Shown: positions 1 to 64,000 of the stretch, in pieces | Layout: every line of letters begins with the position of its first letter | How positions within the stretch are numbered: position 1 is the first letter of the stretch | Source: Leucobacter sp. L43 | GTDB taxonomy: Bacteria > Actinomycetota > Actinomycetes > Actinomycetales > Microbacteriaceae | Assembly: GCF_016597785.1 (NCBI RefSeq) | Contig: NZ_JAENJG010000002.1 | Location: 248,001 to 312,000, forward strand | Length of the DNA stretch: 64,000 bases | Direction of reading: 5' to 3' | The notes under the pieces: model-generated | Told to the model about the DNA's origin: nothing | Seen by the model: the letters and a program-made list of their open reading frames with translations, nothing else | Databases searched by the model: none | Program-made: the position numbers and the translations under genes

Positions 1-869
1 CAGCGGATGTGGGGGCGGTGCTCGCGGGCACGGGCCTGCCACCGGTCGGGGGAGAGCACGAGGGCTCGGTCACCCCGAAGGCCAGATACCGCGAGATTAG
101 ATCCGAGTTGCGGGCCGCCGCTGCGCATCAGTACGTCACCGGAACGCACGTGCATGTGTCGGTGCCGTCGCGCGACGCCGGCGTAGCCGCCCTCCGGGGG
201 CTGGCTCGCTGGGCTCCGGCACTGCTCGCGATCTCGGCGAACTCACCCATCTGGTGCGGTGAGGAGACGGGGCTCGCGAGTTGGCGCCATATCAAGAGCA
301 TGGCGTGGCCGCTCGCCGGATACCCGCCGGAGTTTTCGTCGGGGGCTGAGTACGAGCGGACGGTCGCCAGCCTCGTCGACACGGGCATTCTGATCGATCC
401 GGGCATCGTCACCTGGGTCGCGCGTCTCTCGGAGCGATTCCCGACCATCGAGCTGCGCATCGCCGACGCGCAGCTCGAGCCGGAAGCGGCCGTCTCGTTC
501 GCGCTGCTCGTGCGAGGACTGGTCGACCGCATCCTCGACGACGCGGAGCACGGCCGCGAGGAGGAGCGCGTCACTCCCGGTCTGGTGAACGGAGCGATTT
601 GGATGGCCGCGCGGGATGGACTCTCCTCCGCGATCATCGACCCGGTGCGCGGGACCGCGCATCCGGCGGCCGCGGTCCTCGACGAGATGTTCGGGTTCGC
701 CGAGCGATCGCTGGAGCGCTTCGGCGACGCCCAGCGCGTCGAGCAGTATCTCGGCGATCTCCGCACGTTCGGCGGCCCGGCGCAACGGCAGCTCGCGAGC
801 TTTCGCGAGGGCGGCGTCTCCGGGCTGCTCGACCTCTACCGTGCGTCCGGGGTGCAGGAGCGCCGATGA
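1..869 (+). CDS. YbdK-type carboxylate-amine ligase (glutamate--cysteine ligase family), 5' end missing
   Basis: The reading frame is open from the left edge, so the true start lies outside the window; about 288 codons are visible. The protein matches the carboxylate-amine/glutamate-cysteine ligase GCS2 (YbdK) family. It shows GTHVHVSV, equivalent to the family metal and substrate-binding motif, then SANSPIWCGEETGLASWR and a C-terminal helical region ending in LDLYRASG. Family members join glutamate to cysteine or a related amine using ATP, but many actinobacterial YbdK proteins have no proven substrate. Its stop overlaps the start of the topoisomerase gene by four bases (ATGA), so the two are probably co-translated. 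The exact product is uncertain. Confidence 0.85.
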   Translation, partial: ADVGAVLAGTGLPPVGGEHEGSVTPKARYREIRSELRAAAAHQYVTGTHVHVSVPSRDAGVAALRGLARWAPALLAISANSPIWCGEETGLASWRHIKSMAWPLAGYPPEFSSGAEYERTVASLVDTGILIDPGIVTWVARLSERFPTIELRIADAQLEPEAAVSFALLVRGLVDRILDDAEHGREEERVTPGLVNGAIWMAARDGLSSAIIDPVRGTAHPAAAVLDEMFGFAERSLERFGDAQRVEQYLGDLRTFGGPAQRQLASFREGGVSGLLDLYRASGVQERR

Positions 870-1882
870 GCGGATCGGGCCGTCGCGGCGGTCGTGGGGG
901 CCCGATCACTCGGGAAGTCGACGGGGATGGCTTCGTCTATCGGCGAGACGGTCGCCGTGTGACCGCCGCGAAGGAGATCGCCCGGATCGAGTCGCTCGCG
1001 ATCCCTCCGGCGTGGACGGACGTGCGCATCGCGCGCGGGCCGTCCGCCAAGGTGCTCGCCAGAGGCATCGACGCTGCCGGGCGCACGCAGATGATCTACC
1101 ACCCGCGGTTCCGACAGCGTCGCGAGCGGGAGAAGTTCGCCCGCCTGGGCAGGTTCGGCACCGCTCTTCCGAAGCTGCGCGCCCGCGTTGACCGAGATCT
1201 GCGTCGCAAACGCCTCGGAAGAGAACGCGTCGTCGCGTGCGTGATCCGACTCATCGACCTCGAATTCTTCCGCGTCGGCAATGAGGAGTACGCAGCGAAG
1301 CACGGCAGTTACGGCGTGACGACGCTCCGGGAGGAGCACATCGAGGCCACCGGGAGCTCGGTGCGGTTCGATTTCGTCGGCAAGAGCGGAAAACGGCATG
1401 CGCGCCGAGTGGCGGATCCGAGAATCGCGCGATTGATCGCGCGGCTCGAAGAGCTTCCCGGTGACGAGGTCTTCCGCTTCTTCGAAGACACGGGAGTGTC
1501 GCGGCAGGTGCGGAGCAAGCATGTGAACGCGTATGTGAAGCGCGTGATGGGCGAAGAGTTCACGGCGAAGGATTTTCGCACGTGGGGCGGCAGTCGGATG
1601 GCCCTCTCGTCGCTCCTCGAGCACGACGAAGATGCGTTTCGCACCCAGAAGCGCGCTGCGGCTGCCGTCAGGGATGCGGTCCGCGCCGCGGCGGAGCGGC
1701 TCGGCAACACTCCAGCGGTCACGAAATCCTCGTACATCGACCCGAGAGTGCTCGGGCTGGCGGAGGACGCCGCAGCTCGGGAGCGCTTACGAACGGCCCG
1801 GGAGAAGATGAAGCCCCAGGCGCACCTGAGCGTCGACGAGCAATGCCTGCTCGCCCTGCTGGCCCGCCGGGCGCCGCGCTGA
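866..1882 (+). CDS. DNA topoisomerase type IB (poxvirus-like)
   Basis: This 338-residue protein relaxes supercoiled DNA by a 3'-phosphotyrosyl intermediate. The N-terminal half carries the poxvirus-type topoisomerase IB DNA-binding domain (IPPAWTDVRI, then IYHPRFRQRREREKF), and the C-terminal half the catalytic domain. The nucleophile is probably Tyr290 in TKSSYIDPRV. The Arg-Lys-Arg-His-type catalytic residues fall in VIRLIDLEFFRVGNEEYA and FRTWGGSRMA. The start was chosen at the ATGA overlap with the upstream ligase; the same frame is open further upstream but only as antisense-free read-through of the ligase gene. Such enzymes are common accessory topoisomerases in Actinobacteria, apart from the essential type IA and II enzymes. 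Confidence 0.93.
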   Translation: MSGSGRRGGRGGPITREVDGDGFVYRRDGRRVTAAKEIARIESLAIPPAWTDVRIARGPSAKVLARGIDAAGRTQMIYHPRFRQRREREKFARLGRFGTALPKLRARVDRDLRRKRLGRERVVACVIRLIDLEFFRVGNEEYAAKHGSYGVTTLREEHIEATGSSVRFDFVGKSGKRHARRVADPRIARLIARLEELPGDEVFRFFEDTGVSRQVRSKHVNAYVKRVMGEEFTAKDFRTWGGSRMALSSLLEHDEDAFRTQKRAAAAVRDAVRAAAERLGNTPAVTKSSYIDPRVLGLAEDAAARERLRTAREKMKPQAHLSVDEQCLLALLARRAPR

Positions 1883-1906
1883 GCGCGGGCCCGCCGGGAC
1901 AGGTCG

Positions 1907-2098
1907 TCAGTCGCTCAGCGCTTCGCTGACCGCGGTGGGCGAATCGTAGGTCTGGTCGGGAAGACCCTCGAGGGCCTGTACCACGTCGTCCGAGGCGCCG
2001 AAGTTCCGTGCTGCGTCGACGAGTGCCGACCGGTCGGCGGGGTAGTCGACGCCTCCGAGGGATCGCTGCACCTCGATGGGGTTGCTCGATGCTGACAT
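1907..2098 (-). CDS. DUF2795 small protein, possible independent internal start
   Basis: An ATG at 2098 is preceded by AAGAAAGGAGACGAC, a near-ideal Shine-Dalgarno at ideal spacing, and opens a 63-residue protein. Its pattern SLGGVDYPADRSALVDAA then ALEGLPDQTYDSPTAVSEAL is that of DUF2795, a small actinobacterial family of unknown role that normally stands alone. It shares the frame and stop of the glycosyltransferase. The strong internal ribosome site suggests that it is translated by itself, whatever is made from the long frame. No function is assigned. Confidence 0.75.
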   Translation of the reverse strand: MSASSNPIEVQRSLGGVDYPADRSALVDAARNFGASDDVVQALEGLPDQTYDSPTAVSEALSD

Positions 2099-3061
2099 GT
2101 CGTCTCCTTTCTTCTGGGGCTCGGGCCGGGAGGATCCCGACTCCGGGAACAGCTCGTCGCTCGCCTCGATGCGGCGATCGACGATGGACGTCGGCGCTTC
2201 GAGGTGCACCGCGCCGCTCGGCAGAATGCCCGCGCCGCCGCGGCGCTCCATGACCCGCCATTGCGCCACGCGGTCCTCGCCCACGTGGTGCGCGGGCAGC
2301 TCGCGCCAGAAGGCGAAGCCGCCGGCCGCTCGGAGGGCCGCGGTATCGAAGAGCGCGCACGCTCCGATCCACGCCACGCGGTAGGCGAGTCGGTCATCGT
2401 CCTGCAGTTCGAGACGGGCCGCGAGATGAGCGAGGTTCGCCGCGTTGTGCAGCGGCCAGCGCTCGTGCTCCGGCGTATCGGGGCGCACGTACTCGGGGCG
2501 CACGCCGGAGGGCGGCCACGGTTCGAACGCACTCAGCTCGTCAGGCCTCGGGTCGTCGAGAAACGAGAGCCCCTGCACGGCGTACCCGACGAACCCGCAG
2601 CGCTGCTCCGAGAGGGACGCGTCGAGTCTCGAGAGGGAGCCGGGCTCCAGCCACACGTCATCGTCGAGATAGAGCACCCGCGGCGCGGCTGCGCAGCTCA
2701 GCAGGAAGTCGCGCTGCTCCGCCAACCCGCGGCGGGGCAGGTGACGGTGCACCTCGACGGCGCGGCCCTGCGCTCGAAGCACGCGGATCATCGCGCTCAC
2801 GGCGGGAACCTGCTCGACGGGCTCCTCGGACTGGTCGCTGACGACGACTCGGAACGGCGGGTTGTCCTGCGCCGCGAGCCCCGAGAGCGTGACGGCGAGC
2901 TCTGGCCCTCGATCGGCGGTCGGAATCAGCACGTCGATCTCGATCGTCTGCTGGGCCGCAGGGCGCGCCCAGTGCGCGGCACCGCGCCGGCTGGGGCGCG
3001 CGCGCCTCCGGTGCGTCTGCGCGTTCCGGTGCACAGCATTCCTCCGTTCCAACATGGTCAT
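1907..3061 (-). CDS. GT2-like glycosyltransferase read in frame with a C-terminal DUF2795 domain
   Basis: Residues 40-310 form a family 2-like glycosyltransferase: IDVLIPTADRG begins the nucleotide-binding fold, VLYLDDDVWLEPG holds the metal-binding DDD motif, and GEDRVAQWR is the usual acceptor-side acidic motif. From about residue 322 the frame continues without a stop into a complete DUF2795 protein, annotated separately below. The gene starts in a four-base overlap with the HldE gene upstream, so it belongs to that operon and probably transfers sugar in the same glycan pathway. The first 38 residues are rich in Arg and poorly conserved in character. Normal family length fits residues 1-320, so the tail is unusual: it may be a true fusion or a lost stop codon. 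Confidence 0.8.
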   Translation of the reverse strand: MTMLERRNAVHRNAQTHRRRARPSRRGAAHWARPAAQQTIEIDVLIPTADRGPELAVTLSGLAAQDNPPFRVVVSDQSEEPVEQVPAVSAMIRVLRAQGRAVEVHRHLPRRGLAEQRDFLLSCAAAPRVLYLDDDVWLEPGSLSRLDASLSEQRCGFVGYAVQGLSFLDDPRPDELSAFEPWPPSGVRPEYVRPDTPEHERWPLHNAANLAHLAARLELQDDDRLAYRVAWIGACALFDTAALRAAGGFAFWRELPAHHVGEDRVAQWRVMERRGGAGILPSGAVHLEAPTSIVDRRIEASDELFPESGSSRPEPQKKGDDMSASSNPIEVQRSLGGVDYPADRSALVDAARNFGASDDVVQALEGLPDQTYDSPTAVSEALSD

Positions 3062-4518
3062 GCTTCGGCCGTCGTACGCAGCCGGTCGATGAGTTCGGTG
3101 GTCGAATGATCGGGGACGTAATCGAGGATCACGACCTCCCCGCCCATGCGACGCATCTCCGCGGCCTCCTCCAGCATCTCGGGAGTGTAATCGCCGCCTT
3201 TCGCGTACACGTCCGGGCGCAGCTCACGGATGGTCGCGCACGCCGTCTCATCGTCGAACACCGTGACGTAGTCGACGCAGGACAGCTCTGACAGCACATT
3301 CGCCCGGTCCCGGATGCCGTTCACCGGCCGCCCAGGGCCCTTCACGCGTCGCGCGGAATCGTCGCTGTTCAACGCGACGACGAGCACATCACCGAGACGA
3401 CGGGCCTGCTTCAACGACGCCGTGTGCCCACGGTGGAGCACGTCGAAGCATCCGTTCGTGAACACGATGCGCGCTCCGGCGTTGCGATGCGCTTCCAGGC
3501 GCCGTGCGAGATCTGCGACGGAGATCTGCGGATCCGGTGCGGCCGTCGCACGGAGTTCGAGCTCGTCGAGGGAGCACCGGCAGGTGCCCGTGCGCTCGAC
3601 GGCGATGTCTGCGGCGAGCTGTGCGAGGTCGACGGCAGCGGAGAGCTCGCAGTCAGCTGCGCGTGCGACGGCGAGGGCGGAGACGAACACGTCGCCCGCT
3701 CCCGACGCCTGCTGCTCCGGGGCCGCGTGGGCCCGCGTTCGATGCGGCCGGGCGCCGTCCGTCAGCAGCACGGTGCCCGTTCGGTCGAGCGTGACCACCA
3801 CCGACCGGGCCCCGCTCCGGCTGCGGAGAGCCTCGCCCGCATCGATGGCCGCCCCGACGCGTGCCTCACCCGAGCCCAGCGGCCTGCCGAGCAGCCGCTC
3901 GGTCTCGCCGGCGTTCGGGGTGATCACGTCGGGCCGGAGCGCGGACCAGCGCGCAGGGTCGTGCGCGTCGATGATGAGGAGCGCCGCTCGCGGCAGCTCG
4001 GCGAGTTCGGCGATCATCGCGTCGTCGAGCAGAGCCGCGCCGTAGTCGCAGATCACGAGTGCATCGCACTGGGTCCCCGCCTCGCGCAACTCGGCAACGA
4101 GCCGGTGCCGCACGCGCTCCGGCCACGGTTCGCGCTGCGTGTCGTCGAGTCTGAGGAGCACATGATCCGCGACCGACACGCGCGCCTTCGTCGTGGTGCG
4201 CGCTCCGTCGACGCACTGCAGCGCGGAGACGTCGACGTGCGCGTCGCGCAGGCCCTCCCGGAGGCGATCGCCGGGCTCGTCCGCGCCGATGGCGCCGAAG
4301 GCCAGCACGTCCGCCCCGAGCGCGGCCAGATTGCGCGCCGTGTTCGCGGCGCCGCCGGGAAGGTCTCGGGCGCCGGCCAGTTCGACGACGGGCGCTGGAG
4401 CCTCGCGAGCGACGCGGTCGACGGTGCCGTGCCACCATCGATCGAGCAAGAAATCGCCGAGCACCGCGATGCGGGGCCGGCGCGCCCGAATGCGAGCGAT
4501 GCTGTCGAGCGTGTTCAT
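3058..4518 (-). CDS. hldE: Bifunctional heptose 7-phosphate kinase / heptose 1-phosphate adenylyltransferase
   Basis: The 486-residue protein has the length and two-domain plan of HldE (RfaE). The N-terminal ribokinase-like domain shows GDFLLDRWWHG, LPGGAANTARNLAALGA and the catalytic QASGAGDVF. The C-terminal nucleotidyltransferase domain shows FTNGCFDVLHRGHTASL, with the HxGH nucleotide-binding motif, then LNSDDSARRVKG and DVYAKGGDY. It would make ADP-heptose from heptose 7-phosphate, with GmhB acting between the two steps. ATG 4518 was chosen because AGGAAAGG lies just upstream; an in-frame start at 4617 would add 33 unconserved residues. It is the first gene of a two-gene operon with the GT2-like gene. 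A second hldE lies at 6624-7979. Confidence 0.9.
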   Translation of the reverse strand: MNTLDSIARIRARRPRIAVLGDFLLDRWWHGTVDRVAREAPAPVVELAGARDLPGGAANTARNLAALGADVLAFGAIGADEPGDRLREGLRDAHVDVSALQCVDGARTTTKARVSVADHVLLRLDDTQREPWPERVRHRLVAELREAGTQCDALVICDYGAALLDDAMIAELAELPRAALLIIDAHDPARWSALRPDVITPNAGETERLLGRPLGSGEARVGAAIDAGEALRSRSGARSVVVTLDRTGTVLLTDGARPHRTRAHAAPEQQASGAGDVFVSALAVARAADCELSAAVDLAQLAADIAVERTGTCRCSLDELELRATAAPDPQISVADLARRLEAHRNAGARIVFTNGCFDVLHRGHTASLKQARRLGDVLVVALNSDDSARRVKGPGRPVNGIRDRANVLSELSCVDYVTVFDDETACATIRELRPDVYAKGGDYTPEMLEEAAEMRRMGGEVVILDYVPDHSTTELIDRLRTTAEA

Positions 4519-4553
4519 CACGACCGCCTTTCCTGGGGAACGATGACCGGTCC

Positions 4554-4579
4554 GTTTGAAACCGGGGCGAAGCGGGCAG
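4554..4579 (+). promoter_or_regulatory. Candidate SigB/SigF-type promoter before GT9 gene
   Basis: GTTT at 4554-4557 and GGGCAG at 4574-4579, 16 bases apart, resemble the GTTT / GGGTAT promoter of actinobacterial SigF/SigB factors. The -10 match is imperfect, so this is weak. It would drive the heptosyltransferase gene at 4641. Confidence 0.3.
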
Positions 4580-4640
4580 AAGAAGAGCAGGCGCGTTGCG
4601 CGCCGAATACCGGACACGTCATCGCGAGATGGAGGAACAC

Positions 4641-5819
4641 ATGCCGCACGACCCGTACCGCACCTCGGAGGGCGCCGACCACGCTGCAGGGCCAGCGGTG
4701 ATCCCGAGGAGACCGATCGTCGGTGCGCTGCGCGAGAAGATCGACGGGGTGCGGAAGATCGCAGTGCTGCGCGGCGGCGGTATCGGGGATCTGCTGTTCG
4801 CGCTCCCGGCCATCACGGCCCTCGCGTCCGCCTACCCGGAAGCCGAGATCACGCTGCTCGGCACGCCGGCGGCGCGACTGCTCGACGGCCGCGTCGGCGC
4901 ACCGCACCGCATCGTGCGGCTGCCCGTGGCGGAGGGGGTTTACGAACCGAGCGGGGCAGCGGTCGACCCGGAGGCGCTGCGACGCTTCATCGCCGAGCAG
5001 CGCGGAGCCGGCTACGACCTCGCCGCTCAGATGCACGGAGGAGGCCGCTTCTCGAATCCGTTCGTGGCCGGTCTCGGCGCCCGGTGCACGATCGGCACGC
5101 GCACCGATGATGCGCTCGCGCTCGAGCGGTCGCTGCCGTACGTCTACTACCAGCACGAGGTGATGCGATGGCTCGAGGTCGCCGCGCTGGCGGGCGCTGC
5201 CCCCGTCGATCTCGAACCGCGTGTGATCGTCGCGCCCGAAGAGGTGGAGCTCGGCCGAGCCCGCCTGGGCGAAGCCGACGGCCCGATCGTGGTCGTGCAC
5301 CCCGGGGCGACCGATCCGCGGCGCCGCTGGCCCGTCGAACGCTTCGGCGCGGTCGCGGCGGAGCTGTCGCGCTCCGGCGCGGGGGTCGCGGTGATCGGCG
5401 ACGCCTCCGAGCAGCGGCTCGCGGACGACTTCGTCCGTGCGGCTGTCGCAGCCGGAGCTGCTGCCGCACCACTGAATCTCGCGGGGAAGCTCTCGTTCGA
5501 CGAACTTCCCGGTGTGCTCGCCTCGGCCGACCTCTGCCTGGCCAACGACAGCGGCCCCCGGCACCTCGCCCAGGCGGTCGGAACGTCGACCGCGTCGGTC
5601 TTCTGGTGCGGAAACCTGCTCAACGCGGGCCCGATGGGGCGGGGGGAGCACCGGGTGCAGCTGTCGTGGACCACGAACTGCCCGGTGTGCGGCCGCGACA
5701 GCACCCAGGTGGGATGGACGGCGCCGAGATGCGAGCACGATGACTCGTTCGTCGCCGATGTCAGCACGGAAGCGGTGCTGGCCGACGCCCGAGCACTGCT
5801 CGCGGAGCGCGCGCGCTGA
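4641..5819 (+). CDS. GT9 heptosyltransferase-family protein
   Basis: This 392-residue protein belongs to glycosyltransferase family 9, the family of LPS heptosyltransferases WaaC/WaaF. The first Rossmann domain has IAVLRGGGIGDLLFALPAI near residue 40. The second has VVVHPGATDPRRRWPVERF and the donor-binding stretch LCLANDSGPRHLAQAVG. A C-terminal segment carries four cysteines (CPVCGR and, further on, a WTAPRCEH segment), possibly a metal-binding end. ATG 4641 follows GGAGGAACAC, a clear ribosome site; an earlier in-frame ATG at 4596 lacks one. It diverges from hldE across 122 bases and probably transfers the heptose made by the flanking genes. The acceptor is unknown. Confidence 0.87.
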   Translation: MPHDPYRTSEGADHAAGPAVIPRRPIVGALREKIDGVRKIAVLRGGGIGDLLFALPAITALASAYPEAEITLLGTPAARLLDGRVGAPHRIVRLPVAEGVYEPSGAAVDPEALRRFIAEQRGAGYDLAAQMHGGGRFSNPFVAGLGARCTIGTRTDDALALERSLPYVYYQHEVMRWLEVAALAGAAPVDLEPRVIVAPEEVELGRARLGEADGPIVVVHPGATDPRRRWPVERFGAVAAELSRSGAGVAVIGDASEQRLADDFVRAAVAAGAAAAPLNLAGKLSFDELPGVLASADLCLANDSGPRHLAQAVGTSTASVFWCGNLLNAGPMGRGEHRVQLSWTTNCPVCGRDSTQVGWTAPRCEHDDSFVADVSTEAVLADARALLAERAR

Positions 5820-5845
5820 GGGTCGCGCGCGCTCCGGCCACCGGG

Positions 5846-6556
5846 CTACGGCCATGACGGCTCGTCCTCCGGTGCGATCACGAGCTCGCGAACCTCGGAT
5901 CGCGGTGGCTGCTGCAGGGCGAAGAGCACGGCTCTGGCGACGTTGGCCGGATCGTTGAGTTGCGCGTCAGCAGCCGGCCGGTACTGCTCGGGTCGATCGT
6001 CGAAGAACGACGTCTGCATCCCGGCGGGAATCAACGTGGTCACGCCGAGACGACCCGCGGTCTCTGCGGCGAGCGCTCGCGAGAAGCCGAGCACCCCGAA
6101 CTTCGAGGCGCAATAGGCCGTCGCCTCGGGGAGCGCGCGGAGTGCGAGCGAAGACGCGATCGTCACGACGCGGCCGTGGACGCGCTCGAGGTGCGGCAGC
6201 GCCGCGCGGACCGTCGATACGGTGCCGAGCAGATTCACGCCGATCACGCGCTCCCACTCGGTCGCGTCCACGTCTTCGAGCCGACCGCACCGGTCGATGC
6301 CGGCGGCGGTGACGACGGCGTCGATGCCGCCGAGCTCTTCGGCGATGGCGGCGACGGCGTACTCCACCTGCGCGCGGTCGGAGACGTCGGCCGCCTGCGC
6401 GACCGCGCGATCGTGCCAGGCGCTGACGTCGAGATCGATGATGGCCGGGGTGCCTCCCGCCTCAGCGACGGCGTGCGCCACGGCGGCGCCGAGCCCGGAA
6501 CTCCCGCCGGTGATGAGGACGCGGCCGAGCGGGGAGGGAGTGGTGGAGAGGGTCAT
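5846..6556 (-). CDS. Classical short-chain dehydrogenase/reductase
   Basis: A 236-residue classical SDR. The cofactor motif is GGSSGLGAAVA near residue 17 and the catalytic Ser-Tyr-Lys lies in ASSLALRALPEATAYCASK. ATG 6556 follows AAAGGA at good spacing; the frame extends upstream to 6652 without support. It is the last gene on the strand of the large heptose operon, 67 bases after the second hldE. HldD, the epimerase expected in ADP-L,D-heptose synthesis, is a longer extended SDR, so this protein is not an obvious HldD. It may modify a nucleotide sugar or be unrelated. Substrate unknown. Confidence 0.82.
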   Translation of the reverse strand: MTLSTTPSPLGRVLITGGSSGLGAAVAHAVAEAGGTPAIIDLDVSAWHDRAVAQAADVSDRAQVEYAVAAIAEELGGIDAVVTAAGIDRCGRLEDVDATEWERVIGVNLLGTVSTVRAALPHLERVHGRVVTIASSLALRALPEATAYCASKFGVLGFSRALAAETAGRLGVTTLIPAGMQTSFFDDRPEQYRPAADAQLNDPANVARAVLFALQQPPRSEVRELVIAPEDEPSWP

Positions 6557-6623
6557 CGAGGGTCCTTTCTCAGGTGGGACGAGGTGAGCAATGCGCGACG
6601 CAGGGCCGCGCGGGTGAATCGTG

Positions 6624-7979
6624 TCAGCCGACGCGGGCGATGGCCTCAGCAAGGGCCGTGGTCGACCGGCCGAGATGATAGGGGAGCGTGAGGACCCGCC
6701 CGCCCCAGGACTCGACGAGCGCGGCTTCGGGGAGGGCCTGGGCGCTGTAGTCGCCGCCTTTGACCCAGACGTCGGGCCGCAGGCGGTCGAGCACGGCCTG
6801 GGGGTCGTCCTCGGCGAACACCACGACGGCGTCGACGCAGCTCAGCGCCGTCAGCAGCTCCACCCGATCCTGCTCGCTGATGAGCGGACGCTCATCGCCC
6901 TTGAGACGGCGGACCGATTCGTCGGAGTTCAGGCACACGATCAGGCAGTCTCCGAGTCCGCGCGCGGCTGCGAGCGTGCGCACATGCCCCGCGTGCAGCA
7001 GATCGAAGCATCCGCCCGTCGCGACGACGGTGCCGCCCGAACTCCGCACCTGCTCGGCGATCGCGAAGGCGTCGGCGCCCGCAGTACGAGCACGTGGAAG
7101 CCCGGTTGCGCCGAGCGCTGCGACGCCTCCCGACGACAGGAAATCGCCGGCGGCGTCGACCGCGCTCCGCACCGCGTCGGGGAGGGAGTCGCCGGCGGCG
7201 AGGGCGAGGAGTGCCGAGGCGGCGAAACGATCTCCGGCTCCGCAGGCGTCGGCGGCGTCGACGGGACGTGCGGGGATGAGGGCCGGAGCGTGATCGGCGT
7301 CGAGCAGCAGCGCGCCTTCCGAGCCGAGCGTGACGACGACCGCCGTGCACCCCCAGCGCTCTCGCAGGCGCGCGGCGGCACCGGCTGCAGACGCGGCGTC
7401 GGCGGAGGTGCCGGCGGCCTTCGCGGCCTCTGAGAGGTTGGGGGTCACGAGGCTCGCAGAGGGAACCGGATCGGCGCCCCGTGGATGCGGGTCCCAGACG
7501 AGCGGTACGCGCGACCCCCGTCGATGCAGGGCGACCCGGATTTCAGGGTGCGCCGTGAGCGCGCGGCCGTAGTCGGAGACGATGATCGCGTCCGCCTCGC
7601 CGATGGCGCCGAGCATCTCCCGGGTGATGTGGGGCAGCACGGGATCGCCGCAGCCGTCGTCGATGCGGGCGACGGGCTGGCCGGCCGCTCGCAGACGCGT
7701 CTTCACCGGGGTGGGGGCTGGCAGCAGCCCGGCGACCAGGTGGATGCCGTCGAGGTGGGCGCGGAGCCGCTCCGCCGGTTCGTCCGAGGAGAGCGCGGTC
7801 ACGAGCGTGACGTCGTGCCCGTCGTGCTGCAGCATGCGTGCGACGAGCCCTGCGCCCCCCGCGCGGGAGCGGCGCGTCTGCACGTCGACCACCGGGACCG
7901 GGGCGTCGGGTTGGAAGCGTTCCGCGACGCCGTCGACGTCCTCGTCGAGGAGCGTGTCTCCGACAATGACGATCTTCAT
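6624..7979 (-). CDS. hldE: Second bifunctional HldE-like protein (kinase plus adenylyltransferase)
   Basis: At 451 residues it has the HldE two-domain plan and is a paralogue of the protein at 3058-4518. The kinase domain starts MKIVIVGDTLLDEDVDG, has RAGGAGLVARML where GGAANVA is usual, and keeps the catalytic GAGDRFAASALL. The adenylyltransferase domain has TGGCFDLLHAGHVRTL, LNSDESVRRLKG and DVWVKGGDY. Both catalytic signatures are therefore intact. ATG 7979 overlaps the gmhA stop by four bases. Two full-length HldE proteins in one cluster is unusual; they may differ in the heptose isomer used or in regulation. Confidence 0.88.
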   Translation of the reverse strand: MKIVIVGDTLLDEDVDGVAERFQPDAPVPVVDVQTRRSRAGGAGLVARMLQHDGHDVTLVTALSSDEPAERLRAHLDGIHLVAGLLPAPTPVKTRLRAAGQPVARIDDGCGDPVLPHITREMLGAIGEADAIIVSDYGRALTAHPEIRVALHRRGSRVPLVWDPHPRGADPVPSASLVTPNLSEAAKAAGTSADAASAAGAAARLRERWGCTAVVVTLGSEGALLLDADHAPALIPARPVDAADACGAGDRFAASALLALAAGDSLPDAVRSAVDAAGDFLSSGGVAALGATGLPRARTAGADAFAIAEQVRSSGGTVVATGGCFDLLHAGHVRTLAAARGLGDCLIVCLNSDESVRRLKGDERPLISEQDRVELLTALSCVDAVVVFAEDDPQAVLDRLRPDVWVKGGDYSAQALPEAALVESWGGRVLTLPYHLGRSTTALAEAIARVG

Positions 7980-8599
7980 GATTGGGGCTCCGTTCCCACG
8001 CAGGCGTCGAACACTTCGCACATCGCATGGATCGCCGCGAGCTGGCACTCCTGCACATGGGGTGACGCGCCGTCCAAGCAGATCGCATCGTCGCAGAGGC
8101 GCGCCAGTGGATTCGGTCCCGGCCCGGTGAGCGCCCAGCTCGTCGCGCCCGACTCCTCTGCCGCGCGCGCGGCCTCGAGCAGGTTCGGGCTGCCTCCGCT
8201 GGTCGAGAGCAGCAGCACGATGTCTCCGGCTCTTGCGTGCGCCCGCACCTGACGTGCGAACACCTGGTCGAATCCGTAGTCGTTGCCGATCGCGGTGATG
8301 CTCGACGTCTCCGCGTGCAGCGAGATCGCAGAGTAGGCGGCGCGGTCATCGCGATAGCGACCGACGAGCTCAGCGGTGAGGTGCTGAGCCTCGGCGGCCG
8401 AGCCGCCGTTGCCGCCGACCAGCAGGCGTCTGCCCGCGCGGAGTCGGGTCGCGAGCTCGACGCCCCATGCCTCGAGGTGGGTCGCGTGCCGGCGAGCCTG
8501 AGCGAGAGCTTGCGCGAGCGCGTCGAAGTGGTCGGTGACGGCGTTCGCCGTCGATCGCTCGGCGGCGATCGGCGCCTGGGTGAGCGTTGGGGTGGTCAT
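7976..8599 (-). CDS. gmhA: Sedoheptulose 7-phosphate isomerase (SIS domain)
   Basis: The 207-residue SIS-domain protein matches GmhA, which turns sedoheptulose 7-phosphate into D-glycero-D-manno-heptose 7-phosphate, the first committed step to ADP-heptose. The motifs are LLVGGNGGSAAEAQHLTAEL, HAETSSITAIGNDYGFDQVF and LLLSTSGGSPNLLEA, with the family QECQ-type segment HVQECQLAAIHAMCE near the C-terminus. It overlaps both neighbours by four bases, between the GT4 gene and the second hldE, which fits translational coupling in a single operon. Confidence 0.92.
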   Translation of the reverse strand: MTTPTLTQAPIAAERSTANAVTDHFDALAQALAQARRHATHLEAWGVELATRLRAGRRLLVGGNGGSAAEAQHLTAELVGRYRDDRAAYSAISLHAETSSITAIGNDYGFDQVFARQVRAHARAGDIVLLLSTSGGSPNLLEAARAAEESGATSWALTGPGPNPLARLCDDAICLDGASPHVQECQLAAIHAMCEVFDACVGTEPQS

Positions 8600-9864
8600 A
8601 GTGCGGCCTCCGCGAATTGTGCGCTCGAAGCGCGGTCGGTGCGTTGTCTGGTGTGCTGCAGTGCGCGTTCGTAGATGCGCTCGGTGCGAGCGGCGACGCG
8701 CTCCCAGCTGTATCTGGCTTCGACGCGCCTGCGCCCCGCCGCCCCGAGCGTCGCGGCGAAGGCGGGATCGGCACGGAGCCGGGCGAATGCATCGGCGACG
8801 GCCGGTGCGTCTTGCGGAGGCACGAGCAGCCCGGTCACTCCGTCGACCACCGTGTCTCCCAGGCCGCCGACGTTCGCGGCGACGACCGGTGTGCCGCAGG
8901 CCATGCTCTCGAGGGGAACGATGCCGAACGGCTCGTACCAGGGGGTGCAGACGACGGCGTCGGCCTCGCGGATCAGTGCCGGGACGTCATCGCGCGGCAC
9001 GCGGCCCAGGAATCGCACCTGATCCGAGACGCCGAGTGATTCGGCGAGCGCCGTGAGGCGGACCGTCTCGGCGTCGGGTCCGGATTCGCCAGCGGGCGCA
9101 TCCCCGGTCCCGACGATGTGCAGCTCGACGTCGTCGATTCCCTGCTCATGCAGCAGACCGACTGCGCGGATGGCGATGTCGACGCCCTTCCGCGGGACGA
9201 GACGCCCGAGACTGAGCACGCGGAAGGTCGCTCCTCGAGCGGCGGCGCGGCCGGTGTTCTGGAACATGCCGAGGTCGACGCCGCACGGAGCGATCTCGAT
9301 GCGGTCTTCCGGGACGCCGAGGAGCCGCAGTTCTGCGACCTCGTCCGGGCACGTGGCGATCACTGTAGCTGCACGCTGGCCCACGAGCGGCTCGAGCCGC
9401 GCGCGTTCGGCCGGGCTCGTATCGGCAGCGCCCTGGTACCGTCGCTTCACCGAGCCGAGCGCATGGAAGGTGTGCAGCACTGGCGGATGGCCCGTGCCCC
9501 GCTCGGCTGCGGCGTCGAGGGCGGCGATGCCCGACATCCAGAAGTGACTGTGCACGACGTCGGGGCGGTCGAAGCGCCACGCAGCTGCGAGCCCAGCTGA
9601 GAGGGCCGGGAGGTGCGGGAGGAGGTCGTCCTTCGGCACGTGGCGCTGCGGGCCCGCGGTGAGATGCACGACTTCGACTCCTGGGCACAGGGGCACGCGC
9701 GTCGGGGTGGTCGGGTCATCCCTGCGCGTGAACACGGTGACCCGGTGGCCGCGCTCCGCGAGCGCCCGTGACAGCGCGGCGACGTGCACGTTCTGGCCGC
9801 CGGCATCCACGCTGCCCGGGGTGGCGAGGGGATTGGCGTGCTCGGACACCATGGCGATCTTCAC
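8596..9864 (-). CDS. GT4-family glycosyltransferase
   Basis: The 422-residue protein has the GT-B fold of family 4. The N-terminal domain shows GGQNVHVAALSRALAERGH and VHSHFWMSG. The C-terminal domain shows LSLGRLVPRKGVDIAIRA and the donor-binding EPFGIVPLESMACGTPVVA, which contains the ExxxxxxxE motif. The family uses nucleotide-activated sugars with retention of configuration. It overlaps the upstream and downstream genes by four bases each. Its place between gmhA and another glycosyltransferase suggests a role in the same heptose-containing glycan; donor and acceptor are not known. Confidence 0.88.
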   Translation of the reverse strand: MKIAMVSEHANPLATPGSVDAGGQNVHVAALSRALAERGHRVTVFTRRDDPTTPTRVPLCPGVEVVHLTAGPQRHVPKDDLLPHLPALSAGLAAAWRFDRPDVVHSHFWMSGIAALDAAAERGTGHPPVLHTFHALGSVKRRYQGAADTSPAERARLEPLVGQRAATVIATCPDEVAELRLLGVPEDRIEIAPCGVDLGMFQNTGRAAARGATFRVLSLGRLVPRKGVDIAIRAVGLLHEQGIDDVELHIVGTGDAPAGESGPDAETVRLTALAESLGVSDQVRFLGRVPRDDVPALIREADAVVCTPWYEPFGIVPLESMACGTPVVAANVGGLGDTVVDGVTGLLVPPQDAPAVADAFARLRADPAFAATLGAAGRRRVEARYSWERVAARTERIYERALQHTRQRTDRASSAQFAEAAL

Positions 9865-10868
9865 GATGAAGCTCCTTCGGTGATCAGGTGGGGGGCGTCT
9901 ACGCGCGCCCGGGCGCGACGGGTGTGGGCATCACGGGTGTCGGCCAGGACCGCGTCCCAGTCATCCAGGAAGCGTCGGAGGCCGTACCGCGCGATCGCGG
10001 CTTCTCGCGCGACGGCACCGCGTCGATGCGCCTCGTCGGGATCGAGGAGCAGCAGGTCGGCGGTCGCGACCAGTTCTGCCGGGTCCGCCGAGCGGGCCCC
10101 GGCCTCGGGCGGCACGGCGCGCGCAGCTTCGGTGGCGTCGAGCACGAGCACCGGCATGCCGAGGAACATCGCTTCGAGCAACGAGAGTCCGAGGGATGTC
10201 CACCGCATCGGATGCACGTAGGCCCGACGCTGGGCGAGTTCCGCGTGCAGTCGCTCCGTCGGCAGATCTCCGACGATGCGGAGACGGTCCGGCCCCAGAT
10301 CGAGTGCGGCCGGCAGACGGTCGGTGGCGATCCCGAAGCAGTCCAGCCGCCCGGCACTCGCGAATGCGGGCAGCAGGTCGGTGCCCGTGACTCGCCCGCG
10401 CCGCACTGGTTCGTTGATCACGACGCCGAGCGCTTCGACGGCGCCCGTGTACTGCTGACCCGGGTCGGGGATGCCGTGCTCGATGACGACCGTCGGTGCC
10501 GAGCCGCAGTCCCAGATGAGGCGGTTGAAGTGCGTGACGTGCACGACCGGGATGTCCGTGCGATCGCTCAGGAAGTGGCGCTCTGCCACCGGCGAGTGCT
10601 TCGGGGTGTTGTGCTCGACGAACACGGCCGGAACGTCTCGGCCGGGGCGCCGCCCGAGCAGCGACTCGGCCCACTCGAGCTCTTCGATGCGCTGCAGCAC
10701 GACGAGGTCGACATCGACGCCGGCGAGTTCGGCCGCCTCGATTCGACGGGCGTGCGGGGGGAGCGGCGGCATGTCGCGCCCCGGCTCCGCCGGCACGAGA
10801 TACTCGTGCGAACCGCTCAGGAACGCCTGCATCCAGCCGCCGTGCAGGTACCACACCAAAATCTTCAT
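9861..10868 (-). CDS. GT4-like glycosyltransferase
   Basis: A 335-residue GT-B type protein. The start MKILVWYLHGGWMQAFLSG and AVFVEHNTPKH followed by VVHVTHFNRLIWDCG form the N-terminal domain, and the C-terminal domain has YVHPMRWTSLGLSLLEAMFLGMPVLVL, the family 4 donor-site Glu motif. It is shorter and more divergent than the GT4 enzyme downstream. It overlaps both neighbours by four bases. It probably adds one sugar in the same glycan; the donor cannot be named. Confidence 0.82.
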   Translation of the reverse strand: MKILVWYLHGGWMQAFLSGSHEYLVPAEPGRDMPPLPPHARRIEAAELAGVDVDLVVLQRIEELEWAESLLGRRPGRDVPAVFVEHNTPKHSPVAERHFLSDRTDIPVVHVTHFNRLIWDCGSAPTVVIEHGIPDPGQQYTGAVEALGVVINEPVRRGRVTGTDLLPAFASAGRLDCFGIATDRLPAALDLGPDRLRIVGDLPTERLHAELAQRRAYVHPMRWTSLGLSLLEAMFLGMPVLVLDATEAARAVPPEAGARSADPAELVATADLLLLDPDEAHRRGAVAREAAIARYGLRRFLDDWDAVLADTRDAHTRRARARVDAPHLITEGASS

Positions 10869-11962
10869 CGTCGTCCTTCCTGTACGCCCTGCACGCGCGG
10901 AACTGCGCGCGCGGGCTGTGCGTGATGAGCGCGATCTCGGTCGCGTCCGAGTGGTTCGAGCTCCTCGATCGCCGCGAGCACCGCTGCAGGTGCCACACCG
11001 GCGAGGCAGGGGTGCCCCGCGACGGGGCAGTCACGGGCGCGCGAATCCTTGCAGGGCGCGAGCTGGTCGCCCAGCAGCCGCACGGGGACTCCGTACGGCG
11101 CCCATTTCACGGCTGGCACCACTGGTGAGAACAGGCTCACCACGGGGGTGCCGACCGCAGCTGCCAGATGCGCCGGTCCGCTGTTTCCCGACACCAGCAC
11201 GTCCGCACCCGCGAGCACGCCTGCCAGCTCCAGCGTCGAGCACGCTCCCGCGAGGTCGATCGCCTCCGGCGCCTCCGCGCGGATACGTCCGGTGAGATCC
11301 GCCTCCCCGGCGCTCCCCGTCAGCACCACCTGACGTTCGGTCTGGCCGAGCAGCCGAGCGAGGCGTGCGAAGTGGAGAACGGGCCACCGCCTGGCCGCCA
11401 CCGCTGCGCCAGCATGCAGCGCGACGTACGGCGCGCCGCCCGTGAGCGCCCGGGTGTCAGGCGTCGGCACGACCGCGAGACGCCCGTCGTCCATGCTCGG
11501 GTATCCGGCGGCCTCCGCGATCGCGAGAGCGCGCTCCGGCTCAGGGATATCTTCGCGAAGATCCTCACCGGGGCGCAGTCGCACGTCGAGCAAGGACCCG
11601 GGGTGGTCGACGGAGGCGCCCGTGATGCGTTCCACTCCCGCAAGTCGCAGCAGGAGCGCCAGGGGGAGCGGCGACTGGTGGAACGAGGTGAGAATGACCG
11701 CCTCTGCGGCGCCGGTATCGCGCACGCTCGCGATGAGCTGCTCGGCGTGCTCCCGGCTCACCTCGCGCCAGGGCTCCGAGATCCACGGCGCCTCCCAGAC
11801 GATGGTGCGGCTGACGCCCGGCAGCAGAGCCGCTCCGCCCGCACCCAACGGCCCGCACAGCATGACGACCTCTGCCTGGTGCGCGACAGCGCGGACCGCC
11901 GGGCCCGAGATGAGCACGTCGCCCATGCTGTCGAGCCTGGCGACGAGCACCGGCGCGCTCAT
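10865..11962 (-). CDS. GT9 heptosyltransferase-family protein
   Basis: This 365-residue protein is a family 9 glycosyltransferase. It begins VLVARLDSMGDVLISGPAVRAV, the usual first Rossmann strand and Gly-Asp motif, and later has YVALHAGAAVAARRWPVLHF and LVSGNSGPAHLAAAVGTPVVSLF, the nucleotide-sugar binding site. A cysteine-containing tail (CKDSRARDCPVAGHPC) follows. It overlaps gmhB upstream by four bases and a GT4-like gene downstream by four bases. It likely transfers the heptose made by this operon. Confidence 0.87.
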   Translation of the reverse strand: MSAPVLVARLDSMGDVLISGPAVRAVAHQAEVVMLCGPLGAGGAALLPGVSRTIVWEAPWISEPWREVSREHAEQLIASVRDTGAAEAVILTSFHQSPLPLALLLRLAGVERITGASVDHPGSLLDVRLRPGEDLREDIPEPERALAIAEAAGYPSMDDGRLAVVPTPDTRALTGGAPYVALHAGAAVAARRWPVLHFARLARLLGQTERQVVLTGSAGEADLTGRIRAEAPEAIDLAGACSTLELAGVLAGADVLVSGNSGPAHLAAAVGTPVVSLFSPVVPAVKWAPYGVPVRLLGDQLAPCKDSRARDCPVAGHPCLAGVAPAAVLAAIEELEPLGRDRDRAHHAQPARAVPRVQGVQEGRR

Positions 11963-12507
11963 CGATCCGCTCCAGACCTGCTGCCGAGCGCGATCTCCAC
12001 CGCTTCCGCGATCGTCTCGGCGACCGTCGTCGCGTCGTCGCGCTCCTGCTGCAGCGTGAGACGAGTCGGTACGAGGATGCCGCGCGCACCCGCAGCTTCT
12101 GCCGCATCCACGTCGGCGCCGATATCGCCGATCATCACGACGTTCTCAGCAGCCACCCCGAGCTCAGCGGCAGCCGACACGATCATTCCCGGCCTCGGCT
12201 TGCGGCAGTCGCACGCGTCGCGCGGGGCGTGCGGGCAGATGCGCCAGACGTCGAACGGGCCGAGCAACTGCTCGATGCGTTCGTTCACGCGACGCACCTG
12301 TTCCTCGCTCAGCAGCCCGCGAGCGATGCCCGACTGATTGCTGATGACGCCGACGGGAATCCCGGCCGCCCGCACCCGATCGACCGCGGCGCGGGCCGAC
12401 GGCATCGGGCGCACGGCTTCGGGGTCGCCGTTGTACGGAACGTCGACGATGAGGGTGTCATCGCGATCGAACAGCACGGCGTGCACGGGTACTGCGGGTT
12501 CAGTCAT
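11959..12507 (-). CDS. gmhB: Heptose 1,7-bisphosphate phosphatase (HAD family)
   Basis: The 182-residue protein matches GmhB, which removes the C7 phosphate from heptose bisphosphate so that HldE can add AMP. HAD motif I is LFDRDDTLIVDVPYNGDP, motif II ISNQSGIARG, and the zinc-binding loop is seen in ICPHAPRDACDCRKPRPGM, all typical of GmhB. Motif IV is VMIGDIGADVDAA. ATG 12507 follows GAGGGAGGT; the frame is open further upstream but is not protein-like there. It is the first gene of a seven-gene operon running down to the SDR at 5846, with a SigB/F-like promoter just upstream. Confidence 0.92.
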   Translation of the reverse strand: MTEPAVPVHAVLFDRDDTLIVDVPYNGDPEAVRPMPSARAAVDRVRAAGIPVGVISNQSGIARGLLSEEQVRRVNERIEQLLGPFDVWRICPHAPRDACDCRKPRPGMIVSAAAELGVAAENVVMIGDIGADVDAAEAAGARGILVPTRLTLQQERDDATTVAETIAEAVEIALGSRSGADR

Positions 12508-12516
12508 ACCTCCCTC

Positions 12517-12541
12517 ATTCCCCGAAGGAGCAGGAGTAAAC
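12517..12541 (-). promoter_or_regulatory. Candidate SigB/SigF-type promoter of the heptose operon
   Basis: Reading the minus strand, GTTT (12538-12541) and GGGAAT (12517-12522) are 15 bases apart, close to the SigF/SigB consensus GTTT-N15-17-GGGTAT. The gmhB start lies nine bases downstream of the -10. A SigB/SigF-family gene sits 1.2 kb away. The match is by eye only. Confidence 0.45.
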
Positions 12542-12649
12542 GCAGAGCCCGACCCCTTGCGCCGCGCTCCGGTGTGCGGTAGTCCAGTGGTGGGTGCTCT
12601 GCGCAGACGAGGCAATCTCGGGGCGGGGCGCACGAGAGGGGAACCACAC

Positions 12650-13747
12650 ATGACTCGACGGCATCGTCCTGTGCTGCTCGCACTGCGAACGCTCAAACTG
12701 GGAGACCTGCTCGTCGCGGTTCCTGCGCTCCGCGCTCTCCGACGCGCGTTTCCGGAGCATCGGATCGTGCTCGCGGCGCCCGGCTGGCTGTCGCCGATCG
12801 TCAGACTCGTCGACGCCGTCGATGAACTCCTCCCGACACCCGGCCTCGATGATCCGCTGCCGCTCGAACCCGGCAGCGTCGATATCGCGGTGAACCTGCA
12901 CGGGAACGGGCCGGAGAGCCGGGCGGTCATCGACGCGCTCGAACCGCGTCGGCGCATCGTGCACCGTTTGCCGGATGACCCCGTCATCCACGACGAGGCG
13001 GCGCCAACCTGGGTGGACGGGATGCTCGAACGGGAGCGCTGGGTGCGCCTGGTCTCGGCCTTCGGGGCGGCGGGAGACCCGGATGAGGTGCGCATCGCGG
13101 TGCCGGAGGCGGTGCCGCCCGTGACGGGAGCGGTCGTCGTGCACGTCGGCGCGTTCTACGGTTCGCGGCAGTGGCCCGTCGACCGCTTCGCCGAGGTGGC
13201 GCGGGCCCTGCGTGCGGACGGGTGCCGCGTCGTCGTGACGGGCGATGAGCGGGACCGTCCGCGGGCCGTCGCCGTCGCCGAGGCGGCCGGGTTGACGGAT
13301 GACGATGTGCTCGCCGGGAGGATCGGCCTGGCTGAATTCGCGGCGGTCATCGCGCGCGCGCCGCTCGTCGTGACGGCCGACACGGGAGCGGGTCATCTCG
13401 CCTCCGCGTACGGGGTGCCGTCGGTGGTGATCTTCGGCCCTGCGCCGCCGGAGGAGTGGGGGCCGCCTCCCGGCCCGCACGTGGTGCTGACCGACGCCGC
13501 GGTGCGCAGGGGCGAAGCATTCGCCATGGAGCCGGATCCCGCGCTCCTCGCGGTGACGGCCGGAGCCGTCGTCTCGGCGGCGCGCGGCGTCATGCTCCCG
13601 CCCGAGCCTCGGTCGACGCTCGATGCTGCGCCCTCCGCCGGTTCCGCGGCGGAACCAGGAGCCCGGCGCGCGGCGGCGTCAGGCGCGAGCGACGTCGGTG
13701 TTGAGCGCAGCGCGCAAGCGCTGCAAGATGCTCGCCAGGAGTCGTGA
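12650..13747 (+). CDS. GT9 heptosyltransferase-family protein
   Basis: The 365-residue protein is the third family 9 glycosyltransferase of the island. It begins RPVLLALRTLKLGDLLVAVPALRAL, and its second domain has VVVHVGAFYGSRQWPVDRF and LVVTADTGAGHLASAYGVPSVVIFG. ATG 12650 follows AGGGGA at eight bases and was preferred over upstream in-frame starts that run antisense to gmhB. It diverges from gmhB. The last 40 residues are Ala-rich and overlap the end of the convergent sigma factor gene by 69 bases, so that tail may be a late extension. Acceptor unknown. Confidence 0.85.
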   Translation: MTRRHRPVLLALRTLKLGDLLVAVPALRALRRAFPEHRIVLAAPGWLSPIVRLVDAVDELLPTPGLDDPLPLEPGSVDIAVNLHGNGPESRAVIDALEPRRRIVHRLPDDPVIHDEAAPTWVDGMLERERWVRLVSAFGAAGDPDEVRIAVPEAVPPVTGAVVVHVGAFYGSRQWPVDRFAEVARALRADGCRVVVTGDERDRPRAVAVAEAAGLTDDDVLAGRIGLAEFAAVIARAPLVVTADTGAGHLASAYGVPSVVIFGPAPPEEWGPPPGPHVVLTDAAVRRGEAFAMEPDPALLAVTAGAVVSAARGVMLPPEPRSTLDAAPSAGSAAEPGARRAAASGASDVGVERSAQALQDARQES

Positions 13748-14521
13748 CACCTGCATCTGGCTGACGCCGCACTCGAGCGCGATCTCGGATTGGGTGAGCT
13801 GCTCCTCGAATCGCAACCGCACGATGCGACGCTCCTCCGAAGTGAGGGTGCGCGTCGCTCGTTCCAGCGTCAGCGCGAGGTCGGTTCTCGCGTACTCGGA
13901 CTCCCGATAGGGCAGGGAGTCCGCGAGCGTGAGGTCCTCCGAGCCGCCGGGGATGGGAGTGTGCAGCGAGATCGCCTGACGGGCGGAGTGGCACTGCACC
14001 GCTTCGGCCACCAGCGCCAGTGGGCGGTGCAGCACTTCGGCGAGCTCCGCCACCCGGGGCGCGCGCCCGAGTTCCTGCTCGAGTACTTCGCGCACCGCAG
14101 GCACCTCGATCGCGAGCTCCTGGAGACGTCGCGGGGGCCTCACGAACCACGACGTGTCGCGCAGATACTGCTTGATCTCCCCGGCGATGGTGGGCACGGC
14201 GAACGATACGAGGTCGTCTCCGAGATCCGGGTCGAAGCGCTCGACGGCCTTCGCGAGCCCGATGCACGCGACCTGGCGGAGATCTGCCGCATCCTGCTGG
14301 CGCACGCGGTATCGGCGCGCGATGGAGTGCGCCAGATCGAGATATTCGACCACGACCCGCTGATGCAATCGCCGTCGTCCTGCAGGGCCGGCCCGCCGCG
14401 CAGCGGCGAGGAGGGCGATCGCGTGCGCGTTGCGCGCAGCGTCTGCTGCTGCTCGGTCGGCGCGTCCGCCCGGAGCGACGGGTGCAGGGGATGCTGCGAA
14501 CGCCGGGTTCGGTGCGAGCAT
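13679..14521 (-). CDS. SigB/SigF-family RNA polymerase sigma factor
   Basis: The 280-residue protein has the layout of SigB/SigF/SigG factors. Region 2 is LAHSIARRYRVRQQDAADLRQVACIGLAKAVERF in pieces around residues 80-125, followed by PTIAGEIKQYLRD and VRPPRRLQEL. Region 3 is RAPRVAELAEVLHRPLALVAEA. Region 4 is LTSEERRIVRLRFEEQLTQSEIA with the helix-turn-helix ECGVSQMQVSRLLASIL. ATG 14521 follows GGAGGAGG. Such factors control stress or stationary-phase genes and are usually held by an anti-sigma factor, but none is encoded nearby. Its 3' end overlaps the convergent GT9 gene by 69 bases. It may drive the neighbouring heptose operon. Confidence 0.9.
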   Translation of the reverse strand: MLAPNPAFAASPAPVAPGGRADRAAADAARNAHAIALLAAARRAGPAGRRRLHQRVVVEYLDLAHSIARRYRVRQQDAADLRQVACIGLAKAVERFDPDLGDDLVSFAVPTIAGEIKQYLRDTSWFVRPPRRLQELAIEVPAVREVLEQELGRAPRVAELAEVLHRPLALVAEAVQCHSARQAISLHTPIPGGSEDLTLADSLPYRESEYARTDLALTLERATRTLTSEERRIVRLRFEEQLTQSEIALECGVSQMQVSRLLASILQRLRAALNTDVARA

Positions 14522-14768
14522 GGGCCTCCTCCAATGAGAGCGGTCGGGGGTGAGTGACCGACGCGGTGTGCCGGGCGCACGCGGTGCGGCCCGAACGGGT
14601 ACAGCTACCGCTCCAGGATCGCCACGGGTCCCAGCGACGGGCAGCGCCTTGCATCCGAGCCGAACTTCACCTAACATCGGCCGCCCGCGCCTCGACGGGT
14701 GCGAGGATGCGGCGGACGGCACGGGGCCGCGCCCTGTCAAGGGCCTGCCCTCCGTTCGAGGTCCTTCC

Positions 14769-14774
14769 TAGCTT
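14769..14774 (+). promoter_or_regulatory. Likely leaderless -10 (TAGCTT)
   Basis: TAGCTT ends six bases before ATG 14781 and no ribosome site is present, so the oxidoreductase mRNA probably begins at its start codon. Confidence 0.4.
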
Positions 14775-14780
14775 GGAATC

Positions 14781-16304
14781 ATGACTGCACTGTGGCACCG
14801 CACCGGCCCGACCATCCCCGTCTCCCCGTCGGAGCCGACGCCGCTCGGGCGTCGCTACGACACGGTCGTCGTCGGCGCGGGACTCACCGGCCTCGTGACG
14901 GCGGTCCTGCTCTGCAGAGCGGGTCAGCGCGTCGCCGTGCTCGAGGCTCGCACGGTCGGAGCCGTCACGACGGGCCACACGACGGGCAAGCTCAGCCTCC
15001 TCCAGGGAAGCGTCTTCTCGCAGGTGCGGCGGCACGTCGGCGACGAGGCGCTCTTCGCCTATGCGGAGGCGAATCGTGAGGGACAGGCGTGGATGGTGCG
15101 CGAGCTCGAACGACTCGGTCTGCCGATCGATCGGCGCGATGCCGTGACGTACGCCAATGGCGAGGACCATCTCGACGCCCTGGAGCGCGAGCTCGAGGCA
15201 TGCCGTGTCGCAGGAGTCGATGCGCGCTGGGCTGACGATACGGGCCTGCCGTTCGCGACCGCCGGGGCGATCACGCTCGACGACCAGGTCCAGTTGCAGC
15301 CCATCGAGGTGCTGGCGGCGCTCGCCGCCGAAGTGCTCGAGCGCGGCGGCGAGATCCATGAGCGGAGGCGCGTGCACGGGGTGGAGGAGGACGGCGACGC
15401 CCTGCAGGTGCAGACTGCGGGCGGCGTCGTGTCGGCCGACCGCTGCGTGCTCGCGACGGGTGTGCCGATCCTCGACCGAGGTCTGTTCTTCGCGCGACTG
15501 GAGCCCTCGCGCTCCTTCGTCACCGCCTATGACGTGCCGGAGGACCGCATCCCACGCGGTATGCACATCTCGATCGACGCCCCGGACCGCTCCCTGCGCA
15601 CCGCTCGGGGCACCGATGGGGAGACACTGGTCGTCGTCGGGGGCGGCGCGCACACGACCGGACGGGGCGGAGACACGGTGCGCACGCTGGCGGAACTCGA
15701 TGCCTGGGCGCAGCAGAAGCTCGGCGCCGGGCCGCGGGTCACGTGGTGGGCCGCGCAGGATTATCAGCGGCACGCGTCGCTCCCGTTCGCGGGTCCGCTC
15801 GCAGGAGGGCACGGCCGCATCTTCACCGCGACGGGCTACGACAAGTGGGGGATGACGAATGCAGTGGCCGCGAGCCTCGTGATCGTGTCGCAGATGCTCG
15901 GCGGCCGGCTCGACTGGGCCGACACCATGCGCCACGCGGGCCCCGGTGTCGCCGGCGTCGCCGATGCGGTGCGCGTCAACGCGGAGGTCGCAGCGCATGT
16001 CGCCGTCGACTGGACCAAGGCGGTGCTGAGCGGCTCTGGCGCGGCCGACCTCGCAGAGGGGGAGGGCGCGATCGTGCGAGAGGGCGCCCGGCCGGTCGCG
16101 GTCTCACGCGTCGACGGGAAGCTCTGCCGCGTGTCGGCTGTGTGCACGCACCTCGGCGGCATCGTGAACTGGAATCCTGCAGAGCGCAGCTGGGATTGCC
16201 CGTTGCACGCCTCGCGATTCTCCGCAACGGGAGAGGTGCTCGAGGGGCCCGCCGTTCGAAACCTCGCAGCGGTCGATGACGACCGGAGCGCAGCCGAAGG
16301 CTAG
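14781..16304 (+). CDS. FAD-dependent oxidoreductase with C-terminal Rieske domain (YhfW-like)
   Basis: The 507-residue protein has an N-terminal DAO-type FAD domain, with YDTVVVGAGLTGLVTAVLL near residue 27 and TGHTTGKLSLLQG, the second FAD contact of this subfamily. The C-terminal 90 residues form a Rieske [2Fe-2S] domain with both ligand pairs, CTHLGG and CPLHASRF. The fusion is the architecture of Bacillus YhfW and similar proteins of unknown substrate. It is expected in the cytosol as no signal is seen. It starts 259 bases from the divergent sigma factor gene and precedes two stress-type genes, which hints at a stress or redox role. Confidence 0.87.
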   Translation: MTALWHRTGPTIPVSPSEPTPLGRRYDTVVVGAGLTGLVTAVLLCRAGQRVAVLEARTVGAVTTGHTTGKLSLLQGSVFSQVRRHVGDEALFAYAEANREGQAWMVRELERLGLPIDRRDAVTYANGEDHLDALERELEACRVAGVDARWADDTGLPFATAGAITLDDQVQLQPIEVLAALAAEVLERGGEIHERRRVHGVEEDGDALQVQTAGGVVSADRCVLATGVPILDRGLFFARLEPSRSFVTAYDVPEDRIPRGMHISIDAPDRSLRTARGTDGETLVVVGGGAHTTGRGGDTVRTLAELDAWAQQKLGAGPRVTWWAAQDYQRHASLPFAGPLAGGHGRIFTATGYDKWGMTNAVAASLVIVSQMLGGRLDWADTMRHAGPGVAGVADAVRVNAEVAAHVAVDWTKAVLSGSGAADLAEGEGAIVREGARPVAVSRVDGKLCRVSAVCTHLGGIVNWNPAERSWDCPLHASRFSATGEVLEGPAVRNLAAVDDDRSAAEG

Positions 16305-16399
16305 CGACCCCATCGGCGACTGTCGAGGGGCTGCGAGACGGAGCATGGCTCGGTTAGCGTCGAATGCCAAGGACCACCCGACTGAGGAGAGGACGATCG

Positions 16400-16666
16400 A
16401 TGCCGAAATCGAAGACCCCGCAGCTGAAGGATCCCGAACTGTACGACCGACTGCGCGAAGACGGGGCCTCGGCTGAGAAGGCGGCCCGAATCTCGAACGC
16501 GGCGGCGAAGGATGGCCGGTCGAACGTGGGGAAGCGCGGCGGCCACGCGGAGGACTATGACGAGCGCACCGTGCCGGAGCTGAAGAAACGGGCGAAAGAG
16601 CTCGGGCTCAGCGGCTACTCGGATCTGCGCAAGCAGGAGCTCATCGACTTGCTGCGCTCGCATTGA
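16400..16666 (+). CDS. Small Rho_N/SAP-like protein
   Basis: An 88-residue basic protein. The C-terminal 35 residues, RTVPELKKRAKELGLSGY then SDLRKQELIDLLR, form the helix-extended-helix of Rho N-terminal or SAP-type nucleic-acid-binding domains. The N-terminal half is Lys and Ala rich with NAAAKDGRSNVGKRGGH. ATG 16400 follows GAGGAGAGG. Small proteins of this type are common in actinobacteria and annotated as Rho termination factor-like; a DNA-binding role is inferred, not shown. Confidence 0.8.
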   Translation: MPKSKTPQLKDPELYDRLREDGASAEKAARISNAAAKDGRSNVGKRGGHAEDYDERTVPELKKRAKELGLSGYSDLRKQELIDLLRSH

Positions 16667-16681
16667 CCGCCGCTTCGGCGG
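16667..16681 (+). terminator. GC hairpin after the Rho_N-like gene
   Basis: CCGCCG, loop CTT, CGGCGG starts directly after the stop codon. No T-run follows, so termination strength is uncertain. Confidence 0.4.
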
Positions 16682-16730
16682 CATGGAATACCCCTGAACA
16701 TCGCAGTAACCGGATCACCGAGGAGGACGC

Positions 16731-17612
16731 ATGACCCCGAACCTGGACCCGCGGACGAAGTACCCGAAGGCCCCGCTGCCGCAGCAGGAGCAGCCGTCGC
16801 AGCCCGGACTCACGGCGCCGATGCAGCCGGCGCCCGACCACGGCGAGGACACGTACACCGGCACGGGAAAGCTCGCCGGAATGCGCGCGCTCATCACCGG
16901 GGGCGATTCCGGGATCGGACGGGCCGTGGCGATCGCCTTCGCGCGCGAAGGCGCGGATGTCGCCATCGCGTACCTCCCAGAGGAGCACGAGGACGCGCAG
17001 GCGACGCTCGAACAGATCGAACTCGCGAATCGGCGCGGGGTGCTGCTGCCCGGCGATCTCCGACACGAGGCGGATTGCGTCGAGACGGTGAGCCGCACGG
17101 TCTCGGAACTCGGCGGCCTCGACATCCTCGTGCTGAACGCGGCGACCCAGCGTGAGCGCGGGCCGAACGCGGAGGTGACCCGGGACGCCGTCGAGAACGT
17201 GTTCTCGACGAATCTCGTCGCACCGATTCTGCTGTTCCGCGAAGCGGCTGAGCACCTGCAGCCCGGTTCGAGCGTCATCGTCACCGCCTCGGTGCAGGCG
17301 TACAATCCGTCGCCCGATCTGCTCGATTACGCAATGACCAAGGCGGGGCTCGTCGCGTTCACGCAGGCGCTCGCCGAGCAGCAGGGCGAACGCGGAGTGC
17401 GCGTCAACGCCGTGGCGCCCGGGCCGATCTGGACGCCGCTCATCCCGGCCACCGGCTGGGACGAGAAGCAGGTGCATTTCGGCGAGGACATGCCGCTCGG
17501 CCGCCCGGGGCAGCCGGCCGAACTCGCCGGCGCATACGTCTACCTCGCTTCGGAGGACGCGTCGTACGTGTCGGGGGCCGTGCTCCCGGTGACCGGCGGC
17601 AAGCACCTCTGA
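16731..17612 (+). CDS. SDR oxidoreductase, GSP39/YghA-like
   Basis: The 293-residue SDR has a Pro-rich N-terminal extension of about 45 residues (MTPNLDPRTKYPKAPLPQQ) before the cofactor motif ALITGGDSGIGRAVAIAF. The catalytic residues are in TASVQAYNPSPDLLDYAMTK, and the C-terminus ends in YVSGAVLPVTGGKHL. This extension and the motif order are those of Bacillus general stress protein 39 (YdaD) and E. coli YghA. ATG 16731 follows GAGGAGG. Substrate is unknown. Its place after the sigma factor and the Rieske protein fits a stress locus. Confidence 0.87.
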   Translation: MTPNLDPRTKYPKAPLPQQEQPSQPGLTAPMQPAPDHGEDTYTGTGKLAGMRALITGGDSGIGRAVAIAFAREGADVAIAYLPEEHEDAQATLEQIELANRRGVLLPGDLRHEADCVETVSRTVSELGGLDILVLNAATQRERGPNAEVTRDAVENVFSTNLVAPILLFREAAEHLQPGSSVIVTASVQAYNPSPDLLDYAMTKAGLVAFTQALAEQQGERGVRVNAVAPGPIWTPLIPATGWDEKQVHFGEDMPLGRPGQPAELAGAYVYLASEDASYVSGAVLPVTGGKHL

Positions 17613-17648
17613 CGCTCAGCGGCTCACGAGGGCGGGGCGTGCGTTCGC

Positions 17649-17654
17649 TACAGT
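17649..17654 (+). promoter_or_regulatory. Likely leaderless -10 (TACAGT)
   Basis: TACAGT ends seven bases before ATG 17662. This supports ATG 17662 rather than the in-frame GTG at 17653, which overlaps the hexamer. Confidence 0.4.
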
Positions 17655-17661
17655 GGTGAGC

Positions 17662-18231
17662 ATGTCTCCGACCCGCGGGCGTCCGCATGCCTCCTCGCGA
17701 GAGATGCTTGCGGACGCCGCGTGTGAGCTCTTCCTGGAACGCGGGTACGAAGCGACGTCGGTGACCGAGATCACCAGGCGCGCAGGCGTCAGCCGTTCGA
17801 GCTTCTTCAATTACTTCTCATCGAAGGCGGAGATGCTGTGGTTCGTCTTCGACGCGAGGGTCGCCGCCCTTGAACGCGCACTGCGCGAGCACGACCGAGA
17901 CGTTGGAACGGCGCTTCGCACCTTCGCCGCGGGGGAGGTCCCGGAAATCCTGGCTCTCGCCATCGCCGAGGGGCGGACGATGGACGTGGAGGGCGAGCTG
18001 GAGACAGGACGCGCGGTCCGGCAGCTCAGGATCGCCGCGGCCATCGAGGCGCGCCTGCGTCGCGACGGTCATGATGCGCGCCGGGCTGAGATCGTGGCCG
18101 CGGGGTACGCGGCGGCGCTCGTCGGAACCGTGTGGCGGTGGGCGCTGCTCGGCGCCGGACGCCACCGCCTCGACGCACTGCTCGAAGGTGCGATCGTCAC
18201 GGCCGAGGAGATGCACGGGTCGGACGGCTAG
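17662..18231 (+). CDS. TetR-family regulator
   Basis: A 189-residue TetR-type repressor. The N-terminal helix-turn-helix is SVTEITRRAGVSRSSFFNYFSSKAEML in pieces near residues 33-60. The C-terminal ligand domain is divergent and gives no hint of the inducer. The start was placed at ATG 17662 because a -10-like hexamer lies seven bases before it. It is convergent with an MFS exporter gene: the two stop codons share the palindrome CTAG at 18228-18231. Control of that exporter is plausible but not shown by position, as the genes do not share a promoter. Confidence 0.85.
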   Translation: MSPTRGRPHASSREMLADAACELFLERGYEATSVTEITRRAGVSRSSFFNYFSSKAEMLWFVFDARVAALERALREHDRDVGTALRTFAAGEVPEILALAIAEGRTMDVEGELETGRAVRQLRIAAAIEARLRRDGHDARRAEIVAAGYAAALVGTVWRWALLGAGRHRLDALLEGAIVTAEEMHGSDG

Positions 18232-19694
18232 CGCGGCGCCGAGCGATCGCTCGCGACAGCACGGCGATCCTCGAATGCGCGCTGCGGCACTACGAACCGG
18301 AGCGCGACCGACGCCGCGAGAGCGGATCCCCCGCAGACGCACCAGACGATGACGTACCCGGTGAACGAGCCGGCGGTGCTGCCCCCCGAATCCGCGCCGG
18401 CTGCGCCCGCGACGCCGTGCAGGAGCGCGATGCCGAAGATCGCCGATGCGATCGCGCCGCCCACCGTCTTCGTCGAGTTGGTGAGTCCCGTCGCAACGCC
18501 GGTGAGACGGTCGGGGGCCCCGGCCGCCGCAGCCGCAGGCAGAGCCGCGACCAGGGCGCCCGAACCGAGCCCGGCGACGATCATGTTGATGATCATGTGC
18601 GGGTAAGCGGTGTGGAACGGCAGGAACATGAAGTAGCCGATCGCGACGAGGAGGGCGGCGGCTGCCAGCGCGTTCCGCGGCGTCGACCAGCGGGCCACCA
18701 GCGGATACGCGAGCGCGCCGACGACCATCGCGATGAGATAGACGCCGATGACGAGCGAGGTCAGGAAGCCGCCGATGCCGAGACCGTACCCGGCGGTGGC
18801 TGGATCCGTTCGAATGAAGGTCGACAGCGGGGCTTGTGCGCCGAGCACGCTCATGCCGAAGAGTGCCGCGGTCACGAAGACCGGCGCGAGCGCCGGTGAG
18901 CGGAAGAGGCGCACGTCGATGAGGGGATCGGGGTGCCGGAGCTCCCACCGTCCGAACGGCACGAACAGGAGGAGTCCGAGCGCGACGACGCCCCAGGCGA
19001 GCGGGCTCTCCACCCCTTCGATCCGCAGCAGACTCAGTCCGCCCGTGAATGCCAGGAGCGCGAAGGTGATGAGCATGAGCCCGACGGTGTCGAGTCGGCC
19101 GCCCAGTTTCACGGAGGATTCGCCGACCCCGAACATGATGACGAAGAAGCACATGACGACGAGCACGCCCGGAACCAGGAGCACGCCGAAGATGGGGAAG
19201 CCGTCGATGAGCCGCCCCCCGATGAGGGCGCCGGAGATCGCGCCGAGTTCGAGCGCGGCGACCAGCAGGCCTGCCGCCCGTGCGGTGAGCAACGAGCGTC
19301 CGTCACGGCCGGCCGTGCGCGACCAGATGAGCGCGATCTCGAGCGGCAGCCAGACGACGTACACCCCCTGCACCGTCCATGCGGCGAGAAAGAGCGGGAA
19401 CGTATCGGCGAACGGCAGCGCGAGGGTCGCCGCAGCGGTCACCGCCGTGGACCAGAGCAGGATCCGCTTGTGCCCGATCATGTCGCCGAGTTTCGCGAGC
19501 ACCGGCACGACCAGCGCGGACAGCATGAGTTGCGAACCCTCGAGCCAGTTCACGTCGGCATCCGGCACCTGCAGGTGCCGCGCGATATCGGACAGCATCG
19601 GGGTGTAATAGCCCTGGAGAAAGCCGCTCGTGAACTCGACGAACGCGAGGAACCCGACCACGCCGGCGAGCGCGCCGAGTCGCACGCGCGTCAC
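18228..19694 (-). CDS. MFS transporter, probable 14-helix drug exporter (DHA2-like)
   Basis: The 488-residue membrane protein shows about 14 hydrophobic segments, as in DHA2-type drug:proton antiporters. Motif A-like LAKLGDMIGHKRILLWST follows the second helix, and GLTNSTKTVGGAIASAIFG lies near the C-terminal half. Its start overlaps the stop of the M20 peptidase gene by four bases, so it is the third gene of a fadH-M20-MFS operon. The substrate could be a toxic compound or a product of the operon enzymes; sequence does not decide. Confidence 0.87.
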   Translation of the reverse strand: MTRVRLGALAGVVGFLAFVEFTSGFLQGYYTPMLSDIARHLQVPDADVNWLEGSQLMLSALVVPVLAKLGDMIGHKRILLWSTAVTAAATLALPFADTFPLFLAAWTVQGVYVVWLPLEIALIWSRTAGRDGRSLLTARAAGLLVAALELGAISGALIGGRLIDGFPIFGVLLVPGVLVVMCFFVIMFGVGESSVKLGGRLDTVGLMLITFALLAFTGGLSLLRIEGVESPLAWGVVALGLLLFVPFGRWELRHPDPLIDVRLFRSPALAPVFVTAALFGMSVLGAQAPLSTFIRTDPATAGYGLGIGGFLTSLVIGVYLIAMVVGALAYPLVARWSTPRNALAAAALLVAIGYFMFLPFHTAYPHMIINMIVAGLGSGALVAALPAAAAAGAPDRLTGVATGLTNSTKTVGGAIASAIFGIALLHGVAGAAGADSGGSTAGSFTGYVIVWCVCGGSALAASVALRFVVPQRAFEDRRAVASDRSAPR

Positions 19695-21034
19695 GGGAGC
19701 TGCCGAGCAGGGAGCCGCTGGAGGAGCGAGCGGTGGAACCGGATGCCGCGTTCGAGTTCGTCGACGGCCACGCGCTCGTCGACGCCGTGGATCGTCGCCC
19801 TGAGTGCTGACGACATCGCGAGCGGCGCGAATCGGTACACCGCTGGAGCGAAGCGATGGAAGTGCCGTGAGTCGGTCGCCGCGAGCATCACGTACGGCAC
19901 CGCGCTCGCTCCAGGGTGCGACGTGCGCACCGCGTCCGCGATGATTCCGAACTGCGCATTCTCGGTCGATGATTCGGGTGAGGGGTCCTCGCCGTCGACG
20001 ACGTCGATCCGGATGGCGCGGTCGGCGACTCGGCGCCGCACGCGCTGCACGGTGGAAGCCACGGTCTCTCCGAGCGCGATGCGCAGGTTGATGGTGGCGC
20101 TTGCTCGCGAGGGGAGTACGTTCGCCGCCGTGCCGCCTTCGAGCATCGTGGCCGCGATCGTCGTACGGATCATCGCAGCCGGCTCGCCTCCCATCCGTGC
20201 GAAGAGGCGCGCCGTGAGACGAGGCCGCGCGGCCAGCAGCCGGTACAGCAGGCGGGCGGGTCCGTGAGTGCTCGGCACGAGGCGCTCGAGCATGCGGCTG
20301 ACCCCGCGCGGAGTGCTGGTCGGGAATGTGCGGGGGTGCAGGCGGGCCACGGCGCGCGCGACACGGGTGACTGCGGTGAGGGGCGGTGGAGCCGATGCGT
20401 GGCCGCCGTCGCCCCGTGCGCTCAGCCGCAGGGTCATCGCGCCCTTCTCGCCGACGCCCACCATCGCCGCCTGCCCGCGCACGAACGGCAGCGGAGCATC
20501 GACCACCGCGCCACCCTCATCCAGCACGAGCCATGGAGTGATGCCCCGTGCCGAGAACGTCTCCGCGATGGTGCGCGCCGCATCTCCGAATGTCTCCTCG
20601 TTGCCGCCGAAGGAGAGGTACACGTCGCGTGCGGGAGCGAATCCTTCCAGCAGCAGCGTTTCGACGGCCTCGAGGATCACGAGCAGCGGCCCCTTGTCGT
20701 CGAGCGCACCGCGCCCGTGGACGAAGCCGTCGGCGATGCGGCCCTCGAACGGCGGATGAGTCCAGGCGTCGCTCGCGTCGACCGGAACCACGTCGTAGTG
20801 CGCCATGAGCACAACCGGATCACTGTCCGAGTCGGCCCCGCGCCAGTGGAAGAGCAGCCCGAGTTCCGTGATGCGCTCTCGCGCGAGCCGACGATGCACG
20901 TTCGGATACAGCTCTTCGAGCAGCTCGACGAACGCCTCGAACGGTGCGCTGCCCCGTTCTTCGATCTCCGCAGAAACGGTGGGGATCCGAATCATGCGCG
21001 AAAGCCGGTCAGCTGCACCCGAGTGGTCCGTCAT
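19691..21034 (-). CDS. M20-family metallopeptidase
   Basis: The 447-residue protein is an M20 dinuclear zinc peptidase. VVLMAHYDVVPVDASDAW holds the first metal His-Asp, VHGRGALDDKGPLLVILEA the bridging Asp, and FGGNEETFGDAA the catalytic Glu pair. The order and the long insertion resemble carboxypeptidase S and PM20D1-like members, which split N-acyl amino acids or small peptides. It begins nine bases after the 2,4-dienoyl-CoA reductase stop and overlaps the MFS gene. A role in cleaving amide-linked fatty or peptidic compounds is possible. Confidence 0.88.
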   Translation of the reverse strand: MTDHSGAADRLSRMIRIPTVSAEIEERGSAPFEAFVELLEELYPNVHRRLARERITELGLLFHWRGADSDSDPVVLMAHYDVVPVDASDAWTHPPFEGRIADGFVHGRGALDDKGPLLVILEAVETLLLEGFAPARDVYLSFGGNEETFGDAARTIAETFSARGITPWLVLDEGGAVVDAPLPFVRGQAAMVGVGEKGAMTLRLSARGDGGHASAPPPLTAVTRVARAVARLHPRTFPTSTPRGVSRMLERLVPSTHGPARLLYRLLAARPRLTARLFARMGGEPAAMIRTTIAATMLEGGTAANVLPSRASATINLRIALGETVASTVQRVRRRVADRAIRIDVVDGEDPSPESSTENAQFGIIADAVRTSHPGASAVPYVMLAATDSRHFHRFAPAVYRFAPLAMSSALRATIHGVDERVAVDELERGIRFHRSLLQRLPARQLP

Positions 21035-21043
21035 GGATGCACC

Positions 21044-23071
21044 TCACAATCTCGCTGCAAGTCGCGTGCCCTGATCGATCGCGCGTTTCGCGTCGAGCTC
21101 TGCCGCGATATCGGCTCCGCCGATGAGATGCGCATCGATGCCGAGCTCGGCGAGCTCGACGTGCAGATCGCGGGCCGGGTCCTGGCCGGTGCACAGCACG
21201 ATGGTGTCGACTTCGATGGTCACCGGTTCGCCCTCGAGTCCGAGGTGCAGACCTGCATCATCGATCCTCCGGTACTCCGCCCCCGGAACCATGCGCACGC
21301 CCCGGCGGGCCAGCTCGGTCCGGTGGATCCACCCGGTGGTCTTGCCGAGCCCAGCGCCCAGCTTGCCGCCGCTGCGCTGCAGCATCACGACGGAGCGTTT
21401 CGCGGGCGCTTCGACGGCGACGGTCAGTCCGCCGGGACGGCGGTACTCCGCGTCGACTCCCCAGTGGGAGAGGAAACCAGCGACGTCTGCGGGATCCTCT
21501 TCGGTATCCGAGGTGAGGAACTCGGCGACGTCGAAGCCGATGCCTCCGGCGCCGAGAATCGCGACGCGCCGGCCGACCGGAACGCGATCGCGCAGCACAT
21601 CGAGATAGCCGACGACACTCGGATGATCGAGGCCGTCGATCACCGGTCGTCGCGGCAGCACTCCGGTGGCGAGCACGATCTCATCGAAGCCCTGTGCGGC
21701 GAGCGATGCTGCGTCGACCCGTTCGCCGAGCCGGACGGTGACGCCGGTCTCCGTGATACGCACTCCGAAGTACCGCAGTGTCTCCCGGAATTCGCTCTTG
21801 CCGGGTACCTGCAGTGCGACGTTCAGCTGGCCGCCGATACGGGTATCGGCCTCGAACAGCGTCACGTCGTGCCCGCGCGAGGCGGCGGTCGTCGCGCACG
21901 AGAGGCCGGCAGGGCCCGAACCGACCACGGCGATGCGTCGGGGGGCGGTCGTCGGCGAGATGATGAGCTCAGTCTCGTGCCCGGCTCGGGGATTCACGAG
22001 ACACGATGCGACTTTCCCGGCGAATGTGTGATCGAGGCACGCTTGGTTGCACCCGATGCAGGTGTTGATGCGTTCAGGGGTGCCAGCAGCCGCTTTCGCG
22101 ATGAACGCTGGATCCGCCAGGAACGGGCGTGCGAGCGACACCATATCGGCGCATCCCTCGGCGAGCACGGCTTCGGCGCTCTCGGGGGTGTTGATCCGGT
22201 TCGTGGCGATGAGCGGAATCGACACGGCGCCCATCAGGCGATGCGTGACCCAGGAGAAGGCCGCGCGGGGCACCGAGCTCGCGATCGTCGGGATCCGCGC
22301 CTCATGCCAACCGATTCCGGTGTTGATCATCGAGGCGCCGGCGGCCTCGACGCGGAGCGCCAGGTCGACCACCTCGTCGAGTGTGGAGCCGTCGGGTACG
22401 AGGTCGAGCATGGAGAGGCGGTAGATGAGCATGCGCTCGTCGCCGAGCGCGGCACGCACCCGACGCACGATCTCGACCGGGAATCGCGCGCGACGCTGCG
22501 CATCGCCGCCCCACGCATCCGCGCGGTGGTTCGTGTGCGGCGCTGCGAACTCGTTGATGAGGTATCCCTCCGAGCCCATGATCTCGACACCGTCGTAGCC
22601 GGCGGCACATGCGAGCGCAGCCGTGTGCGCGAAGTCGTCGATCGTGCGTTCGATGTCTGCGTCGCCGAGTTCACGCGGCGTGATCGGGGAGATCGGTGCG
22701 GGGAGGGGGCTCGGGGCGACGATATCGGGGTGCGCCCCGTAGCGTCCAGCGTGAAGGATCTGCAGGACGATGCGCCCACCCGCGTCATGCACTGCGTCGG
22801 TGATGACGCGGTGATCGGCGATGTCGTCATCACTCGTGAGCATCGCCGCCCCCGGAGTCAGGCGGCCCTCGTCGTTGGGGGAGACGCCGCCGGTGACGAT
22901 GAGCCCCGCGCCGCCGACGACGCGCTCGCGATAGAACGCCGCGAGCCGGTCGAAGCCGCCCGGCGTCTCTTCGAGACCGATGTGCATCGAACCCATGATG
23001 ATTCGATTCGGAAGTGTGATGGCGCCCAGCGTGAGGGGCCGGAACAGGTTCGGATACGTCAGCGTCGACAT
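21044..23071 (-). CDS. fadH: NADPH-dependent 2,4-dienoyl-CoA reductase-like flavoprotein
   Basis: The 675-residue protein has the FadH plan. The N-terminal OYE-like FMN barrel runs from PLTLGAITLPNRIIMGSMH to LARPFLADPAFIAKAAAG. Four cysteines for a [4Fe-4S] cluster follow in CIGCNQACLDH and, eight residues later, VASC. The C-terminal part has two dinucleotide-binding sites, RIAVVGSGPAGLSCATTAA and VAILGAGGIGFDVAEFL. FadH reduces 2,4-dienoyl-CoA from unsaturated fatty acids; related enzymes act on other enones, so the substrate stays open. GGGAG precedes ATG 23071. It heads the operon with the M20 peptidase and the exporter. Confidence 0.88.
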   Translation of the reverse strand: MSTLTYPNLFRPLTLGAITLPNRIIMGSMHIGLEETPGGFDRLAAFYRERVVGGAGLIVTGGVSPNDEGRLTPGAAMLTSDDDIADHRVITDAVHDAGGRIVLQILHAGRYGAHPDIVAPSPLPAPISPITPRELGDADIERTIDDFAHTAALACAAGYDGVEIMGSEGYLINEFAAPHTNHRADAWGGDAQRRARFPVEIVRRVRAALGDERMLIYRLSMLDLVPDGSTLDEVVDLALRVEAAGASMINTGIGWHEARIPTIASSVPRAAFSWVTHRLMGAVSIPLIATNRINTPESAEAVLAEGCADMVSLARPFLADPAFIAKAAAGTPERINTCIGCNQACLDHTFAGKVASCLVNPRAGHETELIISPTTAPRRIAVVGSGPAGLSCATTAASRGHDVTLFEADTRIGGQLNVALQVPGKSEFRETLRYFGVRITETGVTVRLGERVDAASLAAQGFDEIVLATGVLPRRPVIDGLDHPSVVGYLDVLRDRVPVGRRVAILGAGGIGFDVAEFLTSDTEEDPADVAGFLSHWGVDAEYRRPGGLTVAVEAPAKRSVVMLQRSGGKLGAGLGKTTGWIHRTELARRGVRMVPGAEYRRIDDAGLHLGLEGEPVTIEVDTIVLCTGQDPARDLHVELAELGIDAHLIGGADIAAELDAKRAIDQGTRLAARL

Positions 23072-23151
23072 GCAGCTCCCGTGTCGGGGTCAGAATGTTC
23101 CGAATGTAGCGATGCGCCGATGCGAAGTCGAGGCGAGTGTGCGCTACATAC

Positions 23152-23189
23152 AAAAAAAACGAGGTGCAGGGCGTGAGCCCTGCACCTCG
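23152..23189 (-). terminator. Rho-independent terminator of the cold-shock gene
   Basis: A perfect 13-base-pair stem (23160-23172 with 23177-23189), loop of four bases, is followed on the minus strand by eight T residues (23159-23152). It lies 15 bases after the cold-shock stop codon. Confidence 0.9.
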
Positions 23190-23203
23190 TTCAGTCGCGC
23201 GAC

Positions 23204-23407
23204 TTAGAGTGCGCGGATGTTGCTTGCCTGCAGGCCCTTGGGGCCCTGCTCGACGTCGAACTCGACGCGCTGCTCTTCGAACAGGTCGCGACGGCCGTTA
23301 CCCGAGATCGCGCTGAAGTGCGCGAAGACGTCGGATGCTCCGTCGTCGGGGGTAATGAAGCCGAAGCCCTTTTCCGAGTTGAACCATTTCACGGTGCCGG
23401 TGGCCAT
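23204..23407 (-). CDS. Cold-shock domain protein
   Basis: The 67-residue protein is a complete CspA-type OB fold. RNP1 is KGFGFITP and RNP2 DVFAHFSAI; the end [13 protein letters not shown] is typical. It binds single-stranded RNA and DNA and can act as an RNA chaperone. AGAAGGAA precedes the ATG. The upstream gap of about 230 bases leaves room for a long untranslated leader, as in many cold-shock genes, and a strong terminator follows the stop. Confidence 0.95.
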
Positions 23408-23637
23408 ACTGTATTTCCTTCTTGTGTTGCTGGCCGCGAGAGCGGCCGGGGTGCCACGGCGACGGCGCCGACGTGGAGACTGGTAGCTTGCTGCATTTCA
23501 GCGGCAAATAAAACGTGCTGGAGAATCCCTACGTTCGGCATTACTGGTCTTACCCGTTGAGCCTATCCCACGGTTCGCAATCACGCGAGGCCTGGCTGCG
23601 TAATCGTTACTTTCGGCGAAGGATCTGTACTCGCATC
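23408..23637. other. Non-coding gap, probable leader of the cold-shock gene
   Basis: No protein-like frame is visible. On the minus strand there are T-rich and TANNNT-like segments, such as TAGGCT at 23560-23565, but no convincing -35/-10 pair. The part next to the start carries a GC-rich inverted segment around 23432-23450. It may be a regulatory leader; no known riboswitch or RNA family is recognised by eye. Confidence 0.4.
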
Positions 23638-23665
23638 TTGACAGCTCCCGATGTGCGCGTATGCT
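23638..23665 (+). promoter_or_regulatory. Promoter of the nrtR-nad operon
   Basis: TTGACA (23638-23643) and TATGCT (23660-23665) are separated by 16 bases, a good housekeeping promoter. Transcription would begin near 23672, inside the palindromic operator. Confidence 0.75.
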
Positions 23666-23667
23666 GC

Positions 23668-23688
23668 TTAAAGTCACATTGACTCTAA
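23668..23688 (+). promoter_or_regulatory. Palindromic operator, probable NrtR box
   Basis: Arms TTAAAGTCA (23668-23676) and TGACTCTAA (23680-23688) flank CAT; the 21-base site is palindromic apart from one arm mismatch. It covers the predicted transcription start. NrtR repressors bind palindromes of about this length before NAD synthesis genes, so autoregulation of the operon is likely. Confidence 0.7.
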
Positions 23689-23727
23689 CCTGGTCCGGTT
23701 GAGGGTATGGCGGAGAGGGAGGTCGAA

Positions 23728-24657
23728 GTGGATTTCGCGGATGTCAGCGCGAGCGAACGCCCCTATCTCCCGCCTGCCGTTGCGGTCTCCACCGTGGCTT
23801 TCGCGCTCAACCCGCCGTCGGGCGCGTTGGTCGTCGGAGAGGGGGTGCGGCACGACGCGACAGGGGAGACGAGCGCCACGCTCTGGATCCCGCTCGTGCG
23901 CCGCACGCGCGCACCGTATCTCGGACGCTGGGCGCTCCCGGGCGGTCCGACGCGCTGGGACGAGACCCTCGCCGACACGGCACTGCGTTCGATCCGTGCG
24001 GCGGCGCAGTGCACTCCGGGGTACCTGGAACAGCTCTACGCGTTCGGCGGAGTCGAGCGGTCGGCCGATGCGCAGCGCCTCGTCACCATCGCGTACTGGG
24101 CGATGCTCGGCGAAGACGATCTCTCGACTGCGGTGCCCGGCGGCGCCGAGGGCGGTTCCACGGGTGCATCGACCGCAGAGCAGGCGGGCGGGCGGAGATG
24201 GGATGACCCGCGCGTCGATCCCCCGCGCGTCGATCCCCCGCGCGTCGATCCCCCGCGCGCCGAGATCGGAGCTGCGATCGATGAGAGCGGCCGCGCCGAT
24301 GCCAACGTCGCCTGGTGCTCCGCCGATGCGCTGCCCGACCTCGCCTTCGACCATTCCGCGATCACCGACTACGCGCTCGCCCGGTTGCGCAGCAAGACAG
24401 AGTATGCAGCCGTCGCCCACCGCTTTCTGGGACCCGTGTTCACCATCGGCCAGTTGCGCGCCGTGCACGAGGCCGTGCTCGGGTACGCCGTCGATCCGGC
24501 GAACTTCAGGCGACAGATCCTCGCGCGGGGCGCGCTCATCGACACCGGAGAGCGTGAGACCGGCTCACCGCACCGGCCCGCTCGACTGTACCGATTCTCG
24601 AACGAGGCGGCACCGGAGTTTCCGGATGCACGCCCGCAACCCCGGAGGCCAGCATGA
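23728..24657 (+). CDS. nrtR: NrtR-type Nudix-related NAD regulator
   Basis: This protein has a Nudix-like core followed by a winged helix-turn-helix, the plan of NrtR, a repressor of NAD synthesis that senses ADP-ribose or NAD-linked compounds. The Nudix region reads RWALPGGPTRWDETLADT then ALRSIRAAAQ; the REUXEE part of the Nudix box has lost its catalytic Glu pair, as expected for a regulator. The wing region is VFTIGQLRAVHEAVLG then FRRQILARGALIDTGE. GTG 23728 is preferred, as GAGAGGGAGG lies five bases before it; ATG 23707 is an alternative. An Ala/Gly/Pro-rich insertion of about 60 residues, with a 15-base tandem repeat, lengthens the linker before ANVAWCSADALPDLAF. It overlaps nadA by four bases. 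Confidence 0.87.
   Translation: MDFADVSASERPYLPPAVAVSTVAFALNPPSGALVVGEGVRHDATGETSATLWIPLVRRTRAPYLGRWALPGGPTRWDETLADTALRSIRAAAQCTPGYLEQLYAFGGVERSADAQRLVTIAYWAMLGEDDLSTAVPGGAEGGSTGASTAEQAGGRRWDDPRVDPPRVDPPRVDPPRAEIGAAIDESGRADANVAWCSADALPDLAFDHSAITDYALARLRSKTEYAAVAHRFLGPVFTIGQLRAVHEAVLGYAVDPANFRRQILARGALIDTGERETGSPHRPARLYRFSNEAAPEFPDARPQPRRPA
24211..24255 (+). repeat. 15-base tandem repeat, three perfect copies
   Basis: The unit CGCGTCGATCCCCCG occurs three times in a row inside nrtR and partly on both sides. It encodes the repeated residues RVDPP in a flexible insertion of the regulator. In-frame length keeps the gene open at any copy number. Confidence 0.92.
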
Positions 24658-25994
24658 CCAGCGTCTACGAGCTCATCAGCGAGGCCGCAGAGCGAGAGCG
24701 CGAGATGCGGCCGGCATCAGCGCCGACATCTCCCGCAGCCCGATCCCATCGCCGACCGATCGCTCTCCGTGCGACCGGGTCGTCGAGTTGCGATTCCGAC
24801 CTCTCGCAGGATCCCTGGCAGGTCGACCGGGCGCCCGGGTACGGTCCCGGTGCGTCGACGATCGATCAGGTTCCCGAGCAATCTCCGCGCCAGGGCCCGC
24901 TTCCCGAGCGATACACCGCGGCGAGCGACGATCAGCTGGCCGACTGGATCACCTCCGCGCGCGAGGCCCTGGGTCCGCGCGTGCAGATCCTGGGACACTT
25001 CTATCAGCGCGACGAGATCGTGCAGTACGCCGACTTCGTCGGTGACTCGTTCATGCTCGCGCAAGCAGCGAAATCGAGCCCGGAGGCCGAAGCCTTCGTC
25101 TTCTGCGGAGTGCATTTCATGGCCGAGACCGCCGACATCCTCTCCGGGCGCGACCAGGCGGTGATCCTGCCGAACCTCGCAGCGGGGTGCTCGATGGCGG
25201 ACATGGCCACGATCGACCAGGTCGAAGCGTGCTGGCGCGACCTGATGGCCGCCCTCGGCACGACGGAGGAGGACGGACGGCGCACCGTCATTCCCGTGAC
25301 GTACATGAACTCATCGGCGGCGATCAAGGCGTTCTGCGGTCGCAACGGAGGGATCGTCTGCACGTCGTCGAACGCTCGCGCCGTGCTCGAATGGGCCTTC
25401 GAACGGGGGCAGCGGGTCGTCTTCTTCCCGGACCAGCACCTCGGCCGCAACACGGCGAAGGCCATGGGGATCGACGAGGCGGAGATGCCGCTGTGGCGGC
25501 CGCATCTGCCGCTCGGAGGCAACACGGAGCAGCAGGTGCGAGATGCGCGCGTGATCCTGTGGAACGGGTTCTGCTCCGTGCACAAGCGCTTCACCGTTGC
25601 GCAGATCGAGCGCGCGCGCGCCGAATTCCCCGATGTGCGCGTCATCGTGCACCCCGAGTGCCCGGCCTCGGTCGTCGAAGCGGCCGATGGTGCCGGCTCG
25701 ACGGAGTACATCAGACGGGAGATCGAGCAGGCCGCTCCGGGCAGTGTGATCGCGGTCGGTACCGAGATCAACCTGGTGAACCGATTGCAGCAGCAGCGAC
25801 CGGACCTGACGATCTTCTGCCTCGACCCCGTCGTGTGCCCGTGCTCCACGATGTACCGCATCCATCCGGCGTACCTCGCGTGGACTCTCGAGGCGTTGCT
25901 CGACGGCTCGACGCCGAATCGCATCAGCGTGCCGGACGGCGTCGCCGATGACTCCCGCGTCGCACTCGAGCGCATGCTCGCCGCGAAGCCGTGA
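24654..25994 (+). CDS. nadA: Quinolinate synthase
   Basis: The 446-residue protein makes quinolinate from iminoaspartate and dihydroxyacetone phosphate. The three cluster cysteines lie in VFCGVHFM, WNGFCSVHKRF and CPCSTMYRIHPAYL, and the substrate-site motifs GHFYQRDEIVQYADF and PVTYMNSSAAIKAFCG are present. The first 85 residues are a low-complexity actinobacterial extension. GGAGG lies five bases before ATG 24654, which overlaps the nrtR stop. NadA needs a [4Fe-4S] cluster, and a cysteine desulfurase is encoded at the end of this operon. Confidence 0.97.
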   Translation: MTSVYELISEAAEREREMRPASAPTSPAARSHRRPIALRATGSSSCDSDLSQDPWQVDRAPGYGPGASTIDQVPEQSPRQGPLPERYTAASDDQLADWITSAREALGPRVQILGHFYQRDEIVQYADFVGDSFMLAQAAKSSPEAEAFVFCGVHFMAETADILSGRDQAVILPNLAAGCSMADMATIDQVEACWRDLMAALGTTEEDGRRTVIPVTYMNSSAAIKAFCGRNGGIVCTSSNARAVLEWAFERGQRVVFFPDQHLGRNTAKAMGIDEAEMPLWRPHLPLGGNTEQQVRDARVILWNGFCSVHKRFTVAQIERARAEFPDVRVIVHPECPASVVEAADGAGSTEYIRREIEQAAPGSVIAVGTEINLVNRLQQQRPDLTIFCLDPVVCPCSTMYRIHPAYLAWTLEALLDGSTPNRISVPDGVADDSRVALERMLAAKP

Positions 25995-27667
25995 TCCTCG
26001 TCATCGGATCGGGAGTCGCCGGTCTGTGCGCGGCGCTCGCCGCGGTGCATGCAGGAGCCGATGTGATGATCGTCACGGCCGGGGAGCTCGGCACGGGCAA
26101 CGGATCGTCCGATGGGCGCGAACGGGTGCTCGGGAACACCCCACTGGCGCAGGGCGGGATCGCCGCGGCGATCGGCATTGAGGATCGCGCCGCCGACCAC
26201 CTGGCGGATACGTTGCAGGCCGGAGCGGGACTGACCGTTCGTGCCGCCGCGGACGTGCTCGTGCGCGACGGGGCGCGGCTGGTGCGCGGACTGCTCGCGG
26301 AGGGCTTCGCCGCCGACCGGGGGAGCGATGGGGGCGTGGCCCTCGGCCTCGAGGCGGCGCACTCGAGAAATCGCATCGTGCACGCGGGCGGCGATCGGAG
26401 CGGAGCGGTGCTGCATGCGCACCTCGTGGGTCGCGTGCTGGACTCCGTGCCCGGACGTCGGAACGGATCGCTCAACGGCGCCCTCGTCGTGCGCGAGCGG
26501 ACGACCGTCACCGGGCTCCTCAGCGAGGCCGGCGCGGTGACCGGGGCGACGGTGCGCGATGCCGACGGAGCTGAAGCGAGCCTCTCCGCCGATGCCGTGG
26601 TGCTCGCAACCGGGGGCTACGCCTCGCTGTACCCGATGAGCTCGAATCACGCTGGAGCGCGCGGTGCGGGCATCGTGCTCGCCGCTCGTGCGGGGGCGGT
26701 GGTCGCCGACCTGGAGTTCGTCCAGTTCCATCCCACGGTGCTCGCAGAGGGGCAGAACGGCCGAGGCCTGCTGATCTCGGAGGCGGTCCGGGGTGCCGGG
26801 GCGGTGCTGCGCGACGCTCGGGGCGAACGGTTCATGCTCGGGCGTCACCCGCGTGCTGAGCTCGCGCCGCGTGACGTGGTCTCGCTGGAGACGCACCGCG
26901 CCATGCATCGCGCAGGTGCTGCTGAGGTGTGGCTCGACGCCACCCCGATCGAGCATCGTGAGGGCTCGGGAGCGCTGCGGCGCCGATTTCCCGCGATCTC
27001 GCGGGCCCTCGCAGCGCGTGGGCACGATTGGGCTCGTGAGCCGGTACCGGTCGCGGCTGCCGCGCACTACACGATGGGTGGGGTGGCGAGCGATACCTCG
27101 GGCCGCAGCAGTGTGCCGGGGCTGTTCGTCGCGGGCGAGGCCGCCTCGACGGGCGTGCACGGTGCGAATCGACTCGCTTCGAACTCGTTGCTCGAAGGTC
27201 TGGTGTTCGGCGGCCGCGCGGGAGCGGCAGCGGCGGGATACCGAGGTCGGCAGGACGAGTGGCTCGAAAGCGGCAGCGCTCTCGGGCGACTGGTGCTCGA
27301 TGCGGACAGGTGCGTCGTCGGTGACGGCGAGCCGCGGCACACCGGGGCGCTCGAGCTGGAGGTCTCACGGGAGCTGGGCACCCACCTGGGAATCGAGCGG
27401 AACGGCTCCGGGCTCGCGCTCGCAGCGCGGGTGTTCGAGCGCGGTGCGGGGGATGCAGCGCGGCTCGCGACCATGATCTGCTGTGCTGCGGCGGCCCGCA
27501 GGGAGACGCGCGGGGCGCACGTGCGATCGGATTTTCCAGACGTCGATCCAGCCCTCTCCCGCCGACGCGCGTTTCGCATCGAGTTCGGCACGGCACCGCC
27601 GCCCAGCCCGCCCGCACCGTCACGCCCCCGACAACTGACCCAACAGAGGAGCGTTTCCGTATGCTGA
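25991..27667 (+). CDS. nadB: L-aspartate oxidase
   Basis: The 558-residue flavoprotein oxidises L-aspartate to iminoaspartate for NadA. The FAD site is ILVIGSGVAGLCAALAAVHAG. Later motifs are LGNTPLAQGGIAAAIG, IVHAGGDRSGAVLHAHL, the active-site HYTMGGV and GVHGANRLASNSLLEGLVFG. The GTG start overlaps the nadA stop by four bases. The C-terminal 30 residues are Pro- and Arg-rich and not part of the conserved fold. The end overlaps nadC by seven bases. Confidence 0.95.
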   Translation: MILVIGSGVAGLCAALAAVHAGADVMIVTAGELGTGNGSSDGRERVLGNTPLAQGGIAAAIGIEDRAADHLADTLQAGAGLTVRAAADVLVRDGARLVRGLLAEGFAADRGSDGGVALGLEAAHSRNRIVHAGGDRSGAVLHAHLVGRVLDSVPGRRNGSLNGALVVRERTTVTGLLSEAGAVTGATVRDADGAEASLSADAVVLATGGYASLYPMSSNHAGARGAGIVLAARAGAVVADLEFVQFHPTVLAEGQNGRGLLISEAVRGAGAVLRDARGERFMLGRHPRAELAPRDVVSLETHRAMHRAGAAEVWLDATPIEHREGSGALRRRFPAISRALAARGHDWAREPVPVAAAAHYTMGGVASDTSGRSSVPGLFVAGEAASTGVHGANRLASNSLLEGLVFGGRAGAAAAGYRGRQDEWLESGSALGRLVLDADRCVVGDGEPRHTGALELEVSRELGTHLGIERNGSGLALAARVFERGAGDAARLATMICCAAAARRETRGAHVRSDFPDVDPALSRRRAFRIEFGTAPPPSPPAPSRPRQLTQQRSVSVC

Positions 27668-28509
27668 CGCAGTCCATCGTCGATACCGCGGTTCGCGCCG
27701 CTCTCGCGGAAGACGCTCCGTGGGGCGACCTGACCGCCGAACTCGCGATCCCCGCCGAGCTCGGCATCGCAACACGCCTGGTGGCCCGCGAATCGGGTGT
27801 GTTCGCGGGCGGGGCGATGGTGCGCGAGACCTTTCGGCAGGCGGATGCGCGCATCGAGATCACGGATCTCGTGGAGGACGGTGCGGTGTTCGCCGCCGGA
27901 GAGGTACTCGCCCGCGTTGCCGGCCCCGCCAGAGGCGTGCTGACCGGCGAGCGCGTGGCGTTGAACTTCGCTCAGCGGCTCTGCGGTGTGGCGACGCTCA
28001 CCTCGCGCTTCGTGTCGGCCGTCGCCCACACGTCTGCGCGCATCGCCGACACCCGCAAGACGACGCCGGGTCTGCGCGCTCTCGAGAAGCATGCGGTCCG
28101 CGCCGGGGGCGGTGTGAACCACCGCTTCAGTCTCTCCGACGCGATCATGGTGAAGGACAATCACCTTGCAGCCCTCGGCGCATCCGACACCGCGACGACG
28201 ACGCGCGCGTTGCGGCTTCTGCGGGAGCGAGCCGGGCACACGACCGCGATCATCGTCGAGGTCGACCGGCTGGATCAGCTCGATGCGGTGCTCGCCGCCG
28301 ATATCACGGGGGTGCTGCTCGACAACTTCCCGCTCGACGATCTGAGCATGGCGGTGCAGCGGATTGCGGGCAGCGTCGTCGCGGAGGCGAGCGGAGGGGT
28401 GTCGCTCGAGACGGTGGCCTTGATCGCGGAGACGGGAGTCGATGTCATCTCAGTCGGGCAGCTGACGCACGGTGCTCGCGCGTTGGACCTGGGTCTCGAT
28501 GCGGATTGA
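27661..28509 (+). CDS. nadC: Nicotinate-nucleotide pyrophosphorylase (carboxylating)
   Basis: The 282-residue enzyme converts quinolinate and PRPP to nicotinate mononucleotide. Conserved motifs are LNFAQRLCGVATLT, IADTRKTTPGLRALEKHAV, GGVNHRFSLSDAIMVKDNH and GVDVISVGQLTHGARALDLGL. The ATG lies inside the last codons of nadB, six bases before its stop ends, and AGAGGAG is upstream, so nadB and nadC are tightly coupled. It completes the de novo NAD set nadA-nadB-nadC. Confidence 0.97.
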   Translation: MLTQSIVDTAVRAALAEDAPWGDLTAELAIPAELGIATRLVARESGVFAGGAMVRETFRQADARIEITDLVEDGAVFAAGEVLARVAGPARGVLTGERVALNFAQRLCGVATLTSRFVSAVAHTSARIADTRKTTPGLRALEKHAVRAGGGVNHRFSLSDAIMVKDNHLAALGASDTATTTRALRLLRERAGHTTAIIVEVDRLDQLDAVLAADITGVLLDNFPLDDLSMAVQRIAGSVVAEASGGVSLETVALIAETGVDVISVGQLTHGARALDLGLDAD

Positions 28510-28549
28510 GCGCCGCGCATGAGCTGGGAGCACCGCGCATGAGCTGGGG
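28510..28549 (+). repeat. 20-base tandem duplication covering a start codon
   Basis: Two copies of a 20-base unit (28510-28529 and 28530-28549) match at 18 positions; each contains CCGCGCATGAGCTGGG. The first ATG (28519) opens a seven-codon frame, MSWEHRA, whose TGA overlaps the second ATG (28539), the start of the desulfurase gene. Confidence 0.85.
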
Positions 28550-29771
28550 AGCGCCGCGCCTCGGCTCGAGTGCCGACGGGTATCTCGACGCCGCAGCGAC
28601 GGCGCCGCTGCGGCCTGAGGCGCGGGCCGCGATGATCGATGCGCTCGACGACGGCGCGGCGAACGCCTCGAGCGTGCATCAGGCCGGTCATCGTGCCCGT
28701 TCACGGATCGATGCGGCACGGTCTGACATCGCGACGGCATTCGCTGCGCGTCCGTCCGAGGTGATCTTCACGTCGGGCGGTACCGAGGCCAACAACCTCG
28801 CGATCATCGGGCTCGCACTCGCGAACCCTCGCGGTCGGCACCTGGTCACCACGCCGATCGAGCATCCGTCGGTGATCGAGAGCTGCCGGTATCTGGAGCG
28901 CGTCTTCGGCTTCTCGCTCGACTTCGCAGAGGTGGACGAGGTCGGACGCGTGAGCGCCTCGTCGGTCGCAGCGCTCGTGCGCTCAGACACGGCGCTCGTG
29001 TCGGTGGGGCTCGCGAATGCGGAGGTGGGTACCGTGCAGGATCTGCCGCGGATCGCGCAGATCGTGCACGCCAGCGGGGTGCTCCTGCACACGGACGCCG
29101 TGCAGGCCGCTGCCTCCTTACCGGTGCGCTTCGGGTCCGCGACGTTCGGCGTCTCAGGAGCCGCCTGGCCGGGACCCGGTATCGATGCGATGACGATCGC
29201 GGGCCACAAGTTCGGCGGGCCGCAGGGAACCGGGGCGCTGCTCGTGCGATCCGGTCTCGCCGTGGAACCGCTGCTCCACGGCGGCGGGCAGGAGCAGGGG
29301 CGCCGAGCCGGCACCGAGAACGGACCGGCGCTCGCGGGCTTCGCCGCTGCGGTGCGCGCAGCCAGTGCGGAGATCGGCTCGCAGGGCGTGGCGCTGATCG
29401 AGTCGCGCGAAGCGCTGATCGAACGCGTGCTCGCGGAGGTGCCGGGAGCCCGTCTCACGGGCGATCGCGCAGAGCGACTGCCGGGGCACGCGTCGTTCGT
29501 CGTCGACGGGGTGAGCGGAGAGTCGCTCCTGGTGGCCCTCGACGCCGCCGGATTCGCGGTGTCCTCTGGTTCGGCATGTGCTGCGGGATCGGATGACCCG
29601 TCTCCGGTGCTGCTCGCACTCGGTTTCTCCGCCGAACTCGCGCAGACCGGCATCCGATTCACGCTCGCCGGCCCCGTGACCGCGGCCGCGATCGACCGCA
29701 TCATCGAGGTGCTGCGCGCCGAGACTGCGTCTGCCGCGCACCGCCGAGGCTCGTGGAACGGGTCGCAGTGA
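28539..29771 (+). CDS. Cysteine desulfurase, IscS/NifS type
   Basis: The 410-residue PLP enzyme removes sulfur from cysteine. It shows FTSGGTEANNLAIIGLAL, the PLP-site His in TTPIEHPSVIES, the Schiff-base lysine in IAGHKFGGPQGTGAL and the catalytic cysteine in SSGSACAAGSDDPSPVL, typical of group I (IscS/NifS) enzymes. ATG 28539 is in the second copy of a 20-base duplication. It is the last gene of the nrtR-nad operon. In other bacteria a NifS-like protein beside nadABC matures the NadA iron-sulfur cluster, and the same role is likely here. Its 3' end overlaps the convergent DUF4192 gene by 71 bases. A separate SufS lies at 34493. Confidence 0.93.
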   Translation: MSWGAPRLGSSADGYLDAAATAPLRPEARAAMIDALDDGAANASSVHQAGHRARSRIDAARSDIATAFAARPSEVIFTSGGTEANNLAIIGLALANPRGRHLVTTPIEHPSVIESCRYLERVFGFSLDFAEVDEVGRVSASSVAALVRSDTALVSVGLANAEVGTVQDLPRIAQIVHASGVLLHTDAVQAAASLPVRFGSATFGVSGAAWPGPGIDAMTIAGHKFGGPQGTGALLVRSGLAVEPLLHGGGQEQGRRAGTENGPALAGFAAAVRAASAEIGSQGVALIESREALIERVLAEVPGARLTGDRAERLPGHASFVVDGVSGESLLVALDAAGFAVSSGSACAAGSDDPSPVLLALGFSAELAQTGIRFTLAGPVTAAAIDRIIEVLRAETASAAHRRGSWNGSQ

Positions 29772-31023
29772 GTCTCCGATACAGCGGTTTCGTCGTCAAC
29801 CGGTGCACCATGGCGGCGAGCTCATGCCCAGCATCGATGGCGAGCGCCTCATGCGCCTGGCGGCGTGCCACCGACTGATTGCCCTGCAACCACCAGAGCC
29901 AGGCGCTCAGTGCGAGCATGCCGGGTCTGAGGGGCTCCGGCGTCTCGCTCATCGTCTCTCGCAGACGGGCGAGCACCCCGCGCAGGCGGCCGTGCTCGGT
30001 GAACTCTGGGCACGCACCGTCGAGGATGCGGAAAACGGACCAATCCGATGCGGCGACGCGTGTGCGTTCTCGCCCGGCCGAGGTGTTCGCGCGGTACTCC
30101 GTTCGGAGCCCCGCGGCCGGTTCGTCGGTGAGCGGTGGGAGATCGATCTCGAGTTCCACCGGCACGCCGGTGAATCTGCCGATGGGCAGTTCCGCGGCGA
30201 GTTCGAGAGGGAACTCAGGACGGGTGAGGAGTCCCAGTGCGATGATCAGCCAGCGATCAGAATGCGCACTGTTGCGGACCAGGCGCGCCGCAGCGTCACT
30301 GCTCAGCGGGCCGTCGGCGCACAGATCGCGGGTCGACTCCGCGGCTTCGGAGATCCAGGCGAAGTACGAATCGGAGGTGCTCCCGGACTCGGAGCGCAGC
30401 GGGGGGACGCGCTCCGAACCCGGGAAATCGGAGGGAGGATGGTGTTCGAGCGCGCGCGCCAGTGCCGCGGCACGCGCGGGATCTGCGGTCGGAATCTCTC
30501 CGAGCCGTTGGAGTTCGACCGGTGCCTCGATCTGTCGGAGTGGGCCGCGGATGACGGGGCTCTCTGCGATCTCGCTGAGGGGTCGGCCGGCCAATGGCGG
30601 GCGCGGGTCGAGGAAGCTCAGCCATCCATCTGCAGCGAGTAGGCAGAGTTCTCGGATCTCGACGCCGTCGCGACGGAGGCGGCGCTCGATGCGCCGCGCC
30701 AGTCGTTGCCATGGGGGAGGGCCCGTCATGTCGAACGACGCGTTGCTGACGATGACGACGGCCACCGCGACCGGGTGCTCGTGCATCGCGGAGAGATCGT
30801 GGGCGAGCTCGCTCATGAGATCGAGGATCGCGAGTGCATCGCCGGGATCGTCACTGCGGGGGAGGTCGATGCGGACCGCAGGGCCGGAGCGTGCGCCGAT
30901 GAAACAGATCACGAACAGGCTGTCGGTGGCGGTGAACCCGGTGAGATAGGGCAGGGCCGCGAGGAAGTCTGCGGTGCCAGAGCATCGGATGACGGGGCGG
31001 GGGTCGGATTCGCGTTCGGTCAT
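29701..31023 (-). CDS. DUF4192 domain protein
   Basis: The 440-residue protein belongs to DUF4192, an actinobacterial family of unknown function. The N-terminal part has ADFLAALPYLTGFTATDSLFVICF, the family signature, and the C-terminal third has LRPGMLALSAWLWWLQGN and ARRQAHEALAIDAGHELA, which resemble a tetratricopeptide-like helical end. ATG 31023 follows GGAGGATCG; a longer frame upstream has no ribosome site. No signal peptide or membrane segment is seen. It is convergent with the desulfurase gene. Confidence 0.88.
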   Translation of the reverse strand: MTERESDPRPVIRCSGTADFLAALPYLTGFTATDSLFVICFIGARSGPAVRIDLPRSDDPGDALAILDLMSELAHDLSAMHEHPVAVAVVIVSNASFDMTGPPPWQRLARRIERRLRRDGVEIRELCLLAADGWLSFLDPRPPLAGRPLSEIAESPVIRGPLRQIEAPVELQRLGEIPTADPARAAALARALEHHPPSDFPGSERVPPLRSESGSTSDSYFAWISEAAESTRDLCADGPLSSDAAARLVRNSAHSDRWLIIALGLLTRPEFPLELAAELPIGRFTGVPVELEIDLPPLTDEPAAGLRTEYRANTSAGRERTRVAASDWSVFRILDGACPEFTEHGRLRGVLARLRETMSETPEPLRPGMLALSAWLWWLQGNQSVARRQAHEALAIDAGHELAAMVHRLTTKPLYRRLTATRSTSLGGARQTQSRRAAPR

Positions 31024-31181
31024 GATCCGATCCTCCGATGCTGCGCCGCACGACGAACGGTTATGCACAGAACTCGGCGCGGAGCACCGCGATTTCGTTT
31101 CCACGCGGCGGTGTGAGCGGGACTTCGCATCGCTCTGACCACCGCCGCGCGGAACTCGTGCTGCGGAACCGACCGCCCCGG

Positions 31182-32969
31182 CTACTCGACGAGCTTGCCC
31201 TGAACGGTGTCGTCAGCGGCGGCGAGCGCGAGATCGCGGAAGGCCGCCGGCGCCTCCGGGAGCGGCTCGAACACGGCACCGCGATCCGGCGTCCAGACGA
31301 AGTTCCCCCGCAGAGACGGATCCTGCTGGGTGTAATCGGAGCGGTTGTGGCAGCCGCGGGTCTCCCGACGCTCGCGCGCGCATTCGATCGTCGCCCGTGC
31401 GGCGAGCATCGACCCGTACAGATCGAAGGCATGAGCGAGGTCGTCGAATCCCGCGATGTCCGGATGCGCCGTGACCCGCGCCACGCGCTCCTGCAACGCT
31501 TCCAGTTTTCCGAGCGCGGTCGTGAGACCGGCCTCGCTGCGCACGACGCCGACGTGCTCGGTCATGATGTCTCGCAGAGCGCGCTGGAGCCGACGCGGGC
31601 TCTCGGTGCTCTTATCGGCGGTCCCCGCTCCCTCCAGCAGGTTCTGCATCTCGGCGCGCGCCTCGGCGACGGCGGCCGGGTCGCGGCGGATCTCGGTGAG
31701 CCCCGACACGTAGTCCGCGGCATCGGAGCCGGTGATGCGGCCGTACACGAGCAACTCGATGAGGGAGTTGCCGCCGAGGCGATTCGCGCCGTGCAGGCCG
31801 CTCGACGCCTCACCGATCGCGTAGAGTCCTGCGACCCCGGTGCTGTGCGTGTCGGGCGTGACCCACACCCCGCCCATCGAGTAATGGGCGGTGGGCGCGA
31901 TCTCGATCGGCTCCTCGGTGATGTCGAGCATCTGCAGATCGATCAGCGTGCGGTACACCCGTGGCAGCTTCGAGAGGATCTGCTCGCGCGGAAGATGCGA
32001 GACGTCGAGGAAGACGCCGCCGTTGGTGGTGCCGCGGCCCTCAGAGATCTCGGTGTAGCTCGCGAGAGCGACGCGGTCCCGGGTCGAGAGCTCCATGCGT
32101 TCGGGGTCGTAGCGCTCCATGAAGCGCTCTCCGAGCGCGTTGCGCAGGACTCCGCCCTCTCCGCGAGCCGCTTCCGAGACCAGCGTCCCGGCGGCGTCGG
32201 CGGGTTCGAGGATGCCGGAGGGATGGAACTGCACGAGTTCTGCGTCGCGGATCTTTCCGCCGGCGAGCGCGGCGAGTCGGAACGAATCGCCGGTGTTCTC
32301 ATCGCGCCGGGAGGAGGTGTTGCGCCAGATGCGCGTGTGGCCGCCCGCCGCCAGGATCACGGCGTCGGCGTGGATGACCACCGGGGCTCCGTCGACGATG
32401 TCGAACCCGTAGGCGCCGAAGATGCGCCCGTCGGCGACGAGCAGGCGCGTGATGTACACCGTATCCACGATCGAGACGCGCAGTTCGGCTGCGCGCCGCA
32501 TCAGGGTGCGCTGAATCTCCAGGCCGGTGTAATCGCCGGCGTACGCGGTGCGGCGATACTTGTGCGCGCCGAAGAAGCGCTGGCTGATGCGGCCGTCGTC
32601 CTCACGGGCGAACGGCATGCCCCAGCGCTCCAGATCCTCGATGCCGCGCGCGGCGTTGCGGGTGACCGTCTCGACGATCGCGGGGTCGGCGAGGAAGTAC
32701 GACTCGCGGAGCGTATCGGCGGCGTGCTGTTCCCAGCTGTCCTCGGGATCCATCGTGCCGAGGGCGGCGTTGATGCCGCCTGCGGCGAGGGTCGTGTGCG
32801 CGTCGTGCGCGCGCCGCTTCCCGACGGCGAGCACCTGGACGCCGCGCTCCGCGAGTTCGATGGACGCGCGGAGTCCGGCTCCGCCGGTGCCGATGACGAG
32901 TACCGAGGTGGAGAGGAGGCGCTCGTTGCGAGCAGCTCCCTGGGCGGGGGTGGGAGAGATGCGATTCAT
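31182..32969 (-). CDS. Fumarate reductase/succinate dehydrogenase-like flavoprotein
   Basis: About 595 residues with the fold of SDH/fumarate reductase flavoproteins and L-aspartate oxidase. The FAD site is VLVIGTGGAGLRASIEL. HTTLAAGGINAAL has a His at the place where SDH binds FAD covalently. Active-site motifs are TAHYSMGGV and GLHGANRLGGNSLIELLVYG, and a C-terminal helical domain has HNRSDYTQQDPSLRGNFVW. No iron-sulfur or membrane-anchor subunit gene is nearby, so it may be a soluble reductase or an aspartate-oxidase relative. ATG 32969 lies eight bases after a TAGCGT hexamer; ATG 32975 is an alternative. It diverges from a LysR gene, its likely regulator. Confidence 0.85.
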   Translation of the reverse strand: MNRISPTPAQGAARNERLLSTSVLVIGTGGAGLRASIELAERGVQVLAVGKRRAHDAHTTLAAGGINAALGTMDPEDSWEQHAADTLRESYFLADPAIVETVTRNAARGIEDLERWGMPFAREDDGRISQRFFGAHKYRRTAYAGDYTGLEIQRTLMRRAAELRVSIVDTVYITRLLVADGRIFGAYGFDIVDGAPVVIHADAVILAAGGHTRIWRNTSSRRDENTGDSFRLAALAGGKIRDAELVQFHPSGILEPADAAGTLVSEAARGEGGVLRNALGERFMERYDPERMELSTRDRVALASYTEISEGRGTTNGGVFLDVSHLPREQILSKLPRVYRTLIDLQMLDITEEPIEIAPTAHYSMGGVWVTPDTHSTGVAGLYAIGEASSGLHGANRLGGNSLIELLVYGRITGSDAADYVSGLTEIRRDPAAVAEARAEMQNLLEGAGTADKSTESPRRLQRALRDIMTEHVGVVRSEAGLTTALGKLEALQERVARVTAHPDIAGFDDLAHAFDLYGSMLAARATIECARERRETRGCHNRSDYTQQDPSLRGNFVWTPDRGAVFEPLPEAPAAFRDLALAAADDTVQGKLVE

Positions 32970-32976
32970 GCTCATC

Positions 32977-33040
32977 ACGCTACGACCGGCCGATCGATTA
33001 CTCCAATGAATAGACCTGATCACCAAGATGCGTTTACGCT
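32977..33040. promoter_or_regulatory. Divergent promoters between flavoprotein and LysR genes
   Basis: Minus strand: TTGGAG (33001-33006), 18 bases, TAGCGT (32977-32982). Plus strand: TAGACC (33011-33016), 18 bases, TACGCT (33035-33040). Both -10 sites lie six or seven bases before a start codon, which fits leaderless transcripts. A LysR-type site may lie between them but no clear T-N11-A palindrome stood out. Confidence 0.45.
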
Positions 33041-33046
33041 ATGAAA

Positions 33047-34054
33047 ATGAACCTCGAACAGATCCGTGGCTTCGTCGAGATCGCGCAGCTCGGGCACTTC
33101 ACCCGCGCCGCCGAGCGGCTCCACCTGGCCCAACCATCGCTCAGCAGGCAGATCTCAACCCTGGAAGCGGATCTCGGCGTCGAACTGCTGCACCGCGTCC
33201 GCGGCAACGTCGCTCTGACCCCAGCAGGGGAGCGGCTCCTGCCGATCGCGCGGCGGATGCTCGCCGACGCCGAGACCGCGCGCCACGAGATGACAGATCT
33301 CGCCGAGCTGCGACGCGGGCGCATACGGCTCGGCGCGACACCGACGCTCTGCACGAGCCTCGTCGCCGATGTGCTCGCCGCGTTCCGCGACCGCTACCCG
33401 GGCATCGAGATCGAGATTCTGGAGCGGGGCTCGCGGAGCCTCATCGCTGCGCTCGTCGAGGGAGCACTCGATCTTGCATTGATCGTAACGAGCGTGTCGT
33501 CCGGAGCGGCGCGTGCGGTGCTCGAACGCGAGCAGATTCTCAGCGAGCGTCTCGTCGTGGTGTCGGATCCGACCCGGCCGGATCCGTTCGGCCGCGACGA
33601 AACCGGTTCGGAGGACCCCGACCGTCCCGTCGAACTCGAGGAGCTCGCGCGAGTGCCGCAGGTCGTGTTTCCGGAGAACTACGATCTCAGGGTCACGGTG
33701 GACGCCGCGTTCCGCGCACGCGGAGTGACCCCGCTCGTCGCGGTCGAGGGAGCGGAGATGGACGCGGCGCTGAGCTTCGCCGGTCGAGGGATCGGCGTCG
33801 CCGTGGTGCCAGCGATGGTGGCGGCGGACCGCCCGATGCTGCGCACGGCTCCACTCGCTGACGCGGCGCTCTCGCGCACCGTGAGCATCGCGCGCCGCGT
33901 CGACATGGCTCCCACGCGCGCCTGCGCCGCGCTGCAGGCGGTGATCCGCGAGGTCGCCGACCGCGTCACCGCGCCCGGCGCCGAACTGTCGAATCTCGTG
34001 ACGCGCGTCGGAGGAGCTGCGGAAGCTAGGAGCGCTGCGCCTCGACCTGCTTGA
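33047..34054 (+). CDS. LysR-family transcriptional regulator
   Basis: The 335-residue protein has the LysR N-terminal winged helix-turn-helix, IRGFVEIAQLGHFTRAAERL followed by AQPSLSRQISTLEADLG and LLHRVRGNVALTPAGE, and a C-terminal periplasmic-binding-like effector domain (IRLGATPTLCTSLVADVL to IGVAVVPAMVAA). ATG 33047 fits a leaderless start after TACGCT; ATG 33041 is two codons upstream. It is divergent from the flavoprotein gene and most likely controls it in answer to a small organic acid. Its end overlaps the sufU gene by 29 bases. Confidence 0.9.
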   Translation: MNLEQIRGFVEIAQLGHFTRAAERLHLAQPSLSRQISTLEADLGVELLHRVRGNVALTPAGERLLPIARRMLADAETARHEMTDLAELRRGRIRLGATPTLCTSLVADVLAAFRDRYPGIEIEILERGSRSLIAALVEGALDLALIVTSVSSGAARAVLEREQILSERLVVVSDPTRPDPFGRDETGSEDPDRPVELEELARVPQVVFPENYDLRVTVDAAFRARGVTPLVAVEGAEMDAALSFAGRGIGVAVVPAMVAADRPMLRTAPLADAALSRTVSIARRVDMAPTRACAALQAVIREVADRVTAPGAELSNLVTRVGGAAEARSAAPRPA

Positions 34055-34496
34055 GGTCGGCCTCGAGAGCTACCCAGCCGAGCATCGCGCACTTGATCCG
34101 CATGACGAACTTGGAGACGCCCTGGAGCGCGACCGCGTCGCCGAGCAGTTCCTCGTCGGGATCGCCTTCGCCGCGCGCCTGGATCATCTCCCGGAATGCG
34201 TCGATGCGCGTCCGAGCCTCGTCGACGGTGAGGGCGTCGTCGCGCACCAGCTGCGACAGGATGGAGGCCGATGCCATCGAGATGGAGCACCCCTGACCCT
34301 GCCACGCCACCTGTCGGATGAGGCGGGTCTCGGGGTCGACTGAGATCGACAGATCGATCTCGTCGCCGCAGCTCGGATTGAACTCATGGTGCGACGCGGT
34401 CAACGCGGCCGCATCCGCCTCGAGTTCGCCCTTGCCGATCGGTCGCTTGGAGTGATCGAGGATCACCTCCTGGTACAACCCGTCCAGTGCACTCAT
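34026..34496 (-). CDS. sufU: SufU-type iron-sulfur assembly protein
   Basis: The 156-residue protein matches SufU. Zinc ligands are seen as Cys43 and Asp45 (NPSCGDE), Cys70 (GQGCSISMASAS) and Cys136 (RIKCAMLGW). SufU takes the persulfide from SufS and passes sulfur on to the SUF system. The gene overlaps sufS by four bases and follows it. The remaining suf genes (sufB, sufC, sufD) are not in the window. Confidence 0.95.
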   Translation of the reverse strand: MSALDGLYQEVILDHSKRPIGKGELEADAAALTASHHEFNPSCGDEIDLSISVDPETRLIRQVAWQGQGCSISMASASILSQLVRDDALTVDEARTRIDAFREMIQARGEGDPDEELLGDAVALQGVSKFVMRIKCAMLGWVALEADLKQVEAQRS

Positions 34497-35812
34497 GCCG
34501 AAACCTCCGCCCCGAAATACCGCTGAGCGCCGCGGAGCGCGTCGACGAAACGATCGACTTCGTCTTCGGTCGTGGTGACGTGCACGCTCGCGCGCGTACT
34601 CGACGTCAGGCCGAGCGCGCGATGCAGCGGCTGGGCGCAGTGGTGCCCGACGCGCACCCGCACCCCCTGCTCGTCGAGATACTGCCCCACATCGTGTGCA
34701 TGCACGCCCTCGACCGAGACTGCGGCCAGTGCCACGCGCTGCGCCGTATCGGCCGGCCCCAGCAGGTGCAGACCCGGCGTTTCCAGGATGCCGGCGACCA
34801 GCCGCTCGACGAGTTCGTGCTCGCGTGCGGCTGCGCGGCTCATGCCGATCGCGTTCAAGAAGGAGACCGCTGCGCCCATGCCGACCGCTTGTGAAACCGG
34901 CTGCGTTCCCGGCTCGAAACGCTGCGGAGCCGGCATGAACTGCGCCGACTCCATCGTGACCTTCGTGATCGCGGAGCCGCCGGTTCGTGCCGGCGGCAGT
35001 GCGTCGAGCATCTCCGGGCGCCCGTAGAGCACTCCGATGCCGTTCGGACCGAACATCTTGTGCCCGGAGAACGCTGCGAAGTCGACGCCGAGCGCGGTGA
35101 AGTCCACGGGGATGTGGGGCACCGACTGGCAGGCGTCGAGCACGGTGACCGCCCCGACCGCGTGCGCGAGCTCGACGAGCTCCGCGACGGGTGCGACGTA
35201 GCCGGTCACATTCGAAATGTGCGCGAATGCGAACACCCTGGTGCGCTCGGTCACTGCAGCGCGCGCGTCGTCGATGGTCCAGGTGCCGTCCGCCCGCACC
35301 GGAATGTACCGCAGGCTCGCTCCCGTTCGCTTCGCGAGCCGCTGCCAGGGAATGAGGTTCGCGTGGTGCTCGGCTTCCGTGATCAGGATCTCGTCACCGG
35401 GTTCGAGTCGGAAGCGCTCACTGCCGGAGACGCCGAGACCGGCGTTCGCCTCGCCGATGCCGGTGGCGACGAGGTTGAGCGCGTCGGTCGCGTTCTCCGC
35501 CCACACGATCTGCTCGGGCGCCTCCGCTCCCACGAAGGACGCCACGGCGGCGCGAGCACCCTCGAACGCCTCGGTGGCGGCTCCGACCGCGCCGCTGGTG
35601 CCGCGATGCACTGCGGCGTTCGACGACTCGATAAACCGGCGTTCGGCGTCGAGCACCCGGCCCGGGCGCTGCGACGTGGCGGCGGAATCGAGGTAGGCGG
35701 GAGCGAACTCGAGCGCGTCTTGCGCGACGAAGTACGGGAACTCCGCGCGCAGCAGCGCGACGTCTTCGGGGGTGAGCGCGGGATGCAGCGCGAGGTCAGG
35801 CATGTTCTCCAT
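34493..35812 (-). CDS. sufS: Cysteine desulfurase, SufS type
   Basis: The 439-residue group II cysteine desulfurase has PLP motifs AYLDSAATSQRPG, ITEAEHHANLIPWQ and the Schiff-base lysine in AFSGHKMFGPNGIGVLYG, and the catalytic cysteine in RVGHHCAQPLH, the short-loop form of SufS. ATG 35812 has AGAGG seven to twelve bases upstream; ATG 35803, three codons later, has GGAG close before it and is equally possible. It couples with sufU by a four-base overlap. It serves general iron-sulfur assembly, apart from the IscS-like enzyme in the NAD operon. Confidence 0.95.
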   Translation of the reverse strand: MENMPDLALHPALTPEDVALLRAEFPYFVAQDALEFAPAYLDSAATSQRPGRVLDAERRFIESSNAAVHRGTSGAVGAATEAFEGARAAVASFVGAEAPEQIVWAENATDALNLVATGIGEANAGLGVSGSERFRLEPGDEILITEAEHHANLIPWQRLAKRTGASLRYIPVRADGTWTIDDARAAVTERTRVFAFAHISNVTGYVAPVAELVELAHAVGAVTVLDACQSVPHIPVDFTALGVDFAAFSGHKMFGPNGIGVLYGRPEMLDALPPARTGGSAITKVTMESAQFMPAPQRFEPGTQPVSQAVGMGAAVSFLNAIGMSRAAAREHELVERLVAGILETPGLHLLGPADTAQRVALAAVSVEGVHAHDVGQYLDEQGVRVRVGHHCAQPLHRALGLTSSTRASVHVTTTEDEVDRFVDALRGAQRYFGAEVSA

Positions 35813-35870
35813 TCTTCCACCTCTCGGGGTGGCGGTACCGGCCTGCAGTGCAACGCCGCCGAGCACCGCG

Positions 35871-37163
35871 CTATTCCGCGTCGAGCGTCACCGGCGCAGT
35901 GTTCGGACCGTGCCCGGCGCGATCGTCCGCTCCGCTCAGCCACCAGTTGATCGCGCCGGCCGCGAGCGCCAGCACGGCGGCCGCGAGCGGCAGCACGAGC
36001 GCCGCGCGCGTGCCGAGATCGGTCGCGACGACGCCGGTCAGGGCGGCGGCAGCCGACTGGCCCACCATGAGTCCGGAGCCGAGCATCGTCATGACGGTCG
36101 CCGAGCGGCCGACGGGACTGCGTGCGGCGCCGAAACTGTAGAGCGTCACGAGGAGCGGCCCGACGCCGATGCCCATGATCGCCAGGCTGAGCAGAATCGA
36201 GGGCACGTCGTGCGACCACTGCAGCAGCACGGCGCCAGCCACGATGCAGACCGCGAACACGGGCCACCGGGCGCGAAGCGAGAAGCGCGGGGGAAGCGCC
36301 GCGACCCCGATGGCGAAGATCGCGGAGCCCACGCCCATCGCCCCGTAGATCAGACCGGCACTCTCGGGATCGCCGCGATCCTGCATGAACGACGTGAGCG
36401 ACGTGAGCATCGAGCCGAAGAACAACCCAACGGTCACGATGCCGAACACCGTCACGAGGAGCGCGGGTCGTGCGAGTTCCGACGCGGGAGCGAGCACTGC
36501 CGCGCGCTGCTCCGGGGATTGCGCGGGCGCGCTCGTCCGGTGCAGGGCGAAGGCGGTGACGAAGAGCAGCGTGAGCACGGCAGCGCCCACGATCGGCGCC
36601 CACGCGCCGATCGTGGTGGCGAGCACGCCGACGATCACCGGGCCGAACACGAAGATGACCTCGTCGGCGGCCGACTCGTAGGCGAGCACGTTCGACAGCA
36701 CCCTCGGCCGCCGCTGCGCCGGCAGATCGTGCGCGACGATCGCGACGAGCCTCGAACGCGACATCGGCGACGTCTGCGGCACCGTGGCGCCGGCGAGGAA
36801 TGATCCGAGGAACAGCACCCACGTCGGCAGCGGGCTGAACGCGATCCAGGCCAGGGCGCCGAGCAGTGCGCTGTTCGCGATGGCGGCGATGAGCAGTGTT
36901 GGCCGCTGCCCGTAACGGTCTGCCGCCGCGCCGATGAGGGGCCCGACGCAGGCGACGCCCAGCCCGACCATCGCCGAGTTGAGACCGCCGAGTTCAACGG
37001 AGCCGCGCGCGGAGACGACGAGCGTGAGCACGCCGATCACCATCATCGCGAACGGCAGACGCGAGACGAGGGCGAGCGGGTAGTACAGCTTCCCGGTTCG
37101 ACTCAGGAGCGTGACCCCGCGGGGCGACGTGTCAGGGACCGGGTGCTCGCTCGTCTGATGCAT
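35871..37163 (-). CDS. MFS transporter (12-helix type)
   Basis: The 430-residue membrane protein has about 12 hydrophobic segments. The first half has GGLNSAMVGLGVACVGPLIGA then AADRYGQRPTLL, the MFS motif A region, and MSRSRLVAIVAHDL. The central loop (ALHRTSAPAQSPEQ) is hydrophilic. It ends 59 bases upstream of the sufS start. The DsbA-like gene upstream ends 24 bases before it. TAGACT at 37173-37178 is a possible -10. The substrate is unknown. Confidence 0.85.
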   Translation of the reverse strand: MHQTSEHPVPDTSPRGVTLLSRTGKLYYPLALVSRLPFAMMVIGVLTLVVSARGSVELGGLNSAMVGLGVACVGPLIGAAADRYGQRPTLLIAAIANSALLGALAWIAFSPLPTWVLFLGSFLAGATVPQTSPMSRSRLVAIVAHDLPAQRRPRVLSNVLAYESAADEVIFVFGPVIVGVLATTIGAWAPIVGAAVLTLLFVTAFALHRTSAPAQSPEQRAAVLAPASELARPALLVTVFGIVTVGLFFGSMLTSLTSFMQDRGDPESAGLIYGAMGVGSAIFAIGVAALPPRFSLRARWPVFAVCIVAGAVLLQWSHDVPSILLSLAIMGIGVGPLLVTLYSFGAARSPVGRSATVMTMLGSGLMVGQSAAAALTGVVATDLGTRAALVLPLAAAVLALAAGAINWWLSGADDRAGHGPNTAPVTLDAE

Positions 37164-37186
37164 AGCCGGCCGAGTCTAGCAGCTCG

Positions 37187-38266
37187 TTATGAGACGGATC
37201 CCACGGCGACTTCCTGCTCGGCGAGGAAATCGGTGAACGCCTGCGCGTCACCGGGGGAGCCCGTGAAGGGAACGCCGTCGACGACGACGAACGGCGTGCC
37301 GGTCACGGCGAGCTGCGGATCCTCAGCGCCCGGCACGGGATTGTCGAACACCCACTCGTTGAGCGCCTGGGCGAAGGGCACGAACCGCTCTGACTCGATG
37401 CACGATCGCACGTCGTCGTTCGCGCCGCCCGCCGCCTCGTCGACCGCGTCGATCAACGCACCGTTGTCGAGTCCGCCGGTCGTCTCCGCCGGCTGCACCG
37501 CCGGATCGAACAGGTGGCGGTGCACCTTCCATGCGGCTTCCGGCTGCGCTTCCGCCACGCACGCCATGGCGGCCGAGGCGCGCGACGAGTACTGGTCTGG
37601 GGAGATGCGATCGAGGAATGTCAGCGGAGTGATCTCGACCGATGCCTGGCCGCTCTCCATCAGCCGCTCGAGCGTTTCCCCGTTCGTGGTCTCGAAGACG
37701 GAGCAGGAGGGGCAGCGGTAATCGACGTACACGCGAACCGCGTGCGCCTCGGCTCCCGCCTCCTGCGGTTCGGGGGCGCCGCTGCTCGGAATCTCGGATC
37801 GGACCACGCCGTCCTGATCGAACACGATGCCTCCCGTGGCCATGTTCTCGGGCCACGACATCGGATCCTCCGAACCCTGTGGCTCGTCTGCAGCGCCGGG
37901 GGCGCCGGAATGGGAGCCGGACGGGGCGGTGATCGAGCCCGCGAGAGTCACGGCCGACACCACGCCCAGCACCAGCGCGACGAGCAGCGCGAGCGCTCCG
38001 GAGGCGAGCCCGACGACCGCCGGAGCACGGCGGCTGCGGGAGATCACACCGACGATGCCGAGCACCACCGCTGCGACGGCGAGCAGCGCTCCGAGAATCG
38101 CACCGAGACCGAAGTAGAACGCGGAGACGATCACCGTGACCAGAGCGGCGAGACCGAGCGCCATGGCTGCGATCGAGAGGTTGCCCTTGCCGCGTCGCCG
38201 CGATGCCGAGCCCGATTCGGCGTAGGGGTGGGGCGGTGCTGGCACTGGTTGCTGTGGATCGGTCAT
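37187..38266 (-). CDS. Membrane-anchored DsbA-like thioredoxin-fold protein
   Basis: The 359-residue protein has a Pro-rich cytoplasmic start, then three hydrophobic segments near residues 30-110, and a C-terminal thioredoxin_4/DsbA domain outside the membrane. The redox motif is CPSC in YVDYRCPSCSVFE, and the cis-Pro loop is TGTPFVVVDGVPF. Two further cysteines (AMACVAEA and RSCIESER) may form a structural disulfide. It probably oxidises or isomerises disulfides in exported proteins. CAGAAT lies six bases before the ATG, fitting a leaderless start, divergent from rsmI. Confidence 0.87.
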   Translation of the reverse strand: MTDPQQPVPAPPHPYAESGSASRRRGKGNLSIAAMALGLAALVTVIVSAFYFGLGAILGALLAVAAVVLGIVGVISRSRRAPAVVGLASGALALLVALVLGVVSAVTLAGSITAPSGSHSGAPGAADEPQGSEDPMSWPENMATGGIVFDQDGVVRSEIPSSGAPEPQEAGAEAHAVRVYVDYRCPSCSVFETTNGETLERLMESGQASVEITPLTFLDRISPDQYSSRASAAMACVAEAQPEAAWKVHRHLFDPAVQPAETTGGLDNGALIDAVDEAAGGANDDVRSCIESERFVPFAQALNEWVFDNPVPGAEDPQLAVTGTPFVVVDGVPFTGSPGDAQAFTDFLAEQEVAVGSVS

Positions 38267-38272
38267 GGATTC

Positions 38273-38278
38273 ATTCTG
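38273..38278 (-). promoter_or_regulatory. Possible leaderless -10 (CAGAAT)
   Basis: CAGAAT on the minus strand ends six bases before ATG 38266 of the DsbA-like gene. There is no clear ribosome site. Confidence 0.3.
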
Positions 38279-38336
38279 TCAGCAGGCCCACGCCAGGGCG
38301 CCGCACCCGCCGCACCCGCCAGGTGACGCGCGCGCA

Positions 38337-38342
38337 TACGAT
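38337..38342 (+). promoter_or_regulatory. Likely leaderless -10 (TACGAT)
   Basis: TACGAT ends six bases before ATG 38349 of rsmI. Confidence 0.4.
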
Positions 38343-38348
38343 TGAGGC

Positions 38349-39167
38349 ATGATCCTTCTCGCGGCGACGCCGATCGGAAACCTCGGTGACGCCTCCGCGC
38401 GGCTCCGCAGCACCTTCGAGGAAGCGACCGTCGTGGCCGCGGAGGACACGCGTCACACCGCCCAGCTGCTCCGTCTCCTCGGAATCGAGAATCGACCGGA
38501 ACTCATCGCGCTGCACGATCACAACGAGCACGAGCGGGCGGCAGCGCTCGTCGAACGCGCGCAGACTGAAGACATCGTGCTGGTGAGCGACGCCGGCATG
38601 CCGACCGTTTCCGACCCCGGGTTCCGAGTGGTGCAACTGGCCGCCGAGCGCGGGGTCCCCGTCAGTGCGATCCCCGGCCCGAGCGCGGTCATCACGGCCC
38701 TCGCCGTAGCCGGCCTCCCGACCGATCGTTTCGCCTTCGAGGGCTTCCTGCCCCGCAAATCCGGCGAGCGCGCGCGTGCCGTCAGCGCACTCGCCGCCGA
38801 ACGGCGAACGCTGGTCTTCTTCGAGTCGCCCAGCCGGCTCGCGGCGTCGCTCGGCGACCTCGCCGACGCGTTCGGGGATGATCGCGCGGCGGCGGTCTGC
38901 CGCGAGCTCACGAAGCTGCACGAGGAGGTGCGGCGGGGAGGTCTGCGCGAGCTCGCCGCCTGGGCCGCAGACGGGGTGCGAGGAGAGATCGTCGTGGTGG
39001 TGAGCGGCGCGGCGTCGAGCGCTGCATCGCCCGAATCGGCGCTCGTCGAGGTGCAGGCCAGAGTGCAGGCGGGAGAGCGTCTCAAGGACGCGACTCGGGC
39101 CGTGGCCGAGGCCACCGGTCTCTCATCGCGGGAGCTGTACGCGGCCGCGCTCGCCAGCCGTCGGTGA
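38349..39167 (+). CDS. rsmI: 16S rRNA (cytidine1402-2'-O)-methyltransferase
   Basis: The 272-residue tetrapyrrole-methylase-fold enzyme methylates C1402 of 16S rRNA at the ribose. Motifs are LLAATPIGNLGDASARLR at the start, VVAAEDTRHTAQLLRLLGI, LVSDAGMPTVSDPGFRVV and ALAVAGLPTDRFAFEGFLPRK, which define the RsmI family. It is divergent from the DsbA-like gene, 82 bases between the starts, and precedes the FKBP lipoprotein gene by 172 bases. Confidence 0.95.
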   Translation: MILLAATPIGNLGDASARLRSTFEEATVVAAEDTRHTAQLLRLLGIENRPELIALHDHNEHERAAALVERAQTEDIVLVSDAGMPTVSDPGFRVVQLAAERGVPVSAIPGPSAVITALAVAGLPTDRFAFEGFLPRKSGERARAVSALAAERRTLVFFESPSRLAASLGDLADAFGDDRAAAVCRELTKLHEEVRRGGLRELAAWAADGVRGEIVVVVSGAASSAASPESALVEVQARVQAGERLKDATRAVAEATGLSSRELYAAALASRR

Positions 39168-39339
39168 AGCGCGGCGTCTGCGCGTCGGCTCGCGATCACA
39201 GGCGAAGGTCGGAAGCCTCCCAGCCGCCGGGCAGCGCAATGCGCCATACTCGAAACGCATTCATGGCCGCGCGCCCACCGCACCTCCTTGTGCATCGGAA
39301 CGGACGCGGCTCCTCGCGACTCGAAGGACTCCTATCACC

Positions 39340-40383
39340 GTGAAACTGACGCGCGCCATCGCCCCTGCCGCCCTCGTTGGCGCACTGCTCCTGGTCGGCT
39401 GCTCGAGCGGCGGCGGATCGGCGAGCGCCGATGCTTCCGGCACCGATTGCCTCGCTTCCGGTTCGGCCAGTTCCAGTGTGAAGGTCTCCGGTTCGGTCGG
39501 CGAGGATCTCGAACTCACCTCGGACACCCCGGTGGAGGCTGACAAGATGCAGCGCTCCGTGCTGGAAGCGGGCGAGGGGGACGTCGTCGAGGAGGGGCAG
39601 TCGGTGCTCACATCGATGACGCTCTTCAACGGTGCCGACGGGTCGGCGCTGCAGCAGCTTCCCGCGAGCGCGATCCCGGTCGAGAAATCGGGGCTCGCCG
39701 AGTGGGCGTACGACGGTCTGCGGTGCGCCACCGCCGGCGAGCAGATCGCGCTCGCCGCTCCGTACGCCGACGTCTTCGGCGAGACGCCGCCCGAGCAGAC
39801 CGGTCTCGAGAACATCACCGCCGACGACTCGCTCGTCATCGTGATGGAGTTCGGGGAGATCACCGATGCGGGCGACGCTGCCGCTGCGACGGGCGAGCCG
39901 GGAACGCTGAAGAGCGATGAGCTGCTCTCCAAGGCGGAGGGCAAGCAGGTCGCCGCGCCCGACGGGTTCCCGACGGTCAAGCTCGCCGAGGACGGCGAGC
40001 CGACGATCACCGTCCCGGACGGCCTCGAGGCACCCGACAAGCTCGAGATCGCCACGCTCGTCGAGGGCGACGGCGAAGAGGTGCAGCCGGGCGATCGCGT
40101 CTACGTGAACTACCGCGGCGTGATCTGGCGCACCGGCGAGGAGTTCGATTCGAGCTGGAGCCGCGGAGAGCCCACCGACTTCCTCACGACCCAGGTCATC
40201 GGCGGATTCCAGAAGGCCCTCGAGGGCCAGAAGGTCGGTTCCCAGGTCATCTCCGTGGTGCCGGCCGAGGACGGCGGCTACGGTGCGGCGACGCTGGAGC
40301 AGCAGGGGCATCAGGGCGACGACGTGATGGTCTTCGTGCTCGACATCCTCGGCACGGTGCACGCGGACGCGCCCGCCGAGTAG
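39340..40383 (+). CDS. FKBP-type peptidyl-prolyl isomerase lipoprotein
   Basis: The 347-residue protein starts with a lipoprotein signal; the lipobox is LVGC with Cys21, followed by a Ser/Gly-rich tether. The C-terminal 110 residues are an FKBP domain (VQPGDRVYVNYRGVIWRTGE, FDSSW, QVIGGFQKALEGQKVGSQV, VPAEDGGYG). The middle region has partial similarity to a second, degenerate FKBP unit (VEEGQSVLTSMTLFNGADG). It is expected on the outer face of the membrane, helping exported proteins fold. The GTG start was chosen to give the full signal; an AAGGA is about eleven bases upstream. Confidence 0.9.
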   Translation: MKLTRAIAPAALVGALLLVGCSSGGGSASADASGTDCLASGSASSSVKVSGSVGEDLELTSDTPVEADKMQRSVLEAGEGDVVEEGQSVLTSMTLFNGADGSALQQLPASAIPVEKSGLAEWAYDGLRCATAGEQIALAAPYADVFGETPPEQTGLENITADDSLVIVMEFGEITDAGDAAAATGEPGTLKSDELLSKAEGKQVAAPDGFPTVKLAEDGEPTITVPDGLEAPDKLEIATLVEGDGEEVQPGDRVYVNYRGVIWRTGEEFDSSWSRGEPTDFLTTQVIGGFQKALEGQKVGSQVISVVPAEDGGYGAATLEQQGHQGDDVMVFVLDILGTVHADAPAE

Positions 40384-40386
40384 CCT
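40381..40386 (+). promoter_or_regulatory. Possible internal -10 (TAGCCT) before dxr
   Basis: TAGCCT contains the FKBP stop codon and ends six bases before ATG 40393, the spacing seen at other leaderless starts here. A weak CTGGAG ribosome site overlaps it, so read-through from the FKBP gene is also possible. Confidence 0.35.
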
Positions 40387-40392
40387 GGAGCG

Positions 40393-41481
40393 ATGAAGCG
40401 CGTCATCGTCCTCGGTTCCACCGGATCCATCGGCGAGCAGGCGCTCGACGTCATCCGCAAGCATCCTGCGAAGTATCAGGTCTCCGGCCTCATCGCAGGG
40501 ACGCAGGCGGATCGCCTGCGCGAGCAGGCGGACGAGTTCAACGTCGAGCACACCGGTCTCGGCGCCGACGCCGCGGTGCAGCTCATCCGCGACGTGCAGG
40601 CGGATGTCGTGCTCAACGGCATCACCGGCTCCGTCGGGCTCGGCCCCACCATCGCCGCGCTCGAAGCCGGGCGCACGCTCGCGCTCGCGAACAAGGAATC
40701 GCTCATCGTCGGCGGCGATCTGGTGACCGGGCTCGCGGCTCCCGGGCAGATCGTTCCGGTCGATTCCGAGCACTCCGCGATCGCGCAGGCGCTGCGGTCG
40801 GGCAGCCGCGACGAGGTGCGCCGCCTCATCCTGACGGCGTCTGGCGGACCATTCCGGGGTCGCACACGCGAGCAGCTGCGCGATGTGACGCCCGCCGAGG
40901 CGATGACTCACCCCACCTGGAACATGGGCCGCGTGGTGACGACGAACTCGTCGACGATGGTGAACAAGGGGCTCGAGGTGATCGAGGCTCACCTGCTCTT
41001 CGGTGTCTCCTACGGCGATATCGAGGTCGTGGTGCACCCGCAATCGGTGGTGCACTCCATGGTGGAGTTCATCGACGGGTCGACCATCGCCCAGGCCTCG
41101 CCCCCGGACATGCGGCTGCCCATCGCACTGGGGCTGTCATGGCCGGATCGCATGGGCAATGTCGGAGTTCCGCTCGACTGGCGGTCGGCGACGGCGTGGG
41201 AGTTCGAGCCGCTCGATTCGGCCGCGTTCCCCGCCGTCGACCTCGCCAAGGAGGTCGGTCGGGCCAGACTCACGTATCCGGCGGTCTACAACGCCGTGAA
41301 CGAGGAGGCGGTCGACGCGTTCCACGCCGGTCGCATCGGGTTCTTGGACATCGTCAACACCGTGCGCCGGGTGGTCGAGGCGCACGAGACGCCGGCGCAG
41401 CTCACGCTCGAGTCCCTCGCCGAGGCCGAGCGCTGGGCGCGCGAGCGCGCGCAACTGGCGATCGACGCGCGCGGGCGCTGA
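40393..41481 (+). CDS. dxr: 1-deoxy-D-xylulose 5-phosphate reductoisomerase
   Basis: The 362-residue enzyme makes MEP from DXP using NADPH, the committed step of non-mevalonate isoprenoid synthesis. The NADPH site is VIVLGSTGSIGEQALDVI, with LALANKESLIVGG and PVDSEHSAIAQAL for metal and substrate and the flexible-loop motif ASGGPFRGR; MNKGLEVIEAHLLFG appears as TMVNKGLEVIEAHLLFG. It is followed by rseP and ispG, a common actinobacterial order. It begins nine bases after the FKBP stop. Confidence 0.97.
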   Translation: MKRVIVLGSTGSIGEQALDVIRKHPAKYQVSGLIAGTQADRLREQADEFNVEHTGLGADAAVQLIRDVQADVVLNGITGSVGLGPTIAALEAGRTLALANKESLIVGGDLVTGLAAPGQIVPVDSEHSAIAQALRSGSRDEVRRLILTASGGPFRGRTREQLRDVTPAEAMTHPTWNMGRVVTTNSSTMVNKGLEVIEAHLLFGVSYGDIEVVVHPQSVVHSMVEFIDGSTIAQASPPDMRLPIALGLSWPDRMGNVGVPLDWRSATAWEFEPLDSAAFPAVDLAKEVGRARLTYPAVYNAVNEEAVDAFHAGRIGFLDIVNTVRRVVEAHETPAQLTLESLAEAERWARERAQLAIDARGR

Positions 41482-41566
41482 CGCGAGCCGCAGTCGAACC
41501 GCGCTGCGACCGACGGTGATCCTGAGAAGGCCTGCGGCTTCCCCGAAACTCCCCAGCGGTGCGCAG

Positions 41567-41572
41567 TAGCCT
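41567..41572 (+). promoter_or_regulatory. Likely leaderless -10 (TAGCCT)
   Basis: TAGCCT ends six bases before GTG 41579 of rseP, and no ribosome site is present. Confidence 0.45.
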
Positions 41573-41578
41573 GAGCGG

Positions 41579-42973
41579 GTGACTGAGGTACTGCTCTACG
41601 TGCTCGGCATTCTGATCTTCGTGATCGGTCTCGCCGTGTCGATCGGCCTGCACGAATTCGGGCACCTCATCCCTGCGAAGCTCTTCGGCGTCAAGGTGAC
41701 GCAGTACATGCTCGGGTTCGGCCGCACCATCTGGTCGAAGCGCAGGGGCGAGACCGAGTACGGCGTGAAGATGATTCCGCTCGGCGGGTACATCGCGATG
41801 TCGGGCATGTACCCGCCGGAGCAGCCCGGCGCGGCAGCGCGGCCGTCGACCACGGGGTTCTTGAACTCGGTCGTGCAGGAGGGCGCCTCGTTCGGCAAGC
41901 CCGACGCCGAGCCCAAGCGAGGCATGGCGGCGGTGGTCGAAGACGCTCGGCTGGCGAGTGCCGAGTCGATCGATTCTGGGGAGGATCACCGCACCTTCTA
42001 CCGGCTTCCCCCGTGGAAGAAGATCATCATCATGCTGGGCGGGCCGCTGATGAACCTCGTGCTGGCGTTCGTGTTCTTCGCGATCGTGCTCGTGGGGTTC
42101 GGTGTGCCGCAGAACAGCACCACGCTCGGTCAGGTCAACGAGTGCCTGGCGCCGGCGAACAGCAATGCGTCCTCGTGCAGCAGCGATGATCCGGCCGCGC
42201 CGGCCGCCGCGGCCGGACTGCGCCCCGGAGATCGCGTCATCTCGGTCGACGGGACGCGGATCACCAGCTGGGATCAGTTCCGCACGATCATCGGAGAGTC
42301 GCCGGGCGAATCGCTCTCCGTGGAGATCGAGCGCGGTGGCGCAGAGCAGACCGTCTCGTTGGAACCCGTGGTGAATACGCGGACGGTCACCGACGCCGAC
42401 GGAAACGCGGTGACGCGCGCCGACGGCATGGTGCAGACCGAATCGGTCGGCATGATCGGTGCGGTTCCGGCGAGCGAGAACGTCGCGCAGCCGATCACCG
42501 CCGTGCCGGCGTTCGTCGGCGAGAACGTGCAGCGGGTCGCCGGCATCATCATCCGCATGCCCGAACGCATGGTCGACGTCTGGAACGCCGCGTTCGGCAG
42601 CGAGGCGCGCGATCCGAACGGGCCGATCAGCGTCGTGGGTGTCGGCCGCATGGCCGGGGAGATCGTCAGCCTCGACGACGCGCCGGTCGCCGCCCGTGCG
42701 CAGACGATGATCGGTCTGCTCGGCTCGCTGAACGTCGCGCTCTTCGTCTTCAATCTCGTGCCGCTCCTGCCGCTCGACGGCGGCCACGTCGTCGGCGCGG
42801 TCTACGAATGGTTGAAGCGCGGCATCGCCAGGCTGCGGCGGAAGCCGGACCCCGGGCCGATCGACACCGCCAAGATGGTGCCCGTGACGATGGCGGTGGC
42901 CATTGTGCTCGGCGCGATGACCGTGCTGCTCATCTACGCCGACCTCGTCAAGCCGGTCTCGCTCTTCGGGTAG
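41579..42973 (+). CDS. rseP: RseP-type site-2 membrane metalloprotease
   Basis: The 464-residue intramembrane zinc protease has HEFGH at residues 25-29 in the first membrane helix and the third metal ligand in LVPLLPLDGGHVVGA near the C-terminus, with a PDZ domain between (AGLRPGDRVISVDGTRITSWDQF in pieces). Four membrane segments are visible. The family cuts anti-sigma factors and remnant signal peptides inside the membrane. The gene lies between dxr and ispG, as in many Actinobacteria, which explains why it is often annotated with the MEP genes. The start fits the leaderless hexamer. Confidence 0.95.
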   Translation: MTEVLLYVLGILIFVIGLAVSIGLHEFGHLIPAKLFGVKVTQYMLGFGRTIWSKRRGETEYGVKMIPLGGYIAMSGMYPPEQPGAAARPSTTGFLNSVVQEGASFGKPDAEPKRGMAAVVEDARLASAESIDSGEDHRTFYRLPPWKKIIIMLGGPLMNLVLAFVFFAIVLVGFGVPQNSTTLGQVNECLAPANSNASSCSSDDPAAPAAAAGLRPGDRVISVDGTRITSWDQFRTIIGESPGESLSVEIERGGAEQTVSLEPVVNTRTVTDADGNAVTRADGMVQTESVGMIGAVPASENVAQPITAVPAFVGENVQRVAGIIIRMPERMVDVWNAAFGSEARDPNGPISVVGVGRMAGEIVSLDDAPVAARAQTMIGLLGSLNVALFVFNLVPLLPLDGGHVVGAVYEWLKRGIARLRRKPDPGPIDTAKMVPVTMAVAIVLGAMTVLLIYADLVKPVSLFG

Positions 42974-43039
42974 CGCCGGACCGCGGTGCTCCGACGCCTC
43001 TGCCGGTGGGACTCGCCTCCGGCACGCAGCCTGCGCGAG

Positions 43040-43045
43040 TAGACT
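43040..43045 (+). promoter_or_regulatory. Likely leaderless -10 (TAGACT)
   Basis: TAGACT ends six bases before GTG 43052 of ispG; no ribosome site is visible. Confidence 0.45.
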
Positions 43046-43051
43046 CGGCCC

Positions 43052-44203
43052 GTGCCAGCAGTCAATTTGGGAATGCCGCAGACCGTCGAAGTGCTCGCTC
43101 CGCGGCGTCAGTCGCGCGCCATCAAGGTCGGGTCGGTGACCGTCGGTGGGAGCGCTCCCGTCTCGGTGCAATCGATGACGACGACGCCGACCACGGACAT
43201 CAACGCGACGCTGCAGCAGATCGCGGAGCTCACCGCGTCGGGCTGCGATATCGTGCGGGTCGCGTGCCCCAGCCGTGACGATGCTGAGGCGCTGCCCATC
43301 ATCGCGATGAAGAGCCAGATCCCGGTCATCGCCGACATCCACTTCCAGCCGAACTACGTGTACGCCGCCATCGATGCGGGGTGCGCCGCGGTGCGTGTGA
43401 ACCCGGGCAACATCCGCAAGTTCGACGATCAGGTCGGCGAGATCGCTCGGCGCGCGAAAGCCGCCGGAGTCTCACTGCGCATCGGCGTGAACGCCGGATC
43501 CCTCGACCCTCGGCTGCTCGAGAAGTACGGCAAGGCCACCCCAGAGGCCTTGGTCGAGAGCGCCGTGTGGGAGGCGTCGCTGTTCGAGGAGCACGATTTC
43601 CACGACTTCAAGATCTCCGTGAAGCACAACGATCCGATCGTGATGGTCAAGGCCTACCGCCAGCTCGCCGAGCGCGGCGACTGGCCGTTGCACCTCGGCG
43701 TGACCGAGGCGGGCCCCGCATTCCAGGGGACCATCAAGAGCGCCACGGCGTTCGGCATTCTGCTCTCCGAGGGCATCGGCGACACGATTCGCGTCTCCCT
43801 GTCGGCGCCTCCCGTCGAAGAGGTGAAGGTGGGGTTGCAGATTCTGCAGTCGTTGAACCTCCGCGAACGCAAGCTCGAGATCGTCTCCTGCCCCTCGTGC
43901 GGGCGCGCCCAGGTCGACGTGTACACGCTCGCAGAGGAGGTCACGAAGGGCCTGGAAGGCATGAGCGTGCCGCTCAGGGTCGCAGTGATGGGATGCGTGG
44001 TGAACGGGCCGGGCGAGGCGAGGGAAGCCGACCTCGGCGTCGCCTCCGGCAATGGCAAGGGGCAGATCTTCGTCAAGGGCGAGGTGATCAAGACCGTGCC
44101 CGAGAACGAAATCGTCGCGACGCTGATCGCCGAGGCGAATCGTCTGGCTGCCGAGATGCCGGCTTCCGAGGGGACGGGGACGCCAGAGGTCGTGACCGCC
44201 TAG
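43052..44203 (+). CDS. ispG: 4-hydroxy-3-methylbut-2-enyl diphosphate synthase
   Basis: The 383-residue [4Fe-4S] enzyme converts MEcPP to HMBPP in the MEP pathway. The TIM-barrel start has [19 protein letters not shown], and the iron-sulfur domain has [13 protein letters not shown] and [19 protein letters not shown], with the three cluster cysteines. The start is a GTG. It ends near the convergent RNase gene, and a hairpin spans the two stops. dxr, rseP and ispG likely share a functional region though each has its own leaderless -10. Confidence 0.97.
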
Positions 44204-44205
44204 CG

Positions 44206-44225
44206 CAGCGCCTCAGGCGGCGCTG
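44206..44225. terminator. Hairpin between convergent ispG and RNase genes
   Basis: CAGCGCC (44206-44212), loop TCAGGC, GGCGCTG (44219-44225) form a seven-pair stem just after the ispG stop and across the 3' end of the RNase gene. It could stop transcription from both sides; no T-run is present. Confidence 0.4.
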
Positions 44226-45670
44226 ACGGCGGGGCGATCGCCGGAACCGTCCGTGAGCGGCGCGAGCTCGATCGTGCCGCTCGCGACGTCCGCAGCGGTG
44301 ACCCGCACGTCCACTCGGGTCCCGGCGGTGTATCCGGCAGACGCGACCTGCGCGGTGACCGCGGGGTCGTCGAGCTGCACGCGGGCGCGCTCGCCTCGGA
44401 CTTCGACCACGATCGCGGGGAGCACCTCTCCGACGCGGTCTCGCAGCAGCGCGGCTTCGACGCGATCGAGCGCCTGCGATCCCAGCTGACCGGCGAGCTG
44501 ATTCGATGCGCGCATCAGCGCGGGCAACTCGTCGAGCGACGCCCTGGCCCACTCCGGAATCGGCTCATCCGCGCAGATCGCGGCGCAGATCACGAGCCCC
44601 CAGCGGTCCACCAGGCGGCGGAGCGGAGCGGTGACGTGGGCGTACGGCGCGGCGATCGCGGCTTGCATCGTCTGCTCCGGAACGACGCCGTCGAACGGCG
44701 TGTAATCGGCGCCGCGGAACAACGACGCTGCTGCCTGCAGCACCCCGGGCGTCGTCGGTGACGCGTGATCGAGCTGCTGCAGGTACTCGCCGTATGTCGT
44801 GTCCGCGGGCCAGGGGTGCCCGAGGCTGGCGACCCGCGCACGAAACGCGGTGAGCGCAGCCTCGTCGGGCGCCGGCATCGTGCGCAGGATCCCGACGCCG
44901 GCATCGAGCATCATGCGACCGGCAGCCATGCCGGTGAGGAGCGAGAGCTGAGCGTTCCACTCCTCGATGGGACGCGCGAAGCTCCGCACGATGCGGTAAC
45001 CGTTGGGCTCCCGCACGATCTCCTCATCCGGCATGTTCAGGCTCGCACCTCCGCGCGAGCGCTCGTGCTCGGCGCGCAGCAGGCCGACGTCGCGCAGCAG
45101 TTCGAGCAGCGGGCCGCCGGTACCAGCGTCGAGCGCGGTCTGCGCCGTCGCGTAGTCGAGTTGCGCTCGGGAACGCACGCGGGCGCGTTCGACGTCGGCG
45201 CTCGTGACAGCGCCGGACGCGTCGAGGTCGAGCTTCCATACGTACGCGACACGATCGGCGCCGGGAAGCAGTGAGGCGCGGCCCTCGCTGAGCTCCGCGG
45301 GATGGAGTGGAATACGGCCGTCCGGCAGGTACAGGGTCTGTCCGCGACGCCGTGCCTCTCGGTCGAGCGCGCCTCCCGGTCTCACGAACCCCGGGAGGTC
45401 GGCGATCGCGTAGCGCACGCGGAATCCGTCGTCGCGGTGCTCGATGTGGAAGGCCTGATCGAGGTCCTTCGCACCGGCGGGATCGAGCGTGACGAACGGA
45501 ATGTGCCGGAGGTCCTCACCGGGCTCCGACGTCTCGGCGGTGCTCGCCTCCGCACGAGCGTCAGCGGGAAAGTCGGACGGCACGGCGTTGTCCGTCCGGA
45601 GCGCGGCGAGGGCGGCCGCGAGCTCGCCGTGTGCGGTCTGGGGGGAGAGATGGGCGCGCCGGTTCGGCAT
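44213..45670 (-). CDS. RNB-domain exoribonuclease (RNase II/R family)
   Basis: The 485-residue protein is built almost wholly of the RNB catalytic domain. The four active-site Asp residues lie in VTLDPAGAKDLDQAFHIEH, and further conserved pieces are YAIADLPGFVRPGGALD, RRGQTLYLPDGRIPLHP and HVTAPLRRLVDRW. The N-terminal cold-shock and C-terminal S1 RNA-binding domains of RNase II and R are short or missing; residues 400-470 may be a degenerate S1-like barrel. It probably degrades single-stranded RNA. It diverges from the LOG gene by 38 bases. Confidence 0.9.
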   Translation of the reverse strand: MPNRRAHLSPQTAHGELAAALAALRTDNAVPSDFPADARAEASTAETSEPGEDLRHIPFVTLDPAGAKDLDQAFHIEHRDDGFRVRYAIADLPGFVRPGGALDREARRRGQTLYLPDGRIPLHPAELSEGRASLLPGADRVAYVWKLDLDASGAVTSADVERARVRSRAQLDYATAQTALDAGTGGPLLELLRDVGLLRAEHERSRGGASLNMPDEEIVREPNGYRIVRSFARPIEEWNAQLSLLTGMAAGRMMLDAGVGILRTMPAPDEAALTAFRARVASLGHPWPADTTYGEYLQQLDHASPTTPGVLQAAASLFRGADYTPFDGVVPEQTMQAAIAAPYAHVTAPLRRLVDRWGLVICAAICADEPIPEWARASLDELPALMRASNQLAGQLGSQALDRVEAALLRDRVGEVLPAIVVEVRGERARVQLDDPAVTAQVASAGYTAGTRVDVRVTAADVASGTIELAPLTDGSGDRPAVSAA

Positions 45671-45676
45671 GCGGCC

Positions 45677-45702
45677 AGCCTACTGCGGTGCGCTCGTAGA
45701 CT
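45677..45702. promoter_or_regulatory. Back-to-back leaderless promoters
   Basis: Minus strand TAGGCT (45677-45682) ends six bases before ATG 45670; plus strand TAGACT (45697-45702) ends six bases before GTG 45709. The start codons are only 38 bases apart, so the two promoters must overlap in their -35 regions and polymerases could exclude each other. Confidence 0.5.
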
Positions 45703-45708
45703 GTGAGC

Positions 45709-46767
45709 GTGAGGACCGGGAAGCAGCAACACTCAGAAGATGCGCAGGCCGCGGAGCTGCGCGAACGACTCGATGCAGTGATCGCCGATGCCGGCGCTTC
45801 GGGCCACCGCGGGTTGATCCGTCGCATTCTCTCGACGGGAATCGGGCTCGGCACCGACGGTGCGACGCGGCTGGATCTGAAGATCACCGCGACGGCGGTC
45901 GAGGAGATGCGAGCGGCGTTCCGACTGTTCGCTCCCTTCGTCGGCGTGCCCAAGGTGACGATTTTCGGATCGGCCCGCACCCAGTCTCACGATCCCCTCT
46001 GGGTCGGCGCCGAAGCCGCTGCCCGAGGTCTCGCGGAGTTGGGCTGGATGGTGGTGACCGGAGCCGGCCCCGGGATCATGGAGGCGGCGGCGACGGGAGC
46101 CGGACCCGAGCGATCGCTCGGCATCTCGATCCGTCTGCCGTTCGAGGAGGCTCCACTCGATGTCGCCGCCGATGACGGGCACCGCATCGCGATGAAGTAC
46201 TTCTTCACGCGCAAGCTGATGCTGGTGAAGGAGTCGCGGGGCTTCATCTGCCTGCCAGGGGGGTTCGGCACGATGGACGAGACCTTCGAACTGCTGACGC
46301 TGCAGCAGACCGGCAAGATGGAACCGATGCCGATCGTGCTGCTCGATCGTGCCGGGGGCACGTACTGGCAGGGTTTCGCGCGTTTCGTCACCGAAGAGCT
46401 CGCGGGTTCCGGGCTCATCGCGGTCGACGATCTCGATCGCGTGCTCGTCACCGATTCGCCCGACGCGGCGATCGCGGAGGTGACCGGATTCTGGCGCAAC
46501 TACGATTCGCTGCGCTGGCAGGGCGAACAGCTCGTGCTCCGGGTGCGCGCCGAACCGAGCGATGCGGAGCTCGATGACCTGAACGAGCGATTCTCGGGTC
46601 TGTGCGAGGTGGGGGCGATCACCGGCTCGGGGCCTCTCGCGTCGGAGATCGCCGACGACGATGCGCTCGATCTGCCGCGTCTCGTGCTCACCCCACGTCG
46701 TCGTGCGGTGGGGGATCTCTATCGACTGATTCGGGCGCTGAATGAGCTGGATTCCGCGCCACGGTGA
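45709..46767 (+). CDS. LOG-family protein (lysine decarboxylase-like fold)
   Basis: The 352-residue protein holds the LOG motifs PGGFGTMDETFELLTLQQTGK in pieces and GAGPGIMEAAATGAG, the nucleotide-binding PGGxGTxxE site of cytokinin-activating phosphoribohydrolases. Its C-terminal 100 residues extend beyond the core. LOG enzymes release bases from nucleoside 5'-monophosphates; many bacterial members have unknown substrates. GTG 45709 is chosen from the hexamer at 45697, although GTG 45703 is in frame. It is convergent with the UvrA-like gene. Confidence 0.85.
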   Translation: MRTGKQQHSEDAQAAELRERLDAVIADAGASGHRGLIRRILSTGIGLGTDGATRLDLKITATAVEEMRAAFRLFAPFVGVPKVTIFGSARTQSHDPLWVGAEAAARGLAELGWMVVTGAGPGIMEAAATGAGPERSLGISIRLPFEEAPLDVAADDGHRIAMKYFFTRKLMLVKESRGFICLPGGFGTMDETFELLTLQQTGKMEPMPIVLLDRAGGTYWQGFARFVTEELAGSGLIAVDDLDRVLVTDSPDAAIAEVTGFWRNYDSLRWQGEQLVLRVRAEPSDAELDDLNERFSGLCEVGAITGSGPLASEIADDDALDLPRLVLTPRRRAVGDLYRLIRALNELDSAPR

Positions 46768-46807
46768 CGTGTGACCGCGGCGCGGGGCCTGCCCCGTGAG
46801 ACGCGCC

Positions 46808-49162
46808 TCACGCTGCCACGTACTCTGCGAGGTGCTCCCCGGTGAGCGTCGCGCGTGATGCGACGAGGTCGGCTGGGCTTCCCTCGAACACGATGGTGCC
46901 GCCTTGCTGCCCGGCGCCGGGCCCGAGGTCGATGATCCAATCGGCGTGCGCCATGACGGCCTGGTGGTGCTCGATCACGATCACGCTCTTGCCGGCGTCG
47001 ACGAGACGGTCGAGCAGTGCGAGCAACTGCTCGACGTCGGCGAGGTGGAGCCCGGTCGTCGGCTCGTCGAGCACGTAGACGTCTGCCTCGTCGAGCATGT
47101 GGATGGCGAGCTTGAGTCGCTGCCGCTCGCCGCCCGACAGGGTCGAGAGCGGCTGGCCGAGCTTGATGTAGCCGATACCCACGTCCACCAGGCGATCCAG
47201 AATCTTGGCCGCCTTCGGGATGCGCGTCTCCGGGGCGGAGAAGAACTGCTGCGCCTGCGCGATCGACAGGTCGAGCACCTCGGCGATGTTCTTGCCGCCG
47301 AACCTGTACTCGAGCACGGCGGCGGCGAAGCGCTTCCCCTCGCACACTTCGCACACGCTCTCCATCGTCGCCATCATGCCCAAGTCGGTGAAGATGATCC
47401 CCGCACCCTTGCACTCCGGGCAGGCACCCTCGGAGTTCGCGCTGAAGAGCGCCGGCTTCACGCCGTTGGCTTTCGCGAACGCCGTGCGCACCGGATCCAG
47501 CAGGCCCGTGTAGGTCGCCGGATTCGAACGCCGAGAACCCTTGATCGCCCCTTGGTCGACCGCGACGACGTCGTCTCGATTCGCGATGTAGTTGCCGATG
47601 AGCGTGCTCTTGCCGGAACCGGCGACACCGGTCACCGCGCACAGCACGCCGAGGGGCACATCGACATCGATGCCCCGCAGGTTGTGGCGATCAGCGCCCC
47701 TGATCTCCAGTGCAGCGCTCGAGGTGCGCACCGAATCCTTGAGCTTCGCACGATCGTCCAGATGCGTGCCGGTCAGGGTTCCCGACGCCCGCAGCGCCGC
47801 GACTGTGCCCTCGAAGCAGATCTCGCCCCCATCGATGCCCGCTCGAGGACCGAGGTCGACCACGTGATCGGCGATCGCGATCATCTCCGGCTTGTGCTCG
47901 ACGACGAGCACGGTGTTGCCCTTGTCGCGCAGCTTGAGGAGCAGCTGATTCATTCGCTGGATGTCGTGCGGATGCAGGCCGATCGACGGCTCGTCGAAGA
48001 CGTAGGTCGCGTCGGTGATGGGGGAGCCGAGGTGCCGAATCATCTTCGTGCGCTGGGACTCGCCGCCCGAGAGCGTGCCGGTCGGGCGGTCGAGGCTCAG
48101 GTAGCCGAGCCCGATCTGCACGAACGAGTCGAGGGTCTCGACGAGCTTCTCCACGAGCGGGGCGATGCCGGCGTCTTCGATGCCGCGCACCCACTCCGCG
48201 AGATCGGTGATCTGCATCGCGCAGACGTCGGCGATCGACTTCCCCGAGATCTTCGAGGAGCGCGCGGTCGCATTCAAGCGCGTGCCAGCGCATTCGGGGC
48301 ACGCCCGGAAGACGATCGCGCGATCCACGAACGCACGAATGTGCGGCTGCATGGCCTCGCGGTCCTTCGAGAGCATCGACTTCTGGATGCGCGGGATGAG
48401 CCCCTCATAGGTGACGTTCACACCATCGGCCTTGATCTTGCGCGGCTCTTCGTGGAGCAGGAGGTGGATCTGCTCATCCGTGAAATCCCGGATCGGAGTA
48501 TCCATCGGGAGCAGGGCCGCGAAGATGCGCCCGTACCAGCCGTCCATGCTGAAGCCCGGCACCTGCAGCGCGCCCGCGGCGAGCGACAGCTCAGCGTCGT
48601 AGAGCTCTTCGAGGGCGAAGTCGCTCACGGAGCCTCGTCCTTCGCAGGTGGGGCACATGCCGCCGAGGATCTCGAAGCTGCGACGCTCCTTCACCTGCTT
48701 GCCGCCCTTCTCCAGAGTGACAGCGCCCGCGCCGCTGATCGACGCGACGTTGAAGGAGAACGCGTTGGGCGAACCGATGCGGGGGCTGCCGAGCCGCGAG
48801 AAGATGATGCGGAGCATCGCGTTCACGTCGGTCGCCGTGCCCACCGTCGAACGCGGGTTCGCCCCCATGCGCTCCTGATCGACGATGATGGCGGTGGTCA
48901 GCCCTTCGAGCACGTCGACATCGGGTCGGCTCTGAGACGGCATGAAACCCTGCACGAACGCGCTGTAGGTCTCGTTGATCAGGCGCTGCGACTCTGCAGC
49001 GATCGTGCCGAACACCAGGGAGCTCTTGCCGGATCCGGAAACGCCCGTGAACACCGTGAGGCGGCGTTTGGGGAGGTCGACGCTGACGTTCTTCAGGTTG
49101 TGCTCGCGCGCGCCCCGCACACGGATGCGGTCGTGCGAATCTGCGATGTGCGTGGTGGTCAT
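46808..49162 (-). CDS. UvrA-type ABC protein, short paralogue
   Basis: At 784 residues it is shorter than the usual UvrA of about 950. Two ABC ATPase modules are present: Walker A GVSGSGKSSLVFG with signature GTLSGGESQRTKM, and GVAGSGKSTLIGN with signature STLSGGERQRLKLA. Zinc-type cysteine pairs occur in CPTCEGRG, CPECAGTRL and CPECKGAGIIF. The first modules's UvrB-binding region appears reduced. Short UvrA paralogues are often linked to drug self-resistance or damage tolerance rather than general excision repair; that role is inferred. The ATG has a TACTCT hexamer six bases upstream. Confidence 0.88.
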   Translation of the reverse strand: MTTTHIADSHDRIRVRGAREHNLKNVSVDLPKRRLTVFTGVSGSGKSSLVFGTIAAESQRLINETYSAFVQGFMPSQSRPDVDVLEGLTTAIIVDQERMGANPRSTVGTATDVNAMLRIIFSRLGSPRIGSPNAFSFNVASISGAGAVTLEKGGKQVKERRSFEILGGMCPTCEGRGSVSDFALEELYDAELSLAAGALQVPGFSMDGWYGRIFAALLPMDTPIRDFTDEQIHLLLHEEPRKIKADGVNVTYEGLIPRIQKSMLSKDREAMQPHIRAFVDRAIVFRACPECAGTRLNATARSSKISGKSIADVCAMQITDLAEWVRGIEDAGIAPLVEKLVETLDSFVQIGLGYLSLDRPTGTLSGGESQRTKMIRHLGSPITDATYVFDEPSIGLHPHDIQRMNQLLLKLRDKGNTVLVVEHKPEMIAIADHVVDLGPRAGIDGGEICFEGTVAALRASGTLTGTHLDDRAKLKDSVRTSSAALEIRGADRHNLRGIDVDVPLGVLCAVTGVAGSGKSTLIGNYIANRDDVVAVDQGAIKGSRRSNPATYTGLLDPVRTAFAKANGVKPALFSANSEGACPECKGAGIIFTDLGMMATMESVCEVCEGKRFAAAVLEYRFGGKNIAEVLDLSIAQAQQFFSAPETRIPKAAKILDRLVDVGIGYIKLGQPLSTLSGGERQRLKLAIHMLDEADVYVLDEPTTGLHLADVEQLLALLDRLVDAGKSVIVIEHHQAVMAHADWIIDLGPGAGQQGGTIVFEGSPADLVASRATLTGEHLAEYVAA

Positions 49163-49168
49163 GCAGTC

Positions 49169-49174
49169 AGAGTA
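49169..49174 (-). promoter_or_regulatory. Likely leaderless -10 (TACTCT)
   Basis: TACTCT on the minus strand ends six bases before ATG 49162 of the UvrA-like gene. Confidence 0.4.
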
Positions 49175-49217
49175 GTGGGAGCCGCCGACATCCGCGCCCC
49201 GACTTCCGCTCGGTTGC

Positions 49218-49223
49218 TAGGCT
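49218..49223 (+). promoter_or_regulatory. Likely leaderless -10 (TAGGCT)
   Basis: TAGGCT ends six bases before ATG 49230 of the small unknown gene. Confidence 0.45.
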
Positions 49224-49229
49224 CGCAGC

Positions 49230-49616
49230 ATGACCCTTCCCGAGACGTGGATCGCGCACCGTCGAGAGGACCGCGAGCTCGTGGGCTGGATCGAACCGGA
49301 AAGCGACGGCTTCACGCCCTACGACCTGCTGGGTCGCCCGCGGTCGCCCGAGCCGATCGACTGGCTCACGGCCGAGGAACTGCTCGAAGCACTCGGGATC
49401 AGGTACCTCGCGGATGCCTACGCCTTGCGCACCGAGAGCGGGGAGTGGGTCCGCGTACGCATCGTCGAGGCGTCTGCGACCGGAATCGGGGTCAAGGAAG
49501 ACGACTTCGGCGACATCGGGGCCCCGGTCTCCGCGTACGGGGTGCCGTTTCCCATCGATGATCGACTCGTCCCGTTGGCGGCGGCCCCCGGCCCCGTGCG
49601 CAGTCGCTTCCTCTGA
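49230..49616 (+). CDS. Conserved-looking small protein, function unknown
   Basis: A 128-residue soluble protein with no recognised family. It starts LPETWIAHRREDRELVGWIE and is rich in acidic residues and in Trp; the middle is WVRVRIVEASATGIGVKEDDF. No membrane segment or signal is seen. Its stop and the next ATG share one base (TGATG), so it is coupled to the CPBP-like membrane protein. It has a leaderless-type start. It could assist the membrane protein, but this is inference only. Confidence 0.7.
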   Translation: MTLPETWIAHRREDRELVGWIEPESDGFTPYDLLGRPRSPEPIDWLTAEELLEALGIRYLADAYALRTESGEWVRVRIVEASATGIGVKEDDFGDIGAPVSAYGVPFPIDDRLVPLAAAPGPVRSRFL

Positions 49617-50539
49617 TGCCGGCAGCGGAGTGGGCGCAGCGCCCGGAAACGCGGCGCCCGAGCCCCCTCGCGATTTCGGCGGCCGTCTGCGTGTGCGCCA
49701 TGGCGCCCGTCTGGTTCGTGCTCCACTGGATCTGGGCAGGGATCGCCCTCGGCGTCACCGGGCTCGCGCTGGCCGCGCTCGCGAGTCGGACGCGAGACGG
49801 GCGCGCTGCGCCGCACGTCCTCATGCGGGTGGGCTTCGAGCCGGACCGGTCGCAGCGGCCGCCGTCCCTGCTGCGCGACCTGTCACTCATCGTCATGGGC
49901 CTCGGAGTCGTCCGCTTGATTCCGCTCGCCGCTCACCTCGACAACTGGTCGATGGTGAAGTTCACGCTGGCGCTCGGCGGCGCCGTCGCGCTGCCCTACG
50001 TCGTCTCGCGCTTCATCTACCGCGATCGGGCGACGAGCTTCCCCTGGCGGGGCGCCGGGTCCGCGCGGGGTGAGCGCTGGGGTCCTTATCACTGGGCGTG
50101 GCTCGTCGCCGTGATCGTGCTCGCCTGGGTGATCCTGCCCTGGTACTTCATCTCCTCAGGCGTCTACACGAACTGGCCGGTCGTCGACACCCCGGAACTC
50201 GTGGCGCGGCTCTTCGTCGGAGTGGGCGCGGTCGGCATCTGGGACGAGCTGTTCTTCATCTGCACGGTATTCGCCGTGCTGCTGCGGCACTTCCCGGTGT
50301 GGCTGGCGAATCTGCTGCAGATGGTCGTCTTCGTGTCGTTCCTCTGGGAGCTCGGGTACCGCTCGTGGGGGCCGCTGCTCACGATTCCGTTCGCACTGAT
50401 CCAGGGCATCATCTACCTGCGGACCCGTTCGCTGTCATACGTGGTGACCGTGCACCTGCTCTTCGACGCGGTCGTGTTCGCCGTGCTCGTGCACGCGCAC
50501 CAGCCGGCCGTCTTCGATTGGTTCCCCACGGCTCCGTAG
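49616..50539 (+). CDS. CPBP-type membrane protein (Abi family)
   Basis: The 307-residue protein has about eight hydrophobic segments. The C-terminal half resembles the CPBP intramembrane protease family: WDELFFICTVFAVLLRHFP in place of the usual EExxxR motif, and LQMVVFVSFLWELGY then IPFALIQGIIYLRTRSL and VVTVHLLFDAVVF in place of the later FxxxH and HxxxN motifs. The first catalytic Glu is replaced by Asp (DE instead of EE), so activity is uncertain. It overlaps the gene before it by one base. It is convergent with aroQ. Confidence 0.75.
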   Translation: MPAAEWAQRPETRRPSPLAISAAVCVCAMAPVWFVLHWIWAGIALGVTGLALAALASRTRDGRAAPHVLMRVGFEPDRSQRPPSLLRDLSLIVMGLGVVRLIPLAAHLDNWSMVKFTLALGGAVALPYVVSRFIYRDRATSFPWRGAGSARGERWGPYHWAWLVAVIVLAWVILPWYFISSGVYTNWPVVDTPELVARLFVGVGAVGIWDELFFICTVFAVLLRHFPVWLANLLQMVVFVSFLWELGYRSWGPLLTIPFALIQGIIYLRTRSLSYVVTVHLLFDAVVFAVLVHAHQPAVFDWFPTAP

Positions 50540-50561
50540 TCGCCCGAGGGCCGGGCCCCGG

Positions 50562-51002
50562 TTACTCGGCCAGCAGCGACGCGATCCTGCGCACCGCGAA
50601 CTCGTACCCCTGCACCCCGCAGCCCACGATGACGCATGCGGCGATGTCGGAGAGGTAGGAGTGCTGACGGAAGGCCTCGCGGGCGTGCACGTTGGAGATG
50701 TGCACCTCGGCGGTGGGCAGCGCGACGCCCGAGATCGCGTCGCGGATCGCGATCGAGGTGTGCGTGAAGGCGCCGGGGTTGATCACGATCGCCGCGCAGT
50801 CCTCGCGCGCCGCGTGAATCGCGTCGATGATCTCGCCCTCGTGGTTGCTCTGCACCGCGCGCACCTCCAGCGAGAAGTCCCGCGCCGCCCGCGTGACCAG
50901 CGATTCGACGTCGGCGAGCGTCGCCGACCCGTAGATCTCCGGCTCGCGCGTTCCGAGCAGGTTGAGGTTCGGTCCGTTCACCAGCAGGATTCGTGCGGTC
51001 AT
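50562..51002 (-). CDS. aroQ: 3-dehydroquinate dehydratase, type II
   Basis: The 146-residue enzyme catalyses the third step of the shikimate pathway. It begins with the family signature [18 protein letters not shown], whose Tyr is the catalytic base, and has [32 protein letters not shown] and [16 protein letters not shown], with the substrate His and Arg. ATG 51002 follows AAGGAG at six bases. No other aro gene is in the window. Confidence 0.97.
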
Positions 51003-51064
51003 GTTGCGCTCCTTCGCTCGGCCACGGGTCGATGCAGTCGGTTCCATGCTAGCGGCGGGTCGAT

Positions 51065-51143
51065 CCTGCTCCGCTCCCGGCCAACCTGCTCCGCTCCCGG
51101 CCCTCCCGCTTCGCGACGGCGCCATCCCGCTTTGCCCCCGGCC
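51065..51143 (+). repeat. About 20-base degenerate tandem repeat
   Basis: CCTGCTCCGCTCCCGGCC occurs exactly twice (51065-51082 and 51085-51102) and is followed by two weaker copies to 51143, based on CCCGCT and ending in CGGCGCC or CCCGGCC. It fills the aroQ-trmB intergenic gap and leaves no frame of its own. Confidence 0.7.
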
Positions 51144-51154
51144 GCAGCCGCGAC

Positions 51155-51160
51155 TACCGT
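51155..51160 (+). promoter_or_regulatory. Likely leaderless -10 (TACCGT)
   Basis: TACCGT ends six bases before GTG 51167 of trmB. Confidence 0.4.
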
Positions 51161-51166
51161 TATGGG

Positions 51167-51955
51167 GTGACCGAGCAGCAGCCACTTCCGCCCAAGAGCT
51201 TCGACCCGACGACGTTCCGGGAGAAGCCCGTGTCGTTCGTGCGTCGGAGCGGCCGCATGACCCCGTCGCAGGAGCGCGCGTGGACCGACCACCATGAGAA
51301 GTACGTGCTCGACATCGCGCACGGCCCGGCGGCCACGAGCGTCGCCGATGGGGAGACCGGCGACCCGGAGCAGATCTTCGGGCGGACGGCGCCGCTCATC
51401 GTGGAGGTGGGGTCCGGGCAGGGGCATGCGATCCTGCACGCATCGCAGACCCGGCCGGACACGAACTTCCTCGCGATCGAGGTGTTCCGCGCGGGGCTGG
51501 CCCGCACCATCATCCGGGCAGAGGCGGCGGGCGTCGAGAACCTGCGCCTCGCAGAGGTGAACGCGCCGGAACTGCTCGAGAAGTACCTGCCAGCAGGCTC
51601 GGTCGACGAGATCTGGGTGTTCTTCCCGGACCCGTGGAAGAAGGTGCGGCACCACAAACGGCGCCTGGTGAATGATGACTTCGCGCGCGTGGCCCGTCGC
51701 GCGCTGCGGCCCGGCGGCGTGCTGCGGCTCGCGACGGACTGGGAGAACTACGCCGAGCACATGCGGCAGGTGCTCGATGCCGCCGAGGGCTTCGAGCGCG
51801 ACTTCTCGGGGGAGTGGGCCGATCGCTTCGACGGGCGCATCCTCACCGCGTTCGAGGAGAAGGGCATCGACAAGGATCGCCGGATCCGCGACCTGACGTA
51901 CCGTCGCGGGACGGCGACATCCGCGATGACTGCGACCATCGAGGAGACACCATGA
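51167..51955 (+). CDS. trmB: tRNA (guanine46-N7)-methyltransferase
   Basis: The 262-residue SAM-dependent enzyme methylates G46 in the tRNA variable loop. The cofactor motif is [16 protein letters not shown], and the catalytic and tRNA-contact segment is [20 protein letters not shown], a TrmB signature. About 80 residues precede the conserved core. The start is a GTG in the leaderless spacing. Its stop overlaps the next ATG by four bases. Confidence 0.95.
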
Positions 51956-52866
51956 GGACCGCCATGAGGCGCGGAGGAATCGTCGCGGCGGCCATCGCGC
52001 TGACGATGGGCGCGGCGGGGTGCACGGCGCTGATCCCATCGTTCACGGACGACGCCGCGCCTGCCCCGGCGCCAACGTCGCAGGCCGAGCAGAGCCTGGA
52101 CGGCGCGTGCGAGACGGTGAATGCCGAATGGGGGTTCGCTCTCGACCCGTGGGTGGCCCTCGAGGCGGATACCGAGAGCAAGGATTTCGAGAGGAAGCGA
52201 ACGGAGCACCAAGCGGTGATCTCCACCCTGCAAGACATCGCCGAACGCGTCGACGTTCCCGAACTGCACGACGCCCTTGACGCGTCGATCGCCGCGCATC
52301 AGCAGTACGCCGACACCATTTGGACGGGCCTCGCCGATATTCCCGAAGGGTACGTCGCCAACCCCGACGACCCTGCGAATCTCGTCCTCATTCTGGGGAA
52401 GCAGAAGAGCGCCTTCGAGCAGCAGATGTCCGATGCCGACGTGCGGCGCTACGAATTGTGCGGCGTGATGCAGAGCGGTCAAACTGCAGCGCAGGCGTGC
52501 GAGGTCGCCAATGGCGACTGGGTCGATGCCGGCCTGGTGTTCAGCGGCGCCTCCAATGCCGCGGCGAGGGGTGACGTCGCCGCGGCGCAGCTCCAGGCGG
52601 CCGACGGGCTCGCGCAGCTCACGGCGGCGCTGGCGCAGGTGACCGATCCCGAGGCTTACGCGGAGATGGCGCGCATGTATGACGCCTACGAGACCTACTA
52701 CGAAGACGTGGTCACCACTCTGCTCACGGAGGAGCAGGCGCTCCAGCTCCCTGCCGACGAACTCGATGCGTACATTGCCGAAGCAGACGCAGCGTTCACC
52801 GTCTGGGACGAGGCGCTCACCGCTGGCGAGGAGCGGCTGTCGACCTACTGCGCCGGCCAGGAGTAG
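51952..52866 (+). CDS. Putative lipoprotein, unknown function
   Basis: The 304-residue protein begins with a basic n-region and hydrophobic stretch (MRRGGIVAAAIALTMGAAGC), with Cys24 as a possible lipid site; the lipobox AAGC is a little atypical. The mature part is acidic, almost wholly alpha-helical in character, with several cysteines (GACETVNAEW, ELCGVMQSG, QACEVANGDW, STYCAGQE), suggesting a disulfide-bonded secreted helical bundle. No domain family is recognised. GAGGAGA lies before the ATG, which overlaps the trmB stop. Confidence 0.75.
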   Translation: MRTAMRRGGIVAAAIALTMGAAGCTALIPSFTDDAAPAPAPTSQAEQSLDGACETVNAEWGFALDPWVALEADTESKDFERKRTEHQAVISTLQDIAERVDVPELHDALDASIAAHQQYADTIWTGLADIPEGYVANPDDPANLVLILGKQKSAFEQQMSDADVRRYELCGVMQSGQTAAQACEVANGDWVDAGLVFSGASNAAARGDVAAAQLQAADGLAQLTAALAQVTDPEAYAEMARMYDAYETYYEDVVTTLLTEEQALQLPADELDAYIAEADAAFTVWDEALTAGEERLSTYCAGQE

Positions 52867-52889
52867 TTTCCGGCGCGACCGCGCGGCGG

Positions 52890-52895
52890 TAGCCT
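52890..52895 (+). promoter_or_regulatory. Likely leaderless -10 (TAGCCT)
   Basis: TAGCCT ends seven bases before ATG 52903 of the nitronate monooxygenase-like gene. Confidence 0.4.
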
Positions 52896-52902
52896 GGGCG
52901 GC

Positions 52903-53862
52903 ATGAGCAACGGCAGACTCACCGACTGGGCCCGCTCCCTGGGACTGTCCACCCCGATCGTGTGCGCACCCATGGGGGGTGTCGCCGGCGGACGACTGGC
53001 CGCCGCCGTGTCGCGAGCAGGCGGGCTCGGGATGATCGGCATGGGCAGTGCGGGTTCCGTCACCGCACTCGAACGGGAGCTCGGGGCTCTCGGAGAAGGA
53101 ATCGGCGCCGGAGGAGCGCCGTTCGGCATCGGGCTGGTCGCCTGGGGCATCGCGCGGGATCCCGAGCTGTTCGAGCGCGCGCTCGCCGCAGGGCCAGCGC
53201 TCGTCTCGGTGAGCTTCGGCGAATGGGGCGACGCGCACGCCGACGCGTCGTGGGTCGAACGAGTGCACGCCTCCGGTGCCATCGCCGTGACGCAGTCGGC
53301 GACGGTCGACGAGGCGATGCGCGCCGCGGCCGCCGGCGTCGATGCGATCGTCGCCCGCGGCAGGGAGGGCGGCGGTCACGGCGATCATCAGCACCCGCGG
53401 GATGCGCTGCTCGCCGAGATCATCGCCGCCGTCGACGCTCCGGTGCTCGCAGCAGGGGCGATCAGCACGTCGAGCGACGTGGCCAGGGTGCTCGACGCCG
53501 GCGCCGCGGGAGCGTGGATCGGCACCGCATTCGCCGCGTGCGAGGAGGCGCTGACCCCACCACCGGCTCGGGACGCGCTGCTCCGAGGATCCGCCGCCGA
53601 CACGCTGGTCACCCGGGTCTTCGATGTGGCGCTCGAGCGGCCCTGGCCAGAGCGCTTTCCGGAGCGGCTGCTGCGCACGCCCTTCATCGATCAGTGGCAT
53701 GGGCGCGAGGACGAACTCGCGGGCGACGCCGAGGCGCGCTCCGCGTTCGCGGCCGCCGCAGCGGCGGGCGATTACTCGATCGTTCCCGTCGATGCCGGCG
53801 AAGGGGTCGGGCATCTCACGCGCGTGCGATCAGCGTCGGAGGTCATCGCGAGCCTGCGCTGA
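52903..53862 (+). CDS. Nitronate monooxygenase-family flavoprotein
   Basis: The 319-residue FMN TIM-barrel protein belongs to the nitronate monooxygenase/2-nitropropane dioxygenase family. It starts with IVCAPMGGVAGGRLAAAVSRAGGLG, the phosphate-binding region, and has AAAGVDAIVARGREGGGHGDHQ, with the active-site glycine-rich loop and His, and LAAGAISTSSDVARVLDAGAAG then AWIGTAFAACEEAL. The family oxidises alkyl nitronates, though some members have other roles. It is convergent with the FadR gene and not clearly in an operon. Confidence 0.88.
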   Translation: MSNGRLTDWARSLGLSTPIVCAPMGGVAGGRLAAAVSRAGGLGMIGMGSAGSVTALERELGALGEGIGAGGAPFGIGLVAWGIARDPELFERALAAGPALVSVSFGEWGDAHADASWVERVHASGAIAVTQSATVDEAMRAAAAGVDAIVARGREGGGHGDHQHPRDALLAEIIAAVDAPVLAAGAISTSSDVARVLDAGAAGAWIGTAFAACEEALTPPPARDALLRGSAADTLVTRVFDVALERPWPERFPERLLRTPFIDQWHGREDELAGDAEARSAFAAAAAAGDYSIVPVDAGEGVGHLTRVRSASEVIASLR

Positions 53863-53887
53863 GCCGTGCAGAGCGCGGCCGTCCTCG

Positions 53888-54616
53888 TCAGTGCCTCGTG
53901 AGGAACCCGCGCAGCAGCGCAGAGGAGCCTTCGACGTGCTCGAGCATCGCCTCCGCCGCCGACTGCGGTCGCCCGGCGAGAATCGCCGACACGATCGCTT
54001 CGTGCTGATCGTTCGAGTGCACGATGTTGGGCTGCAGCATCGGAATCGCTTCGAGCAGCGCATTGACGCGCGTGCGCAGGTTGGCGACGAGCGGTACGAG
54101 GCTCGTGGAGCCCGAGAGCTCGGCGATCAGCAGGTGGAGGCGCGAGTCGAGCCGTCGGTGATCCGCCGCTTCCGAGCTCGAGCACTCCTCCAGTGCGTGA
54201 GCGAGCGCGGCCCGCTCCTCCGCGGAGAGCTCTCGCCCTGCCGCTTCGCGCGCCGCCCCCACCTCGAGCACGCGGCGCAGCGTCGTGACGTCCTCGATCT
54301 CCGCAGCGCTCGGCAGGGTCGCGGAGCCGCCTCCCAGCGCGGAGTCCTCGGGAATGCGGTCGGCGACGAACGTGCCGCCGTACCGGCCCCGCCGAGAGAC
54401 GACGTATCCGGCGTCGGCGAGCGTCGCGAGCGCCTCGCGCACCGTGTCGCGGCTCACCTTGAGCATCGTCGCCAGGTCGCGCTCCGCCGGGAGCCGCTCG
54501 CCCGGACCGATCATGCCGAGGCGGATCGATTGCAGCAGCCGCTGCATCGTCTCCTCGTACGCATTGGTGGGCCGCGCCGCCCTGATGAGCAGCTCGATGC
54601 CCTCTGCCGCTTCCAT
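53888..54616 (-). CDS. GntR regulator, FadR subfamily
   Basis: The 242-residue protein has an N-terminal winged helix (LLQSIRLGMIGPGERLPAERD, then LATMLKVSRDTVREALATL and GYVVSRRGRYGGTF) and a C-terminal all-helical FCD-type domain with DSRLHLLIAELSGS and HEAIVSAILAGRPQSA, where metal or ligand binds. It is the last gene of the gamma-glutamylation operon, ten bases after the SDR, and probably controls the operon and the divergent permease. Candidate operators lie at 59070-59082 and 59141-59156. Confidence 0.9.
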   Translation of the reverse strand: MEAAEGIELLIRAARPTNAYEETMQRLLQSIRLGMIGPGERLPAERDLATMLKVSRDTVREALATLADAGYVVSRRGRYGGTFVADRIPEDSALGGGSATLPSAAEIEDVTTLRRVLEVGAAREAAGRELSAEERAALAHALEECSSSEAADHRRLDSRLHLLIAELSGSTSLVPLVANLRTRVNALLEAIPMLQPNIVHSNDQHEAIVSAILAGRPQSAAEAMLEHVEGSSALLRGFLTRH

Positions 54617-54626
54617 CGTGCGGCGC

Positions 54627-55418
54627 TCAGAGCGGCGTCGTGTACGCGCTCGTCAGCCCGCCGTCGACGAGGAAGGTGGAGGCGGTGATGAAGGAGGCGT
54701 CGTCGCTCGCCAGGAAGGCGACGGATGCGGCGAGCTCCTCCGGCTGAGCGAAGCGGCCGACGGGAACGTGCACGAGACGTCGGGCGGCGCGCTCCGGATC
54801 CTTCGCGAAGAGCTCCTGCAGCAGCGGAGTGTTCACCGGCCCGGGGCAGAGCGCGTTCACGCGGATGCCCTGCCGCGCGAACTGCACGCCGAGCTCGCGC
54901 GTCATGGCGAGCACGCCGCCCTTCGACGCGGTGTACGAGATCTGCGAGGTGGCCGAACCCATGATCGCGACGAACGAGGCCGTGTTGATGATCGATCCGG
55001 ATCCCTGCGCCGTCATGTGGCGGAGCGCCGCCCGCGAGCACAGGTAGACGCTCTTGAGATTCACATCCTGCACCTTCTCCCACGCGGGCAGTTCAGTGAC
55101 CTCGATCGAGTCGTCGTCGTCCGGGGAGATGCCGGCGTTGTTGAAGGCGATGTCGACCGCGCCGTACTCGCGCGCTGCCGTGTCGAAGAGATGGTTGACC
55201 TGCGCTTCGTCGGTGACGTTCACCTTGACGAAGAGGCCGTCGACTGCGGCGGCGGCCGCTGCGCCGCTCGTCTCGTCCATGTCGCCGATGACGATGCGCG
55301 CCCCTTCGGCGCGCATGCGTCGGGCAGTGGCGAGACCGATGCCGCTTCCGCCGCCGGTGATGACGGCGACCTTGCCGGCGAGGCGCTGCGTGAGGTCGAT
55401 GGGGGTGATGTCGCTCAT
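54627..55418 (-). CDS. Classical SDR, candidate gamma-glutamyl alcohol dehydrogenase
   Basis: The 263-residue SDR has the NAD(P) motif VAVITGGGSGIGLATARRM, the NNAG element in DIAFNNAGISP and the catalytic triad in NTASFVAIMGSATSQISYTASKG. Family members oxidise secondary or primary alcohols. It follows the aldehyde dehydrogenase gene by 64 bases in the gamma-glutamylation operon. The polyamine route would need a PuuB amine oxidase at this step, and none is present. A dehydrogenase acting on an alcohol such as gamma-glutamylethanolamide fits the gap, but the substrate is inferred. Confidence 0.87.
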   Translation of the reverse strand: MSDITPIDLTQRLAGKVAVITGGGSGIGLATARRMRAEGARIVIGDMDETSGAAAAAAVDGLFVKVNVTDEAQVNHLFDTAAREYGAVDIAFNNAGISPDDDDSIEVTELPAWEKVQDVNLKSVYLCSRAALRHMTAQGSGSIINTASFVAIMGSATSQISYTASKGGVLAMTRELGVQFARQGIRVNALCPGPVNTPLLQELFAKDPERAARRLVHVPVGRFAQPEELAASVAFLASDDASFITASTFLVDGGLTSAYTTPL

Positions 55419-55482
55419 GACGGATCCTTCCTGAGGAAAGCAGGGTACAGCGTGGGAGATGCGGGGACGGGCGGGCCCGGGG

Positions 55483-56838
55483 TTACTCGCTCGCGAAGAA
55501 CACGTTCTTCGTCTCGGTGAAATGCTCTGCCGCGTCAGGGCCGAGCTCCCGCCCGAGCCCCGACTGCTTGAAGCCGCCGAAGGGCGTCGTGTACCGCACC
55601 GACGAGTGCGAGTTGACCGAGAGGTTGCCGCCCTCGACGCCGCGGGCGACGCGGATGCCGCGGCCGAGGTCGGACGTCCAGATCGAACCGCTCAGCCCGA
55701 AATCGGAGTCGTTCGCGAGGTGCAGCGCGTCGGCCTCGTCTTCGAAGGGCAGGACCGAGACGACCGGCCCGAACACCTCCTCAGTGGCGATGCGCGAGCC
55801 TCGCTCGGGAGTGACCACCGTGGGAGCGAACCACGCGCCTGGCCCGTCCGGGCAGGAACCCCGGAACGCGACGGGCACGTCGTCGGTGAGGAAGCCGGCG
55901 ACGCTCTCGCGGTGCGCCTGCGTGACGAGGGGCCCGACCTCCGTCGATTCGAGCGTCGGATCGCCGACCCGCACACCCTGCACAGCCCGTTCGAAGTGCT
56001 CCATGAAGCGGTCGTAGACGCTGCGCTGCACGAGCAGTCGGCTTCGGGCGCAGCAATCCTGGCCGGCGTTGTCGAACACCGAGTACGGCGCGGTCGCTGC
56101 GGCCCGCTCGATGTCGGCGTCGGCGAACACGATGTTCGCGCTCTTGCCGCCGAGTTCGAGCGTGACCCGCTTCACCTGATCGGCGCACCCAGCCATGATG
56201 CGCTTGCCGACCTCGGTCGACCCCGTGAAGACGACCTTGCGCACCGACGGATTCGTCACGAAGCGTTCGCCGACGACCGAGCCGCGCCCGGCCAGCACCT
56301 GGAAGAGGCCCTCCGGCAGCCCCGCTTCGAGCGCGAGCTCGCCGAGCCGCAGGCTCGTGAGCGGCGTCCACTCGGCCGGCTTCAGCACGACGGCGTTGCC
56401 CGCGGCGAGCGCCGGGGCGAAGCCCCACGAGGCGATGGTCATCGGGAAGTTCCAGGGCGTGATGACGCCCACGACGCCGAGCGGTTCGTGGAACGTGACG
56501 TTCATGCCTCCCGCGACGGGAATCTGCTGGCCGATCAGGCGCTCGGGCGAGCCGGAGTAGTACTCCAGCACGTCGCGCACGTGCCCGGCCTCCCACCGCG
56601 ACTGGGTGATGGGATGACCGGAATTGGCGGTCTCGAGTTGTGCGAGGTGCTCGACGTCGGCATCCACCGCGTCGGCGAATCGTCGGAGCACGCGAGCGCG
56701 GTCGGCGGGTGCGACGGACGCCCAGTCGCGCTGAGCTCGGACCGCGTGCGCGATCGCGGCGTCGGTGGCGTCGACGTCGAGGTGGGCCACCTCGGTGACC
56801 GGGGCTCCGGTCGCGGGATTGATGACGGTGTAGCTCAC
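55483..56838 (-). CDS. NAD(P)-dependent aldehyde dehydrogenase
   Basis: The 451-residue enzyme belongs to the aldehyde dehydrogenase superfamily. The cofactor region is VGVITPWNFPMTIASWGFAPAL and VFTGSTEVGKRIM, the general base Glu is in VTLELGGKSANIVF, and the nucleophilic Cys is in FDNAGQDCCARSRLLV; PFGGFKQSGLGRELG ends the fold. Length and motifs resemble the betaine/gamma-glutamyl-aminobutyraldehyde group. It overlaps the hydrolase gene by four bases, so it should oxidise the gamma-glutamylated aldehyde before hydrolysis. Confidence 0.92.
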   Translation of the reverse strand: MSYTVINPATGAPVTEVAHLDVDATDAAIAHAVRAQRDWASVAPADRARVLRRFADAVDADVEHLAQLETANSGHPITQSRWEAGHVRDVLEYYSGSPERLIGQQIPVAGGMNVTFHEPLGVVGVITPWNFPMTIASWGFAPALAAGNAVVLKPAEWTPLTSLRLGELALEAGLPEGLFQVLAGRGSVVGERFVTNPSVRKVVFTGSTEVGKRIMAGCADQVKRVTLELGGKSANIVFADADIERAAATAPYSVFDNAGQDCCARSRLLVQRSVYDRFMEHFERAVQGVRVGDPTLESTEVGPLVTQAHRESVAGFLTDDVPVAFRGSCPDGPGAWFAPTVVTPERGSRIATEEVFGPVVSVLPFEDEADALHLANDSDFGLSGSIWTSDLGRGIRVARGVEGGNLSVNSHSSVRYTTPFGGFKQSGLGRELGPDAAEHFTETKNVFFASE

Positions 56839-57644
56839 GGCTGCTCCTTCGATGCGTGCTCGGATGACGGGACGGGTGACGGGATGACGCTCTCGCGCCG
56901 GGAACGGTACGTCGCCGCGGCTGAGACGAGGCCGGCGAAGAGCCGGCGATCCTCACGGTTCTCCTCTGGATGCCACTGCACGGCGACCCCGAAGGGCAGG
57001 GCGTCGATCTCGATCGATTCGATGATGCCGTCGACGGTGCGACTGGTCGCGGTGAGCCCGTCGGCGAGCGCATCGATCGCCTGGTGGTGATACAGGTGCG
57101 CGCGGGCGTTGCGGTCATCGCCGAGCAGCTCTCCGATGCGCGACCCGGCGTCGACCTCGACATCGATCTCCGTGAACACCCCCTGGCCGGCCTGGTACCG
57201 GTCGTCGCCGACGATGTCGGGGAGATGCTGGATCAGCGTGCCCCCGAGCTCGACGTTGATGACCTGCGCTCCCCGGCAGATGCCGAGCAGCGGGAGCTGC
57301 GCGTCGATGGCCGCATCGAGCAGCGCCGCCTCGAACGCGTCGCGGTCGGTGCGCGGAGCTCCGGTGCGCTCGTGGGGGTCGGCCCGGTAGCGCGCAGGAT
57401 CGACGTCGGCGCCGCCCGAGAGGATGAGCCCGTCGAGCCGAGAGACGATGCCCCGAGCGACACCGGGCGCGACCGGTTGCGGGGGCAGCACGATCGCGAC
57501 GCCGCCGACGTCGGTGACCGCATCGAGATACACCTGCGGGAGGAAGGAGGCCGGGACATCCCAGACCCCCGTTTGAGCCTGCTCGAGGTAGCTCGTGATG
57601 CCGATGAGCGGCGGAGCCGGCGCGTCAGAGTCGTTCGAAGCCAC
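56835..57644 (-). CDS. Gamma-glutamyl hydrolase, PuuD-like (class I amidotransferase fold)
   Basis: The 269-residue protein resembles PuuD, which releases glutamate from gamma-glutamyl-GABA. The nucleophile is Cys in LPLLGICRGAQVINVELGG, and the His-Glu pair is in GVAVQWHPEEN. Other family residues are GLILSGGADVDPARY and HLYHHQAIDALADGL. GTG 57644 is chosen because GGGAG lies seven bases upstream, although no ATG exists nearby; it then overlaps the ligase gene by 20 bases. It overlaps the aldehyde dehydrogenase gene by four bases. Its product here may be glycine or GABA plus glutamate. Confidence 0.88.
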   Translation of the reverse strand: MASNDSDAPAPPLIGITSYLEQAQTGVWDVPASFLPQVYLDAVTDVGGVAIVLPPQPVAPGVARGIVSRLDGLILSGGADVDPARYRADPHERTGAPRTDRDAFEAALLDAAIDAQLPLLGICRGAQVINVELGGTLIQHLPDIVGDDRYQAGQGVFTEIDVEVDAGSRIGELLGDDRNARAHLYHHQAIDALADGLTATSRTVDGIIESIEIDALPFGVAVQWHPEENREDRRLFAGLVSAAATYRSRRESVIPSPVPSSEHASKEQP

Positions 57645-58995
57645 GGACCCGCTCCCAATCGGTGACGGCGGCGTCGTAGGCTCGCACTTCCACGCGAGCC
57701 GCATGGGTGTAGTGCTCGACCACCTCGTCGCCGAAGATGTCGCGTGCGAGCGAGGACTGCCCGAAGAGGTCGGCCGCCTCGCGCAGGGTGGTGGGTACCC
57801 GGGCGACGTCGCTCGTGTAGGCGTTGCCTCGGAGCGGCTCACCGAGTTCGAGCTGCTGCTCGATGCCCGCGAGGCCGGAGCCGAGCATGCCTGCGACGGC
57901 GAGGTACTGATTCACATCGCCCCCTGGCACGCGGTTCTCCACGCGCATGCCCTGGCCGTGCCCGACGACGCGGAGCGCGCAGGTGCGGTTGTCGTGGCCC
58001 CACGCGACCGCGGTGGGCGCGAAGCTGCCGTCGACGTAGCGCTTGTACGAGTTGATGTTGGGTGCGTAGAGCAGCGTGAACTCGCGCATCGCCGCGAGCT
58101 GCCCCGCGATGAAGTGGCGGAACGTCTGCGACATGCCGTCGGGAGCGTCGTCGTCCGCGAAGACCGGGTCTCCTGCGGTGTTGCGCAGGCTCGCGTGCAC
58201 GTGGCAGCTGTTGCCCTCGCGCTCGTTGAACTTCGCCATGAACGTGATGCTCTTGCCGTGCTTCTCGGCGATCTCCTTCGATCCGCTCTTGTAGATCGAG
58301 TGGTTGTCGCACGTCGGCAGTGCGTGCGTGTAGCGGAAGGCGATCTCCTGCTGCCCGAGGTTGCACTCGCCCTTGACGCCCTCGCAGTACATGCCCGCGG
58401 CGTCCATCGAATTGCGGATGTCGCGCAGCAGCGGCTCGATCCGGGTGGAGCCCTGCAGAGCGTAGTCCGTGTTGTAGTCGCTCGCCGGAGTGAGGTCGCG
58501 GTAGCCGCTGCGCCACGCGCTGCGGTAGTCGTCGTCGAAGACGAGGAACTCGAGCTCGGTGCCGATGAAGGGCACGAGGTCGTGCGCGGCGAGGCGATCG
58601 ATCTGGTGCTTCAGGATCTGGCGCGGAGACACGGAGATGGGGGAGTGGTCGCTCGCGAGCGTGAGATCGGCCATGACGAGGGCGGTTCCGGGCAACCACG
58701 GGATGCGTCGCAGCGTGTCGAGGTCTGGGATCATCGCCATGTCGCCGTAGCCGCTCTCCCAACTGGTCAGGGCGTAGCCGTCGACGGTGTTGAGCTCGAC
58801 GTCGACCGCGAGCAGATAGTTGCAGCACTCGGCGCCGTGCGCCATGACGTCTTCGAGGAAGAGCCGGGCCGAGACGCGCTTGCCGACGAGGCGTCCCTGC
58901 ATGTCGGTGAACGCGACGATGACCGTGTCGATCTCGCCGGCGGCGACCGCTCCGCGAAGTTCTTCGGGGGTGAGATTGCCGCTCGCGGGAATCAT
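57625..58995 (-). CDS. Glutamine-synthetase-like gamma-glutamyl-amine ligase
   Basis: The 456-residue protein has the glutamine synthetase fold: FTDMQGRLVGKRVSARLFLED at the start, metal and ATP residues in GTELEFLVFDDDY and KGECNLGQQEIAFRYT, and substrate and ATP elements in GNSCHVHASLRN and VENRVPGGDVNQYLAVAG. It lacks features of housekeeping GlnA and resembles the PuuA/GlnA3/GlnA4 branch, which joins the gamma-carboxyl of glutamate to an amine using ATP. In Streptomyces coelicolor, GlnA4 was described as a gamma-glutamylethanolamide synthetase; whether this protein uses ethanolamine or a polyamine is inferred from the permease and SDR. It heads the catabolic operon. Confidence 0.88.
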   Translation of the reverse strand: MIPASGNLTPEELRGAVAAGEIDTVIVAFTDMQGRLVGKRVSARLFLEDVMAHGAECCNYLLAVDVELNTVDGYALTSWESGYGDMAMIPDLDTLRRIPWLPGTALVMADLTLASDHSPISVSPRQILKHQIDRLAAHDLVPFIGTELEFLVFDDDYRSAWRSGYRDLTPASDYNTDYALQGSTRIEPLLRDIRNSMDAAGMYCEGVKGECNLGQQEIAFRYTHALPTCDNHSIYKSGSKEIAEKHGKSITFMAKFNEREGNSCHVHASLRNTAGDPVFADDDAPDGMSQTFRHFIAGQLAAMREFTLLYAPNINSYKRYVDGSFAPTAVAWGHDNRTCALRVVGHGQGMRVENRVPGGDVNQYLAVAGMLGSGLAGIEQQLELGEPLRGNAYTSDVARVPTTLREAADLFGQSSLARDIFGDEVVEHYTHAARVEVRAYDAAVTDWERVRGFERL

Positions 58996-59069
58996 GTGCT
59001 CTCCTTGTGCTCGTCGTCGAGGTGAGAATGCGTGCTCCGCCTGCCCGGCGCTGCAGCGCTGAAAAGGTA

Positions 59070-59082
59070 GGTTTCAAGACCA
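59070..59082. promoter_or_regulatory. Candidate FadR-type operator 1
   Basis: GGTTTCAAGACCA carries GGT and ACC arms around TTCAAG, in the divergent gap between the ligase and permease genes. It is near the likely promoter of the ligase operon. Confidence 0.35.
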
Positions 59083-59140
59083 TTACATCATGAAGCCCGG
59101 GGCTTGATGCAAGCTTCCCGCCGCAGCCAGCGCACAAAGG

Positions 59141-59171
59141 TGGTTGCAAACGACCAATAGCTCGCTATAGT
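59141..59171 (+). promoter_or_regulatory. Permease promoter with overlapping operator 2
   Basis: TTGCAA (59144-59149) and TATAGT (59166-59171), 16 bases apart, form a good promoter. The -35 lies inside TGGTTGCAAACGACCA (59141-59156), an imperfect palindrome with TGGT and ACCA ends like FadR-family sites. Repressor binding would block the -35. Confidence 0.5.
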
Positions 59172-59261
59172 CGGCAGTGGCGCACCGCTCAGCCGATTCC
59201 CAGCGACGGGCATCGCAACGCAGCATCTCGTATCCATCACACCGTAGTGAAAGAGGTCGAC

Positions 59262-60812
59262 ATGGCCAAGGACACCCTGAAGGTTTCAGGTGCCACGTAC
59301 ACCACCGCAGAGTCGGGGTACTTCGAGAAACGCAAGCTCAAGCGATCGGCCGGCGTGTGGGGGCTCTGGGGCCTCGCCGTCGGCGCCGTGATCTCCGGCA
59401 ACTTCTCCGGATGGAACTTCGGCATCGAGGCCGCCGGATTCGGCGGCATGCTCATCGCCTTCGCCATCCTCGTGGTCATGTACTACGGGCTCATCTTCTC
59501 GATCGGCGAGATGGCGGCCGCGATGCCGCACACCGGCGGCGCGTACTCCTTCGGCCGGGCGGCGCTCGGCCCGTGGGGCGGGTTCGTCACCGGTCTGGCT
59601 GAGACGATCGAGTACGTCGCCACAACCGCGGTGATCGTCTACTTCTCCGCGGGGTACGCGAACGGCGTCACCGAGGGGCTCATGGGCTTCAGCCTGCCGA
59701 CGTGGCTCTGGTGGATCATCCTCTACGCCGCCTTCGTCGGCCTGAACACGGCCGGCGCGGCCATCTCACTGAAGTTCGCCATCATCGTCTCGCTCATCTC
59801 CATCGGAGTGCTCGTGCTCTTCGCCGTCATGGCGCTCGCGAGCGGAGCCATGAACTGGGGCAGCCTCTTCGACATCGAGCCCGACCCGGGCCAGAGCCTC
59901 TTCCTGCCGCACGGGGTGCTGCCGATCCTCTTCGCCATGCCGTTCGCGATGTGGCTCTTCCTCGGCATCGAGGAGCTGCCGCTCGCCGCCGAAGAATCGC
60001 ACAATCCCGTGCGCGACATCCCGCGAGCCGGGCTGTGGGCTCGCGGCACGCTGATCGTCACCGGCCTGCTCGTGCTGGTGCTGAACACCGGCGTCCTGGG
60101 ATCCGAGACGACGGGAGTCGCCGGCGAACCGCTGCTCGACGGCTTCCGCGCGATCCTCGGCGACGACCTCGCGTGGGTCGCCGGCCTCCTCGCACTCTTC
60201 GCGCTCTTCGGCCTCCTCGCCTCGCTGCAGGGCATCATGTTCGCCTACGGGCGCAACATGTACTCCCTGTCGCGCGCGGGTTACTACCCGCGATTCCTGT
60301 CCCTCACCGGCAAGCGCCAGACCCCGTGGGTGGCGCTGATCGCCGGCGCGCTGATCGGTCTGGCCGCGCTGATCATCGTCGAGCTCACGGGTGGAGACAG
60401 CGGCGTGGGCGGCGCGATCGTGCTCAACATCGCCGTCTGGGGCGCGGTGCTCGCGTACTTCATGCAGATGCTCTCCTTCGTCATCCTTCGACGCAAGTAT
60501 CCGAACGTGAAGCGCCCGTACCTGAGCCCGTGGGGTGTGCCCGGCGCCATCATCGCCGCCGTCATCTCGGCGCTCATCTTCGTCGGCTTCCTGCTGAACG
60601 AGACCTTCCGGCCCGCCATCATCGCCATCGTCGTCGTCTACGTTCTGGGTCTGATCATCTTCGGCGTCTATACGCGCCACCGGCTCGTGCTCTCCCCAGA
60701 GGAGGAGTACGCGGTCTCGGGGGGCCTGCACGGCGATCCGCAGAGCGACGGGTACGGCGGAACGGTCGAGGATCAACTGCTCGCGATGGACGGGAGAGAC
60801 GAGGATCGCTGA
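59262..60812 (+). CDS. APC-family permease, ethanolamine-permease type
   Basis: The 516-residue membrane protein has about 12 hydrophobic segments of the amino acid-polyamine-organocation fold. Its start pattern YFEKRKLKRSAGVWGLWGLA and VISGNFSGWNFGIEAAGFGGM, and AMPHTGGAYSFGRAALGPWG match ethanolamine permeases more closely than PuuP. ATG 59262 follows AAAGAGG at five bases. It diverges from the ligase gene by 266 bases, and a hairpin follows it. It likely imports the amine that the ligase glutamylates. Confidence 0.88.
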   Translation: MAKDTLKVSGATYTTAESGYFEKRKLKRSAGVWGLWGLAVGAVISGNFSGWNFGIEAAGFGGMLIAFAILVVMYYGLIFSIGEMAAAMPHTGGAYSFGRAALGPWGGFVTGLAETIEYVATTAVIVYFSAGYANGVTEGLMGFSLPTWLWWIILYAAFVGLNTAGAAISLKFAIIVSLISIGVLVLFAVMALASGAMNWGSLFDIEPDPGQSLFLPHGVLPILFAMPFAMWLFLGIEELPLAAEESHNPVRDIPRAGLWARGTLIVTGLLVLVLNTGVLGSETTGVAGEPLLDGFRAILGDDLAWVAGLLALFALFGLLASLQGIMFAYGRNMYSLSRAGYYPRFLSLTGKRQTPWVALIAGALIGLAALIIVELTGGDSGVGGAIVLNIAVWGAVLAYFMQMLSFVILRRKYPNVKRPYLSPWGVPGAIIAAVISALIFVGFLLNETFRPAIIAIVVVYVLGLIIFGVYTRHRLVLSPEEEYAVSGGLHGDPQSDGYGGTVEDQLLAMDGRDEDR

Positions 60813-60819
60813 TGCGCCG

Positions 60820-60847
60820 CTCGGGGCGGGCGCTCACCCGCCCCGAG
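60820..60847 (+). terminator. Hairpin after the permease gene
   Basis: An 11-base-pair perfect stem, CTCGGGGCGGG with CCCGCCCCGAG, loop six bases, lies just after the stop. No T-run follows, so it may be a strong pause or a rho-assisted terminator. Confidence 0.5.
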
Positions 60848-60948
60848 CCGCTCCGGCGGCGACCGCGATGCGGCGCTGGAACGTCCGCGCCGCGATCCCG
60901 CCCCGATGCTAGAGTGAGCACACATTGTGAATACCGGCCATCAAGTTG

Positions 60949-61143
60949 TGGCGGGAGAGTTCAGGGCAGAACGATTCGACCCTGGCGCCGTAGGAGCAAT
61001 CCCTCCCCGGGAATCTCTCAGGCCCCCGTACCGCCCCAGCACGGCAACTCTGGAAAGCAGCTGACGCGTGCGTCGGCTCACCGACGGTGCAAGGGACCCG
61101 CTCTGGCGGCGACCGAATCTCTCAGGTCCCATACAGAGCGGGG
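60949..61143 (+). ncRNA. Tandem glycine riboswitch
   Basis: Two aptamer-like units lie before gcvP. Each has the conserved AATCTCTCAGG (61012-61022 and 61116-61126) and the upstream glycine-binding pieces, CCGTAGGAGCAA near 60988 and CGACGGTGCAA near 61082. The first unit opens with GGCGGGAGAG. The layout is the cooperative two-aptamer glycine riboswitch, which activates glycine cleavage genes when glycine is plentiful. The region after it has a possible RBS-hiding stem: GAGGATC (61143-61149) pairs with GATCCTC (61188-61194) next to the gcvP start. Confidence 0.9.
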
Positions 61144-61194
61144 AGGATCCCAGTACATCCGCGCGTTCGCGCGCGACAGCCCTCGGAGATCCTC

Positions 61195-64000
61195 GTGACA
61201 GCCCTTTCCGCACCCCGCACCTTCCCCGATCGACACATCGGAGTCACCGACCCGGCGCATGTCGCGACGATGCTCGCCGAGCTCGGTTACGAGTCGCTCG
61301 ACGCACTCGTCGACGATGCGGTGCCTGCCTCGATTCGCAAGTCCGAACCCCTCGACCTGCCCCAGGGCCGCAGCGAAGAAGAGATTCTCGCCGACCTCCG
61401 GGCGCTCGCCGCGAAGAACGTCGTCAAGACCCAGATGATCGGACAGGGATTCTCCGGAACGCACACCCCGCCCGTCATCCGGCGCAACGTGCTCGAGAGC
61501 CCGGCCTGGTACACCGCCTACACGCCGTACCAGCCCGAGATCTCGCAGGGGCGTCTCGAGGCGCTCCTGAACTTCCAGACGATGGTCTCCGATCTCACCG
61601 CTCTCGAGATCGCGAACGCCTCCATGCTCGACGAGTCGTCGGCCGCGGCCGAGGCCGTGCTGCTGATGCGGCGCGCCAATCGCGCGCCCGCCGCCGCACG
61701 CGCCGTGATCGACGCGAATCTCTTCCCGCAGACCATCGCGGTGATCCGCGGCCGCGCGGAAGCGCTCGACTTCGAGGTCGAAGTCGCCGACCTGTCGCAG
61801 GGGCTGCCCGAGGGCGACATCTTCGGCATCGTGCTGCAGCAGCCGGGCGACGACGGTGCCGTCGTCGATCATGCCGCAGTGATCGCAGCGGCGAAGGAGC
61901 GCGGCGCGATGGTCACGGTGATCGCCGACCTGCTCGCACTGACCCTCATCGTGCCGCCAGGGGAGCAGGGGGCCGACGTCGCCGTCGGCAACACGCAGCG
62001 TTTCGGAGTACCGCTCTTCTACGGCGGACCGCACGCGGCGTATCTCGCGGTGCGCTCAGGGCTCGAGCGGGCGCTGCCGGGCCGGCTCGTCGGCGTATCG
62101 AAAGACGCGGCCGGCCGCACCGCCTACCGTCTCGCACTGCAGACCCGAGAGCAGCACATCCGCCGTGAGAAGGCCACGAGCAACATCTGCACCGCGCAGG
62201 CACTCCTCGCCATCACCGCATCGATGTACGCCGTCTACCACGGCGCCGACGGGCTGACCGAGATCGCGACCCGAGCGCATCGACACGCGCGCACGCTCGC
62301 CGCCTCGCTCGCCGCGGCGAGCATCCCGCTCGCCGCGGAGTCATTCTTCGACACGGTGCGGGCGAGCGTGCCGGGACGGGCCGACGAGATCATCGCGACC
62401 GCGGCGGAGCACGGCGTCAATCTGCGTCGGGTCGACGCGGACACGGTGAGCGTCTCCACCGACGAGACGACCACTCCCGAGCATGTCGCGGCCGTGGTGC
62501 GCGCCTTCGGGGCCGAGATCGTCGAGGCCCCCGAGGCCGAATCGGAGCGCTTCGGCTTCGCCGCGGAACTCACGCGCACGAGCGACTTCCTGACGCACCC
62601 GATCTTCACGACCATCAACTCCGAGACCCAGATGCTGCGCTACCTGCGTCGGCTCGCAGACCGCGACCTCGCGCTCGACCGCACCATGATCCCGCTCGGT
62701 TCGTGCACGATGAAGCTCAACTCCACCGCCGAGATGGAGGCGATCTCCTGGCCCGAATTCGCCGGGATCCACCCGTACGCGCCCGAAGACCAGACGCGCG
62801 GCTGGCGCGAGCTCATCGCCGACCTCGAGGGGCGACTCGTCGAGATCACCGGCTACGCGGGCATCTCGTTGCAGCCGAACTCGGGCGCACAGGGCGAGTA
62901 CGCGGGTCTCCTCGCGATCCGCGGATACCATCGCTCGCGCGGCGACGACCAGCGCACGGTGTGCCTCATCCCCGCTTCGGCGCACGGCACGAACGCTGCC
63001 TCCGCGGTGCTCGCGGGGATGCGCGTCATCGTCGTGCAGAACACCGAGACGGGGCACATCGACCTCGCCGATCTCTCGGCGAAGATCGACGCGCACCGCG
63101 ACGAACTCGCCGCCATCATGATCACGTACCCCTCAACCTACGGCGTGTACGACGACGACGTGCGCGAGGTGTGCGACCAAGTGCACGAGGCGGGCGGCCA
63201 GGTCTACATCGACGGCGCCAACATGAACGCGCTCGTCGGCCTGGCCCAGCCGGGGCGATTCGGGGGCGACGTGTCTCACCTGAATCTGCACAAGACCTTC
63301 GCGATTCCGCACGGCGGCGGCGGGCCCGGCGTCGGGCCCATCGGGGTGGCCGAGCACTTGCTGCCGTTCGTGCCGAACGACCCGACGGGCACGTACTCGG
63401 TGAGCGGCGGCGTTCCCGTGGTCGCAACGCTCTTCGGCTCGGCCGGCGTGCTTCCCATCTCCTACGCCTACATCTCGATGATGGGCGCTGATGGGCTCAC
63501 CCTCGCGACGAAGACGGCGCTGCTCAGCGCCAACTACATCGCCGCGAGGCTCACCGAGCATTTCCCGGTGCTCTTCACCGGGGCGACCGGGCTCGTCGCG
63601 CACGAGTGCATCCTGGACCTGCGCGCGCTCACCGCTCAGTCTGGAGTGACGGCGGAGGACGTCGCGAAGCGACTGATCGACTTCGGGTTCCACGCCCCGA
63701 CGCTGGCGTTCCCCGTCCCCGGCACACTCATGGTGGAACCGACCGAGTCCGAGGACCTCGCCGAGATCGACCGGTTCATCGAGGCGATGGTGACGATCCG
63801 TGCGGAGATCGACGCGGTCATCGCAGGCAGGATCGCCGTCACCGAATCGCCGCTCCGTCTGGCGCCGCACACCGCGGAAGCGCTGATATCCGGTGCATGG
63901 GACCGCGCCTACGGCCGGGAGCAGGGCGCCTACCCGGTCGAGGCGCTCCGCATCGACAAGTACTTCCCGCCGGTCGGGCGCATCGACGGCGCCTACGGCG
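61195..64000 (+). CDS. gcvP: Glycine dehydrogenase (decarboxylating), P protein, 3' end missing
   Basis: The frame is open to the right edge; 935 residues are visible and only about 15-20 C-terminal residues are missing. It is the single-chain (homodimeric) P protein of the glycine cleavage system. The start [19 protein letters not shown] and the N-terminal half motif [20 protein letters not shown] in pieces are typical. The Schiff-base lysine is in [19 protein letters not shown] near residue 700. GTG 61195 follows GGAG at six bases. The riboswitch directly upstream ties its expression to glycine. Confidence 0.97.

Follow-up and report, generated by a model that had tools for sequence, protein, structure and literature searches.

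The window analyzed here is the whole stretch of 64,000 nucleotides from Leucobacter sp. L43. From position 53888 to its end it holds a row of genes on the minus strand, a divergent permease gene and the beginning of gcvP, with the following features:

53888..54616, minus strand: FCD-domain regulator of the GntR family (PF00392 and PF07729 over cut-off), last gene of the operon
54627..55418, minus strand: classical SDR (NF004713, PRK06057; 486.8 bits, cut-off 404)
55483..56838, minus strand: aldehyde dehydrogenase, ALDH (PF00171, 515.6 bits)
56835..57644, minus strand: peptidase C26 or PuuD-like hydrolase resembling class-I amidotransferases (PF07722, 198.3 bits), GTG start
57625..58995, minus strand: glutamine-synthetase-like ligase (PF00120), assigned to the GlnA4 type
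59061..59086, no strand: predicted ligase-proximal operator, AAAGGT-N10-ACCATT (matrix score 24.2)
59134..59160, no strand: predicted permease-proximal operator, spacing N11 (matrix score 21.9)
59262..60812, plus strand: APC permease, ethanolamine-permease-like (TIGR00908, 331 bits); longest frame from 59247
60819..60848, plus strand: strong G+C hairpin 3′ of the permease stop, from sequence and fold
60942..61146, plus strand: tandem glycine riboswitch (RF00504 twice)
61195..64000, plus strand: gcvP, extending beyond the window end (TIGR00461, 1279.6 bits, cut-off 859.2)

This gene row is not due to chance, since the order ligase-hydrolase-ALDH-SDR is kept on one strand in 73 of the 80 best-matching loci (more exist; the hydrolase query covered only the part 56835-57623), and the remaining seven end short or do not reach the SDR. 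The FCD gene comes next in 66 of these 80 loci, and a divergent permease is present in 64. All parts listed in the initial annotation lie where it had placed them, with the exception that its FadR regulator is an FCD protein of the GntR family: at 30.8 bits against NF003444 (cut-off 189) the FadR fatty-acid regulator was rejected. FCD proteins 47-49% identical to it adjoin the ligase in Embleya, Nonomuraea and Arthrobacter sp. StoSoilB13, and SDRs 72-75% identical to ours do so in Embleya, Nonomuraea and two Arthrobacter plasmids. The SDR carries the motifs TGxxxGxG and YxxxK, the hydrolase GICRG and WHPEE. The longest hydrolase frame reaches up to 57842, inside the ligase gene, and the chosen start, 57644, overlaps the end of that gene. 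The hydrolase remains under the cut-off of the PuuD equivalog NF008471 (93 bits, cut-off 266), as does the ALDH for all 25 NCBIfam models listed (of 43), including PuuC (343 vs 850). For the permease, TIGR00908 is the best model by far (the next scores 109.4 bits) and is matched over nearly its whole length, under the equivalog cut-off of 381.75. EutB (PF06751) had no match in the strain's own genome; among 14 control genomes E. coli alone matched.

Compared with PuuA and GlnA4, as the initial annotation had suggested, the ligase belongs by its aligned residues to the GlnA4 (gamma-glutamylethanolamide synthetase) group and not to PuuA. The metal, glutamate and ATP residues are in place (E147, E149, E210, E217, H265, E353; R319, R355; H267, R342) and match the residue list given for GlnA4 in section 12 of PMC6529630. 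Both hallmarks of GlnA4 are present: Phe replaces E327 of glutamine synthetase (F325 here), and Glu-Gly stands at N264-G265 (E260-G261 here). The Glu at the N264 position occurs in the nine actinobacterial alignment rows with the SDR cluster and is absent from the Paracoccus, Aminobacter, Salipiger, Sinorhizobium and PuuA rows. The column of the ammonium-pocket Tyr179 appears to hold T176, the exact column being unsure and the paper's own position model-dependent (V189 or D186). The row of the genome's own GlnA2-like protein starts at its first Met, which leaves the D50 position outside. The ligase is 67% identical to that of a like cluster in Embleya (Streptomycetaceae). Its relatives at 48-50% identity have aminotransferases or 2-aminoethylphosphonate genes as neighbours, so that the substrate cannot be read from the ligase alone.

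Could this be a polyamine operon of the Puu type with its amine oxidase encoded elsewhere? PuuD- and PuuC-like partners do stand in the row, and the genome holds two PuuB-like proteins, at C1:1355.6k (34%) and C1:1149.0k (33%), the better one adjoining ABC transporter genes. The earlier claim that PuuB is missing holds for the cluster. The ligase argues against a polyamine substrate: it is 28% identical to E. coli PuuA, it failed the putrescine ligase model NF045547 (194.9 bits, cut-off 650), and it scores 47.6 bits against the PauA7 structure 4hpp versus 406-421 bits against 5dm3 and 11zs. The SDR in the row at 73 of the 80 best loci points the same way. A distant PuuB gene co-regulated with the operon, which the initial annotation had named as refuting its proposal, was also sought, and around neither PuuB-like gene did the search, allowing 0 or 1 mismatch, show an operator-like site. 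We hold a polyamine operon to be highly improbable.

We consider, with a probability of roughly 0.78, that the locus is a GlnA4-type ethanolamine utilisation operon lying beside a riboswitch-gcv operon that would burn its glycine. The ligase substrate, the order of steps and the role of the repressor are here modelled on published work on relatives. Ethanolamine would enter through the APC permease, and the ligase would join it to glutamate at the expense of ATP, giving gamma-glutamylethanolamide. The SDR, as a putative gamma-glutamylethanolamide dehydrogenase, would oxidise the alcohol to the aldehyde, and the ALDH, as gamma-glutamylacetaldehyde dehydrogenase, would carry the aldehyde to gamma-glutamylglycine. 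From this the C26 protein, as gamma-glutamylglycine hydrolase, would release glycine and glutamate, the latter being recycled. This sequence of intermediates is that of the initial annotation, and it comes out strengthened as the best reading of the genes. That annotation had also mentioned the gamma-glutamylation of ethanolamine by GlnA4 in Streptomyces, where GlnA4 is reported as ethanolamine-specific in vitro and growth on ethanolamine is impaired after glnA4 deletion.

Another small amino alcohol, such as alaninol, 1-amino-2-propanol or N-methylethanolamine, or several of them, could instead be the substrate, with alanine, sarcosine or another compound as product. A related pathway glutamylates isopropylamine via gamma-glutamyl-alaninol (PMC6776027), the SDR could accept several alcohols, and the chemistry would be compatible with alaninol and methylethanolamine. 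However, 1-amino-2-propanol would yield a ketone and leave the ALDH without work, the reported specificity of GlnA4 is for ethanolamine, and glycine-consuming neighbours in two phyla point to glycine. On balance we regard such substrates as unlikely.

The gap between ligase and permease contains the predicted operator AAWGGT-N10/11-ACCWTT in 57 of 65 cases. One of these gaps is that of the window and 64 come from the best 80 loci; the 16 loci without such a gap comprise 15 that lack a permease match and L009, whose permease lies elsewhere. As a control, a palindrome of spacing 3 was found in 3 of the 65 gaps, with 3.7 expected; gap resamplings were first-order Markov sequences and not exact shuffles. 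The classical FadR operator TNGTNNNACNA was rejected, with one match in the 65 gaps, the N10/N11 palindrome being found instead. Across the 64 kb of the window, a matrix trained without Leucobacter picked out two strong sites, and this gap holds both. The ligase-proximal one is the sole zero-mismatch site to the N10 pattern in the strain's genome, and within the permease-proximal one lies a -35-like TTGCAA, part of a promoter-like site (59144-59171) upstream of the permease. We suggest that the FCD/GntR protein would repress from these two operators, one for each promoter, and that ethanolamine or an intermediate of the route would release it; it is possibly the counterpart of EpuRI. A wider regulon was rejected: one zero-mismatch N11 site at C1:968147, between MFS-like and HxlR-like genes (named from translations), was taken as chance or as a site of another regulator. 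When up to two mismatches were allowed, the whole-genome counts per strand were 40 and 46 for the pattern and 24 and 30 for its reversed control; these are mostly noise and were not used as evidence.

Downstream of the permease the initial annotation had placed gcvP under a glycine riboswitch, and both elements are found there. The two aptamers score 58.8 bits (60942-61043) and 38.2 bits (61045-61146) against a cut-off of 32, and gcvP starts at about 61195, just after them. In the predicted fold, 61182-61194, including the GGAG before the gcvP start, pairs with 61143-61153. Beyond the window, in the same genome (L085), gcvP is followed by gcvT, gcvH and sdaA. The hairpin at 60819-60848 forms 10 of 12 possible pairs and may be a terminator that lacks a run of T; it was not among the hits of the consensus terminator scan.

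How widespread is this neighbourhood? Among 25 resolvable ligase-bearing Leucobacter genomes the ligase cluster lies within 8 kb of riboswitch-gcv in 19, at 12-16 kb in two, and the linkage is absent in four. None of 68 loci outside Leucobacter showed it (flanks up to 8 kb). The linkage is thus a real trait of Leucobacter, conserved in the genus. With relatedness ignored, gcvP is present in 27 of 27 ligase-bearing genomes versus 19 of 27 ligase-less ones (Fisher p 0.004), and in good assemblies in 22 of 22 versus 16 of 23 (p 0.009). The ligase tree can accommodate a single ancestral linkage event kept by descent; repeated gain within Leucobacter found no support in this tree, whose backbone is poorly resolved.

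The route from ethanolamine may stand beside gcv as a matter of old genus synteny, with no coupling beyond general glycine metabolism. A single inherited linkage event would fit this, and so do the observations that speak against a dedicated relay: 19 of the 27 ligase-less genomes also have riboswitch and gcvP (the other eight lack gcvP), the matrix scan of the window found no operator at gcv, so that operator control of gcv there was rejected, and the hairpin separates permease from riboswitch. On the other side, the linkage within 8 kb has outlasted altered gene order (G031, G040), a 2-kb insertion (G029) and the absence of the permease (G041, G027), and G041 has an operator 75 bases upstream of the riboswitch. 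Every ligase-bearing genome has gcvP, and 4 of 11 alphaproteobacterial clusters have a different glycine module as neighbour. We give mere synteny somewhat less than an even chance.

In the ethanolamine reading, the glycine released would be sensed by the adjoining tandem riboswitch, turning on gcvP-gcvT-gcvH-sdaA. Glycine cleavage would yield CO2, ammonia and methylene-THF, SHMT would make serine, and SdaA would convert it to pyruvate. That glycine from the pathway drives this riboswitch we infer only. A broader proposal is that glycine is the obligatory exit of the route, that a disposal module was repeatedly parked alongside, and that Leucobacter possesses a relay whose two halves have no protein regulator in common, in which an ethanolamine-responsive FCD repressor would open the upper half and the product glycine the lower half via the riboswitch; we hold this to be nearly an even bet. 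If true, it would chain two signal types via the metabolite itself and account for a possible use of ethanolamine as both carbon and nitrogen source without ethanolamine ammonia-lyase. The locus makes a compact test bed, in which a predicted operator and the riboswitch, as a natural sensor of glycine, lie side by side.

The Streptomyces cluster SCO1610-SCO1615, compared here through the text of PMC6529630 and Embleya sequences, shares the GlnA4-type ligase, SDR, ALDH, glutamine amidotransferase and a regulator gene. Its Fig. 2 legend and Discussion propose the steps to glutamate and glycine, those after GlnA4 from gene neighbourhoods and transcription; in the published passages on actinobacteria we found no enzyme assay of these later steps. 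SCO1615 is assigned to the formylglutamate amidohydrolase family in the text, and the legend has a glutamine amidotransferase. A putative ethanolamine permease is described for several species and is absent from S. coelicolor. Leucobacter differs in that the regulator is the last operon gene, the permease is divergent and riboswitch-gcv follows it. Like clusters occur in Embleya, Arthrobacter and Nonomuraea, the Nonomuraea stretch without a permease match. The initial annotation had expected a fuller pathway than known; the route and the set of ligase, SDR, hydrolase, ALDH and permease were already in PMC6529630, and what stands of this claim is the linkage of a GlnA4-type cluster to riboswitch-controlled gcv, which our literature search did not find in print. 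New besides this linkage are the gcvP co-occurrence, the glycine-gene neighbours in alphaproteobacteria and the operator predicted here.

The E. coli Puu pathway shares the gamma-glutamyl logic, the ALDH and the PuuD-like hydrolase; here the ligase is not PuuA and an SDR replaces the amine oxidase PuuB. The gamma-glutamyl-ethanolamine (EtoX) operon described for Chromohalobacter salexigens and Phaeobacter (PMC10132767, PMC9397018) has the same ligase branch and four steps. It differs by unrelated proteins: Fe-dependent alcohol dehydrogenase, a hydrolase of N-formylglutamate-amidohydrolase type, TRAP uptake and an RpiR regulator. In Phaeobacter, phosphorylethanolamine induces an operon built in this way, whose TRAP binding protein has a Kd of 7.9 uM for ethanolamine (PMC10132767). 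Our ligase is 51% identical to that of Paracoccus denitrificans, itself in an EtoX-like cluster. Among the plasmid records examined (20 of the best 30, with 651 further; H5, H7, H8, H13, H15-H18, H28 and H29 left out) were 11 alphaproteobacterial clusters with ligases about 47-51% identical, in which the alcohol step was assigned to the unrelated Fe-dependent dehydrogenase in all 11 and hydrolysis to an N-formylglutamate-amidohydrolase in nine. Four adjoin glycine-using genes (bhc or glyA-sda): in Aminobacter and Paracoccus pantotrophus those of the beta-hydroxyaspartate cycle, in Salipiger glyA-serine ammonia-lyase. Finally, the actinobacterial gcv operons described in PMC6944388 share the tandem glycine riboswitch before gcv; in Leucobacter this unit lies beside an ethanolamine operon and has sdaA downstream.

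At this locus of the 3.15-Mb genome, the genes named in the initial annotation were borne out by gene and profile matches, and the whole arrangement is as follows.

58995-57625, minus strand: ligase, first in transcription order
57644-56835, minus strand: hydrolase, second
56838-55483, minus strand: ALDH, third
55418-54627, minus strand: SDR, fourth
54616-53888, minus strand: FCD/GntR regulator, fifth
59262-60812, plus strand: permease, divergent from the ligase operon
60942-61146, plus strand: two glycine aptamers, 3′ of the permease
start at about 61195, plus strand: gcvP, after the aptamers
beyond the window, strand of gcvP: gcvT (TIGR00528, 354.4 bits, cut-off 235.9)
beyond the window, strand of gcvP: gcvH (TIGR00527, 126.7 bits, cut-off 115.9)
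beyond the window, strand of gcvP: sdaA (TIGR00720, 638.1 bits, cut-off 345.1)

The first three genes (ligase, hydrolase, and ALDH) overlap end to start. Given an SHMT, sdaA would complete a route from glycine to pyruvate.

Ligase residues were compared in an alignment with E. coli GlnA as reference. In the window ligase, the metal, glutamate, and ATP residues of the GlnA4 list are retained, while E327 is replaced by Phe and Asn264-Gly265 by Glu-Gly. The same pattern is given for S. coelicolor GlnA4 in PMC6529630, where the GlnA4 numbering is offset from the window ligase by +9 up to H276 and by +6 from R325. Identity to the window ligase was 83–88% in the 12 Leucobacter records among the best 80 matching loci, in line with the genus of this genome, 67% in Embleya, 61–64% in Nonomuraea and Arthrobacter, and 47–51% in the aligned alphaproteobacterial, Paenarthrobacter, Paraburkholderia, and Thermomicrobium ligases; PuuA reached 28%, and both E. 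coli GlnA and the L43 genome's own GlnA1-like protein 27%. The best PDB matches were 11zs (421 bits) and 5dm3 (406 bits), with PauA7 (4hpp) at 48 bits. We take 5dm3 to be the C. salexigens protein from the published ethanolamine operon.

This genome has a second ligase-like gene (L086, G000:C1:894000-908000; 26% identity with the window ligase), in which Arg and Asn occupy the columns of glutamine synthetase E131 and H271. Its neighbours are two C26-type hydrolases, a class-I amidotransferase, a cytochrome P450, a ferredoxin-reductase-like flavoprotein, and an APC permease, a set that looks similar to the Ipu isopropylamine genes reported in PMC6776027. At 14781-16304 on the plus strand the window encodes an FAD oxidoreductase (DAO) with a C-terminal Rieske domain and weak similarity to PuuB (24%), and the best PuuB-like protein of the genome lies beside a second DAO, an amidohydrolase, and ABC transporter genes (L149, G000:C1:1346000-1364000).

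The gap between ligase and permease was compared in 65 cases, the window and 64 loci. GGT-N10-ACC was present in 26 gaps and GGT-N11-ACC in 41, each against about 3.5 expected and a maximum in 100 resamplings of 8 and 6, respectively; one or both spacings occurred in 57 gaps and neither in 8. A matrix for the predicted operator AAWGGT-N10/11-ACCWTT, trained on the 55 non-Leucobacter gaps, gave two sites in the window.

59061-59086: predicted operator, matrix score 24.2
59134-59160: predicted operator, matrix score 21.9

The next-best score in these 64 kb was 11.3, and six other stretches of the genome (84 kb) held one match. Sites scoring at least 14, by position before ligase or permease, were found in 25 of the 26 other ligase-bearing Leucobacter stretches, the G048 stretch having none at this score. 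Sites were also detected in three clusters kept out of training (that of Embleya and the two of Arthrobacter), and none in the Nonomuraea and Thermomicrobium clusters. In genome G029, with about 2 kb extra between ligase and permease, each gene retains one predicted site, which fits a model of one site per promoter. The only other mismatch-free operator-like site of the L43 genome (N11; G000:C1:968147-968169, in L110) lies between MFS-like and HxlR-like genes.

From its place in the cluster we infer that the FCD protein binds the operator; 66 of the 80 best-matching loci have an FCD match just after the SDR. Three Mycobacterium loci (L066, L075, and L078) have the ligase-hydrolase-ALDH-SDR row with no FCD match despite room for it and no permease match in the stretch, and may therefore use a different regulator and transporter.

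How is this operon placed relative to the riboswitch and glycine cleavage (gcv) genes across the genus? The ligase was present in 27 of 54 Leucobacter genomes searched (E ≤ 1e-100), and linkage was scored from riboswitch search positions and gene maps of 26 fetched stretches plus the window. In 19 of the 27, ligase and riboswitch were no more than 8 kb apart; in two (G025, G047) the distance was 12–16 kb, and in four (G015, G032, G039, G048) the riboswitch lay elsewhere; contig edges make the distance undecidable in G045 and G046, leaving 25 scorable genomes. The chance of linkage in one genome is about 0.5%. Gene order varies: the permease stands between ligase and riboswitch in 15 genomes, G027 and G041 have no permease match and a riboswitch 7.4 kb and 157 bases away, respectively, and G031 and G040 have ligase operon, permease, riboswitch, and gcvP on one strand. 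The stretch includes gcvH in 15 maps, followed by sdaA in 12. Among the best 80 matching loci, 8 of the 12 from Leucobacter and none of the 68 others carry gcvP in the flanks, which extend 8 kb at most and are frequently shorter. All 27 ligase-bearing genomes have gcvP (in G041 the gene is partial, at the edge of a contig), as do 19 of the 27 lacking the ligase (G011 only partially); the eight ligase-less genomes without gcvP also lack the riboswitch. Fisher's test, which ignores relatedness, gave p = 0.004 for this co-occurrence in all genomes and 0.009 in good assemblies. The tree of 30 ligases, poorly resolved in its backbone and with good support for 12 of its 27 inner branches, is compatible with a single linkage event and later losses.

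In the predicted fold (z = −2.1, a modest score), positions 61182-61194, holding GGAG before the gcvP start, pair with 61143-61153, where the second aptamer ends; this modelled pairing fits translational control. A G+C hairpin of 10–12 pairs with no T run lies in the gap from permease stop to riboswitch, where scanning detected neither a consensus terminator nor a consensus promoter. Because the hairpin separates permease from riboswitch, gcv may be transcribed separately here; the ethanolamine operon and gcv would then be coupled through glycine alone. In G041 and G031/G040 the operator stands upstream of the riboswitch-gcv unit, so that direct co-control is possible.

Outside Leucobacter, 20 of the 30 plasmid records among the matches listed were examined, 17 of them annotated; in the unannotated Embleya, Nonomuraea, and Arthrobacter sp. 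StoSoilB13 records genes were mapped with the window proteins. Ligase, ALDH, and an iron-containing alcohol dehydrogenase occur together in 11 of the 17 annotated records, and ligase with SDR in two, Arthrobacter sp. U41 and Thermomicrobium, the latter with a gene named eat. The remaining four have neither an iron-containing alcohol dehydrogenase nor an SDR and carry aminotransferase or aminoethylphosphonate genes instead, so the substrate should not be fixed from the ligase alone. A glycine-using module lies directly 3′ of 4 of the 11 iron-alcohol-dehydrogenase clusters: beta-hydroxyaspartate cycle (bhc) genes in Aminobacter aminovorans, Aminobacter sp. NyZ550, and Paracoccus pantotrophus, and glyA with L-serine ammonia-lyase in Salipiger abyssi. 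None was seen within 7–8 kb in the other seven (P. denitrificans, P. alcaliphilus, S. meliloti, Paracoccus sp. TOH, R. leguminosarum, P. albus, and SC52, the last with malate synthase in the stretch shown). These neighbours are suggestive of glycine as the exit, with the caveat that two of the four clusters are close kin and that further genes of one-carbon metabolism and for flavoproteins lie in the Salipiger stretch. The P. denitrificans cluster encodes a binding protein that matches PDB 4uab (1.4e-169), presumably the C. salexigens ethanolamine-binding protein.

Loci L101, L107, L108, and L109 are alphaproteobacterial clusters with an ethanolamine-type ligase, immediately followed by bhc genes or by glyA and serine ammonia-lyase. 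On the Arthrobacter sp. U41 plasmid (L097, 5600-13266) an amidase, preceded by an operator, and an inositol-monophosphatase-family gene lie 5′ of the ligase operon, with a choline-kinase-family gene nearby; this layout hints at ethanolamine release from amides or phosphate esters. The Paenarthrobacter sp. YJN-5 plasmid (L100, 5177-15393) has a ligase-aminotransferase-ALDH unit in inverted duplicate beside 5-oxoprolinase genes. In loci L104 and L120, with ligases about 47–48% identical to the window ligase, 2-aminoethylphosphonate transaminase, desaturase, and C26-type hydrolase genes lie a few genes away.

The gcv neighbourhood is a genus-wide and testable arrangement in Leucobacter, probably meaningful, with a function that is only proposed. 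In the open-licence literature, by title and abstract, we found no description of an ethanolamine route tied to glycine cleavage, a glycine riboswitch, or the beta-hydroxyaspartate cycle, nor any such link via Leucobacter, GlnA4, or the pathway intermediates. Conversion of ethanolamine to glutamate and glycine is the best reading of the predicted operon, as the initial annotation had it; the novelty claimed there for the pathway falls, since PMC6529630 already proposes it. That paper describes a conserved Streptomyces cluster of SDR, ALDH, GlnA4, regulator, putative ethanolamine transporter, and glutamine amidotransferase, impaired growth on ethanolamine after glnA4 deletion, repression of glnA4 by EpuRI, and proposed later steps to gamma-glutamylglycine and then to glycine and glutamate. 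The same account is restated in PMC9397018, and PMC10132767 reports an analogous Phaeobacter operon that is induced on phosphorylethanolamine and an EtoX that binds ethanolamine. Because these sources already describe such operons, the pathway part of the Leucobacter locus is a further case of the published GlnA4-type route.
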